A model generated the notes under the pieces. It had not been told where the DNA came from. It did no database searches and was given only the letters and a program-made list of their open reading frames with translations. A DNA stretch of 64,000 bases from Bacteroides sp. (GTDB taxonomy: Bacteria > Bacteroidota > Bacteroidia > Bacteroidales > Bacteroidaceae), in contig JAFUNS010000002.1 of assembly GCA_017472925.1 (NCBI GenBank), forward strand, positions 18,061 to 82,060, in the 5' to 3' direction. The position numbers and the translations under genes are program-made. This document shows positions 1-64,000 of this stretch, one piece after another (positions within the stretch are counted from its first letter, which is position 1; each line of letters starts with the position of its first letter).

Positions 1-2093
1 TCATCAGTCGCATTAATAACATACTGGACAAGTATGGAAAGGTAAGAGACAATGCCTCATCTGAACTCCTACGTATCCGTCGGGAACTGGCGTCGACTAC
101 CGGAAGTATTTCAAGAAGTCTGAACGCTATCCTCCGAAACGCTCAAGCCGATGGCTATGTAGACAAGGATGTAGCTCCTACCATGCGTGACGGACGACTG
201 GTTATCCCCGTAGCACCAGGATTGAAGCGAAAGATCAAGGGGATTGTACATGATGAGTCGGCTACCGGAAAGACCGTCTTCATCGAACCCGCCGAAGTGG
301 TGGAAGCCAATAACCGTATCCGCGAATTGGAAGGTGAAGAACGACGCGAAATTATCCGCATCCTGATGGAGTTCTCGGCAACGGTACGTCCTCAAGTACC
401 AGCCATCCTACAATCGTACGAATTCCTTGCCGAAGTGGATTTTATCCGTGCCAAGGCACATTTTTCCATTCAGATTAAGGCCATCAAACCGGTGGTGGAA
501 AACAAACAGGTCATTGATTGGACTACGGCCATCCATCCTCTCCTACAACTATCGCTTGCCAAACATGGGAAGAAAGTGGTACCGCTTGACATAGAATTGA
601 ACAGCAGACAACGCATACTTATCATTTCAGGACCCAATGCCGGTGGTAAATCGGTGTGCCTCAAAACGGTGGGGCTCTTGCAGTACATGCTTCAATGCGG
701 ATTGCATATACCCATGCACGAACGTAGTCATGCCGGTATTTTCAGCAGCATCTTTATCGATATAGGCGATGAACAAAGCATTGAAGACGACCTCAGTACC
801 TATTCTTCACACCTCACCAATATGAAGAATATGATGAAGAACTGCAATGCAAAGAGCCTGATATTGATTGACGAATTCGGTGGAGGTACCGAACCTCAGA
901 TTGGGGGCGCCATTGCCGAAGCAGTATTGAAACGGTTTAACGAAAAACTTACCTTCGGTATCATTACCACTCACTATCAGAACTTGAAACACTTTGCCGA
1001 AGACCACGAAGGAGTGGTAAACGGTGCCATGTTGTACGACCGACATCTGATGCAAGCCCTATTCCAACTACAGATAGGCAACCCAGGCAGCTCGTTTGCT
1101 GTAGAGATTGCCCGGAAGATAGGTCTGCCCGAAGAAGTGATTGCCGATGCTTCGGAAATTGTGGGAAGTGAATACATCAATGCCGACAAGTATTTGCAGG
1201 ACATTGTACGCGACAAGCGGTATTGGGAAACCAAGCGTCAGAACATCCGTAAGCGCGAAAAGCAAATGGAAGAAACCATTGCCCGCTACGAAGCTGAAAT
1301 ACAGGAATTGGAACGCAGCCGTAAGGAAATCCTTAAAAAGGCAAAGACCGATGCCGAGCAATTGCTGCAAGAAAGTAATGCAGTGATTGAAAATACCATA
1401 CGTACCATCAAGGAGGCACAAGCCGATAAGGAACGTACCCGCTTGGCCCGTCAGGAGCTGACCGACTTCCGCGATCAGATTGATGAATTGGACAAGGCGG
1501 CACAGGAAGACAAAATTGCCCGAAAAATGGAACGCCTCCGCGAAAAGCAGGAACGGAAGAAGGACAAGAAAAACAAGAAAACCACTGAAAAGGCTGCATC
1601 CACTACTCCATCGGTTCCCAAGATGAAGCCTATTGAAGTGGGAAGCATGGTGAAAATCAAGGGACAAACCGGAGTGGGCGAAGTAATCAGCATCAGCGGA
1701 AAGAATGCCATGGTAACGTTCGGTATGATCAAGACCAACGTTAAGATAGACCGTTTGGAACGCACCGATGCACCTGTTCAGAAGACCATCGCTAAAAGTA
1801 CCTTTGTAAGTAGCGAAACACAAGACCGCGTATACGAAAAGAAACTCAGTTTCAAACAAGACATTGATGTTCGAGGCATGAGGGGTGACGAAGCCATACA
1901 AGCGGTGACTTACTTCATCGACGATGCCATTTTATTGGGCATCAGCAGGGTACGCATTCTACACGGTACCGGTAACGGAATACTCCGTACACTTATACGC
2001 GACTATTTGTCGGGTGTACCCGGTGTGGCTCATTTCCAGGATGAACACGTTCAATTTGGAGGAGCCGGTATTACCGTAGTGGATTTGGATTAA
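1..2093 (+). CDS. mutS2: MutS2 family ATPase/endonuclease (5' end outside window)
   Basis: The reading frame is open from base 3, so the gene starts before the window; the ATG at 183 is internal. About 697 C-terminal residues of a family usually near 800 are present. Visible in order are the rest of the MutS core, the Walker A motif GPNAGGKS (bases 630-653), a Walker B segment LILIDEFGGGTEP, a long charged coiled coil rich in Lys, Glu and Arg (about 1230-1590), a small beta-rich linker domain, and a C-terminal Smr domain containing DVRGMRGDEA and LHGTGNG. MutS2 proteins lack mismatch-binding domain I; family members act on branched DNA or rescue collided ribosomes, and the Smr domain is a nuclease or RNA-binding module. 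The identification is firm; which of these roles applies here is not visible. Confidence 0.95.
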   Translation, partial: ISRINNILDKYGKVRDNASSELLRIRRELASTTGSISRSLNAILRNAQADGYVDKDVAPTMRDGRLVIPVAPGLKRKIKGIVHDESATGKTVFIEPAEVVEANNRIRELEGEERREIIRILMEFSATVRPQVPAILQSYEFLAEVDFIRAKAHFSIQIKAIKPVVENKQVIDWTTAIHPLLQLSLAKHGKKVVPLDIELNSRQRILIISGPNAGGKSVCLKTVGLLQYMLQCGLHIPMHERSHAGIFSSIFIDIGDEQSIEDDLSTYSSHLTNMKNMMKNCNAKSLILIDEFGGGTEPQIGGAIAEAVLKRFNEKLTFGIITTHYQNLKHFAEDHEGVVNGAMLYDRHLMQALFQLQIGNPGSSFAVEIARKIGLPEEVIADASEIVGSEYINADKYLQDIVRDKRYWETKRQNIRKREKQMEETIARYEAEIQELERSRKEILKKAKTDAEQLLQESNAVIENTIRTIKEAQADKERTRLARQELTDFRDQIDELDKAAQEDKIARKMERLREKQERKKDKKNKKTTEKAASTTPSVPKMKPIEVGSMVKIKGQTGVGEVISISGKNAMVTFGMIKTNVKIDRLERTDAPVQKTIAKSTFVSSETQDRVYEKKLSFKQDIDVRGMRGDEAIQAVTYFIDDAILLGISRVRILHGTGNGILRTLIRDYLSGVPGVAHFQDEHVQFGGAGITVVDLD

Positions 2094-2115
2094 TCACAAT
2101 TAATTTCTACTTTTG
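2084..2115 (+). promoter_or_regulatory. promoter of sdaA
   Basis: TTTG at 2084-2087 and TACTTTTG at 2108-2115 are 20 bp apart, a full match to the Bacteroidetes -33/-7 pattern. The -33 box lies inside the last codons of mutS2, so sdaA can be transcribed independently. Confidence 0.7.
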
Positions 2116-2138
2116 CGAAAACCTAATTCAATTATACA

Positions 2139-3347
2139 ATGAAGACATTAAAAGAACTCTACCGTATAGGTATAGGCCCATCGAGCAGTCACACCATGGG
2201 GCCTCGAAAAGCAGCTGAAATGTTTTTAGGAAAGCACCCCGAAGCTGCTTCCTTTGAAGTAACCCTTTATGGAAGTTTGGCTGCTACCGGTAAAGGTCAC
2301 ATGACCGATGTAGCCATACTTGATACACTCACTCCCCATGCCCCCGTTGACTTGAAATGGGCACCCGAAATATTCTTGCCCTTCCATCCTAACGGCATGT
2401 TGTTCAAATCGAAAGATGAAACCGGAAAAGTAACCGACGAATGGACTGTATACAGCGTAGGTGGTGGTGCCTTGGCCGAAGAGGGAGTGCCCAAAATCGA
2501 TTCACAACACATCTATCAAATGTCGACCATGAGCGAGATATTGGGATGGTGTGAGCGTACCGGCAAGAGCTATTGGGAATACGTACAAGAGTGCGAAGAG
2601 AGCGATATATGGGACTATCTGTCGGAAGTATGGAAAGTGATGCGCGAAGCCGTAGAACGTGGCTTGGAGGAAGAAGGTGTATTGCCTGGCCCGTTGAACT
2701 TGCGACGCAAGGCAGCTACCTATTACATCAAGGCAAAGGGGTATAAAGACAACCTGCGTTCCAGAGGATTGGTATTCTCGTATGCCTTGGCCGTAAGTGA
2801 AGAAAACGCATCGGGCGGTAAGATTGTAACGGCTCCTACTTGCGGTTCGTGTGGTGTAGTACCCGCTGTTCTCTACCATTTGGCCAAGAGTCGTGATTTC
2901 AGTGAAATGAGAGTACTCCGCGCATTGGCTACCGCAGGCTTGATTGGAAACATTGTCAAACATAATGCTACCATATCCGGTGCCGAAGGAGGTTGTCAGG
3001 CTGAAGTGGGTGTAGCCTGTTCCATGGCAGCAGCTGCCGCTAGCCAATTGTTTGGAGGTAGTCCCGCACAAATAGAATATGCCGCCGAAATGGGATTGGA
3101 GCATCACTTGGGAATGACATGCGACCCTGTTTGCGGATTGGTACAGATTCCTTGTATTGAGCGTAATGCATACGCCGCTGCACGTGCCTTGGATTCGAAT
3201 ATCTACGCTGCATTTACCGATGGAATACACCGTGTATCGTTCGACAAGGTAGTGGATGTTATGAAACAAACCGGCCACGATTTGCCTTCACTCTACAAAG
3301 AAACCAGCGAGGGTGGTTTAGCAAAGGATTACAAACAAATGGAATAA
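2139..3347 (+). CDS. sdaA: L-serine dehydratase, iron-sulfur type, single chain
   Basis: This 402-residue protein fuses the beta and alpha regions of the [4Fe-4S] L-serine dehydratases, which deaminate L-serine to pyruvate and ammonia in the cytoplasm. The N-terminus has the family signature GIGPSSSHTMGPRKA. The cysteine-bearing catalytic half shows APTCGSCG, GGCQAEVGVACSMAA and CDPVCGLVQIPC, the segments that supply the cluster ligands. Length is slightly below that of E. coli SdaA (about 454). Such clusters are oxygen-sensitive, consistent with an anaerobe. The gene has its own promoter and converges with the lipoprotein gene that follows, leaving a gap of only 14 bp. Confidence 0.93.
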   Translation: MKTLKELYRIGIGPSSSHTMGPRKAAEMFLGKHPEAASFEVTLYGSLAATGKGHMTDVAILDTLTPHAPVDLKWAPEIFLPFHPNGMLFKSKDETGKVTDEWTVYSVGGGALAEEGVPKIDSQHIYQMSTMSEILGWCERTGKSYWEYVQECEESDIWDYLSEVWKVMREAVERGLEEEGVLPGPLNLRRKAATYYIKAKGYKDNLRSRGLVFSYALAVSEENASGGKIVTAPTCGSCGVVPAVLYHLAKSRDFSEMRVLRALATAGLIGNIVKHNATISGAEGGCQAEVGVACSMAAAAASQLFGGSPAQIEYAAEMGLEHHLGMTCDPVCGLVQIPCIERNAYAAARALDSNIYAAFTDGIHRVSFDKVVDVMKQTGHDLPSLYKETSEGGLAKDYKQME

Positions 3348-3361
3348 AATTTAAAGGGGGC

Positions 3362-3925
3362 TTATTCTTCCTCCATAGGAGTAAGTTCCCCCATATCCTC
3401 ATCCTTCGCCAAGGAAAGCGTTCCGCTTTGCGAAATAACCAGGGTAAAAGGTACATACAGGTCGGTCATGGGATAGCTGACACTTGCCGCCAACGTTATT
3501 TCCTTATTATTTGCCGATTTCACATCATCGAAAACCAATCCCTCGAGAACGGATTCCCTTAAATAATCATTAGGTAAATGAGCGGCGAAATCACTCTTCG
3601 TAAAACTCTTGGCAAATAATTGGGTACCATTATCGCGGGTAATCTTAACATGGATACGGTTGTCGGCAAAAGTTCCCATGGTACTCTTCACTACAGGAAG
3701 TGAACTATCGGGCACACGATTGATAACCAAACGGAATTTCTTTCCTTTACATTCTATGGTTTGGTCAATGTGCGAAGTCTGCATGCGTTGCACACCTGTA
3801 TTTTCATCCACACTATCTATTTGGAAAATTTGTCGTTCTTCGGCCTTGGTATCCGCCTTTTTACCACCACATCCCATCATTATACAAACAGACAGCCATG
3901 TAAAGATATAAGTCAACTTTTTCAT
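3362..3925 (-). CDS. DUF4738-like lipoprotein
   Basis: The frame is open to 3958, but the ATG at 3925 gives a clean lipoprotein signal (MKKLTYIF..., then a lipobox ending MMGC) and is preferred; the product is 187 residues. After the modified Cys come a short Lys/Glu linker and one domain of roughly 150 residues with alternating hydrophobic strands, ending in an acidic tail. It resembles the Bacteroidales DUF4738 family of envelope lipoproteins, whose function is unknown. It is transcribed toward sdaA and divergently from trpB2. The family assignment is from memory of its general form and is only moderately certain. Confidence 0.7.
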   Translation of the reverse strand: MKKLTYIFTWLSVCIMMGCGGKKADTKAEERQIFQIDSVDENTGVQRMQTSHIDQTIECKGKKFRLVINRVPDSSLPVVKSTMGTFADNRIHVKITRDNGTQLFAKSFTKSDFAAHLPNDYLRESVLEGLVFDDVKSANNKEITLAASVSYPMTDLYVPFTLVISQSGTLSLAKDEDMGELTPMEEE

Positions 3926-3996
3926 TTGATTCTTGATTTTTGAAGAGCAAAGTAACAAAAAGTGAGGGAAACCGCCAAATAAACGTTCATAAAAAT

Positions 3997-4030
3997 AGAG
4001 AGCCGGGCAATATCACATCGGCCGGTCTCT
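3997..4030 (-). terminator. orphan terminator-like hairpin
   Basis: AGAGA-g-CCGG (3997-4006) pairs with CCGGTCTCT (4022-4030) with a single bulged G. Read on the minus strand it is followed by ATTTTTATG, like an intrinsic terminator, yet no minus-strand gene lies upstream of it. It sits between divergent genes and may insulate the lipoprotein gene or be a relic. Confidence 0.4.
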
Positions 4031-4175
4031 TGAGAAAACTAAAAACTAAACTAAATTATACTCTTAAGACACCAAAAACAGCAAAAGGTTTAATGGGGTT
4101 AATAAAAAAAATAAGGACCAATCTACAAATAACAAAAAAATATCTATATTATTAGTAGGAATGACATTTTTTACT

Positions 4176-4183
4176 TAATTTTG
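4176..4183 (+). promoter_or_regulatory. -7 promoter element of trpB2
   Basis: TAATTTTG matches TAnnTTTG and lies 26 bp before the trpB2 start. No convincing -33 TTTG is present at the expected distance. Confidence 0.5.
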
Positions 4184-4209
4184 CCGACAAACTAATAAAA
4201 TGAAAGAAT

Positions 4210-5574
4210 ATGAGCAATAAACAAAAGAGATATATCTTGTCAGAAGAGGATATTCCTAAATTCTGGTATAACATACAAGCGGATATGGTAAACAAGCCCA
4301 TGGCTCCGCTGAACCCCAAGACCAAAGAGCCATTGAAGCCCGAAGACCTCTACCCTATTTTCGCTAAGGAATTGTGCCATCAGGAATTGGACCAGGAAAA
4401 TGCATGGATAGAAATTCCCGAAACCGTACGCGAAATGTACAAGTATTGGCGTTCAACTCCGTTGGTACGTGCTTATGGTTTGGAAAAGGCATTGGGTACA
4501 CCGGCACATATCTACTTCAAAAACGAAAGTACAAGCCCTATCGGTTCGCATAAACTGAATTCGGCTTTGCCACAAGCGTACTATTGCAAGGAAGAAGGGG
4601 TGACAAACATCACTACCGAAACAGGAGCCGGACAATGGGGAGCTGCCCTTTCGTATGCTGCCAAGGTCTTTGGTTTGGAAGCTGCTGTATATCAAGTAAA
4701 AATCAGCTATAACCAAAAGCCTTATCGCCGTAGTATCATGCAGACATTCGGTGCACAGGTAACCCCTTCACCATCCATGTCAACCCGTGCCGGTAAGGAT
4801 ATATTGACCAAGACACCGAATCATCAAGGTTCATTGGGTACCGCTATTTCTGAAGCCATTGAATTGGCCCAGACAACTCCTAATTGTAAATACACCCTTG
4901 GGTCGGTATTGAGTCACGTTACCTTGCATCAAACCATAATTGGTCTGGAAGCTGAGAAGCAAATGGAAATGGCGGGTGAATATCCGGATATTGTGATCGG
5001 TTGCTTCGGTGGTGGTTCAAACTTTGGTGGTATTTGCTTCCCCTTCATGCGCCACACCATCAAGGAAGGTCGCCAGACACGGTACATTGCCGCCGAACCA
5101 GCATCTTGTCCTAAGTTAACCAGAGGTAAGTTCCAATACGATTTTGCCGACGAAGCCGGATACACTCCATTGTTGCCCATGTATACCCTTGGACATAAAT
5201 TCGCACCAGCCAACATTCATGCGGGCGGTTTGCGTTTCCATGGTGCCGGTGTAATTGTTTCGCAATTACTGAAAGACGGTTTGATGGAAGCGATGGACAT
5301 CAACCAACTTGAATCATTTGAATGCGGTTGTCTGTTTGCCCAATCGGAAGGTATCATTCCGGCTCCAGAATCCTGTCACGCCATTGCTGCTGCCGTTCGC
5401 GAAGCCAAGAAGTGCATCGAAACAGGTGAAGAAAAGGTGATTTTGTTCAATCTATCCGGTCATGGTTTGATTGATATGGCTTCGTACGACCAATATTTTG
5501 CCGGTAACTTGGTAAACTATGAATTGAAGGACGAAGATATTCAGAAAAATTTGGACGATATTTCGAATATTTGA
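4210..5574 (+). CDS. trpB2: TrpB2-type tryptophan synthase beta chain
   Basis: A 454-residue PLP fold-type II enzyme. The Schiff-base lysine lies in PIGSHKLNSAL, the form typical of the TrpB2 subfamily (TrpB1 has a GAHK-type motif), followed by TETGAGQWG. The phosphate-binding loop is GCFGGGSNFGG. TrpB2 enzymes condense indole with serine to form tryptophan. No trpA or other trp gene is adjacent, as is usual for TrpB2, so indole salvage or interaction with a TrpA encoded elsewhere are both possible. It is followed by tRNA-Glu on the same strand and has no visible Trp-codon leader peptide. Confidence 0.9.
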   Translation: MSNKQKRYILSEEDIPKFWYNIQADMVNKPMAPLNPKTKEPLKPEDLYPIFAKELCHQELDQENAWIEIPETVREMYKYWRSTPLVRAYGLEKALGTPAHIYFKNESTSPIGSHKLNSALPQAYYCKEEGVTNITTETGAGQWGAALSYAAKVFGLEAAVYQVKISYNQKPYRRSIMQTFGAQVTPSPSMSTRAGKDILTKTPNHQGSLGTAISEAIELAQTTPNCKYTLGSVLSHVTLHQTIIGLEAEKQMEMAGEYPDIVIGCFGGGSNFGGICFPFMRHTIKEGRQTRYIAAEPASCPKLTRGKFQYDFADEAGYTPLLPMYTLGHKFAPANIHAGGLRFHGAGVIVSQLLKDGLMEAMDINQLESFECGCLFAQSEGIIPAPESCHAIAAAVREAKKCIETGEEKVILFNLSGHGLIDMASYDQYFAGNLVNYELKDEDIQKNLDDISNI

Positions 5575-5606
5575 TGCATCTTATTGCATAATTCAAATAT
5601 TCTTCT

Positions 5607-5614
5607 TATCTTTG
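5607..5614 (+). promoter_or_regulatory. promoter of tRNA-Glu
   Basis: TATCTTTG matches TAnnTTTG and has TTG at 5584-5586, about 20 bp upstream. It lies 43 bp before the mature tRNA and just after the trpB2 stop codon. Confidence 0.6.
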
Positions 5615-5656
5615 CATCCGCAAACGAGAGGGGAACCCTCGGGATGCAATGAGGAT

Positions 5657-5731
5657 GGTCCGTTCGTATATCGGTTAGTACTCAAGATTTTCATTCTTGC
5701 AAGGGGGGTTCGATTCCCCCACGGACTACCA
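5657..5731 (+). tRNA. tRNA-Glu (anticodon UUC), CCA encoded
   Basis: The cloverleaf folds: acceptor GGTCCGT (5657-5663) pairs with ACGGACT (5721-5727), the anticodon arm is CAAGA-TTTTCAT-TCTTG with anticodon TTC, and the T arm is GGGGG-TTCGATT-CCCCC. The discriminator A at 5728 is followed by a genomic CCA (5729-5731). Confidence 0.95.
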
Positions 5732-5769
5732 AAGTGGATGTATAGTGATATGCATCCACTTATTTTTTA
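5732..5769 (+). terminator. terminator of tRNA-Glu
   Basis: AAGTGGATG (5732-5740) pairs with CATCCACTT (5753-5761), followed by ATTTTTTAT. The T-run overlaps the queH stop codon. The tRNA-Arg terminator at 36103 has the same stem. Confidence 0.85.
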
Positions 5770-6375
5770 TGCATGGATTTCACGTTTTTTTTCCGTAACA
5801 TCTTTCCGCATACTAAATTCGCACCCACAATATTGTTGGTTATAGAAATTGTATTCCTTGATAATGGCTATACGGCGCTCACTCAATCCTCCTTTCCGCC
5901 AATTCTGATCCCACCAAGTTATATCGGGATAATGAGAAACGGCATAAAGACCGGCTTCGTTGATTTGCTCCAAACTCTTCCAACGACTGGATGCCAACGT
6001 AGTAGTAATAACCTTATATCCATGTTCGTGGGCATAACGGGCGGTATCAAGCAAACGCATCTTGAAGCAACGAAGACAACGTCCTCCTCTTTCGGGCTCT
6101 TGTTCCATTCCCTGAATGTGACAAAGCCACTCATCGTGGTTATAATCAGCATCGACAATCTTCAACCCTAACGACAGTGCATAACGGGTACATTCCTCCT
6201 TACGGATAAGATATTCCTCCAACGGATAAATATTGGGATTACAATAATAAATAACGGGGGTAATACCCTCTTTCATCAAGCATTCAATGATGGCCGATGA
6301 ACAAGGGGCGCAACAAGTATGCAACAATACTTGATCCGCACCACCGGGGACTTGTATCTGAAACTTCTTCTTCAT
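5767..6375 (-). CDS. queH: epoxyqueuosine reductase QueH
   Basis: This 202-residue protein belongs to the QueH (former DUF208) family, which reduces epoxyqueuosine to queuosine at the wobble base of tRNAs with GUN anticodons, replacing cobalamin-dependent QueG. Diagnostic cysteines are visible: HTCCAPC near residue 20, GGRCLRC near 98, and YCGC near 184; these bind an Fe-S cluster and a second metal site. The N-terminus is the ATP-pyrophosphatase-like fold. It converges on tRNA-Glu, which is not itself a queuosine substrate, so that adjacency carries no obvious functional meaning. Confidence 0.93.
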   Translation of the reverse strand: MKKKFQIQVPGGADQVLLHTCCAPCSSAIIECLMKEGITPVIYYCNPNIYPLEEYLIRKEECTRYALSLGLKIVDADYNHDEWLCHIQGMEQEPERGGRCLRCFKMRLLDTARYAHEHGYKVITTTLASSRWKSLEQINEAGLYAVSHYPDITWWDQNWRKGGLSERRIAIIKEYNFYNQQYCGCEFSMRKDVTEKKREIHA

Positions 6376-6417
6376 CTATACTTTCGTATATTTTCGTTCG
6401 TTTTCACTTACATCGTA

Positions 6418-6425
6418 CAAATTTA
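6418..6425 (-). promoter_or_regulatory. -7 promoter element of queH
   Basis: On the minus strand this reads TAAATTTG, matching TAnnTTTG, 43 bp before the queH start. Confidence 0.5.
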
Positions 6426-6459
6426 CGGAAAATAAAGTTCATGACAGCAGAAAAAAGAC

Positions 6460-6467
6460 TAATTTTG
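6460..6467 (+). promoter_or_regulatory. -7 promoter element of the menaquinone operon
   Basis: TAATTTTG matches TAnnTTTG, 25 bp before the first gene of the men cluster. A -33 box is not clear. Confidence 0.5.
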
Positions 6468-6491
6468 TAGTCGGATTTACTGAAAGAAGAT

Positions 6492-6905
6492 ATGAAAGAC
6501 TTAACATCCAAACTCCCCTATTTGGGGAATTGTATGGTTGATCATCTGGGCATCGTGTTTTTACCCGATGACGAGCAAGGTAACCTCCGCGCAGAAATGC
6601 CGGTTGACCATCGTACTTGCCAACCTTATGGAGTATTGAATGGTGGTGCTTCGCTAGCCTTGGCCGAATCGTTGGTAGGTCATGGGTCACTCAGATATTG
6701 CCAGGAAGACGAATTGGCCTTCGGCATGCAAGTAAGCGGGAACCATATCTCCGTAGCTAAAGTAGGCGAAAAGGTCATTGCTACCGGCAAACTTATCCAT
6801 AAAGGAGTTAGCACCCACGTTTGGGAGGTTGATATAAAGACAGAAAACGGACGATTGGTATCGACCGTTCGCATTGTAAACTATATAAAGAAAAGGAAGA
6901 AATGA
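6492..6905 (+). CDS. menI: hotdog-fold thioesterase, likely DHNA-CoA thioesterase
   Basis: A 137-residue PaaI/YdiI-type hotdog protein. The core motif QPYGVLNGGASLALAES matches the helix carrying the catalytic Glu of 1,4-dihydroxy-2-naphthoyl-CoA thioesterases. Relative to E. coli YdiI, which has HGG, the His is replaced by Asn (NGG). It opens a run of men genes and overlaps menF by 4 bp (ATGA), so its role is very probably CoA removal from DHNA-CoA, the step between MenB and MenA. The fold is certain; the substrate is inferred from context. Confidence 0.85.
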   Translation: MKDLTSKLPYLGNCMVDHLGIVFLPDDEQGNLRAEMPVDHRTCQPYGVLNGGASLALAESLVGHGSLRYCQEDELAFGMQVSGNHISVAKVGEKVIATGKLIHKGVSTHVWEVDIKTENGRLVSTVRIVNYIKKRKK

Positions 6906-8014
6906 ACGCACCCGATCTACACATTTCGCAATGGATGGACCAATTGACGCAAAGCAACTATAGTTTTGCCCTTTGGCGTCTTCCATGGACAGATGAGTGC
7001 CACCTGGTGATGCAGACATCTGGCAAGGTGGAGGAGTTGGCCGACATTAGCGAATTGAACGGTAAACGGGGATTTGTAATCAGTCCTTTCCTGCCATCGG
7101 ACAAACATCCGTTGGTCTATATCCGGCCGGACATATCGGTCATTGGATGGGAAGCCATTGAGAAAACGATGTTTTCCATCACACAAAACGACGCTTTTCA
7201 AGCAGGAAAGCATCGTTTTATGAATGAAAGTCCGAAGGTGCCTGATAAAGAAGAGTATGAAGAAACATTCCATAAATTCATCGTACCCTTACAAGAAGGA
7301 AAATTCAAGAAACTGGTATTATCGCGTACGGCTACGCAAGAACTATCGGATGATTTCTCTCCCATCAAGGCTTTTATAAAGGCTTGCAACAGCTATCCAC
7401 GAATGATGATTTATCTTTGCCACACCCCCGTATCGGGCACTTGGATAGGAAGTACCCCCGAAATACTCTTAAGTGGTGAAGGAAAACGATGGCATACCGT
7501 GGCTTTGGCGGGTACCATGCCGATGCAAGGTGAAGTAATGCCCGAGACCTGGACTCCCAAGAACAAAGAAGAGCAAGCACTGGTAGCCGATTATGTGCGC
7601 AATATCGTCAAGCATCATGTAGGGAAATTAGAAGAAAAAGGGCCCTATACCGCAAGAGCGGGACAATTGGTGCATTTGAAGACCGATTTCTATTTTCAAC
7701 TGAAAGGTACACAAACCTTGGGAGACCTGTTGAAAGAACTTCATCCAACTCCTGCGGTATGCGGACTTCCGAAGGCAGAAACCTACGCATTCATTACCAC
7801 CAACGAAAAGCACGACAGGCGGTATTATTCCGGCTTTATCGGGTGGATGGATCCTGATAGACAAACGGACATCTATGTGAACTTGCGATGTATGGAAATC
7901 CAAGACAAGAAAGCCATACTTTATGCAGGAGGCGGTATACTTCCCTCATCCGATATAGCTTCGGAATGGGAAGAGACCCATGAAAAAATGAAAACCATGA
8001 GAAATATTCTATAA
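6902..8014 (+). CDS. menF: isochorismate synthase MenF
   Basis: A 370-residue chorismate-utilising enzyme converting chorismate to isochorismate, the entry step of menaquinone synthesis. Conserved chorismate-binding segments include [39 protein letters not shown] and YYSGFIGW near the C-terminus. It starts in the ATGA overlap with the thioesterase and ends 1 bp before menD, so the genes are almost certainly one transcript and probably translationally coupled. Position in a men cluster separates it from anthranilate or salicylate synthases of the same superfamily. Confidence 0.93.
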
Positions 8015-8015
8015 T

Positions 8016-9683
8016 ATGTATTCAGACAAGAAAAGTATATTGCAATTGGCTGCGCTATTGAAAGCGCATGGAGTACGGAAACTGGTATTATGTCCGGGAA
8101 GTAGGAATGCGGCCATTGTACAGACATTGGCCAACGTAGAAGACTTTACGTGTTATGCCGTAACCGACGAGCGAAGTGCCGGATTTTTTGCCATCGGCCT
8201 CTCTTTACAAGGAGGGGGACCGGCAGCTGTCTGTTGTACTTCAGGCTCTGCCTTGCTTAATCTCCATCCTGCCGTAGCCGAAGCCTTTTACCAACAAATA
8301 CCTTTACTCATTATCTCGGCCGACCGGCCTTCGGCATGGATAGGACAAATGGATGGACAGACCCTTCCTCAACCAAATGTATTTGGAGGATTGGTAAAGA
8401 TGTCGGTCAACTTGCCTGAAGTACATACCGATGAAGACGAATGGTATTGCAACCGTCTCATCAATGAAGCCATACTTGAAACCACCCACCACGGGAAAGG
8501 TCCTGTACACATCAACGTACCCATATCGGAACCTATTTACCGATTTACCGTCAAGGAATTGCCATCGGTACGTGTGATTAACCGATACCAAGGACTGAAT
8601 GTGTACGACCGTGACTATAAAGAGCTGATTGACAAACTTAATCAAGCCAACAAACGAATGATTATTGTGGGACAAATGAATTTGATTTATGAGTTCGACA
8701 AGAAATTCGTCAAACCTCTTTATCGTAACTTTGTATGGCTCAGCGAACATTTGGGCAATCAAACCATCCCTGGTATGCCCATCAAGAACTTTGATGTAGC
8801 CGTATCGGCCATGGATGAAACCCGTCAAGCACAAATGGCTCCCGACTTGCTGATTACCTATGGCGGACACATGGTTTCCAAGCAGATGAAAAAGTATTTG
8901 CGTAACCATCCACCCCGTGAACATTGGCACGTCTCGCCCGATGGAAAGATAGCCGACCTTTTCGGATGCCTCACTACGGTTATCGAAATGGATCCTTTCG
9001 AGTTCCTGGAAAAAATTGCCTTCTTATTAGATGGAAAACCCACCAACTACCCATTGATGTGGGAGAATTGGTGCAAAATAATATCCGAACCCCAATTGCC
9101 TTATTCACAAATATCTGTAACGGGTGATTTGATTAAAGCCCTGCCCACTCCTTGTGCGCTACATTTAGCTAACAGTTCCACGGTTCGATATGCCCAACTC
9201 TTCAAAATAGCATCGGATGTAGAAGTCTGTTGCAATCGTGGGGTAAATGGCATTGAAGGTTCCTTGTCAACCGCTATTGGATATGCTACGGCTTCTACCA
9301 AACTTAACTTTGTCATCATAGGCGATTTGAGTTTCTTTTTTGACATGAACGCTTTGTGGATGCCTCATTTCCATCATAATTTACGAATACTCCTGCTAAA
9401 TAACGAAGGTGGAGAAATATTCCATACCCTTCCAGGAATGGATAAGACCAGTCAATCGCGTCCTTATATCACCGCTGAGCATCAGACATCAGCCAAGGGA
9501 TGGGCCGAAGAACGAGGTTTTCACTATATGAAAGCAACCAATGCCGACGAATGGCAAGATGCATTAAGCCTGTTTGCTTCGCCGGAAGAACATCCACAAG
9601 CCATGTTGCTTGAGGTGTATACAGACAAGGGAGAAGATACCCAATTACTAAGAGAATATTACAAGAGCTTAAAAAATAAATAA
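8016..9683 (+). CDS. menD: SEPHCHC synthase MenD
   Basis: A 555-residue ThDP-dependent enzyme joining 2-oxoglutarate and isochorismate to give SEPHCHC. The N-terminal PYR domain shows [11 protein letters not shown] and the catalytic Glu in VTDERSAGF, followed by CTSGSALLN. The C-terminal PP domain has the ThDP-binding region [13 protein letters not shown] with NNEGGEIF. Length is normal for the family. It follows menF after 1 bp and precedes menB by 3 bp. Confidence 0.96.
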
Positions 9684-9686
9684 GAT

Positions 9687-10508
9687 ATGGAAAAAAGAGA
9701 ATGGACAACCATCAAGGAATATCAAGACATTTTGTTTGAATTTTATAACGGTATAGCCAAGATAACCATCAACCGTCCACGTTATCGGAATGCATTTACC
9801 CCTACCACTACCACAGAAATCAGCGATGCACTCTATTATTGTCGTGAGTGTCAAGACATTAATGTAGTAGTATTGACAGGTGCCGGTGACAAGGCGTTTT
9901 GTAGTGGAGGCGACATGAACGTTAAAGGTCGTGGAGGATATGTAGGAACTGATGGAGTACCCCGTTTGAATGTACTCGATGTCCAGAAACAAATCCGTTC
10001 CCTACCCAAGCCCGTTATCGCTATGGTGAATGGTTTTGCCATTGGTGGAGGTCATGTACTTCATGTGGTATGCGACTTGTCTATCGCCTCAGAAAACGCT
10101 ATCTTTGGACAGACAGGACCTAAAGTAGGTAGCTTTGATGCTGGTTTCGGCTCTTCTTATTTGGCCCGTGTCGTAGGACAAAAGAAAGCCCGCGAAATTT
10201 GGTTCCTCTGCAGACAATACAATGCACAAGAAGCCCTTGAAATGGGATTGGTAAATAAAGTCGTTCCCTTCGACCAATTGGAAGACGAGGTAGTGGCATG
10301 GGCCGAACAAATGATGCTTCATAGCCCATTGGCTCTCCGCATGATCAAAGCCGGATTGAATGCAGAACTTGACGGACAAGCAGGTATCCAAGAATTGGCA
10401 GGTGATGCCACCATGCTTTATTACATGACAGATGAAGCACAAGAAGGTGGAAAAGCTTTCTTGGAAAAACGTAAGCCTCGTTTCCAGGATTATCCCAAAT
10501 TCCCTTAA
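9687..10508 (+). CDS. menB: 1,4-dihydroxy-2-naphthoyl-CoA synthase MenB
   Basis: A 273-residue crotonase-fold enzyme that cyclises O-succinylbenzoyl-CoA to DHNA-CoA. Oxyanion-hole segments are visible as [12 protein letters not shown] and [20 protein letters not shown], and the MenB-specific region [21 protein letters not shown] is intact, as is the C-terminal [16 protein letters not shown] tail that closes the active site. It lies 3 bp after menD in the operon. Confidence 0.97.
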
Positions 10509-10524
10509 CGTCAATTTCCTTTGC

Positions 10525-11580
10525 ATGAAAATAGAGATTATCCATAAACTATTGCACTTCAAGCAACCGGCTGGTACTTCGAGAGGCATTTACACTACGC
10601 GGGATGTATGGTACATCGTACTTATTGACACCACAAATCCCTCGCACTATGGTGTAGGCGAATGTGCCCCCCTACCCGATTTGAGTTGCGATGCATTACC
10701 CAACTACGAGGCCATTTTAAAAGAAGCATGTAAGCAGTTTGTGGATACAGGATGCATTGATCGGGAAGCATTACGCCCTTATCCTTCCATTCTTTTCGGA
10801 TTAGAAACGGCATGGGCACACTATCAAGCCCAAAGCATCCAACTATGGCAAACACCTTTTAGTCAAGGGAAAGAAGGTATTCCCATTAACGGACTTATCT
10901 GGATGGGGAATTTTGACGAAATGTATCAACGGATAGAAGAAAAAATGCAGCAAGGTTTCCGGTGCATCAAACTTAAAATTGGCGCCATCAATTTTGAGAA
11001 AGAGCTGGAACTTTTGGCACATATCCGCCAACATTTCTCTGCTGATCAAATCACCCTCCGGGTAGATGCTAACGGTGCCTTTTCGCCTTCTGAAGCGTTG
11101 GATAAGCTCCAACGATTGAGTGAATACCATATCCATAGCATTGAACAACCCATCCGTGCCGGTCAATGGGAAGAAATGAATCGATTGTGTAAGAGTACCC
11201 CTATCCCCATTGCGCTTGATGAAGAATTGATTGGCATCAACAATCGAAATGATAAAATTGCACTTTTAGAAACCATCCGCCCACAATACATCATTTTAAA
11301 GCCCTCTCTTCATGGTGGACTATGCGGTTCCCAAGAATGGATTGAATTAGCTACACAATATGGAATTGGGCATTGGATTACCTCGGCTATAGAGTCGAAC
11401 ATCGGTTTGAATGCCATTGCCCAATGGACAGCTACCTTGTGCCCTACCCTACCTCAAGGATTAGGTACAGGCATGTTATTTACAGACAACGTTGATTTCC
11501 CTCTACATATTCAAGGTGATTGCCTTTGGTATCACTCTGAAGAAGCAGATCCCAACATTATCAATTGGTTAAGACAATGA
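10525..11580 (+). CDS. menC: o-succinylbenzoate synthase MenC
   Basis: An enolase-superfamily enzyme of 351 residues dehydrating SHCHC to o-succinylbenzoate. The frame is open upstream to 10432 inside menB, but the ATG at 10525 starts the conserved MKIEIIHKLL strand, so it is chosen. Catalytic segments are KLKIG (Lys acid/base), RVDANGAF and EQPI plus ALDEE (metal ligands), and ILKPSL (second Lys). The gap to menB is 16 bp and the 3' end overlaps menE by ATGA. MenC acts before MenB although the genes are in the opposite order. Confidence 0.93.
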   Translation: MKIEIIHKLLHFKQPAGTSRGIYTTRDVWYIVLIDTTNPSHYGVGECAPLPDLSCDALPNYEAILKEACKQFVDTGCIDREALRPYPSILFGLETAWAHYQAQSIQLWQTPFSQGKEGIPINGLIWMGNFDEMYQRIEEKMQQGFRCIKLKIGAINFEKELELLAHIRQHFSADQITLRVDANGAFSPSEALDKLQRLSEYHIHSIEQPIRAGQWEEMNRLCKSTPIPIALDEELIGINNRNDKIALLETIRPQYIILKPSLHGGLCGSQEWIELATQYGIGHWITSAIESNIGLNAIAQWTATLCPTLPQGLGTGMLFTDNVDFPLHIQGDCLWYHSEEADPNIINWLRQ

Positions 11581-12557
11581 CAGAACTGGAATTTTTAAGG
11601 GAACTCCAAGCGTTTATGGACGAATGGCAAAATGATTCGCCTACCATCGGGGTACATACATCAGGATCGACGGGTACTCCTAAGGCCATGCAAGTAGAAA
11701 AAAAGCGAATGATAGCCAGTGCACGTCGGACATGTGATTTCCTAAAATTACAAAAAGACGATACGGCATTGTTGTGCATGCCTCTGCAATACATAGCCGG
11801 AAAAATGATGGTAATACGTTCGATTATAGCAGGATTGAGATTAATAGTTGTACCCCCATCAGGACACCCAATGGCCAACCTAAAAGAAATACCTACATTT
11901 GCGGCTATGATTCCTATGCAGGTATATAATAGTTTGCAAGTGCCTGAGGAAAAAGAAAAACTCCGCCAAATAAAACATCTTATTATTGGTGGTGGAGCCA
12001 TTGATTCTCAATTGGCTAATGATTTGAAAGATTTCCCTCATCATGTTTGGAGTACGTATGGCATGACGGAAACATTATCGCACATTGCTCTACGACGATT
12101 AAATGGGAAAGATGCCTCTGAATGGTATACCCCCTTTGAGGACGTAAACCTTCGTTTATCTGAAGAGAATACCTTAATTATTGAAGCACCTGATGTTTGT
12201 CCCGACTTACTCATTACGAATGATATAGCCGAAATGGATGCAAATGGTCATTTTCGCATATTGGGTAGAAAAGATAACATCATCAATAGTGGTGGAGTCA
12301 AGATTCAGATTGAGCAAGTGGAAGCCTTGTTAAAACCACACTTAAATATACCCTTCCAAATAACTTCCGCTCCCGATAGCAAATTTGGTGAAATTGTGGT
12401 ATTGCTCCATGAAGGAGATACAGAATGTGACATAGCATCTGTTTGCCAACAAGTACTTCCTACTTATTGGGTTCCCAAACGATATAAATCTGTAGAAAAA
12501 TTGCCCATAACTGGAACAGGTAAACCCGATAGAGCTACCGCCAAACGAATGGTTTAG
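11577..12557 (+). CDS. menE: o-succinylbenzoate-CoA ligase MenE (short form)
   Basis: An ANL-superfamily adenylating enzyme of 326 residues. The ATG at 11577 overlaps the menC stop as ATGA; a TTG at 11565 in frame is less likely. Motifs include the P-loop HTSGSTGTPKAM, the aromatic motif WSTYGMTE, the hinge GRKDNIINSGGVKI, and the C-terminal catalytic Lys region PITGTGKPDR. The protein is much shorter than E. coli MenE (about 450), the difference lying in the N-terminal domain; all visible catalytic motifs are retained. It closes the operon. menA, menG/ubiE and an obvious menH are not in the window. Confidence 0.9.
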   Translation: MTELEFLRELQAFMDEWQNDSPTIGVHTSGSTGTPKAMQVEKKRMIASARRTCDFLKLQKDDTALLCMPLQYIAGKMMVIRSIIAGLRLIVVPPSGHPMANLKEIPTFAAMIPMQVYNSLQVPEEKEKLRQIKHLIIGGGAIDSQLANDLKDFPHHVWSTYGMTETLSHIALRRLNGKDASEWYTPFEDVNLRLSEENTLIIEAPDVCPDLLITNDIAEMDANGHFRILGRKDNIINSGGVKIQIEQVEALLKPHLNIPFQITSAPDSKFGEIVVLLHEGDTECDIASVCQQVLPTYWVPKRYKSVEKLPITGTGKPDRATAKRMV

Positions 12558-12560
12558 TTT

Positions 12561-12740
12561 TTACCAGAATCGGTTACTATCCGGGTCGTATTCAAAACCA
12601 AAAACAGCCAAACGCTTAATCAGTTCTTCTTTATCAACCAACATATCGTCACAAAGTTCGTCGAGGGAAGAATAACAATCGCGAAGTTTCATATTAACTA
12701 CGCTGAATAATATCATAGGGTCTTTGGGAAGTTCATTCAT
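12561..12740 (-). CDS. DUF4250 protein
   Basis: A 59-residue protein beginning MNELPKDPMILFSVVNMKL, with DCYSSLDELCDDM in the middle and ending YDPDSNRFW. This is the characteristic shape of DUF4250, a small cytoplasmic family in anaerobic Firmicutes and Bacteroidetes with no known function. The frame extends to 12794, but the ATG at 12740 matches the conserved family start. It converges with menE, leaving 3 bp between stop codons. Confidence 0.82.
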   Translation of the reverse strand: MNELPKDPMILFSVVNMKLRDCYSSLDELCDDMLVDKEELIKRLAVFGFEYDPDSNRFW

Positions 12741-12826
12741 ACACTCAATCTGTATTTTAAAAGGCAAAATTACGTATTCTGCCGTAAAAATCATACACTT
12801 CCTTATGCCTTCACAAACATTTTATT

Positions 12827-12834
12827 TATTTTTG
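12827..12834 (+). promoter_or_regulatory. -7 promoter element of the DUF5020 gene
   Basis: TATTTTTG matches TAnnTTTG, 25 bp before the start codon at 12860. Confidence 0.5.
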
Positions 12835-12859
12835 TATATTATTTAAAAATCATAGCTAT

Positions 12860-13564
12860 ATGAAAAAGACATTATTATTCGCCATTCTCCTATTCGTAGG
12901 TATTTGCCAATCCGCAGCTCAGAACATTCAGTTGCATTACGATTTCGGCCACTCTTTGTATGACGAATTCAAGGATAGTCGCGCCAAAATCACCACTACT
13001 GTAGAAATGTTCAAACCCGACAAATGGGGAAGCACCTTCTTCTTTGTAGATATGGATTATGCTGACAATGAAGTAAAATCGGCTTATTGGGAAATTGCTC
13101 GTGAACTGAAGTTTTGGAACGGTCCACTTTCCATTCACGCCGAATACAATGGTGGCTTGAATTATATCAAGGATTCTTGGTTGGCCGGTCTTACTTATAC
13201 TTATAATAATTCCGATTTTACTAAAGGATTCAGCTTTACTCCCATGTATAAGTATATCTGCAGCAATCCTACTCCTAATAATTTCCAATTGACCGGTACT
13301 TGGTATATTCATTTTGGTAAAGGGAAATACTCTTTCACCGGATTTGCTGATTTCTGGAGAGAAGAACATGCTGACATTAACGGGAACGAACATAATTTCG
13401 TATTCATGACCGAACCTCAGTTCTGGGTTAATCTGAATAAGTTTAATGGTATAGACGATAATTTCAATCTGAGTATTGGTACAGAATGGGAAATCACTTC
13501 AAACTTCGCCCTAAATAACGGTTGGTATGTAAATCCGACTTTGGCACTAAAATGGAGTTTTTAA
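12860..13564 (+). CDS. DUF5020 outer-membrane protein (Tsx-like)
   Basis: A 234-residue secreted protein with a signal peptide (MKKTLLFAILLFVGI, cleavage near SAAQ-N). The mature part is rich in alternating aromatic and polar strands and ends in the terminal Phe typical of beta-barrels recognised by BamA. The general form LHYDFG...GSTFFFVDMDY, several YNGGLNY/TWYIHFGKGKYSFTGF strands, and NPTLALKWSF matches DUF5020, distantly related to Tsx nucleoside channels. A nucleoside pore is possible but unproven. It is followed by a strong terminator. Confidence 0.78.
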   Translation: MKKTLLFAILLFVGICQSAAQNIQLHYDFGHSLYDEFKDSRAKITTTVEMFKPDKWGSTFFFVDMDYADNEVKSAYWEIARELKFWNGPLSIHAEYNGGLNYIKDSWLAGLTYTYNNSDFTKGFSFTPMYKYICSNPTPNNFQLTGTWYIHFGKGKYSFTGFADFWREEHADINGNEHNFVFMTEPQFWVNLNKFNGIDDNFNLSIGTEWEITSNFALNNGWYVNPTLALKWSF

Positions 13565-13601
13565 CCAATCACGCTATTTTTATTTTAAACAACATAGAGA
13601 T

Positions 13602-13640
13602 ATAAAAGGGGGGAATACACATGGTACTCCCCCCTTTTAT
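13602..13640. terminator. bidirectional terminator
   Basis: A perfect 12-bp stem ATAAAAGGGGGG / CCCCCCTTTTAT flanks a partly paired 15-nt loop. A-rich and T-rich flanks let it serve both the DUF5020 gene and the convergent mini-lipoprotein gene. Confidence 0.9.
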
Positions 13641-13688
13641 GTGCAATAACGATTCATACTTATTAAGGTCTCTCAGGAAAGAATGAAC

Positions 13689-13907
13689 TTACTTCTTCAA
13701 TTCTTTCAAAGCCTTTTTTGCTTCCTTTTCTGCATCTTCTGCAGCTTCTTCCACTGCTTCCTTTACTTCTTCTGCTTTTTCTTCTGCAGCTTCCTTCACA
13801 GCTTCAATAGCCTCCTTCATTTCTTTCTTGGCCTTATCTTCCTTGCTGCCACCTCCACATGCTGTAAGAGCCATAGCAGCCAAGCAAATAAATAAAATCT
13901 TCTTCAT
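13689..13907 (-). CDS. small Lys/Glu/Ala-rich helical lipoprotein
   Basis: A 72-residue protein with a lipoprotein signal (MKKILFICLAAMALTAC, lipobox LTAC) followed by Gly-Gly-Gly-Ser and about 50 residues composed almost only of Lys, Glu and Ala in a heptad-like pattern. It should form one long charged helix, superficially like Braun's lipoprotein or a coiled-coil spacer, but no terminal Lys-linkage motif can be assigned with certainty (it does end in KELKK). No named family is recognised. It lies alone between the DUF5020 gene and the dnaK promoter region, and has a strong -7 element. Confidence 0.8.
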   Translation of the reverse strand: MKKILFICLAAMALTACGGGSKEDKAKKEMKEAIEAVKEAAEEKAEEVKEAVEEAAEDAEKEAKKALKELKK

Positions 13908-13941
13908 AACAAATTTACTTTAGATTATTAATAAACAGATG

Positions 13942-13949
13942 CAAATATA
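13942..13949 (-). promoter_or_regulatory. -7 promoter element of the mini-lipoprotein
   Basis: On the minus strand this is TATATTTG (TAnnTTTG), 34 bp before the start codon. Confidence 0.5.
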
Positions 13950-14028
13950 GAAACAATTCATGGAGATGAAAAATAAATATGACACAAAAGTCACAAGTAC
14001 AAACTAAAATTAGAGGCACACAACATAA

Positions 14029-14059
14029 TTCTGACAGTAGTTGTGCCATTTTGTCAGAA
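14029..14059. promoter_or_regulatory. inverted repeat upstream of dnaK (candidate enhancer)
   Basis: TTCTGACA (14029-14036) and TGTCAGAA (14052-14059) are perfect 8-bp arms around a 15-bp spacer. The site ends about 45 bp before the predicted sigma-54 start, a plausible position for an NtrC-family activator. A second imperfect dyad (GGCACACAAC / GTTGTGCC) overlaps it. Confidence 0.65.
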
Positions 14060-14078
14060 ATATAAACCCCAAAATAAT

Positions 14079-14094
14079 TGGCACGAAGTTTGCT
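14079..14094 (+). promoter_or_regulatory. sigma-54 (RpoN) promoter of dnaK
   Basis: TGGCACG-AAGT-TTGCT matches the -24/-12 consensus TGGCACG-N4-TTGCW at every fixed position, with GG at 14080-14081 and GC at 14092-14093. The start would be near 14105, leaving a 77-nt leader. No TAnnTTTG housekeeping element is seen between it and dnaK. Confidence 0.8.
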
Positions 14095-14181
14095 GATAAA
14101 TAGATGAAAAGCCCGCCCACATAGGGTAAGGCAAGAGAATAAACATTATTAATTTAGAGAACAAATAAAAAACATAAGATT

Positions 14182-16086
14182 ATGGGAAAGATTATTGGTA
14201 TTGACTTAGGAACAACTAACTCATGTGTATCTGTATTTGAAGGTAACGAACCTGTAGTAATCACTAACGCTGAAGGCAAGAGAACTACTCCATCTATCGT
14301 AGCTTTTGTGGATGGTGGTGAACGTAAAATTGGTGACCCTGCAAAGCGTCAAGCAATTACTAACCCACAACGTACCATTTTCTCTATCAAGCGCTTTATG
14401 GGAGAAAATTGGGATCAAGTACAAAAGGAAATTTCACGCGTACCTTATAAAGTCGTAAAGGGTGATAACAATACTCCACGTGTTGATATCGACGGACGTC
14501 TCTATACTCCACAAGAAATCTCAGCTATGATTCTTCAGAAGATGAAGAAGACTGCAGAAGATTATTTGGGTCAAGAAGTTACCGAAGCCGTGATCACCGT
14601 TCCTGCTTACTTCTCTGATTCACAACGTCAGGCTACTAAAGAAGCCGGTCAGATTGCAGGTTTGGAAGTAAAGCGTATCGTTAATGAACCAACAGCAGCT
14701 GCTTTGGCTTACGGTATTGACAAGGCACACAAGGACATGAAGATTGCCGTATTTGACCTTGGTGGTGGAACATTCGATATTTCTATCCTTGAATTCGGTG
14801 GTGGTGTATTCGAAGTATTGTCTACTAACGGTGATACTCACCTTGGTGGTGATGACTTTGACCAAGTAATCATTGATTGGTTGGCTCAAGAATTCAAGAA
14901 TGATGAAGGTGCTGACTTGACTCAAGATCCGATGGCTATGCAACGTTTGAAGGAAGCTGCAGAAAAGGCTAAGATTGAATTGTCTTCTTCTACCAGCACC
15001 GAAATCAACTTGCCTTACATCATGCCGGTAAATGGTATGCCTAAGCACTTAGTGAAGACTTTGACACGTGCAAAATTTGAAATGTTGGCTCACAACTTGA
15101 TTCAAGCTTGTTTGGAACCATGTAAGAATGCTATGCGTGACGCTGGTTTGAGCAACTCGGATATCGACGAAGTAATCTTGGTAGGTGGTTCTACACGTAT
15201 CCCAGCCGTTCAGCAATTGGTACAGGACTTCTTCGGTAAGGTTCCTTCTAAGGGTGTAAATCCGGATGAAGTAGTAGCTGTAGGTGCTGCAGTTCAAGGT
15301 GCAGTATTGACAGACGAAATCAAGGGCGTGGTATTGCTCGATGTTACTCCACTTTCAATGGGTATTGAAACCCTCGGTGGTGTAATGACTAAGATGATTG
15401 ACGCCAACACAACTATTCCTTGCAAGAAGACTGAAACATTCTCTACAGCTGCTGACAATCAGACAGAAGTAACTATCCACGTACTTCAGGGTGAACGTCC
15501 GATGGCTGCTCAGAACAAGTCAATCGGTAACTTCAACTTGACAGGTATTGCTCCGGCTCGTCGTGGTGTTCCACAGATTGAAGTAACTTTCGACATCGAC
15601 GCAAACGGTATCTTGAAAGTATCTGCTAAGGATAAGGCTACTGGTAAGGAACAAGCTATCCGTATCGAAGCTTCTTCTGGTTTGAGCAAGGAAGAAATCG
15701 AACGCATGAAGGCAGAAGCCGAAGCAAATGCAGAAGCAGACAAGAAAGAACGCGAAAAGATTGACAAGCTGAACCAAGCCGACTCTATGATTTTCCAAAC
15801 AGAAAATCAGTTGAAGGAATTGGGCGACAAGCTTCCTGCTGACAAGAAAGCTCCTATTGAAGCAGCTCTCCAAAAGTTGAAAGATGCTCACAAGGCTCAA
15901 GATGTAGCTTCCATCGATGCTGCCATGGCTGAATTGAACAGTGCATTCCAGGCTGCAAGCGCTGAAATGTATGCTCAGAGCGGTGCTCAAGGTGGTGCTC
16001 AGCAAGGTCCTAACACAGGTGGTCAACAAGCTAACCAAAGCGGAAAGGAAGATATTCAGGACGCTGACTTTGAGGAAGTTAAGTAA
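14182..16086 (+). CDS. dnaK: molecular chaperone DnaK (Hsp70)
   Basis: A full-length 634-residue Hsp70. The ATPase domain opens with [15 protein letters not shown], and has [32 protein letters not shown] and VGGSTRIP; the interdomain linker is [11 protein letters not shown]; the substrate-binding beta domain and helical lid follow; the C-terminus is [12 protein letters not shown], the typical EEVK-like tail after a Gln/Gly-rich stretch. It folds and refolds cytoplasmic proteins with DnaJ and GrpE, encoded 29 kb away on the other strand. It is monocistronic, between a sigma-54 type promoter and a strong terminator. Confidence 0.99.
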
Positions 16087-16110
16087 TTATAAAAACTTGA
16101 CAAATATACG

Positions 16111-16147
16111 AATAGCGTGCAACTAATTTGATTGCACGCTATTTTTG
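16111..16147 (+). terminator. terminator of dnaK
   Basis: AATAGCGTGCAA (16111-16122) pairs perfectly with TTGCACGCTATT (16132-16143), followed by TTT. Confidence 0.92.
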
Positions 16148-16289
16148 TATGTAAAATCATCTGTTTGTTATAGCCTTTTACCCACCTATTTAAAATACGA
16201 CAAATTTGACAAATAGATAGATTAAATCCTATTAAAATCATGTATATCAATAAAGGAACATAACAATTTATCTGATTACTAACTAATAA

Positions 16290-16321
16290 TTTGGTAGAGA
16301 AGTATTCTATATTTACTTTTG
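16290..16321 (+). promoter_or_regulatory. promoter of the metallopeptidase lipoprotein
   Basis: TTTG at 16290-16293, 20 bp, then TACTTTTG at 16314-16321: a full -33/-7 match, 30 bp before the start codon. Confidence 0.75.
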
Positions 16322-16351
16322 CAAAAATCACTAATAACCAATAAATGAATT

Positions 16352-17185
16352 ATGAAAAAATTTAAAACATTTCTGACAGCATTTCTTATAAGTACAACAA
16401 TCGTTTCATGCAGTGGAGATTCACCAGATGAGCCTAATAAGGAGAACAATGGAAAGGAAGAAGTGACTCCAGATGCCCCCAATAAAGGCGAAGATAATAA
16501 CGAAACAAATAAAGAATACTCTGTTGATGCCCATGGTTACGCTACGTATACTCATAAAGAATTTACTTTTAAGATGAAGGAAAGCGAAACCAAGACTGAA
16601 AGAGGCCAGGAAGCTATTAAATACATAAAAGAAGACATTGACCACATAGTGTCTATAATACCTGAAGATGCACTCACTGTTATGCGCAAGAGACCCATCT
16701 GGATGGAAAGAAACAATAAACACAACTCCAGTGCAGCCTGGTACCACACTTGGGAAGGTTATCCGGAATCAATCGGAGATATTAAAGAGAAGGGAAAATG
16801 TGTAGAAATCACCAATTATGATTACTATATATCCTGGACAGATATCAATCAACCTTTGATGGTTCTCCATGAACTTTGCCATCTTTATCACGACCAAGGT
16901 CTTGGTGGAGAAAATAATCAAGTTATCAAGCAAGCATACCAAAATGCAAAGGAAAAGGGATTATATAAAACAGGATGGTATAGAGGAAATACAACTTATA
17001 CTCAACCTAATCAATGGACAAAAACAACCGATGTTTACTGCATGGTTACCGTATGGGAGTATTTCGCAGAATTGTGTGAAGCATATTGGGGTGAAAACGA
17101 TTACTATCCATTCAACAAAGAGCAACTTAAGGAGCACGATCCTGAAGGATTTGCAATGATGGAAAGTATCTGGATAAAGAAGTAA
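16352..17185 (+). CDS. secreted HExxH zinc metallopeptidase lipoprotein
   Basis: A 277-residue lipoprotein: signal with lipobox IVSC, a low-complexity Asn/Glu/Pro/Asp linker to about residue 55, then a globular domain. The zinc motif VLHELCHLYHD lies near residue 170, and a downstream EYFAELCEAYWG with DYYPF supplies a likely third ligand (Glu). This pairing of HExxH with a downstream E-x-x-E-A-Y-x-G motif recalls the ATLF (anthrax lethal factor-like) metallopeptidases. Substrate is unknown. It has its own promoter and a perfect palindromic terminator. Active-site identification is strong; family naming is tentative. Confidence 0.8.
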   Translation: MKKFKTFLTAFLISTTIVSCSGDSPDEPNKENNGKEEVTPDAPNKGEDNNETNKEYSVDAHGYATYTHKEFTFKMKESETKTERGQEAIKYIKEDIDHIVSIIPEDALTVMRKRPIWMERNNKHNSSAAWYHTWEGYPESIGDIKEKGKCVEITNYDYYISWTDINQPLMVLHELCHLYHDQGLGGENNQVIKQAYQNAKEKGLYKTGWYRGNTTYTQPNQWTKTTDVYCMVTVWEYFAELCEAYWGENDYYPFNKEQLKEHDPEGFAMMESIWIKK

Positions 17186-17200
17186 TTCACAAATAATTTT

Positions 17201-17233
17201 AAAAAAAGTGCAATTCATGAATTGCACTTTTTT
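17201..17233. terminator. palindromic bidirectional terminator
   Basis: A long palindrome, AAAAAAGTGCAATTCA and its reverse complement meeting at the centre, ends in a T6 run. It terminates the metallopeptidase gene. Confidence 0.92.
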
Positions 17234-17266
17234 ATTTCAAACATACACAACTTCAAATAATATTAG

Positions 17267-17274
17267 TATATTTG
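17267..17274 (+). promoter_or_regulatory. -7 promoter element of the secreted unknown protein
   Basis: TATATTTG matches TAnnTTTG. It implies a leader of roughly 140 nt before the start at 17423; a 30-codon ORF at 17301-17393 lies in this leader but has no independent support. Confidence 0.5.
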
Positions 17275-17422
17275 CGACAAAATATCAGTTTACTGTCAAA
17301 ATGAATAACATCGTGGAAGATATTTTTATTTATTCATTTACAGTATGCTTATTTGGTAGAAGATTGATGATATGGATTATAATGGGCATATAATTTTAAT
17401 AATAACTAATATAATAAGCAAA

Positions 17423-18682
17423 ATGATGAGAAGGATCTTTATTTCACTATGTTTGGCTATAGGAAGTTTTAGCCTATTGCCGGCACAAAACAGCTATTTG
17501 GTTTCCACTAAAGCCACTCAAAAGAGCAGTGGTAGTAATGCAGATTCACCAGAGCATGAATTTATAAATACCTATTTCCGGAATTATAAATTATGCGAAT
17601 GGACGCCAGGTATGAAATTTATGGTTATTCCCGAGCGAAAAGACATGATTATTCCTACTTTTAAAGATGCATCTACCCATAAAGAAGTGAGTAGCGGTGA
17701 CTTGAAATATCAGATATTTGAATATTTAGGTTACGAAGTAACTGATAGAGGTTACATTCATTTTGATTTTCATTGCGAAGGAAAAAGTTATTATCACGAA
17801 ATAAAGAACACCACCCTCGACGAATATTGTGTCAAGCCTAAAGCAGGTATCCCTACACTTGCTTTCTTAGATGATGTAGATGCAGCCAAAGATTTATTGG
17901 AAGGTGCAACACTCTATATGCGGACAACTAAAGTGAGAGTGGATGATCCCAACAGTACATCCGGTTATAGGGAAGTGTCCATCAAGATGAATGAAAAGGT
18001 AAAAGTAACCGCTATTGGTGTAGGTACCCGCTCCTTCCCTGTCAAGATTGTATTTGAAGATAGTAAAGGGAACTCATACTATCAGCCCGTAGCTATCTCT
18101 AAAACAAATTGCGGTATGATAGACGATGATTTCATTATGGAGAATAAGAATAAATTCTTCCCCAACGCATTTAGTTTTACCGATGCCAACATTAAGAATT
18201 CTGATAATCTGATGGCCAGATATGGTAATCGAAGCATCTACTTGAAAAAGAGTGTAGAATGTACTTCGGTCAATGGGAAGAATGTTATTCACCCACGATA
18301 CACTCATTTTAAAATACAAAACATTGAATCGGATGTCAACTCACCATTCCATACCCTTGAAATGAAACATGAGACTGGAGAGATTTACAAAATCAAAGCA
18401 ACTTTCAGACCGACCAATGCAGCAAACACAATTTTACAGGCCGACAATTATTTCGGTGATTTATTTGGTATAGGAAACTTAAAGTCCAAATATCCCGATA
18501 TCAGCAACGAACTTTGGGAACTCATCAGCCAAGGTAAAGTTCGCAAAGGGATGTCTACCGATGAATGTCGCCTTTCATTAGGAGATCCTATCCGAATCCA
18601 TAAAGTAGGTTCTGAAGAGACTTGGTTTTATCAGAAAAAATCATTGGATTTTACCAATAAGAAACTTGTTCGTATTCAATAA
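17423..18682 (+). CDS. secreted protein of unknown function with SmpA/BamE-like tail
   Basis: The frame opens at 17372, but the tandem ATGs at 17423/17426 begin a good signal peptide (MMRRIFISLCLAIGSF, cleavage after LLPAQ), giving 419 residues. I recognise no family over the main part, which is predicted beta-rich and contains repeated KY/FY motifs. The last 50 residues, GKVRKGMSTDECRLSLGDP ... ETWFY, resemble the SmpA/OmlA (BamE) domain, which has a G-M-T/S-x-x-x-V-x-x-x-L-G-x-P core. It sits alone between the metallopeptidase and recA. The similarity in the tail is inference; a role in envelope assembly is only a possibility. Confidence 0.75.
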   Translation: MMRRIFISLCLAIGSFSLLPAQNSYLVSTKATQKSSGSNADSPEHEFINTYFRNYKLCEWTPGMKFMVIPERKDMIIPTFKDASTHKEVSSGDLKYQIFEYLGYEVTDRGYIHFDFHCEGKSYYHEIKNTTLDEYCVKPKAGIPTLAFLDDVDAAKDLLEGATLYMRTTKVRVDDPNSTSGYREVSIKMNEKVKVTAIGVGTRSFPVKIVFEDSKGNSYYQPVAISKTNCGMIDDDFIMENKNKFFPNAFSFTDANIKNSDNLMARYGNRSIYLKKSVECTSVNGKNVIHPRYTHFKIQNIESDVNSPFHTLEMKHETGEIYKIKATFRPTNAANTILQADNYFGDLFGIGNLKSKYPDISNELWELISQGKVRKGMSTDECRLSLGDPIRIHKVGSEETWFYQKKSLDFTNKKLVRIQ

Positions 18683-18699
18683 TACACAAAATATTTCAT

Positions 18700-18707
18700 T
18701 ATCTTTG
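18700..18707 (+). promoter_or_regulatory. -7 promoter element of recA
   Basis: TATCTTTG matches TAnnTTTG. Its final G is the first base of the hairpin that follows, so promoter and hairpin overlap. Confidence 0.55.
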
Positions 18708-18737
18708 TCCGGTAAATGGTAATTACCGGACTTTATT
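18707..18737 (+). terminator. hairpin overlapping the recA promoter
   Basis: GTCCGGTAA (18707-18715) pairs perfectly with TTACCGGAC (18723-18731), followed by TTTATTATT. It can terminate transcripts from the upstream gene. Transcripts from the overlapping promoter would start inside the left arm and could not form it. Confidence 0.65.
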
Positions 18738-18787
18738 ATTAGAACGAATCAGTTATAATAGTATAGCACGAATAAAAACAAAAATCT

Positions 18788-19825
18788 ATGGCAAAAAAAG
18801 ACAATGAACTGGAATTTACTCCAGGAACAGGAAACAGTGAAAAGCTGAAAGCATTGCAAGCAGCAATGGACAAAATTGAAAAGACTTTCGGTAAGGGTTC
18901 AATCATGAAATTAGGTGATGACAATATTCAAGATGTAGAAGTTATCCCTACAGGATCGGTAGCCTTAAATGCAGCATTAGGTGTAGGTGGCTATCCGAAA
19001 GGAAGAATCATCGAAATCTATGGTCCCGAATCGTCTGGTAAAACCACCCTTGCCATTCATGCTATCGCCGAAGCACAAAAAGCTGGAGGCATTGCTGCAT
19101 TCATCGATGCCGAACATGCATTTGATCGTTTCTATGCGGCAAAGTTAGGAGTAGACGTTGACAATCTATGGATATCACAACCCAATAACGGTGAAGAAGC
19201 ATTGGAGATTGCCGAACAACTTATTCGTTCATCGGCAATCGACATTATTGTTATCGACTCTGTAGCCGCTCTTACTCCCAAAGCTGAAATTGAAGGCGAT
19301 ATGGGTGAAAATAAAGTGGGCTTACAAGCACGTTTGATGTCACAGGCCTTGAGAAAATTAACTTCAGCCATCAGTAAAACAAATACAACTTGTATCTTTA
19401 TCAACCAGTTGCGTGAAAAGATTGGTGTTATGTTTGGCAACCCAGAAACAACAACTGGGGGTAATGCATTGAAGTTTTATGCTTCTGTACGCATTGATAT
19501 CCGTCCGAGCCAACCAATTAAAGACGGCGATGTTATTTTAGGTAAACAAACCAAAGTAAAGATTGTAAAGAATAAGGTGGCTCCTCCTTTCCGTCGTGCT
19601 GAATTCGACATTATGTTTGGCGAAGGAATATCACGTTCCGGCGAAATTATCGATTTGGGCGCTGAATATGGTGTTATCAAAAAGAGTGGTTCATGGTACA
19701 GTTATAATGACACTAAATTAGGTCAAGGACGCGACGCTTCCAAGCAAGTGATTCAAGACAATCCTGAATTGGCCGAAGAAATTGAAAATCTGATTTTCCA
19801 AGCTATGAAAGAAAAAGAAAAATAA
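18788..19825 (+). CDS. recA: recombinase RecA
   Basis: A 345-residue RecA. Walker [11 protein letters not shown] is at residues 79-88, Walker [13 protein letters not shown] follows, the L2 region is [19 protein letters not shown], and the C-terminal domain ends in the usual short acidic/basic tail. It coats single-stranded DNA, drives homologous strand exchange and stimulates LexA-type cleavage. It is monocistronic. No E. coli-like or Bacillus-like SOS box was found in the 105 bp upstream. Confidence 0.99.
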
Positions 19826-19835
19826 AAGAAAAATT

Positions 19836-19873
19836 AAAGGTGGGTGTATCGAAATGTACACCCTCCTTTTTTA
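19836..19873 (+). terminator. terminator of recA with TCGAAATG loop
   Basis: AAAGG-t-GGGTGTA and TACACCC-t-CCTTT form the stem with one mismatch, loop TCGAAATG, then T6. The loop is identical to that of the nadE/hisB terminator. Confidence 0.88.
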
Positions 19874-19882
19874 TAGTATCAA

Positions 19883-20473
19883 TTATTGCTGCTTTTGTAA
19901 TTCAAAACCTAGTTTCATTCCATCAAAAGAAGATGCAAGGCTACTAATAGTAGATGCTGTCGAATTAACTTTAGACGCTGCATTGGTAATAGTCTTCAAT
20001 ACACTCATTAATTTATCTGCATCATAAACAAAACTCATATTATTCCCAAGAGTTACCACATGAGCTGTTGTAGAAATACCCAATTTACCGGTCTTGATAG
20101 TAATGGTTTTAGATTCTGCATCGAATGTATAGGTACCACTGATTGTTTTCTTTTTTATGACATAGGAACAAGTACCATCTTCATTAAATGTGTATTGAAT
20201 AGTATTGATACCTACCTTAGAAAGAATTATTTCTAATTTCTCCTCCACTTTGGCAGAAGCCACTTCACCTCCGGCACTCGCTAACAAATTCTCACTATTA
20301 AACTCACATGCCGGACCTACATACTTCCATGTACCAATCACAGATGTAGCTGTAGTAGCCTTATCCCCTACCACTGTTTTAGCTATCCCTGAAAGAATTG
20401 ATTTCAAATCTTGTGCTCCTGCATTGATTGAAACAGCACAAATTAACGTAATAATACAAACTAACTTTTTCAT
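19883..20473 (-). CDS. DUF4923 lipocalin-like secreted protein
   Basis: A 196-residue protein; the ATG at 20473 starts a standard signal peptide (MKKLVCIITLICAVSIN, cleavage near AGAQ-D) and is preferred to the frame opening at 20494. The core GTWKYVGPACEFNSENLLA, then YTFNEDGTCSYVIKKKTISGTYTF and a run of beta strands match the DUF4923 lipocalin-like family common in Bacteroidales; its ligand and function are unknown. It converges with recA and has its own promoter downstream of nadC. Confidence 0.8.
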   Translation of the reverse strand: MKKLVCIITLICAVSINAGAQDLKSILSGIAKTVVGDKATTATSVIGTWKYVGPACEFNSENLLASAGGEVASAKVEEKLEIILSKVGINTIQYTFNEDGTCSYVIKKKTISGTYTFDAESKTITIKTGKLGISTTAHVVTLGNNMSFVYDADKLMSVLKTITNAASKVNSTASTISSLASSFDGMKLGFELQKQQ

Positions 20474-20491
20474 TTTAAACTCACATTTATA

Positions 20492-20499
20492 CAAAAATA
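20492..20499 (-). promoter_or_regulatory. -7 promoter element of DUF4923 gene
   Basis: On the minus strand TATTTTTG (TAnnTTTG). The same T-run is the tail of the nadC terminator hairpin. Confidence 0.55.
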
Positions 20500-20540
20500 G
20501 GAGTTAGAGGTTATTCCATCAAGAAAAACGACCAACTCCT
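20493..20540 (-). terminator. terminator of nadC fused to next promoter
   Basis: On the minus strand AGGAGTT-GGT and ACC...AACTCCT arms (20499-20505 and 20534-20540) enclose a 28-nt loop, directly followed by ATTTTTG. The stem is moderate and the T-tract doubles as a -7 element. Confidence 0.5.
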
Positions 20541-20562
20541 CCATTTTTAATTCTAAAGACTA

Positions 20563-21414
20563 TCAACAAGCTTTAAAACTCATGTCCATACCCTTTACAG
20601 AATGGGTAAGTGCACCGAATGAAATAAAATCTACACCTGCTTGTGCATAGGGCAACATTGTTTCGTAAGTAATGCCACCAGATGATTCTGTTTCACAACG
20701 TCCAGCTACAATCTCCACCGCCTTCTTGGTATCTTCCGGAGTAAAGTTGTCAAACATGATTCTATCAACGCCTTCATCCAAAGCTTGTTGTAATTCATCA
20801 AAGTTACGAACTTCAAGTTCTATCTTCAGATTTTTACCTTTCGCTTTGCAATATTCCTTGGCACGTGTCACCGCATTATGAATTCCACCCGAAAAATCCA
20901 CATGATTATCTTTCAGCAGAATCATATCAAACAACCCGATTCTATGGTTCTCACCTCCACCAATCTTTACGGCCATTTTTTCGAGGATACGCATACCCGG
21001 AGTTGTTTTACGTGTATCAAGCACACGAGTTTTTGTTCCTTCTATTTTCTTCACATAACGATTGGTCATAGTAGCAATACCACTCATACGTTGCATGATA
21101 TTCAGCATCAGACGCTCTGTTTGTAACAAAGATTGAACTTTACCTTCCACCACCATTGCTATGTCACCCGGCTTCACATGGGTACCGTCTTCTATGAATA
21201 CTTCTACCTTCATAGTAGGATCAAAACGATGGAATACCATTTTTGCTATTTCAATACCAGCCAAAATACCTTCTTCCTTAATAAGCAGTTTTGATTTACC
21301 CATAGCATCGGCAGGAATGCTCGATAAAGTAGTATGGTCGCCATCGCCTATATCTTCCGCAAATGACAAATCAATCAACCTGTCTATCAAGTCCTTTACA
21401 ATCTTTTCATCCAT
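20563..21414 (-). CDS. nadC: nicotinate-nucleotide pyrophosphorylase NadC
   Basis: A 283-residue quinolinate phosphoribosyltransferase that converts quinolinate and PRPP to nicotinate mononucleotide in NAD synthesis. Conserved features are EDIGDGDHTT, RTERLMLNIMQRMSGIAT-like segment (as QTERLMLNIMQ), TRKTTPGMR, KIGGGENHRIGLFDMILLKDNH and the C-terminal SGGIT. The ATG at 21414 is chosen over an upstream frame opening at 21477, which would cross the promoter. It faces rlmH across a short divergent promoter region. nadE lies 6 kb away, but nadA/nadB are not in the window. Confidence 0.96.
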   Translation of the reverse strand: MDEKIVKDLIDRLIDLSFAEDIGDGDHTTLSSIPADAMGKSKLLIKEEGILAGIEIAKMVFHRFDPTMKVEVFIEDGTHVKPGDIAMVVEGKVQSLLQTERLMLNIMQRMSGIATMTNRYVKKIEGTKTRVLDTRKTTPGMRILEKMAVKIGGGENHRIGLFDMILLKDNHVDFSGGIHNAVTRAKEYCKAKGKNLKIELEVRNFDELQQALDEGVDRIMFDNFTPEDTKKAVEIVAGRCETESSGGITYETMLPYAQAGVDFISFGALTHSVKGMDMSFKAC

Positions 21415-21442
21415 ATTCGCTATTTTTTTAAGATTCGATAGG

Positions 21443-21450
21443 CAAAGGTA
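21443..21450 (-). promoter_or_regulatory. -7 promoter element of nadC
   Basis: On the minus strand TACCTTTG (TAnnTTTG), 28 bp before the nadC start. Confidence 0.6.
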
Positions 21451-21461
21451 GTTTTTTTCTG

Positions 21462-21469
21462 TATTTTTG
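21462..21469 (+). promoter_or_regulatory. -7 promoter element of rlmH
   Basis: TATTTTTG (TAnnTTTG), 23 bp before rlmH. It is only 11 bp from the divergent nadC element, so the two promoters overlap. Confidence 0.6.
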
Positions 21470-21492
21470 CAAAGCAAATTAACAAGAAGCTT

Positions 21493-21966
21493 ATGAAATT
21501 CACCTTATTAGTAGTAGGTCGCACAGTAGAAAAGCATTACATTACAGCCATAGACGATTATGTATCACGCACCAAACATTTCATATCATTCGATATGGAA
21601 GTGATTCCTGAGTTGAAAAACACCAAGAATCTAAGTATGGAGCAACAGAAAGAAAAAGAAGGGGAACTGATACTGAAATCCTTGCAGCCTGGTGATGTAG
21701 TGGTATTACTTGATGAACACGGAAAAGAATTTCGCTCCATTGAATTTGCCGATTGGATAGAAAAGAAAATGCATACCGTCAACAAGCGTTTGGTATTCAT
21801 CATCGGCGGGCCTTACGGATTCGCCCCAAAAGTGTACGAAGCCTCGCACGAAAAAATATCACTTTCTAAAATGACGTTCTCACATCAAATGATACGTTTG
21901 ATATTTGTGGAACAATTATATAGAGCAATGACTATCTTGAATAATAATCCTTATCATCACGAATAA
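21493..21966 (+). CDS. rlmH: 23S rRNA m3-pseudouridine-1915 methyltransferase RlmH
   Basis: A 157-residue SPOUT methyltransferase that methylates N3 of pseudouridine 1915 in helix 69 of 23S rRNA. Diagnostic segments are VVLLDEHGKEFRS, the SAM-binding knot FIIGGPYGF, and the C-terminal LSKMTFSHQMIRLIFVEQLYRA with NPYHHE. Its last 35 bases overlap, in the opposite orientation, the end of the next gene. Confidence 0.97.
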   Translation: MKFTLLVVGRTVEKHYITAIDDYVSRTKHFISFDMEVIPELKNTKNLSMEQQKEKEGELILKSLQPGDVVVLLDEHGKEFRSIEFADWIEKKMHTVNKRLVFIIGGPYGFAPKVYEASHEKISLSKMTFSHQMIRLIFVEQLYRAMTILNNNPYHHE

Positions 21967-22948
21967 TTTCCAAATCTACACAAATGGGTAGATGGTCACT
22001 ATATCCACCATGATATTTTATACCATTATAAGTACGATAAGGTTTATCGCCTCCATATTTGTCATCTTCCTCCAATAGATACGGATAACGGATAATCATC
22101 GCTTTATCTTCCGATGTATGGATACGGCTCATACTATCCAAGATATTTGCAGAAACTAAAATTTGGTCAATAATTTCCCAATTTCCCCGATATCGATAAG
22201 TACCCATTGGTTTGTTTTTCAACAAATTGTGTAACCCTGTTTTAGTTAGATTAGACAAAGAGCGACTTTGAGGGCCATCATTGAAATCACCCATTACAAT
22301 AAAGTATGGAGATTCTCTGACTTGCACCAACGAATCAATGGTATTTTGTACAATTTGAGAAGCTAACAAACGATAAGGTTCTGTCTTTCTTGCCCCTCCC
22401 GAGCGCGATGGGAAATGGCATACCAACACATCCAACGTATCACCCGACAACACTTTTCCTGCGACATGGAGTATATCACGTGTAGGCGTTTTCTTCAATA
22501 TCTCCACAGGAACGTGGATGCTTTCTTTTTCTATTATTTTAAATGTACCCCGCTGATATAATAATGCCACATCAATCCCTCGTTCATCGGGCGAATTGGT
22601 CATCACATACCTATAATCGGCTTCGCGTAATGGAGAATATCTTACCAAATCTCTCAGACATGTATCATTTTCCACTTCGCATAACCCTACCAAATCGGGT
22701 ACATATTCGTTGCCAGAAGCAATAATAACCTTAGCTATACTATTCACCTTATCCCTATAACGGTAATAATTCCACCTTCGCATAGCATCAGGTAGAAACT
22801 CATTGTCATTCTTCAACGAATCGTCTTTCGTATCAAATAGATTTTCAACGTTGTAGAACATGACACGAAATGATTCTTGTGCCAATACAACCATAGTTGT
22901 TTGGCACAAGAACAACAATAGAATCAGGCATTTACTTAACTGGTACAT
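21932..22948 (-). CDS. secreted endonuclease/exonuclease/phosphatase family protein
   Basis: A 338-residue protein with a signal peptide (cleavage near VVLAQ-E) and an EEP (DNase I-like) domain. Conserved segments: RVMFYNVENLFD near the start, VGLCEVEND (metal-binding Glu), GIDVALLY, VCHFPSRSGG, VMGDFNDGP (Asp/Asn of the active site), and YSDHLPICVDL (Asp-His). The fold covers nucleases and phosphodiesterases; the substrate is unknown. It starts 17 bp inside the end of pepD and so is probably cotranscribed with it. Its 3' end overlaps rlmH. Confidence 0.85.
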   Translation of the reverse strand: MYQLSKCLILLLFLCQTTMVVLAQESFRVMFYNVENLFDTKDDSLKNDNEFLPDAMRRWNYYRYRDKVNSIAKVIIASGNEYVPDLVGLCEVENDTCLRDLVRYSPLREADYRYVMTNSPDERGIDVALLYQRGTFKIIEKESIHVPVEILKKTPTRDILHVAGKVLSGDTLDVLVCHFPSRSGGARKTEPYRLLASQIVQNTIDSLVQVRESPYFIVMGDFNDGPQSRSLSNLTKTGLHNLLKNKPMGTYRYRGNWEIIDQILVSANILDSMSRIHTSEDKAMIIRYPYLLEEDDKYGGDKPYRTYNGIKYHGGYSDHLPICVDLEIIRDDKDYYSR

Positions 22949-24386
22949 GTATCAGAATATCCAACAAATGGCGCCAGAATTTGTCAACGGTTGGAATCAA
23001 CATGCGTTCGTCGGGTGAATGTACACCTCTTAATGTCGGTCCTGTTGAGAACATATCGAGTGACGGATACTTTTCAAGGAACAATCCACATTCCAAACCG
23101 GCATGAATAGCCTTTACTTTAGGTTCTACTCCAAACAAGCGCTGATAGCTTTCGATAGCTACTTTCAAGATGGGTGATGATGGATTCGGTTTCCAGCCCG
23201 GATAACCATCACCTGTGGTAACGGTAGCGCCTCCTAATTCAAATGCTGAACGAATCATTTCAGACATATCCTTACGGGATGACAAAATAGAGCTACGTTG
23301 GCTGGTTACTATCTTGATTTTACCGTCTACCATCTTTATAGAAGCAAGGTTGGATGAGGTTTCTACCAATCCTTCCATATCCTGACTCCATGCATATACA
23401 CCGTTATGCACAGCATATACCGACTTTAATAATTTATCAACAGTTTCTCTATCAATAGCAGTTGCACAAGCCGACTCAGATGAGAGTTCTGTACGGAGAT
23501 TTGGTTCGGTAACACTGAATTCATTTTCTATTTCAGCGGTATAGATATTCATATCAATGCGCACGGGTTCCTTATCCTTCATTGGCACGGCACAAAGTGC
23601 AGTCGCTTCACGAGGAATGGCATTATGAAGATTACCACCATCAATTTTACATAAATAGAAATCATATTTAGCGTTCAATTGTGAAAGGAATCGGTTGAGC
23701 AATTTATTGGCATTAGCACGATTCTTGTTGATGTCATCTCCTGAATGTCCGCCTGACAGTCCCTTGATAGCTACACTGAAAAAGAAATAATCTTGCGGTG
23801 CCTCAATGGGTTGATAAGTAAATTCTGCAGTAGTATTGGCACCACCTGCACAACCTATAAACAATTCACCTTCGTCTTCTGAGTCAAGATTGATTAGAAT
23901 ATCTCCATCCATAAAACCTTCTTGCAGAGCAAAAGCACCAGTAAGTCCTGTTTCTTCGTCTACTGTAAACAAACACTCTATTGGGCCGTGCTCAATATCT
24001 GTGGCAGCAAGCACCGCCAATTGGGTGGCTACTCCTATCCCATTGTCTGCTCCAAGTGTGGTACCTTTTGCTTTCAGCCATTCACCGTCCACATAGGTTT
24101 CAATAGGATCGTTCAAGAAATCATGTTCTACGTCACTATTCTTTTCGCAAACCATATCAATATGTGATTGTAGAATCACAGTTTTCAGATTCTCTTTTCC
24201 AGGGGTAGCTGGCTTTTTAATCAACACATTACCTGCTTCATCTGTTTTTACTTCCAATTGGTGCTCTTTGGCAAAATCCAACAGATAAGCTCTTATTTTC
24301 TCTTCCTTCTTAGAAGGACGTGGCACTTTACATACTTCGGCAAAGTAATGAAATACCGATGCCGGCTTCAATTCAATGTTTTCCAT
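22932..24386 (-). CDS. pepD: aminoacyl-histidine dipeptidase (peptidase D, M20C)
   Basis: A 484-residue di-zinc peptidase cleaving Xaa-His and other dipeptides. The metal-binding segments are LQSHIDMVCEKN, GTTLGADNGIGVA, FTVDEETGLTGA (catalytic Glu and zinc ligand), LINLDSEDEGE and the C-terminal KAIHAGLECGLF. The dimerisation lid domain lies between. Length is normal. There is no signal peptide, so it acts on imported peptides. The overlapping downstream secreted EEP protein is likely in the same operon. Confidence 0.95.
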   Translation of the reverse strand: MENIELKPASVFHYFAEVCKVPRPSKKEEKIRAYLLDFAKEHQLEVKTDEAGNVLIKKPATPGKENLKTVILQSHIDMVCEKNSDVEHDFLNDPIETYVDGEWLKAKGTTLGADNGIGVATQLAVLAATDIEHGPIECLFTVDEETGLTGAFALQEGFMDGDILINLDSEDEGELFIGCAGGANTTAEFTYQPIEAPQDYFFFSVAIKGLSGGHSGDDINKNRANANKLLNRFLSQLNAKYDFYLCKIDGGNLHNAIPREATALCAVPMKDKEPVRIDMNIYTAEIENEFSVTEPNLRTELSSESACATAIDRETVDKLLKSVYAVHNGVYAWSQDMEGLVETSSNLASIKMVDGKIKIVTSQRSSILSSRKDMSEMIRSAFELGGATVTTGDGYPGWKPNPSSPILKVAIESYQRLFGVEPKVKAIHAGLECGLFLEKYPSLDMFSTGPTLRGVHSPDERMLIPTVDKFWRHLLDILIHVPVK

Positions 24387-24460
24387 ATCTATATTGACAT
24401 TTTATAAAACGTAAAAACGTTTTTTCGTTATTTACTTGTGGTATTATGCAAAAAATACTC

Positions 24461-24468
24461 TATATTTG
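24461..24468 (+). promoter_or_regulatory. promoter of the small membrane protein / OmpH operon
   Basis: TATATTTG (TAnnTTTG), with TTG at 24436-24438 as a loose -33 box; 20 bp before the start codon. Confidence 0.55.
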
Positions 24469-24487
24469 CACCACAAATTTAATAAGA

Positions 24488-24715
24488 ATGCTCGAAACTA
24501 TCTACTTAACCGCGTTAATTGTTGCTATTTGTCTGATTTTATTGTGTATCGGTCTCTTTTTCAACAGAAAATTTCCCAATACTCACGTCAGTGGTAACAA
24601 AGAAATGCGTAAGCGGGGCATTGGTTGCGTTCAATCACAAGACCGCGAAGCCCGAAAGGAGAATCCGCACCGCATTGCGGAGAAAGTGAAGCATGAAGAA
24701 ACAGCTAATAATTAA
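24488..24715 (+). CDS. small inner-membrane protein of unknown function
   Basis: 75 residues from the ATG at 24488, which is right after a promoter (the frame opens upstream at 24446 inside that promoter). One transmembrane helix (LTALIVAICLILLCIGLFF) is followed by a conserved-looking cytoplasmic tail with RKFPNTHVSGNKEMRKRGIGCVQ... and a Lys/Glu-rich end. I do not recognise a named family. It is 23 bp upstream of the OmpH-like gene and has the only visible promoter, so the two are probably cotranscribed and may both serve envelope biogenesis. Confidence 0.75.
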   Translation: MLETIYLTALIVAICLILLCIGLFFNRKFPNTHVSGNKEMRKRGIGCVQSQDREARKENPHRIAEKVKHEETANN

Positions 24716-24738
24716 CAAAAGTAATAACATAAAAAATT

Positions 24739-25338
24739 ATGAAAAAAACAAGTTTCATCGTCAAAGGACTTTTGGCACTTGCCATCGTGTTAGGTTTTAC
24801 ACAATGTGCAAACAACAATGCCGCTACACAATCAGCTCCTGCTGCTGGTAATGGTAACGGAACAAATATGAAGATTGCATACGTGGAAATCGATTCATTG
24901 CTTACCAAGTACAATTTTTGGAATGACCTGAACGAACAAATGATAAAGAAGGAAGAAAACATCCGCACTACATTGAACGAAAAGGGCAAGAAGTTGGAAA
25001 AAGAAGCTCAAGAATTCCAACGTAAGTATGAAAATAACGGTTTTGTTAGTCCTGAACGTGCACAACAAGAATACCAACGCATTCAAAAGCAACAACAAGA
25101 TTTGCAGGAATTGCAACAGAAGTTGACTGAAGAATTGGCCGTTGAAAACCAAAAAAATAGCCTTCAGTTGCGCGACTCTATCAACTCTTTCTTGAAAATC
25201 TATAACGAAAACAAGGGATATGATTTGATCATCAGCAACACAGGTTTCGACAATTTGTTGTATGCTAATCCTGCACATAACATCACCAACGAAATCGTTG
25301 AAGGATTGAACAGTCGTTATACTCCTTCTAACAAGTAA
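24739..25338 (+). CDS. OmpH/Skp-family lipoprotein
   Basis: A 199-residue protein with lipobox FTQC, a short Ala/Asn/Gly linker, then a Skp-like domain starting KIAYVEIDSLLTKYNFW, a long Gln/Glu/Lys coiled coil (about residues 70-145), and a C-terminal strand KGYDLIISNTGFDNLLYA. Skp proteins hold unfolded outer-membrane proteins in the periplasm. Unlike E. coli Skp this copy is predicted to be lipid-anchored. It is followed by a strong terminator. Confidence 0.88.
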   Translation: MKKTSFIVKGLLALAIVLGFTQCANNNAATQSAPAAGNGNGTNMKIAYVEIDSLLTKYNFWNDLNEQMIKKEENIRTTLNEKGKKLEKEAQEFQRKYENNGFVSPERAQQEYQRIQKQQQDLQELQQKLTEELAVENQKNSLQLRDSINSFLKIYNENKGYDLIISNTGFDNLLYANPAHNITNEIVEGLNSRYTPSNK

Positions 25339-25366
25339 GAAAAGTATTTCAAATACATTTTGAGGA

Positions 25367-25417
25367 AACGAAGAATCTGTAAACATCCACGTTTATGCAT
25401 ACAGATTCTTCGTTTTT
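25367..25417 (+). terminator. terminator of the OmpH-like gene
   Basis: A perfect 15-bp stem AACGAAGAATCTGTA / TACAGATTCTTCGTT with further AAAC/GTTT pairing in the loop, followed by TTT. Confidence 0.9.
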
Positions 25418-25467
25418 GCTTTTAATGACATTGTGTAAGCACCATCCACCACCAAACAAAAACCATT

Positions 25468-25503
25468 TTCCTTTGTTTTATACATATACTTAAAACAAAG
25501 GAA
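25468..25503. promoter_or_regulatory. perfect 13-bp inverted repeat before trxA
   Basis: TTCCTTTGTTTTA and TAAAACAAAGGAA flank a 10-bp spacer and end 4 bp before the trxA start codon. No T-run follows in either direction, which argues for an operator or a leader hairpin rather than a terminator. Confidence 0.65.
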
Positions 25504-25507
25504 GATT

Positions 25508-25810
25508 ATGGAAAATTTCAATGAAATGGTCAATCAACCATTCCCTGTATTGGTCGATTTTTATGCTGAATGGTGTGGTCCCTGCCGAATGATGAAACCC
25601 GTCTTGGAAGAAGTAAAGAAAATGATGGGAGATTCCATTCGTATCATTAAAATAGATGTAGACAAGCACGAATCGCTTGCCAATAGTTTCCAAATCCAAT
25701 CAGTACCCACGCTGATGATATTTAAAAATGGCAAGATGTTATGGAGACAGAGCGGTGTAATGCGCACCAGCCAACTCACCCAACTCTTGCAACAATACGA
25801 AAAGCCATGA
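25508..25810 (+). CDS. trxA: thioredoxin
   Basis: A 100-residue cytoplasmic thioredoxin with the active site WCGPC at residues 22-26, the buried Asp in VDFYAEW, and the cis-Pro in SVPTLMIF. It reduces disulfides using electrons from thioredoxin reductase. It overlaps the following periplasmic thioredoxin by ATGA, so the pair should be co-expressed. The inverted repeat just upstream probably governs both. Confidence 0.96.
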   Translation: MENFNEMVNQPFPVLVDFYAEWCGPCRMMKPVLEEVKKMMGDSIRIIKIDVDKHESLANSFQIQSVPTLMIFKNGKMLWRQSGVMRTSQLTQLLQQYEKP

Positions 25811-26247
25811 AAAGAATTGCAACCCTATTATTGATGTTGGTCATCAGTTTTTCCATGTTTGCGCAAGATAAGAAAAAAGAAGACGCAGTTATCCCAATGG
25901 ATGAACTCATGTTCCTTACTCGTGTATTCGACTATAAGCATAACGAAGCGCAAGAATGGAAATACAAAGGCGATAAGCCATGCATTATCGATTTCTATGC
26001 CACTTGGTGTGCACCTTGCCGCATGATAGCCCCTACCCTCAAGGAATTGGCCAAGGAATATCAGGATAGTATCTATGTATTCAAAGTAGATGTGGACAAA
26101 GAAAAGGAACTTGCAGCAGCCATGGGCATCCAATCCATGCCTACCATTGTATTTATTCCCACAACCGGCCAACCACAAGTTATTGTAGGAGCTGCCGACA
26201 AGAATACATTCCGCCGGGCAATCAAGGAAGTATTACTAAAGGAATAA
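25807..26247 (+). CDS. trxP: exported thioredoxin (TrxP-like)
   Basis: 146 residues from the ATG at 25807 (ATGA overlap with trxA), starting with a signal peptide (MKRIATLLLMLVISFSMFAQ). The active site is WCAPC at residues 67-71 and the cis-Pro loop is SMPTIVFI. It is predicted to act on disulfides in the periplasm. Pairing of a cytoplasmic and an exported thioredoxin in one operon suggests a shared thiol-stress response. The frame opens earlier, inside trxA, but that start would lack a signal peptide. Confidence 0.88.
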   Translation: MKRIATLLLMLVISFSMFAQDKKKEDAVIPMDELMFLTRVFDYKHNEAQEWKYKGDKPCIIDFYATWCAPCRMIAPTLKELAKEYQDSIYVFKVDVDKEKELAAAMGIQSMPTIVFIPTTGQPQVIVGAADKNTFRRAIKEVLLKE

Positions 26248-26313
26248 AGCAGTAAACGTAAAGTCTTTCATTACTATGTACTACGCTTCATAAAACATTG
26301 TTTTCTTCATCAC

Positions 26314-26348
26314 AACACTATGTTTTACGAGGCATAAAACATAGTGTT
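26314..26348. repeat. perfect 14-bp stem-loop after trxP
   Basis: AACACTATGTTTTA and TAAAACATAGTGTT flank the 7-nt loop CGAGGCA. There is no good T-run, and the true terminator lies 40 bp further on, so it may stabilise the mRNA 3' end. A partial copy (CATAAAACAT) lies just upstream. Confidence 0.6.
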
Positions 26349-26388
26349 AGTCTTATTAACAAATCAAGATAAAAAACAAACCTATAAA

Positions 26389-26430
26389 AGAAAAAGGGAA
26401 CTTCTTATGAAGTTCCCTTTTTCTCTTTTA
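26389..26430. terminator. bidirectional terminator between trxP and rubrerythrin
   Basis: AGAAAAAGGGAACTTC pairs perfectly with GAAGTTCCCTTTTTCT around the loop TTAT; both flanks give T-runs on the outgoing strand. Confidence 0.93.
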
Positions 26431-26441
26431 TTTTCATTCTA

Positions 26442-26996
26442 TTATTTCTTGAAATAACGGTTGTACAAGCCTTCGAATCCCTTACCGTGACGAGCTTCAT
26501 CCTTAGCCATTTCATGAACTGTATCGTGGATGGCATCCAAATTCAACTGCTTTGCACGTGTAGCAATGCGCTTCTTGTCTTCACAAGCACCACATTCAGC
26601 ATTCATACGCTTTTCTACATTAGTCTTGGTATCCCAAACTACATCACCCAAAAGTTCAGCAAACTTAGCAGCATGTTCAGCTTCTTCCCATGCATAACGC
26701 TTGAATGCTTCTGCAATTTCTGGATAACCTTCACGGTCGGCCTGACGGCTCATAGCCAAATACATACCTACTTCAGTACATTCACCCATGAAGTGGTTGT
26801 TCAAGTCCTTGATCATTTCATCGTCACAACCCTTAGCAACACCAATCACATGTTCATCAGCAAATTGCAAACCACCTTCAGTTTCTTCCATTTCTTTGAA
26901 CTTGCTGGCAGGTACTTTACACAACGGACACTTTTCAGGAGCAGCATCACCTTCATGAATGTAACCACAAACTGTACAAATAAACTTCTTAGCCAT
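26442..26996 (-). CDS. rbr: rubrerythrin (N-terminal rubredoxin arrangement)
   Basis: A 184-residue non-heme iron peroxidase. A rubredoxin-like domain is at the N-terminus (Cys7, Cys10, Cys23, Cys26), followed by the four-helix diiron domain with [31 protein letters not shown], and [15 protein letters not shown] supplying Glu and His ligands. This is the reverse order of classical rubrerythrin. It reduces hydrogen peroxide to water in anaerobes. It lies 57 bp after perR on the same strand and is probably in the perR operon. Confidence 0.94.
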
Positions 26997-27053
26997 AATC
27001 TTAATCTTTAAATAGTTATTAGTTAGTTATTATTATAAATTCTTTCAAACAGA

Positions 27054-27467
27054 CTATTCTTCCTCAGCTGCACACGATGGACAAATCCCTTTATAGTACT
27101 GATGAATTTCTTGCACTGCAAATCCATTCATATTGAATTGTTCCATCCGTTCTTCTTCCTGAGCTGCAGGCAAATCATAAATCTTATTGCATTTTTTACA
27201 AAGGAAATGTGCATGTAGACTTACATCACCATCGTAATTCACATTGCGTTCATCTATCGTAAGCATTTGTGCAGCCCCATGCTCTACAAACAATTTCAGT
27301 GTATTATAGACTGTTGTTTTCGATAGCGTAGGTATATCATCACACAATGCCAAATATATATCTTCTATAGAGGGGTGAGTGCGATGCTCTAACAAGTAAT
27401 CCATAATAGCTATACGCTGTACAGACGGCTTCACACCATAACTTAATAAGTAATCATACGTTTTCAT
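27054..27467 (-). CDS. perR: peroxide-responsive repressor PerR (Fur family)
   Basis: A 137-residue Fur-family regulator. Structural zinc cysteines are Cys90, Cys93, Cys129 and Cys132. The regulatory site matches B. subtilis PerR (His37, Asp85, His91, His93, Asp104) at a constant offset of six: His31, Asp79, His85, His87, Asp98. The final Asp, rather than the Glu of Fur, favours PerR. The winged helix contains TLSKTTVYNTL. It should repress in its Fe/Mn form and release DNA on peroxide oxidation of the histidines. A perfect PerR-type box lies 20 bp upstream, and rubrerythrin follows. Confidence 0.9.
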   Translation of the reverse strand: MKTYDYLLSYGVKPSVQRIAIMDYLLEHRTHPSIEDIYLALCDDIPTLSKTTVYNTLKLFVEHGAAQMLTIDERNVNYDGDVSLHAHFLCKKCNKIYDLPAAQEEERMEQFNMNGFAVQEIHQYYKGICPSCAAEEE

Positions 27468-27486
27468 TTATACCTCTCTTTTAAAT

Positions 27487-27501
27487 TTGTAATAATTACA
27501 A
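27487..27501. promoter_or_regulatory. PerR box of the perR-rbr operon
   Basis: TTGTAAT-A-ATTACAA is a perfect 7-1-7 dyad, the architecture of the PerR box (TTATAATNATTATAA; two substitutions, one per arm). It is centred 27 bp upstream of the perR start, fitting autoregulation. Confidence 0.78.
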
Positions 27502-27606
27502 TTAGATTTCACTTGCAAAGATAGATACTTTTTAGGAACCAGCAAATATTTTACTTCTTTTTTTATTTTTTTCTCGCTAATTCCCGAATATAAACACAGG
27601 AATGAT

Positions 27607-27614
27607 TATTTTTG
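27607..27614 (+). promoter_or_regulatory. -7 promoter element of nadE
   Basis: TATTTTTG (TAnnTTTG), 40 bp before the nadE start. Confidence 0.5.
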
Positions 27615-27654
27615 CATCATCATTATATACCCCAATTATTATATAATAAAGCGT

Positions 27655-29580
27655 ATGAAATATGGTTTTGTAAAAGTAGCGGCAGCCATTCCTCAAGTAA
27701 AGGTAGCCGATTGTAAATTCAATGCCCAGCAAATTGATACTTTGATTGCCATTGCCGACGGCAAAGGAGTTCAAATAGTTGTCTTCCCAGAGCTTTGTAT
27801 TACAGGTTACACGTGTGCCGACCTATTTGGACATTCACTTCTTTTGGAAGAGGCAGAAATGGCACTTATGCAAATCATGAACAATACCCGCCAAATGGAC
27901 ATCATTTCTATTGTGGGAATGCCAATCAGCATGAATTCCATGTTAATGAATTGTGCTGTAGTTATCCAACGCGGGAAAATTTTAGGGATAGTACCCAAAA
28001 CATACTTACCTAATTATAAGGAGTTTTATGAACAACGTTGGTTTGCCTCATCCAAGAACTTGTCGGATAATACCATACACCTTTGTGGACAAACCGTACC
28101 TTATGGCTCAAATCTGTTGTTCGATACATCCGACACGTGTTTTGGTATTGAAATATGCGAGGATGTCTGGGCTCCTATACCCCCCAGTTCGTCATTGGCT
28201 CTGAAAGGGGCAGAAATCATCTTCAATCTATCGGCTGATAATGAAAGTATAGGCAAATATTTTTATTTACGTTCATTACTCGCACAACAATCGGCACGTT
28301 GTATTGCTGGATATGTATTCAGTTCTTGCGGATTTGGTGAATCAACAACCGATGTCGTTTTTGATGGCAAGGGACTTATTTATGAAAATGGTACACTCCT
28401 AGCCGAAAGCGAACGTTTTTCTTTAAAGGAACAATTGATTATCAGCGAAATAGATATAGAACGCATCCGCAACGAAAGAAGAACAAACACCACTTTTGCG
28501 ACAAACATAGCTCATAATTCCAATAAAGAAGCCATACATGTCGCTACAGAACTTGTCAATCCACGTGAAACGATATTGACACGTACCATCGAAGCCCATC
28601 CGTTTGTACCAAAAGGTGAAGAACTGAACAAGCGTTGCGAAGAAATATTTGCCATTCAGGTAGCCGGACTTGCCAAACGATTGGTACACACCAATTCTAA
28701 AACAGTGGTGGTAGGTATTTCAGGAGGATTAGACTCTACATTAGCTTTATTAGTCTGTGCCAAGACATTCGACAAGCTTGAATTTCCTCGAAAAGGTATT
28801 ATTGGTATTACCATGCCAGGCTTTGGTACTACCGACCGGACCTATAACAATGCTTTGCACCTGATGTCTTCATTGGGCATAACTATCAAGGAAATCAGCA
28901 TCAAAGAAGCATGTATACAGCATTTTAAAGATATTGAGCATGACATGACTGTACACGATGTGACTTACGAAAACAGTCAGGCACGTGAACGTACTCAAAT
29001 CTTAATGGACTATGCAAATAAAGTAGGAGCATTGGTGATAGGTACAGGCGACTTATCAGAATTGGCATTGGGATGGGCCACTTACAACGGTGACCATATG
29101 TCCATGTATGGAGTAAACGGCAGCATTCCAAAAACATTAGTCAAATATTTGGTAAACTGGGTAGCTTTGAACGGAGTAGATTACGAGTCACGTAACACCT
29201 TATTGGATATTGTAGATACCCCCATCAGTCCCGAATTAATTCCAGCCGACGAACAAGGCAACATCAAGCAAAAGACCGAAGATCTTGTCGGACCGTATGA
29301 ACTGCATGATTTCTTCTTGTATCAGTTCTTACGTTTCGGCTTCCGTCCTTCGAAAATATTTTATTTGGCAGGCATTGCCTTCCGTGGAGTGTACGATGAA
29401 GACACCATCAAGAAATGGCTTACTACTTTCTGTCGCCGATTCTTCCAACAACAGTTCAAACGTTCTTGTTTGCCCGATGGTCCGAAAGTGGGTTCCGTTT
29501 CACTCAGTCCACGAGGCGACTGGCGCATGCCAAGCGATGCCAGTGCTACACTTTGGTTGAAAGAGTGTGAAGAATTATAA
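27655..29580 (+). CDS. nadE: glutamine-dependent NAD+ synthetase
   Basis: A 641-residue two-domain enzyme. The N-terminal nitrilase-type glutaminase has the Glu in VVFPELCITGY, the Lys in VPKTYLPNYKEFYE and the Cys in GIEICEDVW. The C-terminal synthetase has the PP-loop VVVGISGGLDSTLALLV and the segment IGTGDLSELALGWATYNGDHMSMYGVNG. It amidates deamido-NAD with ammonia channelled from glutamine, the last step of NAD synthesis. It is monocistronic with a shared convergent terminator against hisB. Confidence 0.97.
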   Translation: MKYGFVKVAAAIPQVKVADCKFNAQQIDTLIAIADGKGVQIVVFPELCITGYTCADLFGHSLLLEEAEMALMQIMNNTRQMDIISIVGMPISMNSMLMNCAVVIQRGKILGIVPKTYLPNYKEFYEQRWFASSKNLSDNTIHLCGQTVPYGSNLLFDTSDTCFGIEICEDVWAPIPPSSSLALKGAEIIFNLSADNESIGKYFYLRSLLAQQSARCIAGYVFSSCGFGESTTDVVFDGKGLIYENGTLLAESERFSLKEQLIISEIDIERIRNERRTNTTFATNIAHNSNKEAIHVATELVNPRETILTRTIEAHPFVPKGEELNKRCEEIFAIQVAGLAKRLVHTNSKTVVVGISGGLDSTLALLVCAKTFDKLEFPRKGIIGITMPGFGTTDRTYNNALHLMSSLGITIKEISIKEACIQHFKDIEHDMTVHDVTYENSQARERTQILMDYANKVGALVIGTGDLSELALGWATYNGDHMSMYGVNGSIPKTLVKYLVNWVALNGVDYESRNTLLDIVDTPISPELIPADEQGNIKQKTEDLVGPYELHDFFLYQFLRFGFRPSKIFYLAGIAFRGVYDEDTIKKWLTTFCRRFFQQQFKRSCLPDGPKVGSVSLSPRGDWRMPSDASATLWLKECEEL

Positions 29581-29620
29581 AATAATGTGGGTGTGTCGAA
29601 ATGCACACCCACATTGTTAT
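29581..29620. terminator. bidirectional terminator, nadE/hisB, TCGAAATG loop
   Basis: AATAATGTGGGTGTG (29581-29595) pairs with CACACCCACATTGTT (29604-29618), one mismatch, loop TCGAAATG. It touches the hisB stop codon. Its loop equals that of the recA terminator although the stems differ. Confidence 0.85.
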
Positions 29621-30738
29621 AAGCTGCCTTTACTGGAAGGTACTTCAAAATGATAGATATCTCTTCGCACCGCCATTTTGATAGCACGTGCCAATGCCTT
29701 GAATATTCCTTCTATCTTATGATGTTCGTTCTGTCCTTCAGCCTTAATATTCAAATTCATACGGGCTGCATCACTAAGTGACTTGAAGAAATGCAGGAAC
29801 ATTTCTGTTGGCATTTCTCCTATCTTCTCACGTTTGAATTCAGCATCCCACACCAACCAAGGACGGCCTCCGAAGTCTAAGGCTACTTGACAAAGGCAAT
29901 CATCCATTGGCAAACAATAACCGTAACGTTCAATGCCACGCTTGTCTCCTAATGCTATACCTATACATTCTCCTAAAGCAATGGCCGTATCTTCAATAGT
30001 GTGATGTTCATCCACATTCAAATCGCCTTTTACTTGTATAGTTAAATCCAGATTACCATGTTTGCCAATCTGCTCCAACATATGATCAAAGAATCCTAAT
30101 CCTGTAGCAATATTACACTTTCCACTTCCATCCAAGTCCACCTTTATATATATATCCGTTTCCTTGGTGGTACGCTGCACCTCGGCTACCCGTTCACCGG
30201 CAAAAAGGAATTCGGCAATACGGTCCCAATCCTTAGTAGCCAACACACAATAATCTTCCAATCCTTTATCCGTTAGAGACGATTTGTCATCTTGTAACAA
30301 AATGGCTTTACATCCCAAATTCTTGGCTAATTCTACATCGGTATATCGGTCACCAATCACAAAACTTCCTGGCAAGTCGTATATCGGATTATTCAGATAT
30401 TTGCCCAACATTCCGGTACGTGGCTTACGGGTAGGTGCATTATCTTCCGGGAAACTTCGGTCAATAAATATTTCATCAAAAGTTATACCTTCATTAGCCA
30501 AAGTCTGCATTACTAAATTATGTACCGGCCAAAAAGTTTCTTCTGGAAAGGAAGACGTTCCCAATCCGTCCTGATTGGTTACCATAGCAAACTCAAAATC
30601 CAATTTACTGCGGATAAATCCCAAATTACGGAATACTTTCGGTACAAACTCCAATTTCTCGAATGAGTCAAGCTGATAATCAACCGGTGGTTCCACCACC
30701 AATGTACCATCACGATCTATAAACAAAACTTTCTTCAT
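29617..30738 (-). CDS. hisB: bifunctional histidinol-phosphatase / IGP dehydratase HisB
   Basis: 373 residues from the ATG at 30738, which forms an ATGA overlap with hisC (an ATG at 30744 is also possible). The N-terminal HAD phosphatase has FIDRDGTLV and [14 protein letters not shown]; the C-terminal dehydratase has [31 protein letters not shown] and [15 protein letters not shown]. The HAD loop reads [14 protein letters not shown], lacking the Cys/His zinc ligands present in the E. coli enzyme (CPHLPADECDCRKP). It is the last gene of the his operon. Confidence 0.95.
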
Positions 30739-31772
30739 ACCCATCCTTTTAAAGCCTCCAATAATGTATCATTTTCTTCGGATGTACCAATAGTAATGCG
30801 CAAGCAGTTTCCACAAAGGGCTACATGAGTACGGTTTCGTACAATAATCCCTTTACTCACCAAATACTCGTATATTTTCTTGGCATCAGTCACTTTTGTC
30901 AAAAAGAAATTGGCATCCGTCGGATAAATAGTTTCACAACAAGATAATTTGGAGAACTCGTCCATTAATCGGGTACGTTCCTGCAACAAAATTCTAATCC
31001 AATCTTGTACTTTAACAGGGTCTTGCAAAAGAGATATCGCTTCTTGTTGAGTAAGCAGATTTACATTATAAGGATACTTGATTTTATTAAATAGTCCAAT
31101 AATCTGAGGACAAGCAAAAGCCATACCCAAACGGATTGCTGCACATCCCCATGCCTTAGAGAATGTTTGTAGAACTATTAAATTAGGATACTTGTCCAAA
31201 TCGAGCAAAAATGAACGTTCGGACGAAAAGTCGGCATAAGCTTCGTCAACAATCACCAACCCGTCAAAGGAGTGAAGCAAAGATTCTATTTCTCCACGAC
31301 ACAAATTGTTCCCGGTAGGATTATTCGGCGAACAAAGGAAGATAGCTTTAGTATGATCATCCGTAGCAGCCAATAACTTCTCGGCCGAGAACTGATAATG
31401 TTCATCAAGCAACACCTTACGGTATTCCACATCATTCACCTCCGCACATACCTGATACATTCCGTATGTAGGATCAATGGCAACAACATTGTCCACCGAT
31501 GGAGTACAAAAAGCACGGAACACCAAATCAATGGCTTCATCACTACCATTGCCCAGGAATATCTGCTCTTCGCGTACTTGTTTAAGAGGAGAAATCAAAC
31601 TTTTCAATTCCTTTTGTAACGGATCAGGATAACGGTTGAATGGGGCATGATATGGATTTTCATTGGCATCCAAGAATACAGATGCCTCAACTCCACTATA
31701 TTCATCACGTGCCGAAGAATAAGGTTTCAGTGCCCATACATTGGGGCGTGTCAATTCTTTCAATGTTTTCAT
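30735..31772 (-). CDS. hisC: histidinol-phosphate aminotransferase HisC
   Basis: 345 residues from the ATG at 31772, 2 bp after the hisD stop codon (a TTG six bases upstream is less likely). A PLP fold-type I aminotransferase with [18 protein letters not shown] at the N-terminus, [26 protein letters not shown] and the Schiff-base Lys in [15 protein letters not shown]. It transfers an amino group from glutamate to imidazole-acetol phosphate. Confidence 0.95.
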
Positions 31773-31774
31773 AC

Positions 31775-33058
31775 TCAATTCATCGTTTTAAGTCTGACGG
31801 TCACAGCATTCTTATGTGCATCCAACTGCTCGTTTATCGCCATCACTTCAATGGCCGGTCCTATAGTACACATTCCTTCATGAGTAATTTCCTGAAATGT
31901 AATCTTGCGGATGAAACTATCCAAATTCACACCACTATATGCCTTGGCATATCCATTGGTAGGTAATGTATGATTAGTACCCGAAGCATAATCGCCCGCA
32001 CTTTCAGGTGTAAGTGCTCCCAAAAATACTGAACCCGCATTCACCACCTTTTCGGCTAATTCCATATAATCTTTCGTTTCAATAATTAAGTGCTCAGGGG
32101 CATATTCATTGGTCATCCCAATCGCTTCATCCATATCTTTTACTAAAATCAACTTACTGTTGGCCAATGATTTTTCGGCTATATCCCGACGAGGTAAAGC
32201 CTCCAATTGGTTCATGACTTCCTCTTCAACGTCATCAATCAACTTCTCTGAAGTAGTGATTAAAACCACCTGACTATCTGCTCCATGTTCAGCTTGTGAA
32301 AGCAAATCTGCAGCAACAAAGGCTGGGTTAGCTGTTTCATCCGCCAATACCTCAACTTCCGAAGGACCAGCAGGCATGTCTATCGCTACTTCGTGAAGCG
32401 ATACCTGTTGTTTAGCTGCCATTACATATTGGTTGCCTGGACCGAATATTTTATACACCTTAGGAACACTTTCGGTACCATATGCCATGGCACCAATAGC
32501 CTGTACTCCACCTATTTTGAATATTTTATTCACTCCAGCCACTTGAGCCGCATAAAGAATAGCAGGATTTACCTTCCCTTCCTTATTGGGAGGTGTACAG
32601 AGCACGATTTCCTTACAGCCGGCTATCTTAGCCGGAACAGCCAACATCAGTACAGTAGAGAACAACGGAGCAGTACCGCCCGGTATATAAAGCCCCACCT
32701 TCTCGATAGCTACTGCTTTCTGCCAACAAGTCACACCGGGTACTGTTTCTACCTTATCGCTTTCAAACCGCTGACTGGCATGAAATGAATGGATATTCTT
32801 ATGTGCCAACAAAACCGCTTCCTTCAATTCGTTGGATACATTCTTTTCCGCCTCCATTATTTCGGTTTCGGTTACAGCCAACACGTCAAGCTTTACTTTA
32901 TCAAAACGTTCTTCATATTCTATTACAGCCTTATCACCTTCGGCCTTTACTCGATTCAATACTTCATTGACTGTACCACGCAAGGTTTCTACATCCAATA
33001 CCGGACGCTTCAATATCTCCATCCAATCGGACTTATTCGGATAATATATCTTTTTCAT
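31775..33058 (-). CDS. hisD: histidinol dehydrogenase HisD
   Basis: 427 residues from the ATG at 33058; an in-frame TTG at 33064 is dismissed. Features: [58 protein letters not shown] (metal ligands Gln and His) and PEHLIIET. It oxidises histidinol to histidine in two NAD-dependent steps. It follows hisG after 31 bp in the operon. Confidence 0.96.
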
Positions 33059-33089
33059 AATCAACTACCTTTTCGCGCCATTCTACTGA

Positions 33090-33941
33090 TTAAAGAATCA
33101 TTTTCTCAATTGGAAGCACCAAAATACCCTCTGCTCCCAAAGACTTCAATTTACCGATAATTTCCCAAAAACATTTCTGGTCAAGTACCGTATGGACAGA
33201 ACTCCATCCTTCTTGCGCCAATGGCATCACCGTAGGACTCTTCATACCTGGAAGTACATCAATTATTTCCTTCAGTTTGTCGGTCGGTGCATTCATCAGT
33301 ACATACTTCTTGTCTTCTGCAGCCTTAACCGCTTCAATTCGGAACAACAGTTCTTCAAGTATTTCTTTCTTCTCAGCCGAAAGGTTCTTGTTGCCTATCA
33401 ACAATGCTTCACTCTTCATCACCACTTCCACTTCCTTCAAGCTGTTGCTTACCAATGTAGAACCAGAACTTACAATGTCAAAAATGGCATCCGCCAAACT
33501 GATACCCGGTGCAATCTCCACCGAACCTGTAATGACATGGATATCGGTCTTCACTCCATGCTTATCCATATAGTCGCGCAAAATGCCGGGATACGAAGTA
33601 GCTATCTTACGACCTTCAAACCATGATAATCCCGGATAATCCACATCCTTTGGAATCGCCAATGACAAACGGCATTTACTAAATCCCAAACGACGTACGA
33701 TTTCTGCATCTTCCTTTCGTTCTACATATTCATTCTCACCTACTATACCCAAATCGGCCACTCCGTTGGCTACCGACTGAGGAATATCATCATCCCTCAA
33801 GAAGAGCACTTCGATAGGGAAATTAGACGCTTGTTCCAACAAGATTCTTTTCTTAGGAGAGATTTTAATATCCGCCTCCTGCAACAAGGCCATAGTTTCT
33901 TCGAACAAACGGCCTTTGGCTTGTACTGCAATTCTTAGCAT
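33090..33941 (-). CDS. hisG: ATP phosphoribosyltransferase HisG (long form)
   Basis: A 283-residue HisG of the long, self-regulated form: catalytic domains with RIAVQAKGRLFEETMALL, GVADLGIVGENEY and the PRPP loop ADAIFDIVSSGSTLVSN, plus the C-terminal ACT-like domain (from about residue 220) that binds histidine for feedback inhibition. It catalyses the first step of histidine synthesis. It is the first structural gene after the attenuator, so its expression should respond to His-tRNA charging. Confidence 0.97.
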   Translation of the reverse strand: MLRIAVQAKGRLFEETMALLQEADIKISPKKRILLEQASNFPIEVLFLRDDDIPQSVANGVADLGIVGENEYVERKEDAEIVRRLGFSKCRLSLAIPKDVDYPGLSWFEGRKIATSYPGILRDYMDKHGVKTDIHVITGSVEIAPGISLADAIFDIVSSGSTLVSNSLKEVEVVMKSEALLIGNKNLSAEKKEILEELLFRIEAVKAAEDKKYVLMNAPTDKLKEIIDVLPGMKSPTVMPLAQEGWSSVHTVLDQKCFWEIIGKLKSLGAEGILVLPIEKMIL

Positions 33942-33975
33942 AACTATATCTTCTTTCTAATTTATTACCTTTATT

Positions 33976-34007
33976 AATAAGAAAGGCCTACCTCATCGGT
34001 AAGCCTT
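33976..34007 (-). terminator. his operon attenuator hairpin
   Basis: On the minus strand AAGGCTTACC and GGTAGGCCTT pair (one G-U) around GATGA, followed by TCTTATT. It lies 42 nt past the leader-peptide stop and before hisG, the position of an attenuator. The T-tract is imperfect. Confidence 0.7.
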
Positions 34008-34049
34008 AACCAATATCATTTACTACAACAACATCTCAGCCCACCGAGT

Positions 34050-34097
34050 CTATTCGTTAGGGTAATGATGATGATGAATTGTAGATACTCTTTGCAT
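34050..34097 (-). CDS. hisL: his operon leader peptide
   Basis: A 15-codon ORF encoding MQRVSTIHHHHYPNE: four consecutive CAT His codons, then a TAG stop. It resembles the enteric HisL peptide (MTRVQFKHHHHHHHPD) in length, in the placing of the His run and in the following Pro. It lies between a full -33/-7 promoter and an intrinsic hairpin, 109 bp upstream of hisG. Scarce charged His-tRNA would stall the ribosome on the His run and favour read-through. The ORF and His run are directly visible; the mechanism is inferred from well-known his operons. Confidence 0.88.
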   Translation of the reverse strand: MQRVSTIHHHHYPNE

Positions 34098-34119
34098 ATA
34101 ACACTCATTTTAATTCACG

Positions 34120-34152
34120 ACAAAAGTAAAGCAAGCAAACGATATATGCAAA
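34120..34152 (-). promoter_or_regulatory. promoter of the his operon
   Basis: Minus strand: TTTG (34149-34152), 21 bp, then TACTTTTG (34120-34127). It would place the transcript start about 15-20 nt before the leader peptide. Confidence 0.75.
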
Positions 34153-34202
34153 TAATTATCATGAAATATTCAATTTTTCTTTCATTTTAACGGAAATCCG
34201 TC

Positions 34203-34502
34203 TTAAAACTCATAATCTGCACAAGCGCGATCGGCTTTAGCATCTTTCAAAATACCGGCAGCAGCCACATGATCGGGATGAGCCGCATACAGTTTCACAT
34301 CGTCCAACGTATCGAATTCGCTTTCCAGACAGATATCCCATTGCTCGGCTTCGTTCATGTTCAACCCTACAAAAACCTTGCGTATTACCTCTATCTTTTC
34401 GGGCAATGCTTCGATGGCAGCCTTGAAACGATTCATCACCTCACACTTTTCTTCCTTAGAAAGTGTATCTTTCAGTTTAAATAAAACAATATGCTTGACC
34501 AT
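34203..34502 (-). CDS. Dabb (stress-responsive A/B barrel) domain protein
   Basis: A 99-residue single-domain dimeric alpha/beta-barrel protein. The opening VKHIVLFKLKD, the central WDICLESEFDTLDDVKLYAAHPDHVA and the His-Pro-x-H segment are typical of Dabb proteins. Members are linked to stress responses or act as small cyclases, but no catalytic role can be read here. It is divergent from the MltF-like gene, with which it shares an unusual interlocked promoter. Confidence 0.88.
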   Translation of the reverse strand: MVKHIVLFKLKDTLSKEEKCEVMNRFKAAIEALPEKIEVIRKVFVGLNMNEAEQWDICLESEFDTLDDVKLYAAHPDHVAAAGILKDAKADRACADYEF

Positions 34503-34505
34503 AAA

Positions 34506-34536
34506 TTTGATATTTAATTAATTTGTTCTACTTTTG
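34506..34536 (+). promoter_or_regulatory. promoter of the MltF-like gene
   Basis: TTTG (34506-34509), 19 bp, TACTTTTG (34529-34536). The -33 box is inside the 5' leader of the divergent Dabb gene. Confidence 0.7.
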
Positions 34537-34540
34537 GGTG

Positions 34541-34572
34541 CAAAAGTAATTATTTCGGCACAATGAAACAAA
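34541..34572 (-). promoter_or_regulatory. promoter of the Dabb gene
   Basis: Minus strand: TTTG (34569-34572), 20 bp, TACTTTTG (34541-34548). The -33 box lies within the first codons of the MltF-like gene. Confidence 0.7.
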
Positions 34573-35939
34573 TCTATTTCTGGATACTTGCCTGTATCAG
34601 TCTGTTGGGATGTGGATACAACCAACCATCCAATGGCTTGGAAGATTATGACCTTCCACAAATGAAGGACAGCGGTGTACTGGTTGCACTGACTCTGAAC
34701 AGTTCCATTTCTTATTTCGATTATCGGGGAGAACCGATGGGATTCCAATACGAACTGGCCGAACAGTTTGCCCGTTCGCAAGGTTTGAAATTGGAAATCA
34801 AGACGGCTACAGACGCTTACGACCTGACACATAAGCTGCTAACCGGTGAAGGAGATTTGATAGCCTACCCGCTTCCCATCATTAAAGAATTCAAAGACAG
34901 CGTATTGTTTTGTGGAGAAGACATCATAACCCATCAAGTATTGGTTCAACGTAACGGACGGAAAACGCCCCCACTTACCAATGTAACCCAATTGGTAGGA
35001 AAGGAAGTATACGCCAAACCCGGTAAATATTTGAACAGACTCATTAATTTGGACAAAGAATTGGGAGGAGGCATCCTAATCCGCGAAGTAACCAACGACA
35101 GTATCAGTACCGAAGACCTGATAGCCAAAGTAGCCGGAGGTGAAATAGAGTATGCCGTATGCGACAACGATTTAGCCCGTCTGAACAAAACCTATTATCC
35201 TCAGCTGAACATCAACCTGGCTATCAGCTTTGACCAACGTGCATCATGGGCCGTACGAAAGGGTTCTCCCCTATTGGCAGAAACCGTGAACCAATGGCAC
35301 AATGAAAATCTTACTTCACCTGCCTACCGAGCCAGTACCAAGCGCTATTTCGAAATCAGCAAGCGCACTCCCCAAGGTTCTATCCTTTCCATAAAGGACG
35401 GAAAGATTTCCCATTTCGATGACCTGTTCAAGAAATATGCAGCCGAAATAGGTTGGGATTGGCGACTATTAGCTTCATTAGCCTTTACCGAATCCAATTT
35501 CGATACCACAGCCGTATCGTGGGCCGGTGCCAAAGGCCTGATGCAACTCATGCCCCGTACAGCCCGTGCCATGGGAGTACCCGAAGGAAAAGAACAAAAT
35601 CCCGAAGAAAGTGTAAAAGCCGCCACCAAATATTTGGGACTGACTGCCCGCTCGTTCAGTAAGATAGAAGACCCGAACGAACGCATCAAGTTCACGCTTG
35701 CAGCATATAACGGAGGAATTGGCCATGTATTCGATGCCATGGCTTTGGCCGAGAAATACGGAAAAAACAAATATGTATGGGATGACAATGTTGCCGATTT
35801 CATCTTACTGAAAAGTAATGAAGAGTATTTTAACGATCCTGTATGCAAGAACGGTTATTTCCGAGGAAGGGAAACCTTCAATTTCGTCAAGGAAATATTG
35901 GCCCGTACCGAATTCTATCGGGAGAAAATCAAACCATAG
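34563..35939 (+). CDS. mltF: MltF-like membrane-bound lytic transglycosylase
   Basis: A 458-residue lipoprotein (lipobox SLLGC). It has an N-terminal periplasmic solute-binding-protein domain (about residues 30-260: GVLVALTLNSSISYFDYRGEPMGF..., with DLAR and SWAVRKGSPLL near its end) and a C-terminal SLT domain with the catalytic Glu in AFTESNFDTTAVSWAGAKGLMQLMP and AAYNGGIGHV. This is the MltF architecture: peptidoglycan cleavage to 1,6-anhydromuropeptides under possible ligand control by the SBP domain. Confidence 0.93.
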   Translation: MKQIYFWILACISLLGCGYNQPSNGLEDYDLPQMKDSGVLVALTLNSSISYFDYRGEPMGFQYELAEQFARSQGLKLEIKTATDAYDLTHKLLTGEGDLIAYPLPIIKEFKDSVLFCGEDIITHQVLVQRNGRKTPPLTNVTQLVGKEVYAKPGKYLNRLINLDKELGGGILIREVTNDSISTEDLIAKVAGGEIEYAVCDNDLARLNKTYYPQLNINLAISFDQRASWAVRKGSPLLAETVNQWHNENLTSPAYRASTKRYFEISKRTPQGSILSIKDGKISHFDDLFKKYAAEIGWDWRLLASLAFTESNFDTTAVSWAGAKGLMQLMPRTARAMGVPEGKEQNPEESVKAATKYLGLTARSFSKIEDPNERIKFTLAAYNGGIGHVFDAMALAEKYGKNKYVWDDNVADFILLKSNEEYFNDPVCKNGYFRGRETFNFVKEILARTEFYREKIKP

Positions 35940-35942
35940 TTC

Positions 35943-35969
35943 AGGAAAGGCAAAAAAAGTTTCCTTTTT
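35943..35969 (+). terminator. weak terminator after the MltF-like gene
   Basis: AGGAAA (35943-35948) and TTTCCT (35960-35965) form a short stem followed by TTTTC, directly after the stop codon. Confidence 0.4.
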
Positions 35970-35970
35970 C

Positions 35971-36001
35971 TTGCATGTTTCGGCAAAACTCCTTACCTTT
36001 G
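35971..36001 (+). promoter_or_regulatory. promoter of tRNA-Arg
   Basis: TTG (35971-35973), 20 bp, TACCTTTG (35994-36001); 16 bp before the mature tRNA. Confidence 0.7.
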
Positions 36002-36017
36002 CACCGCAATTAAGGAT

Positions 36018-36091
<74 letters not shown>

Positions 36092-36102
36092 CTTATTGAT
36101 AG

Positions 36103-36137
36103 AAAGTGGATGTGTCAGCGCATCCACTTTTTTTTAT
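36103..36137 (+). terminator. terminator of tRNA-Arg
   Basis: AAAGTGGATG pairs perfectly with CATCCACTTT around TGTCAGCG, followed by T8. The stem is the same as that of the tRNA-Glu terminator. Confidence 0.93.
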
Positions 36138-36167
36138 TATTATACCTTAACCTATGAAAAGAAAAAC

Positions 36168-36175
36168 TATCTTTG
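36168..36175 (+). promoter_or_regulatory. -7 promoter element of the GH28 gene
   Basis: TATCTTTG (TAnnTTTG), 37 bp before the start codon. Confidence 0.5.
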
Positions 36176-36212
36176 CAAACAGATACTATAAATTCACATA
36201 AAATTAAAGCCT

Positions 36213-37550
36213 ATGAAGAAAATTTTGCCCTTGCTGCTGGCATTCCTTTTGGCAGCACCTACTACTTTCGCCAAAAAGAAAAAAGACATCGACCGATTCC
36301 CCGATGGTACTGAAATTCCTGAATGGTTCAGACAAAACGAATCGGTGGACATTGAAAAGTTAGGAAAGAAATACGTACTGACCGATTATGAAATTTTTGC
36401 CGACGGACGTCTGCACACTGAAGAAATACAAGCATTGATTGATAAAGCAGCTGCCAACGGTGGTGGTGTAATCGTGATTCCACGAGGCACTTACATGACC
36501 GGTGGATTGCACTTCAAGCAGAACACTCATCTGTATCTGGAAGATGGTGCTACCCTACTCGGTTCTGACTTTATCGGCGACTATCCATTAGGAAAGACTC
36601 GTATAGAAGGGGAAACTTGTACTTATTTTGGTGCATTAATTAATGCTGACGGATTGGACGGTTTCACCATCTCAGGTAAAGGAACCATCGACGGTAACGG
36701 ATTACGCTATCACAAGCAGTTCTGGCTACGACGCAAATGGAACCGCCAATGTACCAACAAAGATGAACAACGTCCACGTTTGGTATATGTATCAAACTGC
36801 AAGAACGTACAGATAGAAGGTGTAAAATTGCAGAACTCGGCTTTCTGGACAACTCACATCTATAACAGCGAAAACGTGAAGTTACTGAATCTGAGCATCT
36901 ATTCGTTGGGTACTCCTAACCATGCCAAAGGCCCCAGCACCGATGCCATTGATTTGGATGTAGTAAAGAATGTATTGGTAAAAGGTTGCTACATGTCGGT
37001 AAACGATGACGCCATTGCCATGAAGGGTGGTAAAGGCCCTTGGGCTGATGACCCGACCAAAGTAGAAGGTAACGGTGGGAACTATAATGTTATCATTGAA
37101 GATTGCGTGTACGGATTCTGTCACGGTTGCCTTACATTGGGTTCTGAATCCATCTACAACCACAACCTGATTCTCCGTCGCATCAAGGTTGACCACGCCA
37201 CTCGTCTGCTTTGGTTGAAGATGCGCCCGGATACACCACAACGTTATGAATATGTAACTGTAGAGGACATTACCGGAAATGTTGGTCAATTCATCTTCAT
37301 CCAACCATGGACACAATTCTATGATTTGAAAGACCGCAAGGATCCACCTATGTCATACAGTGACCACATTACCATGCGTAACTGCCAGATGGAAGTGGAT
37401 GTGTTCTTCAATGTAAAGAGTCAGGATGAACAATACAAACTGACAAACTTCCATTTCGAGAACCTTGACATCAAGGCTAAGAAGAATGCTGATTTCAATC
37501 AGTCTTACGTTGACGGATTTACTGTTAAGAACGTCAATGTAACCAAGTAA
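36213..37550 (+). CDS. GH28 family polygalacturonase-like glycosidase
   Basis: A 445-residue secreted enzyme with a signal peptide ending near TTFA-K. The right-handed beta-helix domain carries the GH28 active-site motifs in order: STDAIDLD (for NTDG), NDDAIAMK (DD), CHGCLTLGSE (for GHGxSIGS) and LLWLKMR (for RIK). These hydrolyse alpha-linked galacturonic acid or related rhamnose/galacturonan bonds in pectin. No SusC/SusD pair is adjacent, so this is not a typical polysaccharide utilisation locus; the exact substrate is open. Strand repeats such as VYVSNCKNVQIEGVKL are typical of the beta-helix. Confidence 0.9.
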   Translation: MKKILPLLLAFLLAAPTTFAKKKKDIDRFPDGTEIPEWFRQNESVDIEKLGKKYVLTDYEIFADGRLHTEEIQALIDKAAANGGGVIVIPRGTYMTGGLHFKQNTHLYLEDGATLLGSDFIGDYPLGKTRIEGETCTYFGALINADGLDGFTISGKGTIDGNGLRYHKQFWLRRKWNRQCTNKDEQRPRLVYVSNCKNVQIEGVKLQNSAFWTTHIYNSENVKLLNLSIYSLGTPNHAKGPSTDAIDLDVVKNVLVKGCYMSVNDDAIAMKGGKGPWADDPTKVEGNGGNYNVIIEDCVYGFCHGCLTLGSESIYNHNLILRRIKVDHATRLLWLKMRPDTPQRYEYVTVEDITGNVGQFIFIQPWTQFYDLKDRKDPPMSYSDHITMRNCQMEVDVFFNVKSQDEQYKLTNFHFENLDIKAKKNADFNQSYVDGFTVKNVNVTK

Positions 37551-37554
37551 ATAT

Positions 37555-37583
37555 AAAAAAGCTCCGAAAATCGGAGCTTTTTT
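37555..37583. terminator. bidirectional terminator, GH28 / GH73-LysM genes
   Basis: AAAAAAGCTCCGA and TCGGAGCTTTTTT form a perfect stem with a 3-nt loop, ending 2 bp before the convergent stop codon. Confidence 0.93.
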
Positions 37584-37584
37584 A

Positions 37585-38475
37585 TTATCGAATTCTTAAA
37601 ATAGTACCTGCTTGAGGGGCCGGATCTTCGGGCTTCATCTTGTTCATCTTGTACAAACGTTTCAAACGGATACCATATTTTTGTGATACAGAATACATGG
37701 ACTCGCCACCACGCAACACATGAACATACATTCCTTTCGGTGCCTTACGATTTTTCTTTTCCAAATAAAGGATATCACCTTCTTGTAATTCGTATCCTTT
37801 GTACAAGTCATTATACTTGCGAAGCTTCCGTTTGCTGATATCAAATTCCTTTGAAATGCTTTTCCAGGTTGCTCCTTCTTGTACTTTGATATACAAGAGT
37901 CCATTGGCTATGAACGGTTCGTGCGGAAATGGATTTTCCTTCATCCATTTCAATCCTCCCTTCTTATCATACTTATACAAATCATACCGTTCAATGATAT
38001 CTATCAATTGATAAGCATAACGGGGATTGGTTGCATAGCCTGCTTTCTTCAGTCCGTGCGCCCACCCTTTATAGTCGGTTATCTTCAATCGGAACAAAGC
38101 AGCATAACGTTGCTTGCCGGCCAAGAATTTGGAATGGTCCCGATACGAATCTTTTGCGTTTTTATATACACGGAAACATTCATTGCGAGCATCATCGTCA
38201 TGCTTCACTGTTTTTCCCCGCCAATCGCCTCCACACTTTATTCCAAAATGATTATTGGACTTACGGGCCAAAGTGCCTTGTCCAGCTCCCGATTCCAGCA
38301 AGCCTTGCGCCAAGGTGATACTGGCGGGAATGTGGTAGCGTTTCATTTCATCTACAGCAATGTCCCTATACTTCTTTATGTATTCTTCGTATTGTTTGTT
38401 GCGACTCTGCCCGTATATGTTCAAGCTACACAGACAAAGCGTGAGCAACAAAGTATGTTTCAATATTCTATTCAT
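37585..38475 (-). CDS. GH73 glucosaminidase with LysM domains
   Basis: A 296-residue exported protein (signal MNRILKHTLLLTLCLCSLNIYG). The N-terminal GH73-type domain has ASITLAQGLLESGAGQGTLARKSNNHFGIKC with the catalytic Glu near residue 61, and the YATNPRYAYQLIDIIERYDLYKYD segment. Two LysM repeats follow (about residues 195-245 and 250-296: YIKVQEGATWKSISKEF... and HVLRGGESMYSVSQKYGIRL...). It should cleave the glycan backbone of peptidoglycan during growth or cell separation. Confidence 0.92.
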   Translation of the reverse strand: MNRILKHTLLLTLCLCSLNIYGQSRNKQYEEYIKKYRDIAVDEMKRYHIPASITLAQGLLESGAGQGTLARKSNNHFGIKCGGDWRGKTVKHDDDARNECFRVYKNAKDSYRDHSKFLAGKQRYAALFRLKITDYKGWAHGLKKAGYATNPRYAYQLIDIIERYDLYKYDKKGGLKWMKENPFPHEPFIANGLLYIKVQEGATWKSISKEFDISKRKLRKYNDLYKGYELQEGDILYLEKKNRKAPKGMYVHVLRGGESMYSVSQKYGIRLKRLYKMNKMKPEDPAPQAGTILRIR

Positions 38476-38496
38476 AATAACATCCTTTATTGCTCA

Positions 38497-38504
38497 CAAA
38501 CTTA
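38497..38504 (-). promoter_or_regulatory. -7 promoter element of the GH73-LysM gene
   Basis: Minus strand TAAGTTTG (TAnnTTTG), 21 bp before the start codon. Confidence 0.45.
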
Positions 38505-38546
38505 CAATATTATCCGAAAACAAACAAGCTTTTTACCTGATTCCTA

Positions 38547-39101
38547 TTATCTGGGCATCGGAGAATGTTGTTCTTGCCCCGGGTGCTTCATTCCCTTACG
38601 ACGATTCATTTCGTTCTGAAACTTCCCACGATTCATAAATCCTTCATCGTATATTTTCTGTACTTGTTTAGCCGAAAGGAACTTACGGAATTCATCGTAA
38701 TATTTTTCACGCACAGCGAGTGTCTTACGACTGATGGCAAAACGGTCCTTCATCATCTGGTCTACTTGCGCATCAGTTAGAGGTTTGAATGCTGGTTTTT
38801 CTTTTTCACCATCTTTCGACGCTTTTTCCGACTTAACCTTTTTCATGAATTCTTTGGCAAATTCTCCATGCACTTCACCCAATGCTTTCATGTATTTTTT
38901 GTACACTTCCTTAAATTTGGCGGAAGTAGCATCGTCAAGACCTAATTTATCACTCAAACGGTTAGCTTGAAATTCCGCCATTTTTTCCGGAGTCATCTTC
39001 ATGCCTTTATGTGGGCCCTTCGGTGCTTCCTGAGCATTTATGACTTGTACACCCATTACCATTGCTACTACGAGCATTCCTAAAAACTTAATCTTCTTCA
39101 T
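38547..39101 (-). CDS. Spy/CpxP-like exported protein (DUF4890-like)
   Basis: 184 residues from the ATG at 39101 (a GTG six bases upstream is possible). After a signal peptide (cleavage near VINAQ-E) comes a Met-, Lys- and Glu-rich all-helical protein: MTPEKMAEFQANRLSDKLGLDDATSAKFKEVYKKYMK and LTDAQVDQMMKDRFAISRKTL are LTxxQ-like motifs of the Spy/CpxP family, while the second half repeats the pattern. These are periplasmic stress chaperones or sensors. The gene overlaps the preceding membrane-protein gene by 14 bp and belongs to an ECF sigma operon. Confidence 0.75.
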   Translation of the reverse strand: MKKIKFLGMLVVAMVMGVQVINAQEAPKGPHKGMKMTPEKMAEFQANRLSDKLGLDDATSAKFKEVYKKYMKALGEVHGEFAKEFMKKVKSEKASKDGEKEKPAFKPLTDAQVDQMMKDRFAISRKTLAVREKYYDEFRKFLSAKQVQKIYDEGFMNRGKFQNEMNRRKGMKHPGQEQHSPMPR

Positions 39102-39477
39102 AATCACCTACATTTTCGTTCATTAATTCATAATATATATCATTCTCCGAGAATTCAATCCATGCCTCCAATTCTTCATCAGACATCTGTTGCAAGTAGA
39201 GTTCCATGGGGTCTTCTACATTAGCCAACCATTCGTTTCCGATTCCTTGTTGTACAGGGTCTGAGGATTGGGTTGGGAAGAAAAACATCACTCCACACCA
39301 GATAGCTGCAGCACTAAGAACAGCAGTAATACCAATCTTCAACCGATAGAGTTTCTTCCGGCGCTTTTCCGCTTTTATCCTTGCCATCGTTTCTGCCTGC
39401 ATCTTTTCGAAAAAGCCTTCAGGTGTTCGGAACGGCATCCGCTTGCCCACTTCGTTAAAATCAAAATCCTTATTCAT
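39088..39477 (-). CDS. single-pass membrane protein, candidate anti-sigma factor
   Basis: A 129-residue protein with a basic cytoplasmic N-terminal half (FRTPEGFFEKMQAETMARIKAEKRRKKL), one transmembrane helix (about residues 49-68, IGITAVLSAAAIWCGVMFFF) and an acidic periplasmic tail. No HxxxCxxC zinc motif is present, so it is not a ZAS-type anti-sigma factor. It lies 10 bp after the ECF sigma gene and overlaps the Spy-like gene; the context suggests regulation of the sigma factor, but this is inference. No family is recognised. Confidence 0.7.
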   Translation of the reverse strand: MNKDFDFNEVGKRMPFRTPEGFFEKMQAETMARIKAEKRRKKLYRLKIGITAVLSAAAIWCGVMFFFPTQSSDPVQQGIGNEWLANVEDPMELYLQQMSDEELEAWIEFSENDIYYELMNENVGDYEED

Positions 39478-39487
39478 AGTTCAATTA

Positions 39488-40021
39488 TTATTTCGTCATA
39501 TAATCCTTAATCTTTTCTTTCGCAAAATGGTAGTTGGACTTTAGTGTTTCTACCTTCGAACCTGTTATTTCGCTGATAGCTTCGTACGACAATTCATCGT
39601 AATACCGAAGGTTGAATACAATCCTCTGTTTTTCGGGCAGTGTCAGTATGGCTTTCTGAAACTTTACCTCCATTTCATTGTCGTAATCTACATATTCCGA
39701 AGCCATCAGTTTTCCCATCAGCTCTTCTTGTACTTCTTCGGTAGACAACGTCTGTTCCTTTCGGTTGTTCAGGAAACGAATACATTCATTGGTAGCTATC
39801 CGATATATCCAAGTGGACAATGTACTTTCGGCTCTGAAATCGTCCAAGTAACGGAAGATACGGATGAATGTTTCTTGCAATACATCTTCTGCATCATCAT
39901 GAGACACTACCATACGGCGAATGTGCCAATACACAGGTTGTTGGAAAGCTTCCATCAACATCCCGAATCCTTTATCAGGATTCACGGCAAATGTCTCACG
40001 TATTTTATCTTCATTAATCAT
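39488..40021 (-). CDS. ECF-type RNA polymerase sigma factor
   Basis: A 177-residue sigma-70 family ECF factor. Region 2 includes HDDAEDVLQETFIRIFRYLDDFRAESTLSTWIYRIATNECI; region 4 includes LPEKQRIVFNLRYYDELSYEAISEITGSKVETLKSNYHFAKEKI. It should direct RNA polymerase to a small envelope-stress regulon. It heads an operon with a candidate anti-sigma factor and a Spy-like protein. Confidence 0.93.
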   Translation of the reverse strand: MINEDKIRETFAVNPDKGFGMLMEAFQQPVYWHIRRMVVSHDDAEDVLQETFIRIFRYLDDFRAESTLSTWIYRIATNECIRFLNNRKEQTLSTEEVQEELMGKLMASEYVDYDNEMEVKFQKAILTLPEKQRIVFNLRYYDELSYEAISEITGSKVETLKSNYHFAKEKIKDYMTK

Positions 40022-40127
40022 TTTTTCTTCTGGTCTTTGTCGGTTAGAAACAAGAAAATGTAGGAAGTAAAAAGGGGTAGCTCCTATTTTTACATTAATT
40101 AAGTTTTGAAGAGATTATTGATAATTA

Positions 40128-40212
40128 TTAGGCACGGATTACACAGATTAACACGGTTTTTAGTGTATGTTTACTCCACTTTATCCGTGCAATCCGTGTA
40201 ATCCGTGCCTAA
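40128..40212. repeat. dispersed palindromic repeat, copy 1
   Basis: The ends TTAGGCACGGATTACAC and GTGTAATCCGTGCCTAA are a perfect 17-bp inverted repeat around 51 bp that holds more CCGTG/CACGG units. It sits between the ECF sigma and GH3 genes. A larger relative with the same TAGGCACGGAT ends is at 63162-63421. Confidence 0.85.
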
Positions 40213-40244
40213 CTATGTTTAAGCCCCAAACTAAACGGGAAATT

Positions 40245-42575
40245 TTATTTCATAAAAGTATCCCAAACTTTAGTTTGGTTACATGCAATATTCAGTACCT
40301 GATTACCGACTTGCATACGGAAATCACCGGCTTCGAGTGTCCATTTGCCATCGGCATTTACAAAGGCCAGGTCACTACCCTTCAGTTTCAGAGTAACGGT
40401 CTTGGTTTCGCCCGGTTGCAATTCCACCTTTTCAAAGTTGCGCAAACGACGGTTGTCCGGAGTAATGCTGGCCACCAAGTCACTACTGAAGAGCAATACA
40501 CTTTCCTTACCCACGAGCGTACCATTATTCTTCACATCTACGGTAAATACCAATTCGTCGTCGGCAGTAAAGCTATCCTTGTTTACTTTGAAGTTGCTAT
40601 ATTCATACGTATTATAGCTCAAGCCATAACCGAAAGCCCATTGGAAAGATATTTGCGCATCGTAATTATAGGCACCTTCCATGGCTTCACCAATGTGTTC
40701 ACTGGGTTTATAGTCGTAAGTCATCAATGAATGTACTTCCTTTGGATAGGTATACGGCATTTTTCCGCTGAAGTTGGCATCTCCAGCCAACAAGTTAGCC
40801 AATGCATCACCACCATAGTTACCCGGCAACAAGATGTTCACCACTGCCTTAGCCAATGGTTCAATATCGGCAACGATACGTGGACGTCCTTCGTTCAACA
40901 CCAGTACGATGGGTTTGCCGGTCTTGGCCAATGCCTTCACCAGATCACGTTGGTTTTGGCTCAAGGTAAGGTCGGTCAAGTTACCCGGAGTTTCGCAATA
41001 GGAATTTTCACCGATACAAGCCACAATCACATCGGCACGGCTGGCAGCAGCCACAGCCTTTTGTATTTGCGGTTGGTTTTCTTCCCAATAGCTACCCTTT
41101 TCATTATATGTCACTCCTTGTTCAAGAATCACATTCTGTGCACCATATTTATTACACAACGCTTCGTAAATGGTATTATATTCCCCGGCAAACTGATCGG
41201 CTACATGTCCTTGCCATGAATAGCTCCATCCCCCATTGAGGCAACGCATCTGATTGGCATTCGGGCCTGTCAACAAAATCTTCTTGCCTTGCAAAGGAAG
41301 AATACCGTCCTGGTTCTTCAAAAGAATCATCGACTCTTCGGCAGCCTTCAACGCATCCTTGGCATGAGCTTCACATGCAAAATTTGGATAATCAGCATAA
41401 TCTGTGTTCGGAGTATCAAACAATCCCAAACGATATTTCAAACGAAGCACACGGCGTACTGCATCATCGATACGGCTCATCGGAATTTCTCCTTCTTCGG
41501 CCAATTCCTTCAATAAAACACAATATTCTACGCTATAAGGGTCCATCGACATGTCAATACCGGCATTGATAGCCATTTTGATAGCTTCTTTCTTATCCTT
41601 GGCTACTTTTTCACGTCTCCACAAGTTATCAATATCAGCCCAGTCGGTAACAATCATACCATCCCAATTCAAGCCTTCCTTCAACCATTCGGTCAGCAGT
41701 TCATAGCTGGCATGAACTGGTTGTCCGTTGATAGAAGCCGAATTTACCATGATAGTCAGCGCACCGGCACGGATAGCTTCGGCATAAGGAGTGAAATGCT
41801 TTTCGAGCAGGTCGTTTGGCGAAATAATTGCAGGAGTACGGTCTTTACCACTAACCGGAGCACCATAACCCATGTAATGCTTTACACTTACAGCAATGTG
41901 ATTCTTATCAATATGATTCGGATCTTCACCTTGGAATCCTGCAACTTGTGCTTTACCCATTTCGGCATTTACATAGGGGTCTTCACCGAAGTTTTCCCAA
42001 ACACGAGGCCACAACGGATTACGCACCAAGTCAAGCACCGGACAGAAAGTCCACGGTGTATTGCTTGCACGAGTTTCATACGCACCTACTTCCCCACCTC
42101 TACGAGCTATCTCACGGTTGAAAGTAGCGGCCAGGTTAATGTTTTGTGGAAAGAATGTAGCCCCTACGGTATACGAAGCACCATGGTTTTGGTCAAGACC
42201 ATAGACAGTAGGAATACCCAAGGCTTCGATTGACTTCTGTTGGATAGTACCGATTATTTCCTTCCACTTTTTAGGAGTAACCGCTGTACCCGGCACATTC
42301 AGAAACGAACCCACCTTATATTTATAGATAAACGAATCCAATTTAGCCTCATCAAACTGAAAGTCTTCACGCGAGGTTCCCGGCTTGCCAAACACTTCGA
42401 GCGACATTTGTGCCATCTGTCCCACCTTTTCTTCCAGTGTCATTTTGCCCAATGTTTCTTCTACCTTCTTTTCAATCTCTGCATCGTAAGGAATAGCAGG
42501 TTCCACCTGTTGCTTCTGTCCGCACGAAGCCAACAGCGTAACGGCCATTCCCAACACTACTAATGTCTTTTTCAT
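40245..42575 (-). CDS. GH3 family beta-glycosidase lipoprotein
   Basis: 776 residues from the ATG at 42575, which begins a lipoprotein signal (lipobox LLASC); the frame opening at 42626 would cross the promoter. The GH3 N-terminal barrel has [57 protein letters not shown] and the nucleophile Asp in [10 protein letters not shown]. The second alpha/beta domain (about residues 400-620) and a C-terminal fibronectin III-like domain ([17 protein letters not shown] onward) complete a BglX-type beta-glucosidase or xylosidase. Surface or periplasmic anchoring is expected. Substrate is undetermined. Confidence 0.93.
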
Positions 42576-42613
42576 GATTTTAAGAATTAATTTTAAAGTT
42601 TTATTTATAAATG

Positions 42614-42621
42614 CAAAGATA
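42614..42621 (-). promoter_or_regulatory. -7 promoter element of the GH3 gene
   Basis: Minus strand TATCTTTG (TAnnTTTG), 38 bp before the start codon. Confidence 0.5.
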
Positions 42622-42676
42622 TACATATTAATCCATTCACCACTAATACTTTCTTGTCATTTTTTCGCCGAAACCA

Positions 42677-42707
42677 TTGTTCATCATCCCAAAAAATACG
42701 ATATTTG
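42677..42707 (+). promoter_or_regulatory. promoter of the flavodiiron protein gene
   Basis: TTG (42677-42679), 20 bp, then GATATTTG (42700-42707), one mismatch to TAnnTTTG. Confidence 0.5.
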
Positions 42708-42733
42708 CAGCCTAATTTTAAAACAAACGCGAT

Positions 42734-43897
42734 ATGATATTCAACGTAACAGAAAAAATCAAATACATTGGAGTAGACGATACCGACCTCGATCTCTTCG
42801 AAAGCCAATACATCATACCCAATGGCATATCCTATAATTCATACCTTATTATGGACGAAAAGGTTGCCATTATGGATACCGTCGACCTCCGCAAGAGCGA
42901 AGATTGGTGGAACAACCTCACCACTGCACTCGAAGGACGCACTCCCGATTACCTGATTGTACAACACATGGAGCCCGACCATGCCGGTAACATTGCCGCT
43001 TCCCTCCAGAAATATCCACAACTTAAGGTTGTGGCATCGGCCCGCGCCATTCAGATGCTTCCCCAGTTCTTCGAAGGAACCGACTTTGAAGGCCGTACCC
43101 TTGCTGTAAAGGAAGGAGACACTTTAAGTTTGGGTACACACACCCTCCAGTTCTTCATGGCCCCTATGGTTCATTGGCCGGAAGTGATGGTTACTTATGA
43201 CCAAACGGACAAAATTGTATTCTCGGCCGATGGATTTGGTAAGTTCGGAGCTTTATCGCACGAAGAAGACTGGGCCTGCGAAGCACGTCGGTACTATTTT
43301 AACATCTGCGGTAAATACGGTGTACAAGTACAAGCTTTGCTCAAGAAATTGGCTACCCTCGATGTAGCCTGTATTTGTCCGTTACATGGTCCCATCCTGA
43401 AAGAAGATCTGGGATACTATATCGGCCTATATGACACCTGGAGCAAGTACGAAGTAGAGACCGACGGAATTTTCATAGCCTATGCATCCATCCACGGAGG
43501 TACAGCCGAAGCCGCCAAGAAGATGGCAGACATTCTCCGTGCCAAAGGTGCACCGAAAGTATCCATAGCCGACTTGAGTCGCGACGATATGGCCGAAGCC
43601 GTAGAAGATGCTTTCCGTATGGGTAAGCTGATTGTAGCTGCAGCATCTTATGATGCCGACGTCTTCCCTCCTATGCACGATTTCCTTCACCATCTCAAGA
43701 TTAAGGCATACCAGAAACGCCGCGTAGGTATTATTGAAAATGGCTCATGGGCCCCTTGCGCCGCAAAAGTGATGATTGGCATGTTGGAACAGATGAAAGA
43801 TATAGAAACCGTTCAGCCCATTGTCACCATCCGCTCACGCATGAAACAGACCGACCTTCCTGCCATGGAAGCTTTAGCTGATGCAATATTAGCTTAA
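42734..43897 (+). CDS. fprA: flavodiiron protein (FprA/ROO family)
   Basis: A 387-residue two-domain protein. The metallo-beta-lactamase-like domain carries the diiron ligands in VQHMEPDHAGN (H-x-E-x-D-H), the H of MVHWPE, FSADGFG and CPLHGP; the C-terminal flavodoxin domain binds FMN (AYASIHGGTAEAAKKMAD, ENGSWAP). Flavodiiron proteins reduce dioxygen to water, or nitric oxide to nitrous oxide, protecting anaerobes. Together with rubrerythrin, PerR, thioredoxins and ferritin it makes this region rich in oxygen-defence genes. It is monocistronic. Confidence 0.94.
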   Translation: MIFNVTEKIKYIGVDDTDLDLFESQYIIPNGISYNSYLIMDEKVAIMDTVDLRKSEDWWNNLTTALEGRTPDYLIVQHMEPDHAGNIAASLQKYPQLKVVASARAIQMLPQFFEGTDFEGRTLAVKEGDTLSLGTHTLQFFMAPMVHWPEVMVTYDQTDKIVFSADGFGKFGALSHEEDWACEARRYYFNICGKYGVQVQALLKKLATLDVACICPLHGPILKEDLGYYIGLYDTWSKYEVETDGIFIAYASIHGGTAEAAKKMADILRAKGAPKVSIADLSRDDMAEAVEDAFRMGKLIVAAASYDADVFPPMHDFLHHLKIKAYQKRRVGIIENGSWAPCAAKVMIGMLEQMKDIETVQPIVTIRSRMKQTDLPAMEALADAILA

Positions 43898-43940
43898 AAT
43901 AAAAGTAAAAGGGGATGGTGCATCCCCTTTTACTTTTATT
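43898..43940. terminator. bidirectional terminator, 20-bp stem
   Basis: AATAAAAGTAAAAGGGGATG and its exact reverse complement flank the loop GTG. It separates the convergent fprA and dihydroorotate-dehydrogenase-like genes. Confidence 0.95.
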
Positions 43941-43944
43941 TATA

Positions 43945-44922
43945 TCAATCATTACGCAAAGAATAGTTCTTGAAGAACTGGGTTCGTTCAAACATATCCA
44001 ATGCATTTTCTTTTCTGGCATTCAACAACCCACGGAATTGTGAAACAGACTGATAATCGTGACGTTCCATCCACTCTTGAAGGAAGTGGAGCATATCTTG
44101 AATACAACCTGCCCCATTCCAATACAAAGCAGAACAAACTTCAACAGCCGAAGCACCAGCCAACAAAGCTTTTACCAAAGAAGCGCCATCAGTTACACCA
44201 CCTGAAGCTGCAATATCCAAACGAGGTACACGAGCTGAAACCAAACCCGTCCAACGAAGTACTTCAGACAGATCATTGGACTGCCCCAAAGCATTGCCTT
44301 GCGCATAAGAAAGTTTCTCAATATTGATATCAAAAGCTACCATTCGATTGAACAACACAACTGCTGCTGCGCCATTGGCATACAATTGGTCGATCAAAGG
44401 AACACAATTGGTAAAATTACGGCCTAACTTTACAATTACCGGGATATTCAACGCCGATTTTACTTGTTTCAAGATGTTGATATGTTCTTGTTCGTATGCA
44501 CCATACGAATCATTCAAACTGCTACATATTGACATAATGTTTAATTCGAGTGCATCGGCTCCTGCTTCTTCAATATGACGAGCAAAAGAAGTCCAATCCG
44601 AGCTTCGATAACAATTGATGCTTGCAATAACAGGAATGGAACATACCTGCTTGGTATCTTTAATTAATTGCAAGTAATTTTCCAATCGATGAGCACGATA
44701 ATAAGTCTGCAAATAATCCAACTCTTCTGAATGACCATCTTGTTGGGCCTTAGCCAATTCAGCTTCGATTTCTTCTTCAAACAAAGACTTCAACACTACA
44801 GCCGAAGCACCAGCATCTTCCCATTTCTTATTACGCTGTGCAGTGTTGGTCAAACTACAACTACTAACTATAAACGGATTCTTCAAGGTTAATCCTGCAA
44901 AAGATGTTTCTAACTTTTTCAT
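43945..44922 (-). CDS. dihydroorotate dehydrogenase-like flavoprotein
   Basis: A 325-residue TIM-barrel protein of the DHOD superfamily: LETSFAGLTLKNPFIVSSCSLT at the N-terminus, VIVKLGRNFTN with the expected FMN-contacting Lys, VLFNRM, and SGGVTDGASLVKALLAGASAVEVCSALYWNG for FMN phosphate. The class 1 catalytic loop NxSCPN is replaced by LNIMSICSSLN, so the active-site Cys is displaced or absent. It is thus probably not the true PyrD, and its substrate is unknown. A perfect PerR-type box lies 120 bp upstream, linking it to peroxide stress. Confidence 0.85.
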   Translation of the reverse strand: MKKLETSFAGLTLKNPFIVSSCSLTNTAQRNKKWEDAGASAVVLKSLFEEEIEAELAKAQQDGHSEELDYLQTYYRAHRLENYLQLIKDTKQVCSIPVIASINCYRSSDWTSFARHIEEAGADALELNIMSICSSLNDSYGAYEQEHINILKQVKSALNIPVIVKLGRNFTNCVPLIDQLYANGAAAVVLFNRMVAFDINIEKLSYAQGNALGQSNDLSEVLRWTGLVSARVPRLDIAASGGVTDGASLVKALLAGASAVEVCSALYWNGAGCIQDMLHFLQEWMERHDYQSVSQFRGLLNARKENALDMFERTQFFKNYSLRND

Positions 44923-45042
44923 AATACTTTATTTTACCTGTCTATATTTTAATTAATTTCTTTCCTTAATAAACAATCCATATTGAATTGTTCCGCAATA
45001 TACAAAGAAAATATTTAATTCACAAGAAAAATAAAATAATAT

Positions 45043-45057
45043 TTGTAATTATTACAA
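45043..45057. promoter_or_regulatory. PerR box before the DHOD-like gene
   Basis: TTGTAAT-T-ATTACAA has exactly the half-sites of the perR box at 27487, with a different centre base. The gene before it (dnaJ) is terminated upstream, so it belongs to the minus-strand gene starting at 44922. Confidence 0.72.
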
Positions 45058-45134
45058 TTTTAAACGTTTCTTATGACTATAGCAGATTATCTAAGAATAA
45101 GAATTAACTTAATAGATGGTTATGGCTATAAATG

Positions 45135-45161
45135 AAAAAGGATGTGCTTAGCACATCCTTT
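45135..45161 (-). terminator. terminator of grpE-dnaJ
   Basis: Minus strand AAAGGATGTGC / GCACATCCTTT with loop TAA, followed by TT and a T-rich stretch. Confidence 0.92.
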
Positions 45162-45167
45162 ATTCTA

Positions 45168-46337
45168 TTAATCAAAGAAATTCTTAAATTTCTTAAAGAT
45201 TTTCTCTTTCATACTCAGATTGGGTTCAAAATTATCTGAATGCTGCATTTTTTCCAAAGCCTGCTTTTCGTCTTTGCTCAAAGTCTCGGGAATGTAAACA
45301 CTCACATTTACCAATAAATCCCCTGTTCCATTAGTATAACCGTAACTGTTTACACTAGGAAGTCCCTTGCCGCGAAGACGAAGAACCTTTCCGGGTTGAG
45401 TTCCTGGTTCTATCTTAACTTTCACTTTACTATCAATAGTCGGTATTTCTACCGTTCCTCCCAAAGCAGCAGTCGGTACACTTAAAAGCAAATTATATAT
45501 CAAATCGTTTTCGTCACGAATCAAATCAGGATGTGCTTCTTCTTCAATTACCACCAACAAATCTCCAGGTACTCCATTATGCTTACCAGCATTTCCTTTA
45601 CCACCTACGGTTAATTGCATACCTTCGGCTACACCGGCGGGAATTTTTACTTCAACCACTTCTTCACCATAAACGATACCCTCGCCCGAGCAATGTTTAC
45701 ATTTGTTCTTGATGATTTTTCCTTCACCATTACATTGCGGACATACACTTTGTGTCTGCATCATACCAAAGATGCTCTGTTGAGTGCGGGTTACACTACC
45801 TGTTCCGTGACAAGTAGGACAAGTTTCGGTTCCTCCATCACCTTCGGCTCCAGTACCATGACAATGGTTACATTCTACATACTTCTTCAGTTTGAATTTC
45901 TTTTCAACTCCAGTAGAAATATCCTTTAAGTTCAGCTTCACTTTTACACGAAGATCAGATCCACGGAACTTACGTTGTTGCGTACGTCCGCCACCTCCTC
46001 CGAAGCCACCAAATCCGCCAAAGCCTGAAAAGCCATGGCCGAATACACTACTAAAGATATCATTCAAATCGAAATCGGCAAAGTCACTAAAACCACCACC
46101 GGCAGCACCACCCATACCCGCATGGCCAAACTGGTCATAACGAGCACGTTTGTCCTTGTCACTAAGTACACTATATGCTTCAGCGGCTTCCTTGAACTTT
46201 TCTTCGGCTTCCTTATCACCTGGATTCTTGTCTGGATGATACTGAATAGCCAATTTCCGATAGGCTTTCTTTATTTCGGCTTCACTGGCTGTTTTTTCTA
46301 CACCCAGCACTTCATAATAATCTCTTTTTGTTGCCAT
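45168..46337 (-). CDS. dnaJ: co-chaperone DnaJ
   Basis: A 389-residue class I Hsp40: J-domain with the HPD motif ([16 protein letters not shown]), a Gly/Phe-rich linker ([16 protein letters not shown]), the zinc-finger region with four CxxCxGxG repeats ([32 protein letters not shown]), and the two C-terminal substrate-binding domains. It delivers clients to DnaK and triggers ATP hydrolysis. It follows grpE by 7 bp and is the second gene of the operon. Confidence 0.98.
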
Positions 46338-46344
46338 AGTTACA

Positions 46345-46929
46345 TTATTGAGCCACTACCACTTTGGCATGGCGGATAACTTTATCATTCAACATATATC
46401 CGGTTTGTACGCAATCCAAGATTTTCCCTTTCATCTCTTCCGACGAAGCCGGTACCAATGCAATAGCTTCATGATAATCTGTATCAAAATCTTTTCCTTC
46501 GGTTTCGATTACATGAAGTCCTTCTTGATTCAACACTTTATGGAACTTATTAAAAATAAGCACCACACCTTCACGCATAGCTTTAGTTTCTTCTGAAGTT
46601 TCCATATTCTTCAACGCGCGTTCAAAATCGTCTAAAATAGGAAGGATAGCTACCAATGTCTTTTCAGCACCGTTCTTTATCAATTCCGCCTTTTCTTTAA
46701 GCGTACGTTTGCGGTAGTTGTCAAATTCTGCAGACAAACGCAGATGTTTATCTTTCAATTCTTCTACCTCTTTTTGTGCTTCTTCCAGTTCGTTTGCCAC
46801 CCGTTCTTCATCACTCAGTTCTTCAGCTATATCTTCCTGTTGGCATTCTTCCTTGCCGTCAGTTGTTTCTTCTATCGTTTCTTCGTTCTTCAATTCTTCT
46901 TCCAAAGGTTGATTCTTTTCTTTAGTCAT
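46345..46929 (-). CDS. grpE: nucleotide exchange factor GrpE
   Basis: A 194-residue GrpE. The N-terminal 50 residues are very acidic (Glu/Gln-rich), followed by the dimeric coiled coil with [28 protein letters not shown] and the beta-wing ending in [22 protein letters not shown]. It releases ADP from DnaK. It is in a grpE-dnaJ operon separate from dnaK. The 148 bp before it hold several TGTCA-type sites like those before dnaK. Confidence 0.97.
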
Positions 46930-46990
46930 GATTATATGTTATTTTAATTATTCATCTATCATTTGTTTATAATGGAACAAAAAGTATGCC

Positions 46991-47080
46991 TGCCAAGTCT
47001 GTCACTTGTATTCAAATCAAAAACAGAGAAAACACTGACAGAGTGACATGTTTTATAATAAAGTAACGACATGCTTGTCA
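46991..47080. promoter_or_regulatory. cluster of TGTCA sites upstream of grpE
   Basis: TGTCA occurs at 47000-47004 and 47076-47080, and TGACA at 47036-47040 and 47044-47048. TGTCACT (47000-47006) and AGTGACA (47042-47048) are inverted. Minus-strand TTGGCAGG (near 46990-46997) resembles a -24 box, but the expected -12 GC is absent. The sites echo the dyad before dnaK. Confidence 0.45.
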
Positions 47081-50000
47081 CTTGCTCTCCATACTCACTA
47101 TTTCCTGAAGGATACTTACGGCTGTTTCTACCGTCTCTACATTTTTCACAACCATACTTCGACGACCATTTTGCTCGCGAAGATTACAATAACGAGGATG
47201 AGTTCCCATATATCCTATCAATTTGCCAAAAGCTATACTTTGATAGAAAGGGCTATCAGGATTACTCACAAAATAAAGTACCATACGTTCTGCTTTAAGT
47301 ACGACTTTTTCGGCACCTAATCGCTTTGCCAGCCTACGAAGAGGTACAATGCGTAGAAGTTCCTGCCCTTCGGTCGGCACTTTTCCAAAACGGTCTTCAA
47401 GTCTTGCTTTAAAATCGAGTACATCCTTATCGAGCTCCAATCCGTCAAGTTCACGATAAAGTAACATACGTTCACTACTACTTGGAATATACTCATTCGG
47501 GAAGAGCAATTCCAAATCACTTTCAACCAAACATTCACTCACAAAATCCTCACCACTAATCTTCTCCTCACCTGCCATTTGCAGTTCTTCGGTATAAAGT
47601 TGGCTGAATTCATCCTCTTTAAGTTCCTTGACCGCTTCGGCCAATATTTTCTGATACGTTTCGTAACCTAAATCTGCTATAAAACCGCTCTGTTCAGCGC
47701 CCAACATATTACCTGCCCCACGAATATCAAGATCTTGCATAGCTATATGTATACCGCTTCCTAAATCGCTAAAGTTTTCTATGGCTTGCAACCGACGCTT
47801 GGCTTCTGGAGTCAATACATGAAGAGGTGGTGCCAATAAATAGCAGAATGCTTTACGGTTGCTTCGTCCTACACGACCACGCATTTGATGAAGATCACTC
47901 AAACCAAAATTCTGAGCCTGATTAATGATAATTGTATTGGCATTAGGTATATCGATACCACTTTCAATGATAGTAGTGGCCAACAACACATCATAATCGT
48001 AATTTACAAAATCCATAATGATTTTCTCCAACTCCTCTGGCTGCATCTGACCATGTCCAATACATACCCTACAATCCGGAATATGGCGAAGTATGAGTGC
48101 CTTTAACTCCACTAAATTTTGAATACGATTATTGACAAAGAATACTTGCCCATTACGGCTCATTTCAAAATTAATGGCATCTGTTATAATCTGCTCATTA
48201 AATGTATGGACCTCTGTCTGAATGGGATAACGATTGGGAGGAGGTGTCTGGATAACCGATAAGTCACGCGCTCCCATCAATGAGAATTGCAGAGTACGTG
48301 GTATGGGGGTAGCCGTAAGAGTAAGTGTATCGACATTCACCTTAATTTGGCGCAACTTTTCTTTCACACTTACACCAAATTTCTGCTCCTCATCAATGAT
48401 AAGTAGACCAAGATCTTTAAACTTTACACTCTTCCCAATCAGTTTATGAGTACCGATGATGATATTAATCGTGCCATCAGCCAATTCCTTAATAATCCGT
48501 GTAGTATCTTTGGCCGTCCGTGCCCTACTCAAATATTCCACCTTACAAGGAAAATCTTTCAAGCGTTCACTGAAAGTTTGAAAATGTTGATAAGCCAATA
48601 CAGTAGTAGGAACCAATACAGCAACCTGCTTATTATCGGTCACCGCTTTAAAAGCCGCACGCATTGCTACTTCTGTCTTACCAAATCCTACGTCACCACA
48701 AACCAATCTATCCATCGGACGCTGGCTCTCCATATCTGCCTTTACATCAGCTGTTGCTTTTGATTGATCGGGAGTGTCTTCATACAGAAAACTTGCTTCC
48801 AACTCATGCTGCATAAAGCTATCGGGAGAATAGGCAAATCCTTTCTCCTGCTTGCGTTGAGAATACAATCGGATAAGATCACGAGCAATGTCCTTAATCT
48901 TGGTTTTGGTACGCTCTTTTATCTTCTCCCAAGCACCTGTTCCTAATTTATTGATACGTGGAGGTTCACCCTCTTTTCCCTTATATTTGGATATTTTATG
49001 CAAAGAATGAATGGATACAAATACCACATCATCATTCTGATAGACCAATTTAATGACTTCTTGAGTAGAATTTCCATTAGGAAGACGTACCAACCCCGCA
49101 AATTTACCGATACCATGATCGATATGTACCACATAATCACCCGGTTCAAACTGACTGAGTTCTTTGAGTGTAAGCGCAACTTTTCCACTACGCGCCCTTT
49201 CGCTACGAAGATTGTACTTATGAAAACGGTCAAAAATCTGATGGTCGGTAAAAAAACACTTTTTCAGGAAATTATCAGTAAAACCTTCATGTAATGTCTT
49301 GTTTACATAAGTAAATGAAATCGCATCACCTCTTTCTTCAAAAATATCTTTTAAACGTTTTGCTTGTTTTTCGCTATCTGTACAAATATAAAGCGTATAT
49401 CCTTTCTGCACATAATCATCTAAAGTGGAACTAACCAAATCAAAGTTTTTGTGAAAAATAGGTTGTGCTACCACATCAAAAGTCAGTGTAGCTTGGGGAT
49501 GTCCGGTTGGTTTGTTTCCAAACTCCATTCGTCTGAATTCCAACACATCCGATGTAAAAGAGCTTCCATCCATCAATCGGTTATTCATTCGCAACAGGTC
49601 TTCCCGTTGTTCTTCATCGGCAGCCTCCAACGCTTGTTTAGAAACCGTTTCCTCATGTACTGCATCTATTCGTTCGCGTATCCATAAGAAATCTTTCATA
49701 CCTATAACCGCATCATCTTTCAGGAAACGGAAAAAGGATACATACTCACCACTTTGCATAGAAGCCAATTCTGGAACTATAGATATGCTATCCTTTCTCT
49801 CCTTAGACAGTTGCGATTCAACTTCAAAAGTACGAATACTATCTATCTCATCACCAAAAAAATCAATACGATAAGGATATTCTGAAGCATAGGAATATAC
49901 ATCGACAATGCTGCCTCGAAGAGAATATTGACCAGGTTCATATACATAATCCACCTGTTCAAATCCCCATTCTGCTAACATATCCATCAGCACATCTGTA

Positions 50001-50455
50001 CCTATGCATTGACCTATACTTAGAGTAATAGTTTTTTCGGCCAACACTTTTTGTGAAACCACCTTTTCTGCTATTGCATCAGGATAGGTTACTATACAAA
50101 CCGGCTCTTGCTTTTGCAAACGGTTAAGAGCTTCTGTACGTAATATCTCATTAGCAGCATCTTTCTGACCATACCGAATGGCACGCCGATACGACGAAGG
50201 AAAAAACAAGACATTCTTTTCTCCGTTTATTTGAATCAAATCATGATAAAAATACCCAGCCTCTTCCACATCACCAAGAATAAAGACAAAAGTTCGAGGT
50301 GAAGTATCAATAACAGATGAAAGAAACAAAGAAGAAGCAGAAGCATGTAGTCCTCCCAGGAAAATAGACCTCACTGAGGAATTTTCCAACTGTGCAGCCA
50401 AGGCCCTAACATTGGGATGCCCGGCATATATGCGTTGTAACTCTGAAATATCCAT
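47078..50455 (-). CDS. mfd: transcription-repair coupling factor Mfd
   Basis: 1125 residues from the ATG at 50455; the frame opens at 50527, across the promoter. Domains in order: the UvrB-homology module (to about 350), a linker, the RNA-polymerase-interacting CarD-like domain (PGDYVVHIDHGIGKFAGL), the RecG-like ATPase with Walker A GDVGFGKTEVAMRAA, DEEQ in IIDEEQKFGV, TATPIPRTL and QMRGRVGRSNRKAFCYLL, then the C-terminal UvrA-gating domain. Mfd removes stalled RNA polymerase and recruits UvrAB. It ends 149 bp before grpE. Confidence 0.97.
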   Translation of the reverse strand: MDISELQRIYAGHPNVRALAAQLENSSVRSIFLGGLHASASSLFLSSVIDTSPRTFVFILGDVEEAGYFYHDLIQINGEKNVLFFPSSYRRAIRYGQKDAANEILRTEALNRLQKQEPVCIVTYPDAIAEKVVSQKVLAEKTITLSIGQCIGTDVLMDMLAEWGFEQVDYVYEPGQYSLRGSIVDVYSYASEYPYRIDFFGDEIDSIRTFEVESQLSKERKDSISIVPELASMQSGEYVSFFRFLKDDAVIGMKDFLWIRERIDAVHEETVSKQALEAADEEQREDLLRMNNRLMDGSSFTSDVLEFRRMEFGNKPTGHPQATLTFDVVAQPIFHKNFDLVSSTLDDYVQKGYTLYICTDSEKQAKRLKDIFEERGDAISFTYVNKTLHEGFTDNFLKKCFFTDHQIFDRFHKYNLRSERARSGKVALTLKELSQFEPGDYVVHIDHGIGKFAGLVRLPNGNSTQEVIKLVYQNDDVVFVSIHSLHKISKYKGKEGEPPRINKLGTGAWEKIKERTKTKIKDIARDLIRLYSQRKQEKGFAYSPDSFMQHELEASFLYEDTPDQSKATADVKADMESQRPMDRLVCGDVGFGKTEVAMRAAFKAVTDNKQVAVLVPTTVLAYQHFQTFSERLKDFPCKVEYLSRARTAKDTTRIIKELADGTINIIIGTHKLIGKSVKFKDLGLLIIDEEQKFGVSVKEKLRQIKVNVDTLTLTATPIPRTLQFSLMGARDLSVIQTPPPNRYPIQTEVHTFNEQIITDAINFEMSRNGQVFFVNNRIQNLVELKALILRHIPDCRVCIGHGQMQPEELEKIIMDFVNYDYDVLLATTIIESGIDIPNANTIIINQAQNFGLSDLHQMRGRVGRSNRKAFCYLLAPPLHVLTPEAKRRLQAIENFSDLGSGIHIAMQDLDIRGAGNMLGAEQSGFIADLGYETYQKILAEAVKELKEDEFSQLYTEELQMAGEEKISGEDFVSECLVESDLELLFPNEYIPSSSERMLLYRELDGLELDKDVLDFKARLEDRFGKVPTEGQELLRIVPLRRLAKRLGAEKVVLKAERMVLYFVSNPDSPFYQSIAFGKLIGYMGTHPRYCNLREQNGRRSMVVKNVETVETAVSILQEIVSMESK

Positions 50456-50473
50456 AAAACTGTTTAGTTGGTG

Positions 50474-50481
50474 CAAAAATA
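50474..50481 (-). promoter_or_regulatory. -7 promoter element of mfd
   Basis: Minus strand TATTTTTG (TAnnTTTG), 18 bp before the start codon. Confidence 0.55.
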
Positions 50482-50514
50482 CAGAATAATCTTCAATCTG
50501 TGATAGAAAATCGC

Positions 50515-50522
50515 TACATTTG
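50515..50522 (+). promoter_or_regulatory. -7 promoter element of the TPR gene
   Basis: TACATTTG (TAnnTTTG), 25 bp before the TPR-protein start, divergent from mfd. Confidence 0.55.
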
Positions 50523-50547
50523 CACACTTCATTCTAAAGAAAGCACT

Positions 50548-52746
50548 ATGCACGAAGGTATAAAGGACATATACAATCTATTGGACAATAAACGACTGAA
50601 GGAGGCATTGGTTCAACTTCAAGCCGTCAGCACGCAAGTTCCCGACTGGAAATTGAGAAATCGTATTGAAGAATTACAAGAAACCTATGGTTACATGCTT
50701 CAATATGCCCGAAAAGGTATACAAGATCCGAACCGCCTAAAAATGTATAGCCATATACTTAGGAGTGCCTACGAATTGACCGATTGGACACATATATCTC
50801 TTTTATTACCACATGCACCGGGACCCTATTATGAAAATTTACGAATCTTCAATCAACGACCGGCCCATTCGTATCCAGAACTATTGGTACAACTAGAATC
50901 ATACACAGAGGATATCAGTACTGTCCAACTCTTCTATAATGAGAAAGAAAGGCAACAGACTGAGACACAGAAAATATGTCACCAACACGAAAATGCAATC
51001 AACGAATTGTTCAATAAAGTATGGACACATATTTTTTGGAATGAATCAGACACCCATGAAGTGCAACAAATAATCGACTCATTATTGGTATCATCCAACG
51101 ACAAAGCCATATTAATGAGCGCCGTAACCATGAGTTTGATGCATCTATTCGATGAACGAAAATTCCAATGTTTATTAAAGGCTTGCCAACATGAAGATTT
51201 ACAAGTAAGCCAACGAGCTCTCGTAGGATTGGCTATTATAATCGATCGTCTAGAAAATAGGATACAGCTCTACCCCAACCTTGTTTCCCAACTCTCCCTC
51301 TTAAAAGAAGAAGAGAAGTTCAGACTTAACCTCTTCACCATACAGATGCAGCTGCTCATGACAAGAGAGACATCTAAAATAACCAAAAAGATGAACGAGG
51401 ACATTATTCCCGGAATCATGAAGGCTACACAGATGAAAGAAGACAAAATACGATTCGACATTCCTAAAGACGAAGAAGATTTCAATCCGGAATGGGAAGA
51501 ATGGATGGACAAGAGTGGTGTAACCGATAAAATTCGTGAAATGGGAAATCTTCAACTGGAAGGTGCTGATATTTATATGAGTACATTCTCAATGATGAAA
51601 CATTTTCCATTCTTCAACCCTGTATCCCATTGGTTCTACCCATTTGACATGAACCAAATTGAAATATTACCTATTACACAAGAACTGGGCAACAATTGGC
51701 AAAACACATTAGGTGTTATATTCCAATCTGATGTTTTTTGTAATTCCGACAAATATTCCTTCTGCCTTACGTTGGCCAACATGCCCACAATGGCTAAAGA
51801 ACAAGCGTTCAAGCAAATGATGGGACAAATGGAGATGGATGACGAACAGAAAAGCAAGCTTCAACAAGCACTTAATCGGTCTAAAGCCGCTAAAAACATC
51901 AGCCGACAATATATTCAGGATCTATATAGATTTTCTAAAGTTTGGGTAAACAAGCACCCTGGCCAAGAAGTAGACATCTTTACCAGTCAATTCAAATTAT
52001 GGGAAAATCCACTATTGAATTCTCTATTGCAAACTGATGAAAGCCTCAAAGGTATAAGTGACTTTCTTTTTCACAAAGAACATTATTCCGACGCTTTTAC
52101 CCTCTTCAATCAACTTATTGATAAGGGTGAGATTTCTGCTGAAATACACCAAAAGATTGGATACATTTTACAAAAACAGAAAAAATACCCTGAAGCTATT
52201 GAACAATATAAACAAGCCGACCTCATTTCTGCCGATCATATTTGGACAATCAGACATATGGCTCAATGTTACAAATATATCAAGGATTATCCTAATGCAC
52301 TCGCATATTACTTAAAAGCAGAAAAAATACAACCTGACAATTTGGCCATCAGCCAACAAATAGGTGAATGTTTGGTAAAAATGCATCGATTTGAGGAAGC
52401 CATATCTACATTTTATAAAGTAGAATATCTAGACAAGAATCCTATACAAGCCAGAAGAGCCATAGCATGGTGTTCTTTCTGCACCGGCAAGAATGAAGAA
52501 GCCCTCAAATACTACAACTTATTGTTACATGAAGAGCATCCAATCAAGCAAGACTGGCTGAATGCAGGACATGTTCATTTAGCACTTAATGACATGCAAC
52601 AAGCACTGGCCCATTATCAAAAAGCCCATGATTTATGTAAAAGTCATACAGAATTCATCCAGTTATTCAATGAAGACAAGGAGTATCTATCCCATATAGG
52701 TATCCCGACTGAAGATTTATATATTTTATTAGACAATCTACTATAG
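50548..52746 (+). CDS. large tetratricopeptide repeat protein
   Basis: 732 residues from the ATG at 50548 (MHEGIKDIYNLLDNK); the frame opens at 50500 inside the promoter. There is no signal peptide or transmembrane segment, so it is cytoplasmic. The N-terminal 500 residues are all-helical with no family I recognise. The C-terminal third has at least five TPR units, for example IHQKIGYILQKQKKYPEAIEQY, IRHMAQCYKYIKDYPNALAYY, ISQQIGECLVKMHRFEEAISTF and NAGHVHLALNDMQQALAHY. Function unknown; probably scaffolding. It is divergent from mfd and stops 2 bp from the next convergent gene. Confidence 0.85.
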   Translation: MHEGIKDIYNLLDNKRLKEALVQLQAVSTQVPDWKLRNRIEELQETYGYMLQYARKGIQDPNRLKMYSHILRSAYELTDWTHISLLLPHAPGPYYENLRIFNQRPAHSYPELLVQLESYTEDISTVQLFYNEKERQQTETQKICHQHENAINELFNKVWTHIFWNESDTHEVQQIIDSLLVSSNDKAILMSAVTMSLMHLFDERKFQCLLKACQHEDLQVSQRALVGLAIIIDRLENRIQLYPNLVSQLSLLKEEEKFRLNLFTIQMQLLMTRETSKITKKMNEDIIPGIMKATQMKEDKIRFDIPKDEEDFNPEWEEWMDKSGVTDKIREMGNLQLEGADIYMSTFSMMKHFPFFNPVSHWFYPFDMNQIEILPITQELGNNWQNTLGVIFQSDVFCNSDKYSFCLTLANMPTMAKEQAFKQMMGQMEMDDEQKSKLQQALNRSKAAKNISRQYIQDLYRFSKVWVNKHPGQEVDIFTSQFKLWENPLLNSLLQTDESLKGISDFLFHKEHYSDAFTLFNQLIDKGEISAEIHQKIGYILQKQKKYPEAIEQYKQADLISADHIWTIRHMAQCYKYIKDYPNALAYYLKAEKIQPDNLAISQQIGECLVKMHRFEEAISTFYKVEYLDKNPIQARRAIAWCSFCTGKNEEALKYYNLLLHEEHPIKQDWLNAGHVHLALNDMQQALAHYQKAHDLCKSHTEFIQLFNEDKEYLSHIGIPTEDLYILLDNLL

Positions 52747-52748
52747 GG

Positions 52749-53582
52749 TTATTCTTCATAGTATTGGAAATCAAGACGTTCTTTAAGCTCTACATGTTTG
52801 CTGACAATTTCCATATGTACGAGTTTTTCGCCTACCATCCGGTAAAGGCAATCGGCTATGTATGTTGATTCGCCACGATTTACACAATGACGAATTTGAT
52901 TGGGCAGAATATTTGTTTCAAACTCCTGATTCATATACAACAACAAAAATAAGAATGTATCCAATTCTTCACGATCGGCTATGTATGCCATTAAATTCAA
53001 ATTCGACACATAAGTAATCGGTGATTCATAATCCAAATAACTATGGCATGAAGAATCTTCTTCACCTGCCTCATTGTAATACCTGCTGATTATCTCAACA
53101 AGTCGATGTTCCTCGTCGAATATATAACTAGCCTTGACAGTACGCAACAAACTATTTCCATTGACCTTCTCATAACGAGAACACATAAACAATGTATCTT
53201 TTTCCCAATAATAATTTGTTTCTTTATGAGTTTCAAAAGCTATTCCATTCGACTCTAACAAACAAAAGGATTCACTCCTATTCACTTCATTGTCCGCGCA
53301 ATAAAATACTGCTGAGAATTGTTTTTCTTTCTTACAATTCCACTCCATATTTCCTACAGATATCCGGTTATCCTCATAATTGAGCGTAGTTTCACCATAT
53401 CTAACCAATCTCCCTCTATAATCATATTCCAATTTCCATTCCTCATCTGTATTCGATTTCATATCGGCAACATTCACAATCCATGTTTCTTGGGGATAAT
53501 TGACACATGATGATACAAACAAGACTCCAAGCATATTCATCAGGCTAATCCAAAGCGGTGTTTTTAAATGTAATATTTTCAT
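52749..53582 (-). CDS. exported lipoprotein, DUF4595-like
   Basis: 277 residues from the ATG at 53582; a TTG at 53594 is in frame. The N-terminal hydrophobic stretch ends in VSSC, a likely lipobox. The mature part has WKLEYDYRGRLVRYGETTLNYEDNRISVGN and repeated short beta-strand pairs of the form Y-D-x-x-G-R-L/I, similar to the DUF4595/YD-like strand repeats of Bacteroidales surface lipoproteins. Family naming is tentative and function unknown. It is divergent from the S41 protease across 175 bp. Confidence 0.68.
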   Translation of the reverse strand: MKILHLKTPLWISLMNMLGVLFVSSCVNYPQETWIVNVADMKSNTDEEWKLEYDYRGRLVRYGETTLNYEDNRISVGNMEWNCKKEKQFSAVFYCADNEVNRSESFCLLESNGIAFETHKETNYYWEKDTLFMCSRYEKVNGNSLLRTVKASYIFDEEHRLVEIISRYYNEAGEEDSSCHSYLDYESPITYVSNLNLMAYIADREELDTFLFLLLYMNQEFETNILPNQIRHCVNRGESTYIADCLYRMVGEKLVHMEIVSKHVELKERLDFQYYEE

Positions 53583-53727
53583 AAGATGTTTCAATTAGTT
53601 TTTTTTGTAAACAAGAAAGCTGGTAAAAGGTTCATCACTTTTATGTTTTTAACTGTTTTCATGAAATGATAAGGTGTTTTAGTTATAATTCCTAACCAAA
53701 AAGAATGATATTTCATCAGAAAATACC

Positions 53728-53735
53728 TACATTTG
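53728..53735 (+). promoter_or_regulatory. -7 promoter element of the S41 protease operon
   Basis: TACATTTG (TAnnTTTG), 22 bp before the start codon. Confidence 0.55.
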
Positions 53736-53757
53736 CATGATGATTCAAAAGTAAAAG

Positions 53758-55161
53758 ATGAAACAAATACGTTATACACTATACATACTTCTATTCCTTT
53801 GCTTTACCTCTTGTGGCGAAGATAGAACAGGAGAATTTTATGCACTCATTGAGGACCGTATCTGGATAGAAGAAACCATGAAGGAACACTATCTCTGGAG
53901 TGAACACATGCCATTGATTGAAGATGAAGATGATTACTTCACACAACCTTCTACATTTTTCAAAAACCTGCTTTATAAAAAAGCATTGGATGGCAAAGGA
54001 GATTCATATTCCTATATGGAAGAAATAAAAGTTCCAGAGGAAACAGAAAGTCGTGCTTTATATTTGAACCGGACTTCTACATACGGCATGGATTTTGAGT
54101 TGGTGAGAGACCCTTTAAAGGGAACCACACATACCATGGCACGCGTACTTCATGTGCTTCCGGGCTCACCGGCCGAAGCAGCAGGAATCAAGCGTGGCGA
54201 TTGGTTGACCACCATCGGTAAAAAACAAATAACTACTGATAACTATACTGCCTTGATTAATGGAGGAGCAGCCTCATTTGCAAGAGACAAGATAGTAATC
54301 AACGAAGAAGGAAAACAAGTTTGGCAAGCCGTTGATACTGTATCCATTGGTTCTTCCATTACCATGGAAATATCACCTTTCGTCAAAGATACGGTATACC
54401 AAATAAATAATCAAAAAATAGCCTATCTGGTTTACAATGAATTTGCTACTGGTCCTCAAAACGAAGGGTCGGAAACAGAGTATCACCAACAGATGAAACA
54501 AATCTTTGCCCAATTCAAGGCACAAGATCCCGATGCTTTTATCCTTGATTTGCGTTATAATCCGGGTGGATTCCTTTCGTGCGCCCAAGTTTTGGGAAGC
54601 CTGCTTGCACCCACCCATGCTATGGGTAAGGATTTCATTAAAATGGAATTTAATCCAACTTCTGATACTATAGCGATCAATTACGTTTTCGACCCTGAAT
54701 ATGCAGATGCCAATTTAAATCTGAATAAGATATATATTCTCACCAGTCAGTATACCGCTTCCGCTTCAGAAGCCATTATCAATGGACTCAAGCCATACAT
54801 GGGTGATGAGAATGTCATTTTAATTGGCGAACAGACAGAGGGTAAGAATGTTGCCATGCAATCCTTTAAAGACAAACGATTCAATTTTATCTTATGGCCG
54901 GTAGTTGCTTACGTCTACAATGCTAACAACGAAGGGAATTACAGCAATGGCTTCACTCCCCAATACGAATTAAGCGAACGTAATTATTTGGGTGAATGGT
55001 ATCCGTTAGGCGATGAGCGTGAATTCTTATTAAAGAACACCTTATCACTGATTACCACTGGTACCCTACCCGATTTACCTATAGAACAAAACCAAACAGA
55101 AGTACAATCTGTTTGTAGTTCCATAAACCATACCAAATTAAAGGGTTCAAGAATCCACTAA
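53758..55161 (+). CDS. S41 family C-terminal-processing-like protease lipoprotein
   Basis: A 467-residue lipoprotein (lipobox CFTSC). After an N-terminal helical cap comes a PDZ domain (ARVLHVLPGSPAEAAGIKRGDWLTTI, about residues 120-200), then the S41 catalytic domain with DAFILDLRYNPGGF, the nucleophile Ser in TSQYTASASEAIING and the Lys in GEQTEGKNV. Such proteases trim C-termini of envelope proteins. It heads a probable operon with a glycosyltransferase, dihydroorotase and metallophosphoesterase, separated by 12 bp or less. Confidence 0.92.
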   Translation: MKQIRYTLYILLFLCFTSCGEDRTGEFYALIEDRIWIEETMKEHYLWSEHMPLIEDEDDYFTQPSTFFKNLLYKKALDGKGDSYSYMEEIKVPEETESRALYLNRTSTYGMDFELVRDPLKGTTHTMARVLHVLPGSPAEAAGIKRGDWLTTIGKKQITTDNYTALINGGAASFARDKIVINEEGKQVWQAVDTVSIGSSITMEISPFVKDTVYQINNQKIAYLVYNEFATGPQNEGSETEYHQQMKQIFAQFKAQDPDAFILDLRYNPGGFLSCAQVLGSLLAPTHAMGKDFIKMEFNPTSDTIAINYVFDPEYADANLNLNKIYILTSQYTASASEAIINGLKPYMGDENVILIGEQTEGKNVAMQSFKDKRFNFILWPVVAYVYNANNEGNYSNGFTPQYELSERNYLGEWYPLGDEREFLLKNTLSLITTGTLPDLPIEQNQTEVQSVCSSINHTKLKGSRIH

Positions 55162-55173
55162 TACTATAATATC

Positions 55174-55920
55174 ATGAAAAATTCAGACAGCATCATTATT
55201 ATTCCTACCTATAATGAAAAGGAAAACATAGAGAATATCATTCGGGCTGTATTTGCACTCGAAAAATATTTCCATATTCTCATCATCGAAGATAATTCTC
55301 CAGATGGAACGGCCGACATTGTAAAGAGATTGCAAGCCGAATTCCCCGAGCGTTTATTTATGATTGAACGAAAAGGAAAATTAGGATTAGGAACGGCTTA
55401 TATCACTGGATTCAAATGGGCTATCGAGCATAAATATGATTTTGTGTTTGAAATGGATGCTGACTTCAGCCATAACCCGAACGACCTTCCTCGCCTTTAT
55501 AAGAAATGTGCGGAAGAAGGATACGATGTAGCCATCGGTTCACGATATGTTAGTGGAGTAAACGTAGTTAATTGGCCCATGGGACGTGTACTCATGTCGT
55601 ACTATGCATCCAAATATGTACGCATTATAACCGGTCTCCCCATCCACGATACTACAGCCGGCTTCAAATGCTATCGTCGGGAAGTATTGGAAACCATCGA
55701 TTTGGACAAGATCCGATTTAAAGGTTATGCCTTCCAAATTGAAATGAAGTTTACAGCATATAAATGTGGATTTAAGATTGCCGAAGTTCCCGTTATCTTC
55801 ATCAATCGCGAATTAGGGACTTCCAAAATGAATACAAGTATCTTTGGCGAAGCAGTTATGGGTGTCATTCAATTGAAAGTACATAGCTGGTTCCATAAAT
55901 ACCCTCAAAAAAAAGCATAA
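55174..55920 (+). CDS. polyprenol-phosphate mannosyl/glucosyl transferase (GT2, DPM1-like)
   Basis: A 248-residue GT2 enzyme without transmembrane segments. The nucleotide-sugar domain has IIIIPTYNEKENIENII and IIEDNSPDGTADIV, the metal-binding DxD-like motif is MDADFSHNP, and the acceptor region includes GSRYVSGVNVVNWPMGR and TTAGFKCYRREVL. These enzymes make polyprenyl-phosphate sugar donors for protein O-glycosylation or surface glycans. Its genetic link to the neighbours looks operonic rather than pathway-based. Confidence 0.92.
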   Translation: MKNSDSIIIIPTYNEKENIENIIRAVFALEKYFHILIIEDNSPDGTADIVKRLQAEFPERLFMIERKGKLGLGTAYITGFKWAIEHKYDFVFEMDADFSHNPNDLPRLYKKCAEEGYDVAIGSRYVSGVNVVNWPMGRVLMSYYASKYVRIITGLPIHDTTAGFKCYRREVLETIDLDKIRFKGYAFQIEMKFTAYKCGFKIAEVPVIFINRELGTSKMNTSIFGEAVMGVIQLKVHSWFHKYPQKKA

Positions 55921-55924
55921 GTAT

Positions 55925-57268
55925 ATGAAAAGAACATGGATAAAGAATGCACAGATTGTCAATGAAGGAAAAATATTCGAAGGATCTGTAGTAATTGTCG
56001 ATGAACTTATTGACGAAATTCTGGAAGCTGATGCACTCCCTTCAGGTGTGTGTGACGAGATTATCGATGCGCAAGGCCATTATCTGATACCAGGAGTGAT
56101 TGACGACCATGTTCATTTCCGCGATCCTGGGCTGACTCATAAAGCGGATATGCATACAGAAAGTATAGCAGCTGTGGCTGGAGGTGTGACCAGCTACATG
56201 GATATGCCCAACACCAATCCGCAAACAACCACCATCGAAGCACTGAATGATAAATTTGCCGATGCAGCCCAAAAGAGTGTGGCCAACTATTCTTTCTATT
56301 TCGGAGCAACAAACAACAACGAAGGAGTATTGGCACATTTGGACAAGAAACGAGTGTGTGGTATCAAATTGTTCATGGGTTCCAGTACAGGAAACATGTT
56401 GGTAGACCGCATGGATTCTTTGAAATATATCTTTGCCCATGCTGGTATGCTGATTGCTACCCATTGCGAAGCCCAAGATATTATCAACGAAAACATTGCC
56501 AGTTATAAAGGTAAGTACGATGAAGATCTTGACATCAAGTATCACCCATTGATACGCGATGAAAGAGCCTGTTATGAATCATCGGCCTTAGCCGTAAAAT
56601 TGGCTAAGGAAACCGGTGCACGTCTTCATATCATGCACATCAGTACCTCCAAGGAATTGGAGTTATTGGAAGACAAACCGTTGACAGAGAAGAAGATTAC
56701 CGCCGAAGTATGTGTATCACACCTGTACTTCTGCGACAAGGATTATGAACATTTGGGTGCTCGCATCAAATGTAATCCTGCCATTAAGTCTGAGGCCGAC
56801 CGCAATGCTTTACGGAAAGCTACCGGCACCCATCTGATTGATGTGATAGGTACCGACCATGCTCCCCATCTTTTGTCCGAAAAGCAAGGAGGTGCCTTGA
56901 AAGCAGTATCGGGTATGCCTATGATTCAATTCTCCCTTGTAGCTGTGATGGAATTGATGCACCAGGGAATACTCACCATGGAACAAGTAGTGGAAAAGAT
57001 GTGTCATGCACCCGCTACCTTATATCAAGTAGAGAAACGCGGATTTATCCGAAAGGGCTATTATGCAGACATGGTCCTCGTAAATCCTGATACACTTTGG
57101 ACAGTTAGCCCTGAATGTATTATGAGCAAATGTGGATGGAGCCCGATGCTTGGACAAACTTTCCATTCGAAAGTAGAAAAGACATTTGTCAATGGACATT
57201 TGGTATATCAAGAAGGAAAAGTGGATGAAAACTATCGTGGACAGGCCTTAACGTTCGACCGGATATGA
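55925..57268 (+). CDS. pyrC: dihydroorotase
   Basis: A 447-residue class I dihydroorotase of the amidohydrolase superfamily. Zinc ligands are in DDHVHFRDPG, the Lys (carbamylated in related enzymes) position GIKLFMGSSTG, THCEAQ, HIMHIST and the catalytic Asp in IGTDHAPH. It cyclises carbamoyl aspartate to dihydroorotate in pyrimidine synthesis. The retained His, Lys and Asp residues argue for an active enzyme, not a non-catalytic PyrC-like partner. It starts 4 bp after the glycosyltransferase and overlaps the next gene by ATGA. Confidence 0.94.
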   Translation: MKRTWIKNAQIVNEGKIFEGSVVIVDELIDEILEADALPSGVCDEIIDAQGHYLIPGVIDDHVHFRDPGLTHKADMHTESIAAVAGGVTSYMDMPNTNPQTTTIEALNDKFADAAQKSVANYSFYFGATNNNEGVLAHLDKKRVCGIKLFMGSSTGNMLVDRMDSLKYIFAHAGMLIATHCEAQDIINENIASYKGKYDEDLDIKYHPLIRDERACYESSALAVKLAKETGARLHIMHISTSKELELLEDKPLTEKKITAEVCVSHLYFCDKDYEHLGARIKCNPAIKSEADRNALRKATGTHLIDVIGTDHAPHLLSEKQGGALKAVSGMPMIQFSLVAVMELMHQGILTMEQVVEKMCHAPATLYQVEKRGFIRKGYYADMVLVNPDTLWTVSPECIMSKCGWSPMLGQTFHSKVEKTFVNGHLVYQEGKVDENYRGQALTFDRI

Positions 57269-58428
57269 GAATGATTTTCCAATTGTTTCTCTTTTTCCTG
57301 GTTTTGATGATATTACCCGATTGGTATATCTATCGAAACTACATCAGCAAGTGCACCCACAAGTGGGTGCGCCGCCTTTATTGGTTACCCTCTGCAGCTC
57401 TCCTATTGGGCATGGTATGCATATTCTTGAGATTCGAGCCAAGACCACATGCCATGAATACCCTGAGCACATTTCTTATTGTCTTTCTATGCATCTGTGT
57501 ACCCAAGGCAGTCTTTACACTCACCTCTTTGCTTTTCCGCTTCATGGCACGCCTATTGAATCGTAGTTTTTATGAAAGTTGGTTGGCTGGAGGCATTGCT
57601 TTATATACTTTTGGATTTCTGTTATTTGGAGGCATCTATGGAAAGGAACATTTCCAAGTAAAGGAAGTATCCATTCAATCGGCCGATGTGCCCCAAGGCT
57701 TTGATGGATACCGCATTGTCCAACTATCAGACATCCACTCGGGCAGTTGGACGGGAAATCCTGAAGGCTTACAGAAAGCAGTAGACAAGATAAATGCACT
57801 CCACCCCGATTTGATAGTCTTTACAGGCGATTTGGTGAATAATTTGGCGACCGAGCTTGATGAGTTCATGCCCGTCTTGTCACAACTCAAAGCCAAGGAT
57901 GGTGTATATTCTGTATTGGGCAATCACGATTATTCCTTATATATACATTGGGAAGACAAGAACGACCAACAAGCCAACCTGGACAGTTTGAAGTCGAAAG
58001 AAGCTGCTATGGGATGGACTTTGCTCAACAACAGTCATGTAAAGCTATATCACAACAACGATAGCATAGCCCTTATTGGGGTAGAGAATAGTGGTAAACC
58101 TCCTTTCCCCAATTATGGAGATTTGAAGGGAGCCATGCAAGGTACTGAAGGCATGTTCAAGATATTACTCAGTCACGACCCCACCCATTGGCGTAGAGAA
58201 GTACTGCCCCAAACCGATATCCAGCTGATGCTTGCCGGCCATACCCATGCCATGCAAACCAAGTTGTTCGGCTTCTCCCCTTCACGCTTTGTATATCCCG
58301 AACACGATGGACTATACAAGGAAAACGGACAGATGCTCTATGTAAACATCGGATTGGGCTACCTCATGTTCCCCATGCGTTTGGGAGCTTGGCCAGAGAT
58401 TACCTTGCTCACATTAGAGAAAGAATAA
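57265..58428 (+). CDS. membrane-anchored metallophosphoesterase
   Basis: A 387-residue protein with about four N-terminal transmembrane helices (residues 1-130) and a calcineurin-like phosphoesterase domain: VQLSDIHSGSWTG (D-x-H), VFTGDLVNN (GD), VLGNHDYSLY (GNHD), LLSHDPTHW and LAGHTHAMQ (GHxH). This YkuE-like arrangement is found in enzymes acting on UDP-diacylglucosamine or other envelope phosphodiesters; the substrate here is unknown. It overlaps pyrC by 4 bp and closes the operon. Confidence 0.92.
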   Translation: MRMIFQLFLFFLVLMILPDWYIYRNYISKCTHKWVRRLYWLPSAALLLGMVCIFLRFEPRPHAMNTLSTFLIVFLCICVPKAVFTLTSLLFRFMARLLNRSFYESWLAGGIALYTFGFLLFGGIYGKEHFQVKEVSIQSADVPQGFDGYRIVQLSDIHSGSWTGNPEGLQKAVDKINALHPDLIVFTGDLVNNLATELDEFMPVLSQLKAKDGVYSVLGNHDYSLYIHWEDKNDQQANLDSLKSKEAAMGWTLLNNSHVKLYHNNDSIALIGVENSGKPPFPNYGDLKGAMQGTEGMFKILLSHDPTHWRREVLPQTDIQLMLAGHTHAMQTKLFGFSPSRFVYPEHDGLYKENGQMLYVNIGLGYLMFPMRLGAWPEITLLTLEKE

Positions 58429-58504
58429 GTTTTCTATTCATCCTTATTTATAGGTCCATCTTTCTTATTTGAAGGAACAGCCAACTTTTTTCTCAACCAT
58501 ATGG

Positions 58505-58546
58505 GGTGGTCAAATGTTTTTTATTATTAAATTTGGCCACCTTTTA
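58505..58546 (+). terminator. terminator of the S41-to-metallophosphoesterase operon
   Basis: GGTGGTCAAAT (58505-58515) pairs with ATTTGGCCACC (58531-58541), one G-U, followed by TTTT. It ends only 12 bp before the acyltransferase start. Confidence 0.75.
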
Positions 58547-58557
58547 AAATATGCACC

Positions 58558-59307
58558 ATGAAGATACTATATATTATCTATCAAATTCTTGTTTCGCCCA
58601 TCTTGTTGGTATTGACTATTCTTACCGCTCTCACCACCATTGTGGGCTGTTGGTTGGGCAATGGCCATGTGTGGGGCTATTATCCGGCTAAGATTTGGTC
58701 GCGCTTGTTCTGCTATGTATTGTTGCTTCCTGTCAAGATCACCCGCAACCCCAATGTACACAACAAGACCTCGTATGTCTTTGTGGCCAATCACCAAGGT
58801 GCATTCGATATCTTTTTGATTTATGGTTTCTTAAACCATAATTTCAAGTGGATGATGAAGAAGAGCCTCCGAAAGAATCCTTTCATAGGCAAGGCATGCG
58901 AATCGGCCGGACACATTTTTGTAGACAAGTCGGGTCCGAAGAAGATTATGGCCACCATTGAACATGCCCGTCATACCCTTACAGATGGCATGTCGTTGGT
59001 TGTATTCCCCGAAGGTTCGCGAAGCTTTACCGGTCACATGGCCGATTTCAAGAAAGGTGCCTTCATGCTGGCCGACGAACTTCAGTTACCGGTAGTGCCT
59101 CTCACCATCAGCGGTTCTTTCAATATCCTTCCCCGCACAGGTAAATACTTGTGTTGGCATCCGCTTTCATTGACCATCCACGACCCCATCTACCCTACTT
59201 GTCAAGGTCCAGAAAACTTGAAGCATCTGGCCGAATCGTCTTATCAGGTGATTGAGGCTGCTTTGCCTGATGAGTACAAGGGAAAGGTAATGAATCCCGA
59301 CCAATAA
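58558..59307 (+). CDS. 1-acyl-glycerol-3-phosphate acyltransferase (PlsC family)
   Basis: A 249-residue membrane acyltransferase. Two N-terminal hydrophobic segments (about residues 5-60) precede the catalytic motif NHQGAFDIFLIY (HxxxxD), then KNPFIGKACESAGHIFVDK, VVFPEGSRSF (EGxR) and VVPLTISGSF. It makes phosphatidic acid, or acylates a related lysolipid, for membrane synthesis. It begins 12 bp after a terminator hairpin, with no obvious -7 motif of its own, so some read-through from upstream is possible. Confidence 0.92.
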   Translation: MKILYIIYQILVSPILLVLTILTALTTIVGCWLGNGHVWGYYPAKIWSRLFCYVLLLPVKITRNPNVHNKTSYVFVANHQGAFDIFLIYGFLNHNFKWMMKKSLRKNPFIGKACESAGHIFVDKSGPKKIMATIEHARHTLTDGMSLVVFPEGSRSFTGHMADFKKGAFMLADELQLPVVPLTISGSFNILPRTGKYLCWHPLSLTIHDPIYPTCQGPENLKHLAESSYQVIEAALPDEYKGKVMNPDQ

Positions 59308-59330
59308 TGAACTTTTCCTCCGGCAGAGTG

Positions 59331-59364
59331 TTCTTACTCCATACTAACCCTTAACCAGTAAGAA
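59331..59364 (+). promoter_or_regulatory. stem-loop at the ferritin translation start
   Basis: TTCTTACT (59331-59338) and AGTAAGAA (59357-59364) are perfect arms around 18 nt, ending one base before the ferritin ATG. It could limit ribosome access; no T-run follows. Confidence 0.5.
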
Positions 59365-59365
59365 T

Positions 59366-59845
59366 ATGATGACCGAGAGACTTAAAAAAGCAATCAACGA
59401 ACAGATGAACGCCGAACTTTGGTCGGCCAATCTTTATTTGTCCATGTCCTTCTACCTCAAGAAAGAAGGATATGATGGTTTTGCCCATTGGATGTTCAAG
59501 CAATATGAAGAAGAAGTGCAACATGCCACTCAGATGGCCCATTACCTCATTAAACGCGAGGCCACTCCCAAGATTGACAAGATTGATGTGGTTCCACAAA
59601 GTTGGGGCACAGTGACCGAAGCATTCGAAGATACCTACAAGCACGAACGCCATGTGAGCCAACTCATTGATTTATTGGTAAAGATTGCTGCTGAAGAAAA
59701 AGACAATGCCACCCAAGATTTCTTATGGGGATTTGTACGCGAACAAGTAGAAGAAGAAGCTACCGTATTGGCTATTGTCGAAAAGCTAAGAAAGGCAGGC
59801 GAAGCAGGCATTCTCGTGATGGATGCCCAGCTACATACACGCTGA
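59366..59845 (+). CDS. ftnA: ferritin
   Basis: A 159-residue non-heme ferritin. Ferroxidase ligands appear in INEQMNAELWSANLYLSMSFYL (Glu), KQYEEEVQHATQM (Glu-x-x-His) and VREQVEEEATV (Gln-x-x-Glu). Either ATG 59366 or 59369 could start it. It stores iron as a ferric mineral and consumes oxidant doing so, complementing rubrerythrin and FprA. It follows the acyltransferase by 58 bp. Its stop codon directly abuts that of the convergent DUF4369 gene. Confidence 0.96.
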   Translation: MMTERLKKAINEQMNAELWSANLYLSMSFYLKKEGYDGFAHWMFKQYEEEVQHATQMAHYLIKREATPKIDKIDVVPQSWGTVTEAFEDTYKHERHVSQLIDLLVKIAAEEKDNATQDFLWGFVREQVEEEATVLAIVEKLRKAGEAGILVMDAQLHTR

Positions 59846-60550
59846 TTATTCCATCTCCTTCAATTTTTCCATATTTTCACGAGCCACCTTCATGTATTCC
59901 TTAATCATGGGGTGGTTCTGGAAAGATGCCGGTGCCTCGTTCACAATCTCTTCCACTACAGGAGTGAGCACCGGATATGGAAAACTGTTACATAGCATAA
60001 GGAATACACCAGGTCCCAGCACATTCTCGTAATTGGCTTGAATGAATTCCTTGGCCAGTTTGTTCATCTCTTCCGAAATCTTCTCGCGTTCCTTCGTCAT
60101 TTCCACTTCGATTTCTTCCGATGACTTTCCATCCATAATCATTCGGCTTTCCATGCGTTCCACTTCATAAGCACGGTCGTCCAAAGAATTCTTCTTTCCT
60201 ACAAACTCATACAGACAATCGTTCAGTGGGGTGCCGGTTACCTTTATAATTGCATTGTCTATCAATATCTCAATATTCCCCTTCTCCATCACAAACGGCA
60301 TGATGCTTTGATCGTCCATGTATAACGAAGCAATGAATGTAGAATCTACCGGTCCGTTCATCGAGAATAATCCATGAACCACTTCTGCCGAATCCACATT
60401 AATCATCTTATCACCTTGGGGCACCTTTACAAACAACATTTTTCCATCCAAACGGGATACCGACGAACTACCATTAATCTGGTATTCGCTGGCACACGAA
60501 GAAAAGGCCAACAAGGAAACAATTAATAATATCAATTTATTTATAGACAT
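59846..60550 (-). CDS. DUF4369 lipoprotein
   Basis: A 234-residue lipoprotein (lipobox AFSSC). The mature N-terminal domain, YQINGSSSVSRLDGKMLFV ... GLFSMNGPVDSTFIASLYMDDQSIMPFVMEKGNIEILID, matches DUF4369, the beta-sandwich often found before thiol-disulfide (TlpA-like) domains in Bacteroidales. Here no thioredoxin domain follows; instead a charged helical region (about residues 125-180) and a short helical end are present. Function unknown; perhaps binding of an envelope partner. Confidence 0.8.
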   Translation of the reverse strand: MSINKLILLIVSLLAFSSCASEYQINGSSSVSRLDGKMLFVKVPQGDKMINVDSAEVVHGLFSMNGPVDSTFIASLYMDDQSIMPFVMEKGNIEILIDNAIIKVTGTPLNDCLYEFVGKKNSLDDRAYEVERMESRMIMDGKSSEEIEVEMTKEREKISEEMNKLAKEFIQANYENVLGPGVFLMLCNSFPYPVLTPVVEEIVNEAPASFQNHPMIKEYMKVARENMEKLKEME

Positions 60551-60577
60551 CAGGACATAGTTTTCATTTTACGCTTG

Positions 60578-60585
60578 CAAAAATA
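60578..60585 (-). promoter_or_regulatory. -7 promoter element of the DUF4369 gene
   Basis: Minus strand TATTTTTG (TAnnTTTG), 27 bp before the start codon. Confidence 0.5.
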
Positions 60586-60686
60586 CAATGTATAATTTTA
60601 CTACAGAAACTTTTTATCATTATTTAAAACTAATAAAAGTTTTATAGGGAAGTAAACAAAGTTATCAATAGTTCCTCTTTTTTTCG

Positions 60687-60694
60687 TATTTTTG
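60687..60694 (+). promoter_or_regulatory. -7 promoter element of the S46 peptidase gene
   Basis: TATTTTTG (TAnnTTTG), 41 bp before the start codon. Confidence 0.5.
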
Positions 60695-60735
60695 TCGCAA
60701 CTATTACAGAAATATAACTTTTAGATAAAAACAAG

Positions 60736-62907
60736 ATGAAAATGAAAACATTCAAATCATTTTTCATTGCACTTTTTTGTGCGATGTTCCTTCCGGCTCA
60801 GGCCGACGAAGGTATGTGGTTGCTCCAATTGATGCAGGAACAACACTTGGCCGACCGCATGAAAGCTCAGGGACTTTTGCTCGAAGCCGATGACATCTAT
60901 AGTCCAAACAAAATCTCCCTGAAGGATGCAGTAGGTATCTTTGGAGGAGGATGTACTGGCGAAATCATCTCGCCCGACGGATTGATTCTCACCAACCACC
61001 ACTGTGGTTATGGTGCCATCCAGCAACACAGCTCGGTTGAGCACGATTACCTCACCCATGGTTTCTGGGCCAAGAACCGCAAGGAAGAGCTTGCCACTCC
61101 GGGCTTGAAGTTCCGCTTCGTAGAACGCATTGTCGATGTTACCGACAAGGTGAATGCCAAGATCAAGGCTGGCGAAGTGAAGGAAGAAGAAGCCTTCGGT
61201 CGTCCATTCCTTGCCAAGTTTGCTGCCGAAGAATACAAGGCCAGCGATTTGAACGGTAAAGCCGGAATCAGCGCACAGTGCCTCCCCTTCTATGCCGGCA
61301 ACAAGTTCTACCTCATTTACTTGAAGACTTATAGCGACGTGCGCATGGTAGCTGCTCCTCCCAGCTCTATCGGTAAGTTTGGTGGTGAAACAGACAACTG
61401 GATGTGGCCGCGCCACACTTGCGACTTCTCTGTATTCCGCATCTATGCCGATGCCAATGGAGAACCTGCAGAATATAGCGAAAGCAATGTGCCTTTGAAG
61501 GTGAAGAAGCACCTCGCCATCTCACTCAAGGGTATTCAGGAAGGCGATTATGCCATGATTATGGGCTTCCCGGGCAGCACCGACCGTTACCTTACTCAGA
61601 GCGAAGTGAAGCAACGCATGACTGCTACCAACGAGCCTCGCATCCTCATCCGCGAAACTCGTCAGGCTGTATTGAAGGAAGAAATGGCTGCCAGCGACAA
61701 GGTTCGTATCCAGTATGCCAGCAAGTATGCCAGCAGCTCCAACTATTGGAAGAACTCCATCGGTATGAACAAGGCCATCATCGACAATAAGGTGCTCGAA
61801 ACCAAGGCCGAACAAGAAGCACGCTTCGCCAAGTTCGCACAAGAAAAGGGCAATGCCGACTATGCCAAGGTGGTGAGCCAAATCGATGCCATCATCGAAA
61901 AGAGCAACCCCTGGTTGTACCAATACACTTGCTTCAACGAAATCTTGCGCAACGGCATCGAGTTCTCTATCCCATCGAACAACCTCGACAGCCTCCGCGC
62001 TGCAATCGTGAAGAAGGACAAGGCCGGTATCCAGAAGTTCAGCGACCGTTTGCGCTTGGCTTTCAAGCACATCCGCAACAAGGACTATGACCATGAAGTA
62101 GACCGCAAGGTGGCCAAGGCTCTCCTCCCACTCTATGCTCAGATGGTTGAGGCCGACCAACTCCCAGCGTTCTACCAAACCATCCAGAACAAGTTCAAGG
62201 GCGATTATAACGCTTATGTAGATGCCCTTTATGATACTTCTATCTATGGTAGCGAAGCCAACCTTAACAAGTTCCTCAAGAAGCCTACTGTGAAGGCTAT
62301 TGACAACGACTTGATGAAGGATTTCGTAGAAGCCAAGTACGAATTGGGCGACCGTGTGATGGAAGGTTATGCTGCTTCTATGGAAGGCATCGACCTGCTT
62401 CACAAGACTTATGTGCGTGGCCTTTGCGAAATGTATGCTCCAGAACCAAAGGCTCCGGATGCTAACTTCACCATCCGTTTGACTTATGGTAACATCAAGC
62501 CTTACGACCCTAAGGATGGTGTGCACTACAAATACTACACCACTTTGAAGGGTGTGATGGAAAAGGAAGATCCTACCAACCCTGAATTCGTGGTGCCTGC
62601 CAAGTTGAAGGAATTGTACGAAACCAAGAACTTCGGCCGTTATGCCATGGCCAATGGCGAAATGCCGGCTTGTTTCCTCACTACCAACGACATCACCGGC
62701 GGTAACTCGGGCTCACCGGTTATCAACGGCAATGGCGAATTGATTGGTTGTGCCTTCGATGGCAACTGGGAATCGCTCAGTGGCGACATCAACTTCGATG
62801 ACAATCTCCAGCGTTGTATCGCAGTAGATATCCGCTACATCCTCTTCATCATCGACAAGTTGGGCGATTGCGGTCACCTCATCAACGAAATGACGATTGT
62901 GGAATAA
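60736..62907 (+). CDS. S46 family dipeptidyl-peptidase (DPP7/DPP11 type)
   Basis: A 723-residue exported serine exopeptidase with a signal peptide ending near PAQA-D. The catalytic His is in [13 protein letters not shown], the Asp in [16 protein letters not shown] and the Ser in [18 protein letters not shown]; the helical regulatory domain lies between. It removes dipeptides from peptide N-termini in the periplasm. The segment AFDGNWE carries Gly where, as I recall, Asp/Glu-specific DPP11 has Arg, favouring a DPP7-like hydrophobic preference; this is tentative. Codon use is richer in AAG, GCC and ATC than the neighbours, consistent with high expression. Confidence 0.93.
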
Positions 62908-62935
62908 GCACAATCTGTAAGTTTTCATCATAATG

Positions 62936-63017
62936 TCATCCTGAGCAAAGCGAAGGATCTGATAAGCGCCAGTCAACATGTATTCAGATTCTTCACTTCG
63001 TTCAGGATGATTTTTTT
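62936..63017. repeat. TCATCCTGAGC palindromic repeat / terminator
   Basis: Left arm TCATCCTGAGCAAAG (to 62962) and right arm ending GTTCAGGATGA (62984-63010) form a long imperfect hairpin followed by T7, so it can terminate the S46 gene. The arm sequence is of the widespread TCATCCTGAGC...GAAGGATCT dispersed type. Confidence 0.8.
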
Positions 63018-63132
63018 ACAGCCCCATGCATGAGGTCACCCCGAAGGTGGTTGCAATGGCGGTTAAAATAGTGATTACTACTTGGAGAATCTTTCCCCAC
63101 ATGCTTTTGTTGTTGTTTTCGTTGTTGCTCAT
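63016..63132 (-). CDS. smalltalk family protein
   Basis: A 38-residue product: an Asn-rich start (MSNNENNNKSMWGKILQ) followed by a hydrophobic stretch (VVITILTAIATTFGVTS) and a C-terminal CMGL. This is the pattern of the Bacteroidetes smalltalk family, tiny proteins usually next to HU-like, DUF4248 and N-acetylmuramoyl-L-alanine amidase genes. Here a repeat element lies directly upstream, and neither HU nor amidase is adjacent, though DUF4248 is 500 bp away. Function unknown. Its stop codon overlaps the T-run of the adjacent hairpin. Confidence 0.8.
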   Translation of the reverse strand: MSNNENNNKSMWGKILQVVITILTAIATTFGVTSCMGL

Positions 63133-63161
63133 AATAGTTTAGTTTTTAGTTAATGGTTTCA

Positions 63162-63421
63162 TTTTTTTAGGCACGGATTTTTTCGGACAAAGTCCTCAAC
63201 AACACGTCACGGATTTCACGGATTTTTCAGGTCCTTGTGTTTCCGTAGTCGTTCCGACTGATGCGATGACACGGATTTTAGTTTATGTCATCCATATTTA
63301 TTCCTCCTCTTGTTTATAGAGGGAGAGTCTGTAAAAAATCTGTGTCATCCAAACAAGCCGAAGGCTTAAGAAAAGCAGAGGATGGGTTCCGTGCAATCCG
63401 TGTCATCCGTGCCTAAAAAAA
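63162..63421. repeat. dispersed palindromic repeat, copy 2
   Basis: TTTTTTTAGGCACGGAT (63162-63178) and ATCCGTGCCTAAAAAAA (63405-63421) are perfect 17-bp inverted ends of a 260-bp non-coding element containing many CACGGATT and ATCCGTG units. The ends match those of the element at 40128. No ORF is visible inside. Confidence 0.85.
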
Positions 63422-63430
63422 GAACTCATC

Positions 63431-63495
63431 GCATTACTAAGAAGAAAACGTCGTTTTACGGCCGATAATGCGTCGTTTTCTCCCTTTCGTAATGC
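63431..63495. repeat. large imperfect dyad
   Basis: GCATTAC...GAAAACG (63431-63450) and CGTTTTC...GTAATGC (63473-63495) are inverted; inside, CGTCGTTTT is directly repeated at 63449 and 63471. It may be a binding site or replication-related structure. Confidence 0.6.
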
Positions 63496-63521
63496 AAAGA
63501 TAATGCAAGCCGAGAGCCCAT

Positions 63522-63551
63522 TGTCCGCCAACGTCCGCCAATGTCCGCCAA
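63522..63551. repeat. three tandem decamers upstream of DUF4248 gene
   Basis: TGTCCGCCAA, CGTCCGCCAA and TGTCCGCCAA(C) follow one another directly on 10-bp spacing (one helical turn), ending 12 bp before the -33 box of the DUF4248 promoter. Confidence 0.8.
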
Positions 63552-63563
63552 CTTTTGTATTTG

Positions 63564-63595
63564 TTTGTAAATATGGTAATTATTCATTATATTTG
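63564..63595 (+). promoter_or_regulatory. promoter of DUF4248 gene
   Basis: TTTG (63564-63567), 20 bp, TATATTTG (63588-63595): a full -33/-7 match. Confidence 0.7.
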
Positions 63596-63629
63596 CATCA
63601 TCATTCAACAATCAAAAATCCTGTTTTCC

Positions 63630-63842
63630 ATGTTTACACCCCGTACTTATCTCAAAAGCGAACTCGCCATGCTCTATGCACCCGACAGCTGTATAGACAC
63701 CGCCGTTAAAAACCTTTATCGATGGATTCACCATTGTCAGCCCCTTTGCCGAGACCTGGAGAAAATGAACTACAATCCCCGCCGGAAACATTTCATGAAG
63801 CGCGAGGTAGAAGCCATTGTTCACCACTTGGGAGAGCCTTAA
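63630..63842 (+). CDS. DUF4248 protein
   Basis: 70 residues from the ATG at 63630: TYLKSELAMLYAPDSCIDTAVKNLYRWIHHC, NYNPRRKHFMKREVEAIVHHLGEP. This is the compact DUF4248 domain, resembling a small helix-turn-helix fold with a Lys/Arg-rich face and a final LGEP. The family is common in Bacteroides near VirE/DUF3987, HU and smalltalk genes in accessory regions; function is unknown, DNA binding is plausible. The frame opens earlier at 63555 across the promoter. Confidence 0.84.
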   Translation: MFTPRTYLKSELAMLYAPDSCIDTAVKNLYRWIHHCQPLCRDLEKMNYNPRRKHFMKREVEAIVHHLGEP

Positions 63843-63895
63843 CGCGGCTCCCCTCCTCTTTTACCCAACCATAAAAGTATTTACAACCACAAACA

Positions 63896-64000
63896 TCAAC
63901 TCGCCATCACTACCAATGTAGAATAGGCCAATTCCCCTATCACCCCGATAAAAACACTCATTACACTCAGTAAATTCAGTATATTTTTTGAGTACTCCAT
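63896..64000 (-). CDS. short hydrophobic ORF at window edge, possibly partial
   Basis: A 34-residue minus-strand frame (MEYSKNILNLLSVMSVFIGV...) predicted to be one transmembrane helix, ending at 63896. The ATG is exactly at the window edge, so it could be a small membrane protein or the C-terminus of a longer gene. No family is recognised. Confidence 0.35.
   Translation of the reverse strand: MEYSKNILNLLSVMSVFIGVIGELAYSTLVVMAS

Follow-up and report, generated by a model that had tools for sequence, protein, structure and literature searches.

The dnaK locus and its upstream region

The window (by which we mean the whole stretch of 64,000 nucleotides analysed, taken from a Bacteroides sp. 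contig) carries a dnaK gene with a sigma-54-type promoter sequence and an inverted-repeat element in its upstream region. The features are listed below.

13689..13907, minus strand: 72-aa Lys/Glu-rich ORF, divergent from dnaK (from the translation; its small-lipoprotein look was judged by eye)
14029..14059, no strand assigned: dyad TTCTGACA-N15-TGTCAGAA of the initial annotation, exact with 0 mismatches, enclosing the composite element
14032..14037, plus strand: third half-site TGACAG, 5 bp off the palindrome, with which it makes up the composite element 14032-14057
14043..14057, plus strand: candidate activator operator, a 15-bp palindrome GTGCCATTTTGTCAG, 9/10 against the consensus CTGNCA-N3-TGNCAG
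14079..14094, plus strand: predicted sigma-54 -24/-12 promoter TGGCACGAAGTTTGCT, exact match with 0 mismatches
14103..14106, plus strand: expected transcription start region GATG, placed from the -24/-12 geometry
14182..16086, plus strand: dnaK (Hsp70), 634 aa, Pfam HSP70 E 1.4e-260

The operator palindrome starts 36 bp ahead of the -24/-12 box, and the end of the composite element lies 21 bp ahead of it. The divergent ORF (13689-13907, minus strand), with its lipoprotein-like start, has its intergenic region in common with dnaK and the predicted operator. An Rfam search of positions 13500-14400 at a loose threshold returned three matches, all far under their gathering scores. The genome to which the window belongs (G000; 2.81 Mb in 79 contigs, 79.7% complete) contains rpoN, recognised as a 499-aa ORF with a PF00309 match (E 7.1e-12).

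Conservation of the sigma-54 box upstream of dnaK

The box agrees with the RpoN -24/-12 consensus at every fixed base, exactly as the initial annotation had it. In the 2.8-Mb genome the sequence TGGCACGNNNNTTGCW occurs four times exactly and 31 times with at most one mismatch (the four exact copies included), as compared with 13 occurrences for the reversed control.

The conservation of the box was assessed over a total of 189 dnaK loci. These comprise 79 loci from named Bacteroidales (80 minus L087, which has 11 bp of upstream sequence), an order-wide sample of 30, 40 held-out loci from the same order, 20 loci from other orders of the class and 20 from other classes of the phylum. The held-out, class and phylum sets were hand-picked from listings, and the 30-locus set takes in both the window's own dnaK (L134) and a locus (L135) whose 200 bp of upstream sequence are those of the named L059. 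The pattern TGGCAY-N5-TTG was found within 260 bp of the start codon in 77/79 named loci, 29/30 of the order sample, 36/40 held-out loci and 17/20 loci from other orders of the class. In the other classes of the phylum it precedes dnaK in 5/20 loci, the exact box being missing in the other 15. With all sets pooled, the box is present at its fixed spacing in 164 of the 189 loci. The reversed pattern appeared 1, 0, 0, 0 and 0 times in the five sets, and the shuffle expectation was at most 0.20 loci per set.

As to the two doublets that were proposed to be kept in relatives, the GG of the -24 element and the G of the -12 element are kept in most loci (164/189), all three of these G being built into the search pattern itself. 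No such conservation holds for the C of the -12 GC doublet: over the 164 boxes, the base that follows the G is mostly T, A or C. Further downstream, the motif R-R-Y-G is enriched 24 to 27 bases past the box start (163 dnaK upstream regions), with a G in fourth place in 68%. This motif at a fixed distance from the box may possibly represent a conserved initiation site, to which GATG at 14103-14106 would correspond in the window.

A putative palindromic operator with a third half-site

Alignment of the upstream regions in register brought out a recurrent 15-bp palindrome, CTGNCA-N3-TGNCAG, often accompanied, at a distance of about 5 bp, by a TGTCA sequence as third half-site. We derived this consensus by eye from the named loci and the order sample, two of the five sets, and scored it on its 10 fixed bases within 110 bp of the box. 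A score of at least 8/10 is reached in 65/77 named loci, 24/29 of the order sample, 16/17 of the class set and 4/5 of the phylum set, as compared with 1.6-3.1% in dinucleotide shuffles. The held-out set falls clearly behind the others, with 17/36 loci at or above this score and 19/36 below 8. The three-half-site composite scores 15/16 in the window and at least 13/16 in 53 of the 189 loci; none of 189 shuffled sequences (one mononucleotide shuffle per locus) reached 13/16.

The initial annotation had described the upstream element as a perfect dyad, which is indeed exact at 14029-14059 and yet too wide, its two 8-mers being the outer edges of the conserved unit. This unit is the palindrome 14043-14057 together with the half-site 14032-14037, instead of the two outer 8-mers. 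The exact dyad occurs once in the genome, with 14 more places at 3 mismatches; since the total of 15 equals that of the reversed control, the dyad as drawn is unique, yet it is no genome-wide motif. It was rejected as a regulon motif, reaching at least 13/16 in just 14/189 loci (the window included) and showing no excess in the genome. Exact TGACA-N15-TGTCA is found before dnaK in 7/189 loci. The expectation that both elements are kept across Bacteroidales is borne out for the box, and in most loci outside the held-out set for the upstream element in the form of the palindrome, but not for the dyad as drawn.

Helical phasing of the operator relative to the box

When all operators are counted, their starts lie between 19 and 117 bp ahead of the box, with clusters at 26, 36-37, 47, 58, 68, 79-80, 88-91 and 101 bp. 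For the analysis of phasing we used one operator per locus and took out loci with a similarity of 55% or more over 60 bp, which kept 108 of 129 loci and lowered the kinship among them, although part of it is still there. Over these 108 non-redundant loci the distances have a periodicity of 10.5-10.6 bp, with a peak R of 0.739 at 10.6 bp, as against a maximum of 0.345 in 2000 random draws (distances uniform over 19-105 bp, with periods 8-14 tried and the best one taken). The phase is nearly equal from set to set: 5.3 bp for the named loci, 4.9 bp for the order sample, 5.0 bp for the held-out set (n=17, R 0.83) and 5.2 bp for the class set (n=15, R 0.87), with 5.4 bp for the phylum set of 4 loci only (R 0.44). 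The operator of the window, at 36 bp, is in phase with those of its relatives.

A site retained on one helix face at many distances is what would be expected if an activator bound there has to make contact with the polymerase. The view that the upstream site is placed for an activator thus holds at the level of sequence, in the form of a palindromic operator helically phased to the box. Together with the box spacing (kept in 36 of the 40 held-out loci) and the presence of an rpoN gene, this phased operator strongly supports the core of the initial annotation, namely that dnaK is driven by a predicted activator-dependent sigma-54 promoter with an upstream enhancer.

A proposed small chaperone regulon

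Throughout the window genome, TGGCAYNNNNTTTG matches 50 sites (18 for the reversed control), whereas a misspaced pattern with N5 before TTTG gives 15 matches versus 15 for its control. Operator scores were obtained for 44 of the 50 sites, leaving out L186, L190, L194 and L207 (position filter) as well as C50:10736 and C75:50110. Among the scored sites, 9/10 operators stand only before htpG (26 bp from the box), dnaK (36 bp) and groES (36 bp), the groES and htpG identities being those assigned by Pfam (Cpn10 and HSP90, respectively); one more site scores 8/10. In G207, a genome of the same genus assembled in one contig, 9/10 operators are found only at dnaK (36 bp) and htpG (28 bp) among 56 box-like sites, and groES is absent from these 56 sites. 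A DnaJ gene of G207 has a box but no operator (6/10). The same holds for clpC, which both in the window genome (L188) and in G207 (L342:506) follows a -24/-12-like box and lacks a CTGNCA operator (6/10). As the palindrome and the box are common to groES, htpG and dnaK, these genes would form a small chaperone regulon.

A different group of sigma-54-like boxes in the window genome (L182, L195, L196 and L198) is situated near ABC/HlyD-type or outer-membrane-efflux-like genes and close to a pair of NtrC-type enhancer-binding protein (EBP) and kinase. One more box (L184) lies near genes of the same kinds, on a contig where no EBP was detected. Other dyads are seen upstream of the efflux-gene boxes (e.g. 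GTGCGAATTCGCAC or TGTCC...GGACA), which suggests a local two-component control of efflux.

A candidate activator encoded beside lptE and secG

A search with PF00158 located an EBP of 398-427 aa adjoining lptE- and secG-like genes in 12 out of 12 relatives, with an extra ORF ahead of the secG-like gene at this locus in G023. The LptE, SecG and EBP domains were confirmed by Pfam in G207. The lptE-linked EBP is composed of Sigma54_activat, AAA lid and HTH_8 domains and has no Response_reg domain in the three genomes checked (G207, G068 and G019). With a threshold of E 1e-120, matches to it came from 24 of 26 genomes, including 14 of the 15 other genomes of the same genus; G202 (same genus, 94% complete) gave none. 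Neither search found it in the window genome (79.7% complete), where SecG gave no match either in a search run without a positive control. Given that this assembly is incomplete and SecG is likewise unmatched, the EBP locus is probably in the unassembled part, and its absence likely reflects an assembly gap.

The recognition helix ISERTLYRKIKEY is present in 35 of 37 EBP rows (two of which, L277 and L353, are one gene); of the other two, L281 is cut off inside the helix and L296 differs. The loop reads GAFTGA in 20/37 rows and GSFTGA in 17/37. The lptE-linked EBPs (L259-L297, L353) carry GAFTGA or GSFTGA at this place, and the four receiver-type EBPs of the window genome (L225-L228) carry GAFTDA or GSFTDA.

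In two relatives, G019 and G068, the lptE-linked EBP is the sole PF00158 match above 200 bits, and both genomes keep the dnaK operator in phase, at 47 bp (8/10) and 91 bp (9/10), respectively. From this co-occurrence we infer a link between EBP and operator, which makes the receiver-less Fis-type EBP beside lptE and secG the best candidate for the activator.

A competing reading would have sigma-54 at the box and another EBP, such as an NtrC-type response regulator, at the operator, so that dnaK would answer a two-component signal. The window assembly is compatible with it, as the EBPs found there are four NtrC-type proteins, each with a receiver domain, and the lptE-linked EBP is not among them. 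On the other hand, three of these proteins are encoded close to efflux genes of ABC or HlyD type, whose boxes have other dyads upstream (as judged by eye), the fourth (L227) has no visible box next to it, and the operator is kept in the two relatives that have no other PF00158 match above 200 bits. We regard this reading as rather unlikely and retain the lptE-linked EBP as the candidate.

Alternative readings of the operator and of the box

The palindrome could also be the operator of a repressor or modulator, with sigma-54 activation achieved by another route. An example would be a regulator like the RprY of Porphyromonas gingivalis, for which the accessible part of PMC3646045 describes gel-shift binding at the groES, clpB and dnaK promoter regions and proposes a role as repressor. 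With its distances spread over 19 to 117 bp and yet for the most part sharing one helical phase, the operator suits a polymerase-touching activator better than a blocking repressor, and the P. gingivalis RprY did not bind htpG (same part of PMC3646045), a gene that here has a 9/10 site. This makes a repressor operator a very improbable explanation.

With respect to other promoter types, TAnnTTTG occurs within 200 bp of dnaK in 16/189 loci, as compared with 22.3 in shuffles. The window has none within this distance, which upholds the earlier remark that no housekeeping element is visible, and the relatives have no excess of it. Searching before dnaK for TTAGCACTC-N9-GAGTGCTAA, which we take to be the CIRCE consensus, gave a best match of 12/18 and none of at least 14/18 among the 189 loci. 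Neither sigma-32 (RpoH) nor CIRCE is known from Bacteroidota. A sigma-70-type scan returned 3 sites versus 3.2 in shuffles. A last reading would make the box a site for some other protein instead of a sigma-54 promoter, and have dnaK depend on the housekeeping sigma (TAnnTTTG), on HrcA/CIRCE or on an ECF sigma. It has in its favor the C of the -12 GC doublet not being kept in relatives, but is scarcely credible with TAnnTTTG not enriched, CIRCE not found, TGGCAY-N5-TTG at fixed spacing in 164/189 loci and sigma-54-type starts mapped in Flavobacterium (accessible part of PMC9723704).

Relation to published systems

Sigma-54 chaperone promoters in Bacteroidota are already published (accessible parts of PMC9723704 and PMC12316311). 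In Flavobacterium psychrophilum, a member of the same phylum, sigma-54-type (SM4) starts were mapped before dnaK, groESL, grpE-dnaJ, htpG, clpB and lon, with a -24/-12 box before the chaperone genes as here. An EBP-lptE operon of this species (locus tags 0733-0732) has tags close to that of groES (0729); the part of the report accessible to us (PMC9723704) assigns no activator to the SM4 promoters and gives no operator. A second study predicted by matrix an enrichment of sigma-54 sites at the genes for DnaK, GroEL, GroES, GrpE, DnaJ and IbpA in Flavobacteriia, Bacteroidia and Cytophagia, and stated that GroES and GrpE of B. thetaiotaomicron are sigma-54 dependent; as far as its accessible part goes (PMC12316311), this is promoter enrichment only and links no enhancer site to these chaperone genes. 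The circuit, which the initial annotation considered unusual, is thus no oddity of the window genome, being frequent within the class and built on a promoter type already on record.

What the present analysis adds to the F. psychrophilum work, across Bacteroidales and further orders of the class, is a putative operator, its phasing and one candidate activator. The accessible part of PMC4010731 describes a 432-aa regulator on a gut fosmid, with the same domain make-up as the lptE-linked EBP and located near lptE, secG and clpB; a sigma-54-dependent regulator from this fosmid conferred salt tolerance on its own in E. coli. Word searches met neither rpoN nor dnaK in the main text of two B. thetaiotaomicron papers (PMC12596196, PMC7366714), and neither Bacteroid- nor dnaK in PMC3162934. 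A literature search, mostly of papers open without subscription, found no published report of the operator, of its phasing or of the activator assignment. In the literature found, the control of Bacteroidota chaperones without sigma-32 or CIRCE seems little described.

Proposed mechanism and implications

Overall, we hold it quite probable that these elements belong to one system, with a sigma-54 promoter at dnaK, an EBP acting at the three-half-site operator and a chaperone regulon of dnaK, groES and htpG. What speaks against it is that neither the window assembly nor G202 yields the EBP, that held-out loci often score low for the operator and most loci of other classes are without the exact box, and that groES is missing from the G207 sites while clpC and the DnaJ gene have a box without an operator. 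In this system sigma-54 RNA polymerase would transcribe dnaK from the box at 14079-14094, starting near 14105. A Fis-type EBP bound to the three-half-site element 14032-14057 would face the closed complex and open it with ATP. As this activator we propose the receiver-less EBP whose gene adjoins lptE and secG. Its activity may rise on heat or on protein or envelope stress, perhaps by release from an inhibitor, because the EBP is without a receiver domain of its own.

PspF-type EBPs consist of an AAA+ domain and a Fis HTH with no receiver, and their activity needs an outside inhibitor or supply control. The lptE-linked EBP is similarly receiver-less, with an AAA+ domain and a Fis HTH, whereas its operon partners (lptE and secG) and its predicted targets differ. 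Heat-shock control by sigma-32 (RpoH) and by HrcA/CIRCE also co-ordinates dnaK, groES and htpG. Where these systems replace the sigma factor or rely on repression, the mechanism proposed here would act on sigma-54 through an activator that uses ATP. The recurrence of the arrangement across the class suggests that its chaperones are turned on through such an activator rather than through a dedicated heat-shock sigma factor.

A broader proposition, to which we give even chances, is that throughout the class Bacteroidia the heat-shock response has one master activator, a receiver-less EBP from the lptE-secG cluster; this protein would then be the sigma-54 equivalent of RpoH and couple chaperone output to the state of the envelope and of secretion. 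If true, this could explain why rpoN is retained in some tiny genomes of flavobacterial endosymbionts. According to the accessible part of PMC3971599, Walczuchella, Uzinura and Blattabacterium retain rpoN, which is called 'unusual' there, and nitrogen is suggested as its role in Walczuchella; chaperone control could be an alternative reason for the retention in Walczuchella. Sulcia, unlike the related endosymbionts, is without rpoN (same source), which counts against the explanation that we prefer for dnaK. Now that sequence evidence points to an operator, to a rule for its spacing and to a single candidate activator, chaperone control in these bacteria can be tested. It would be a case of a core stress regulon, rather than a specialised pathway, being run on sigma-54.
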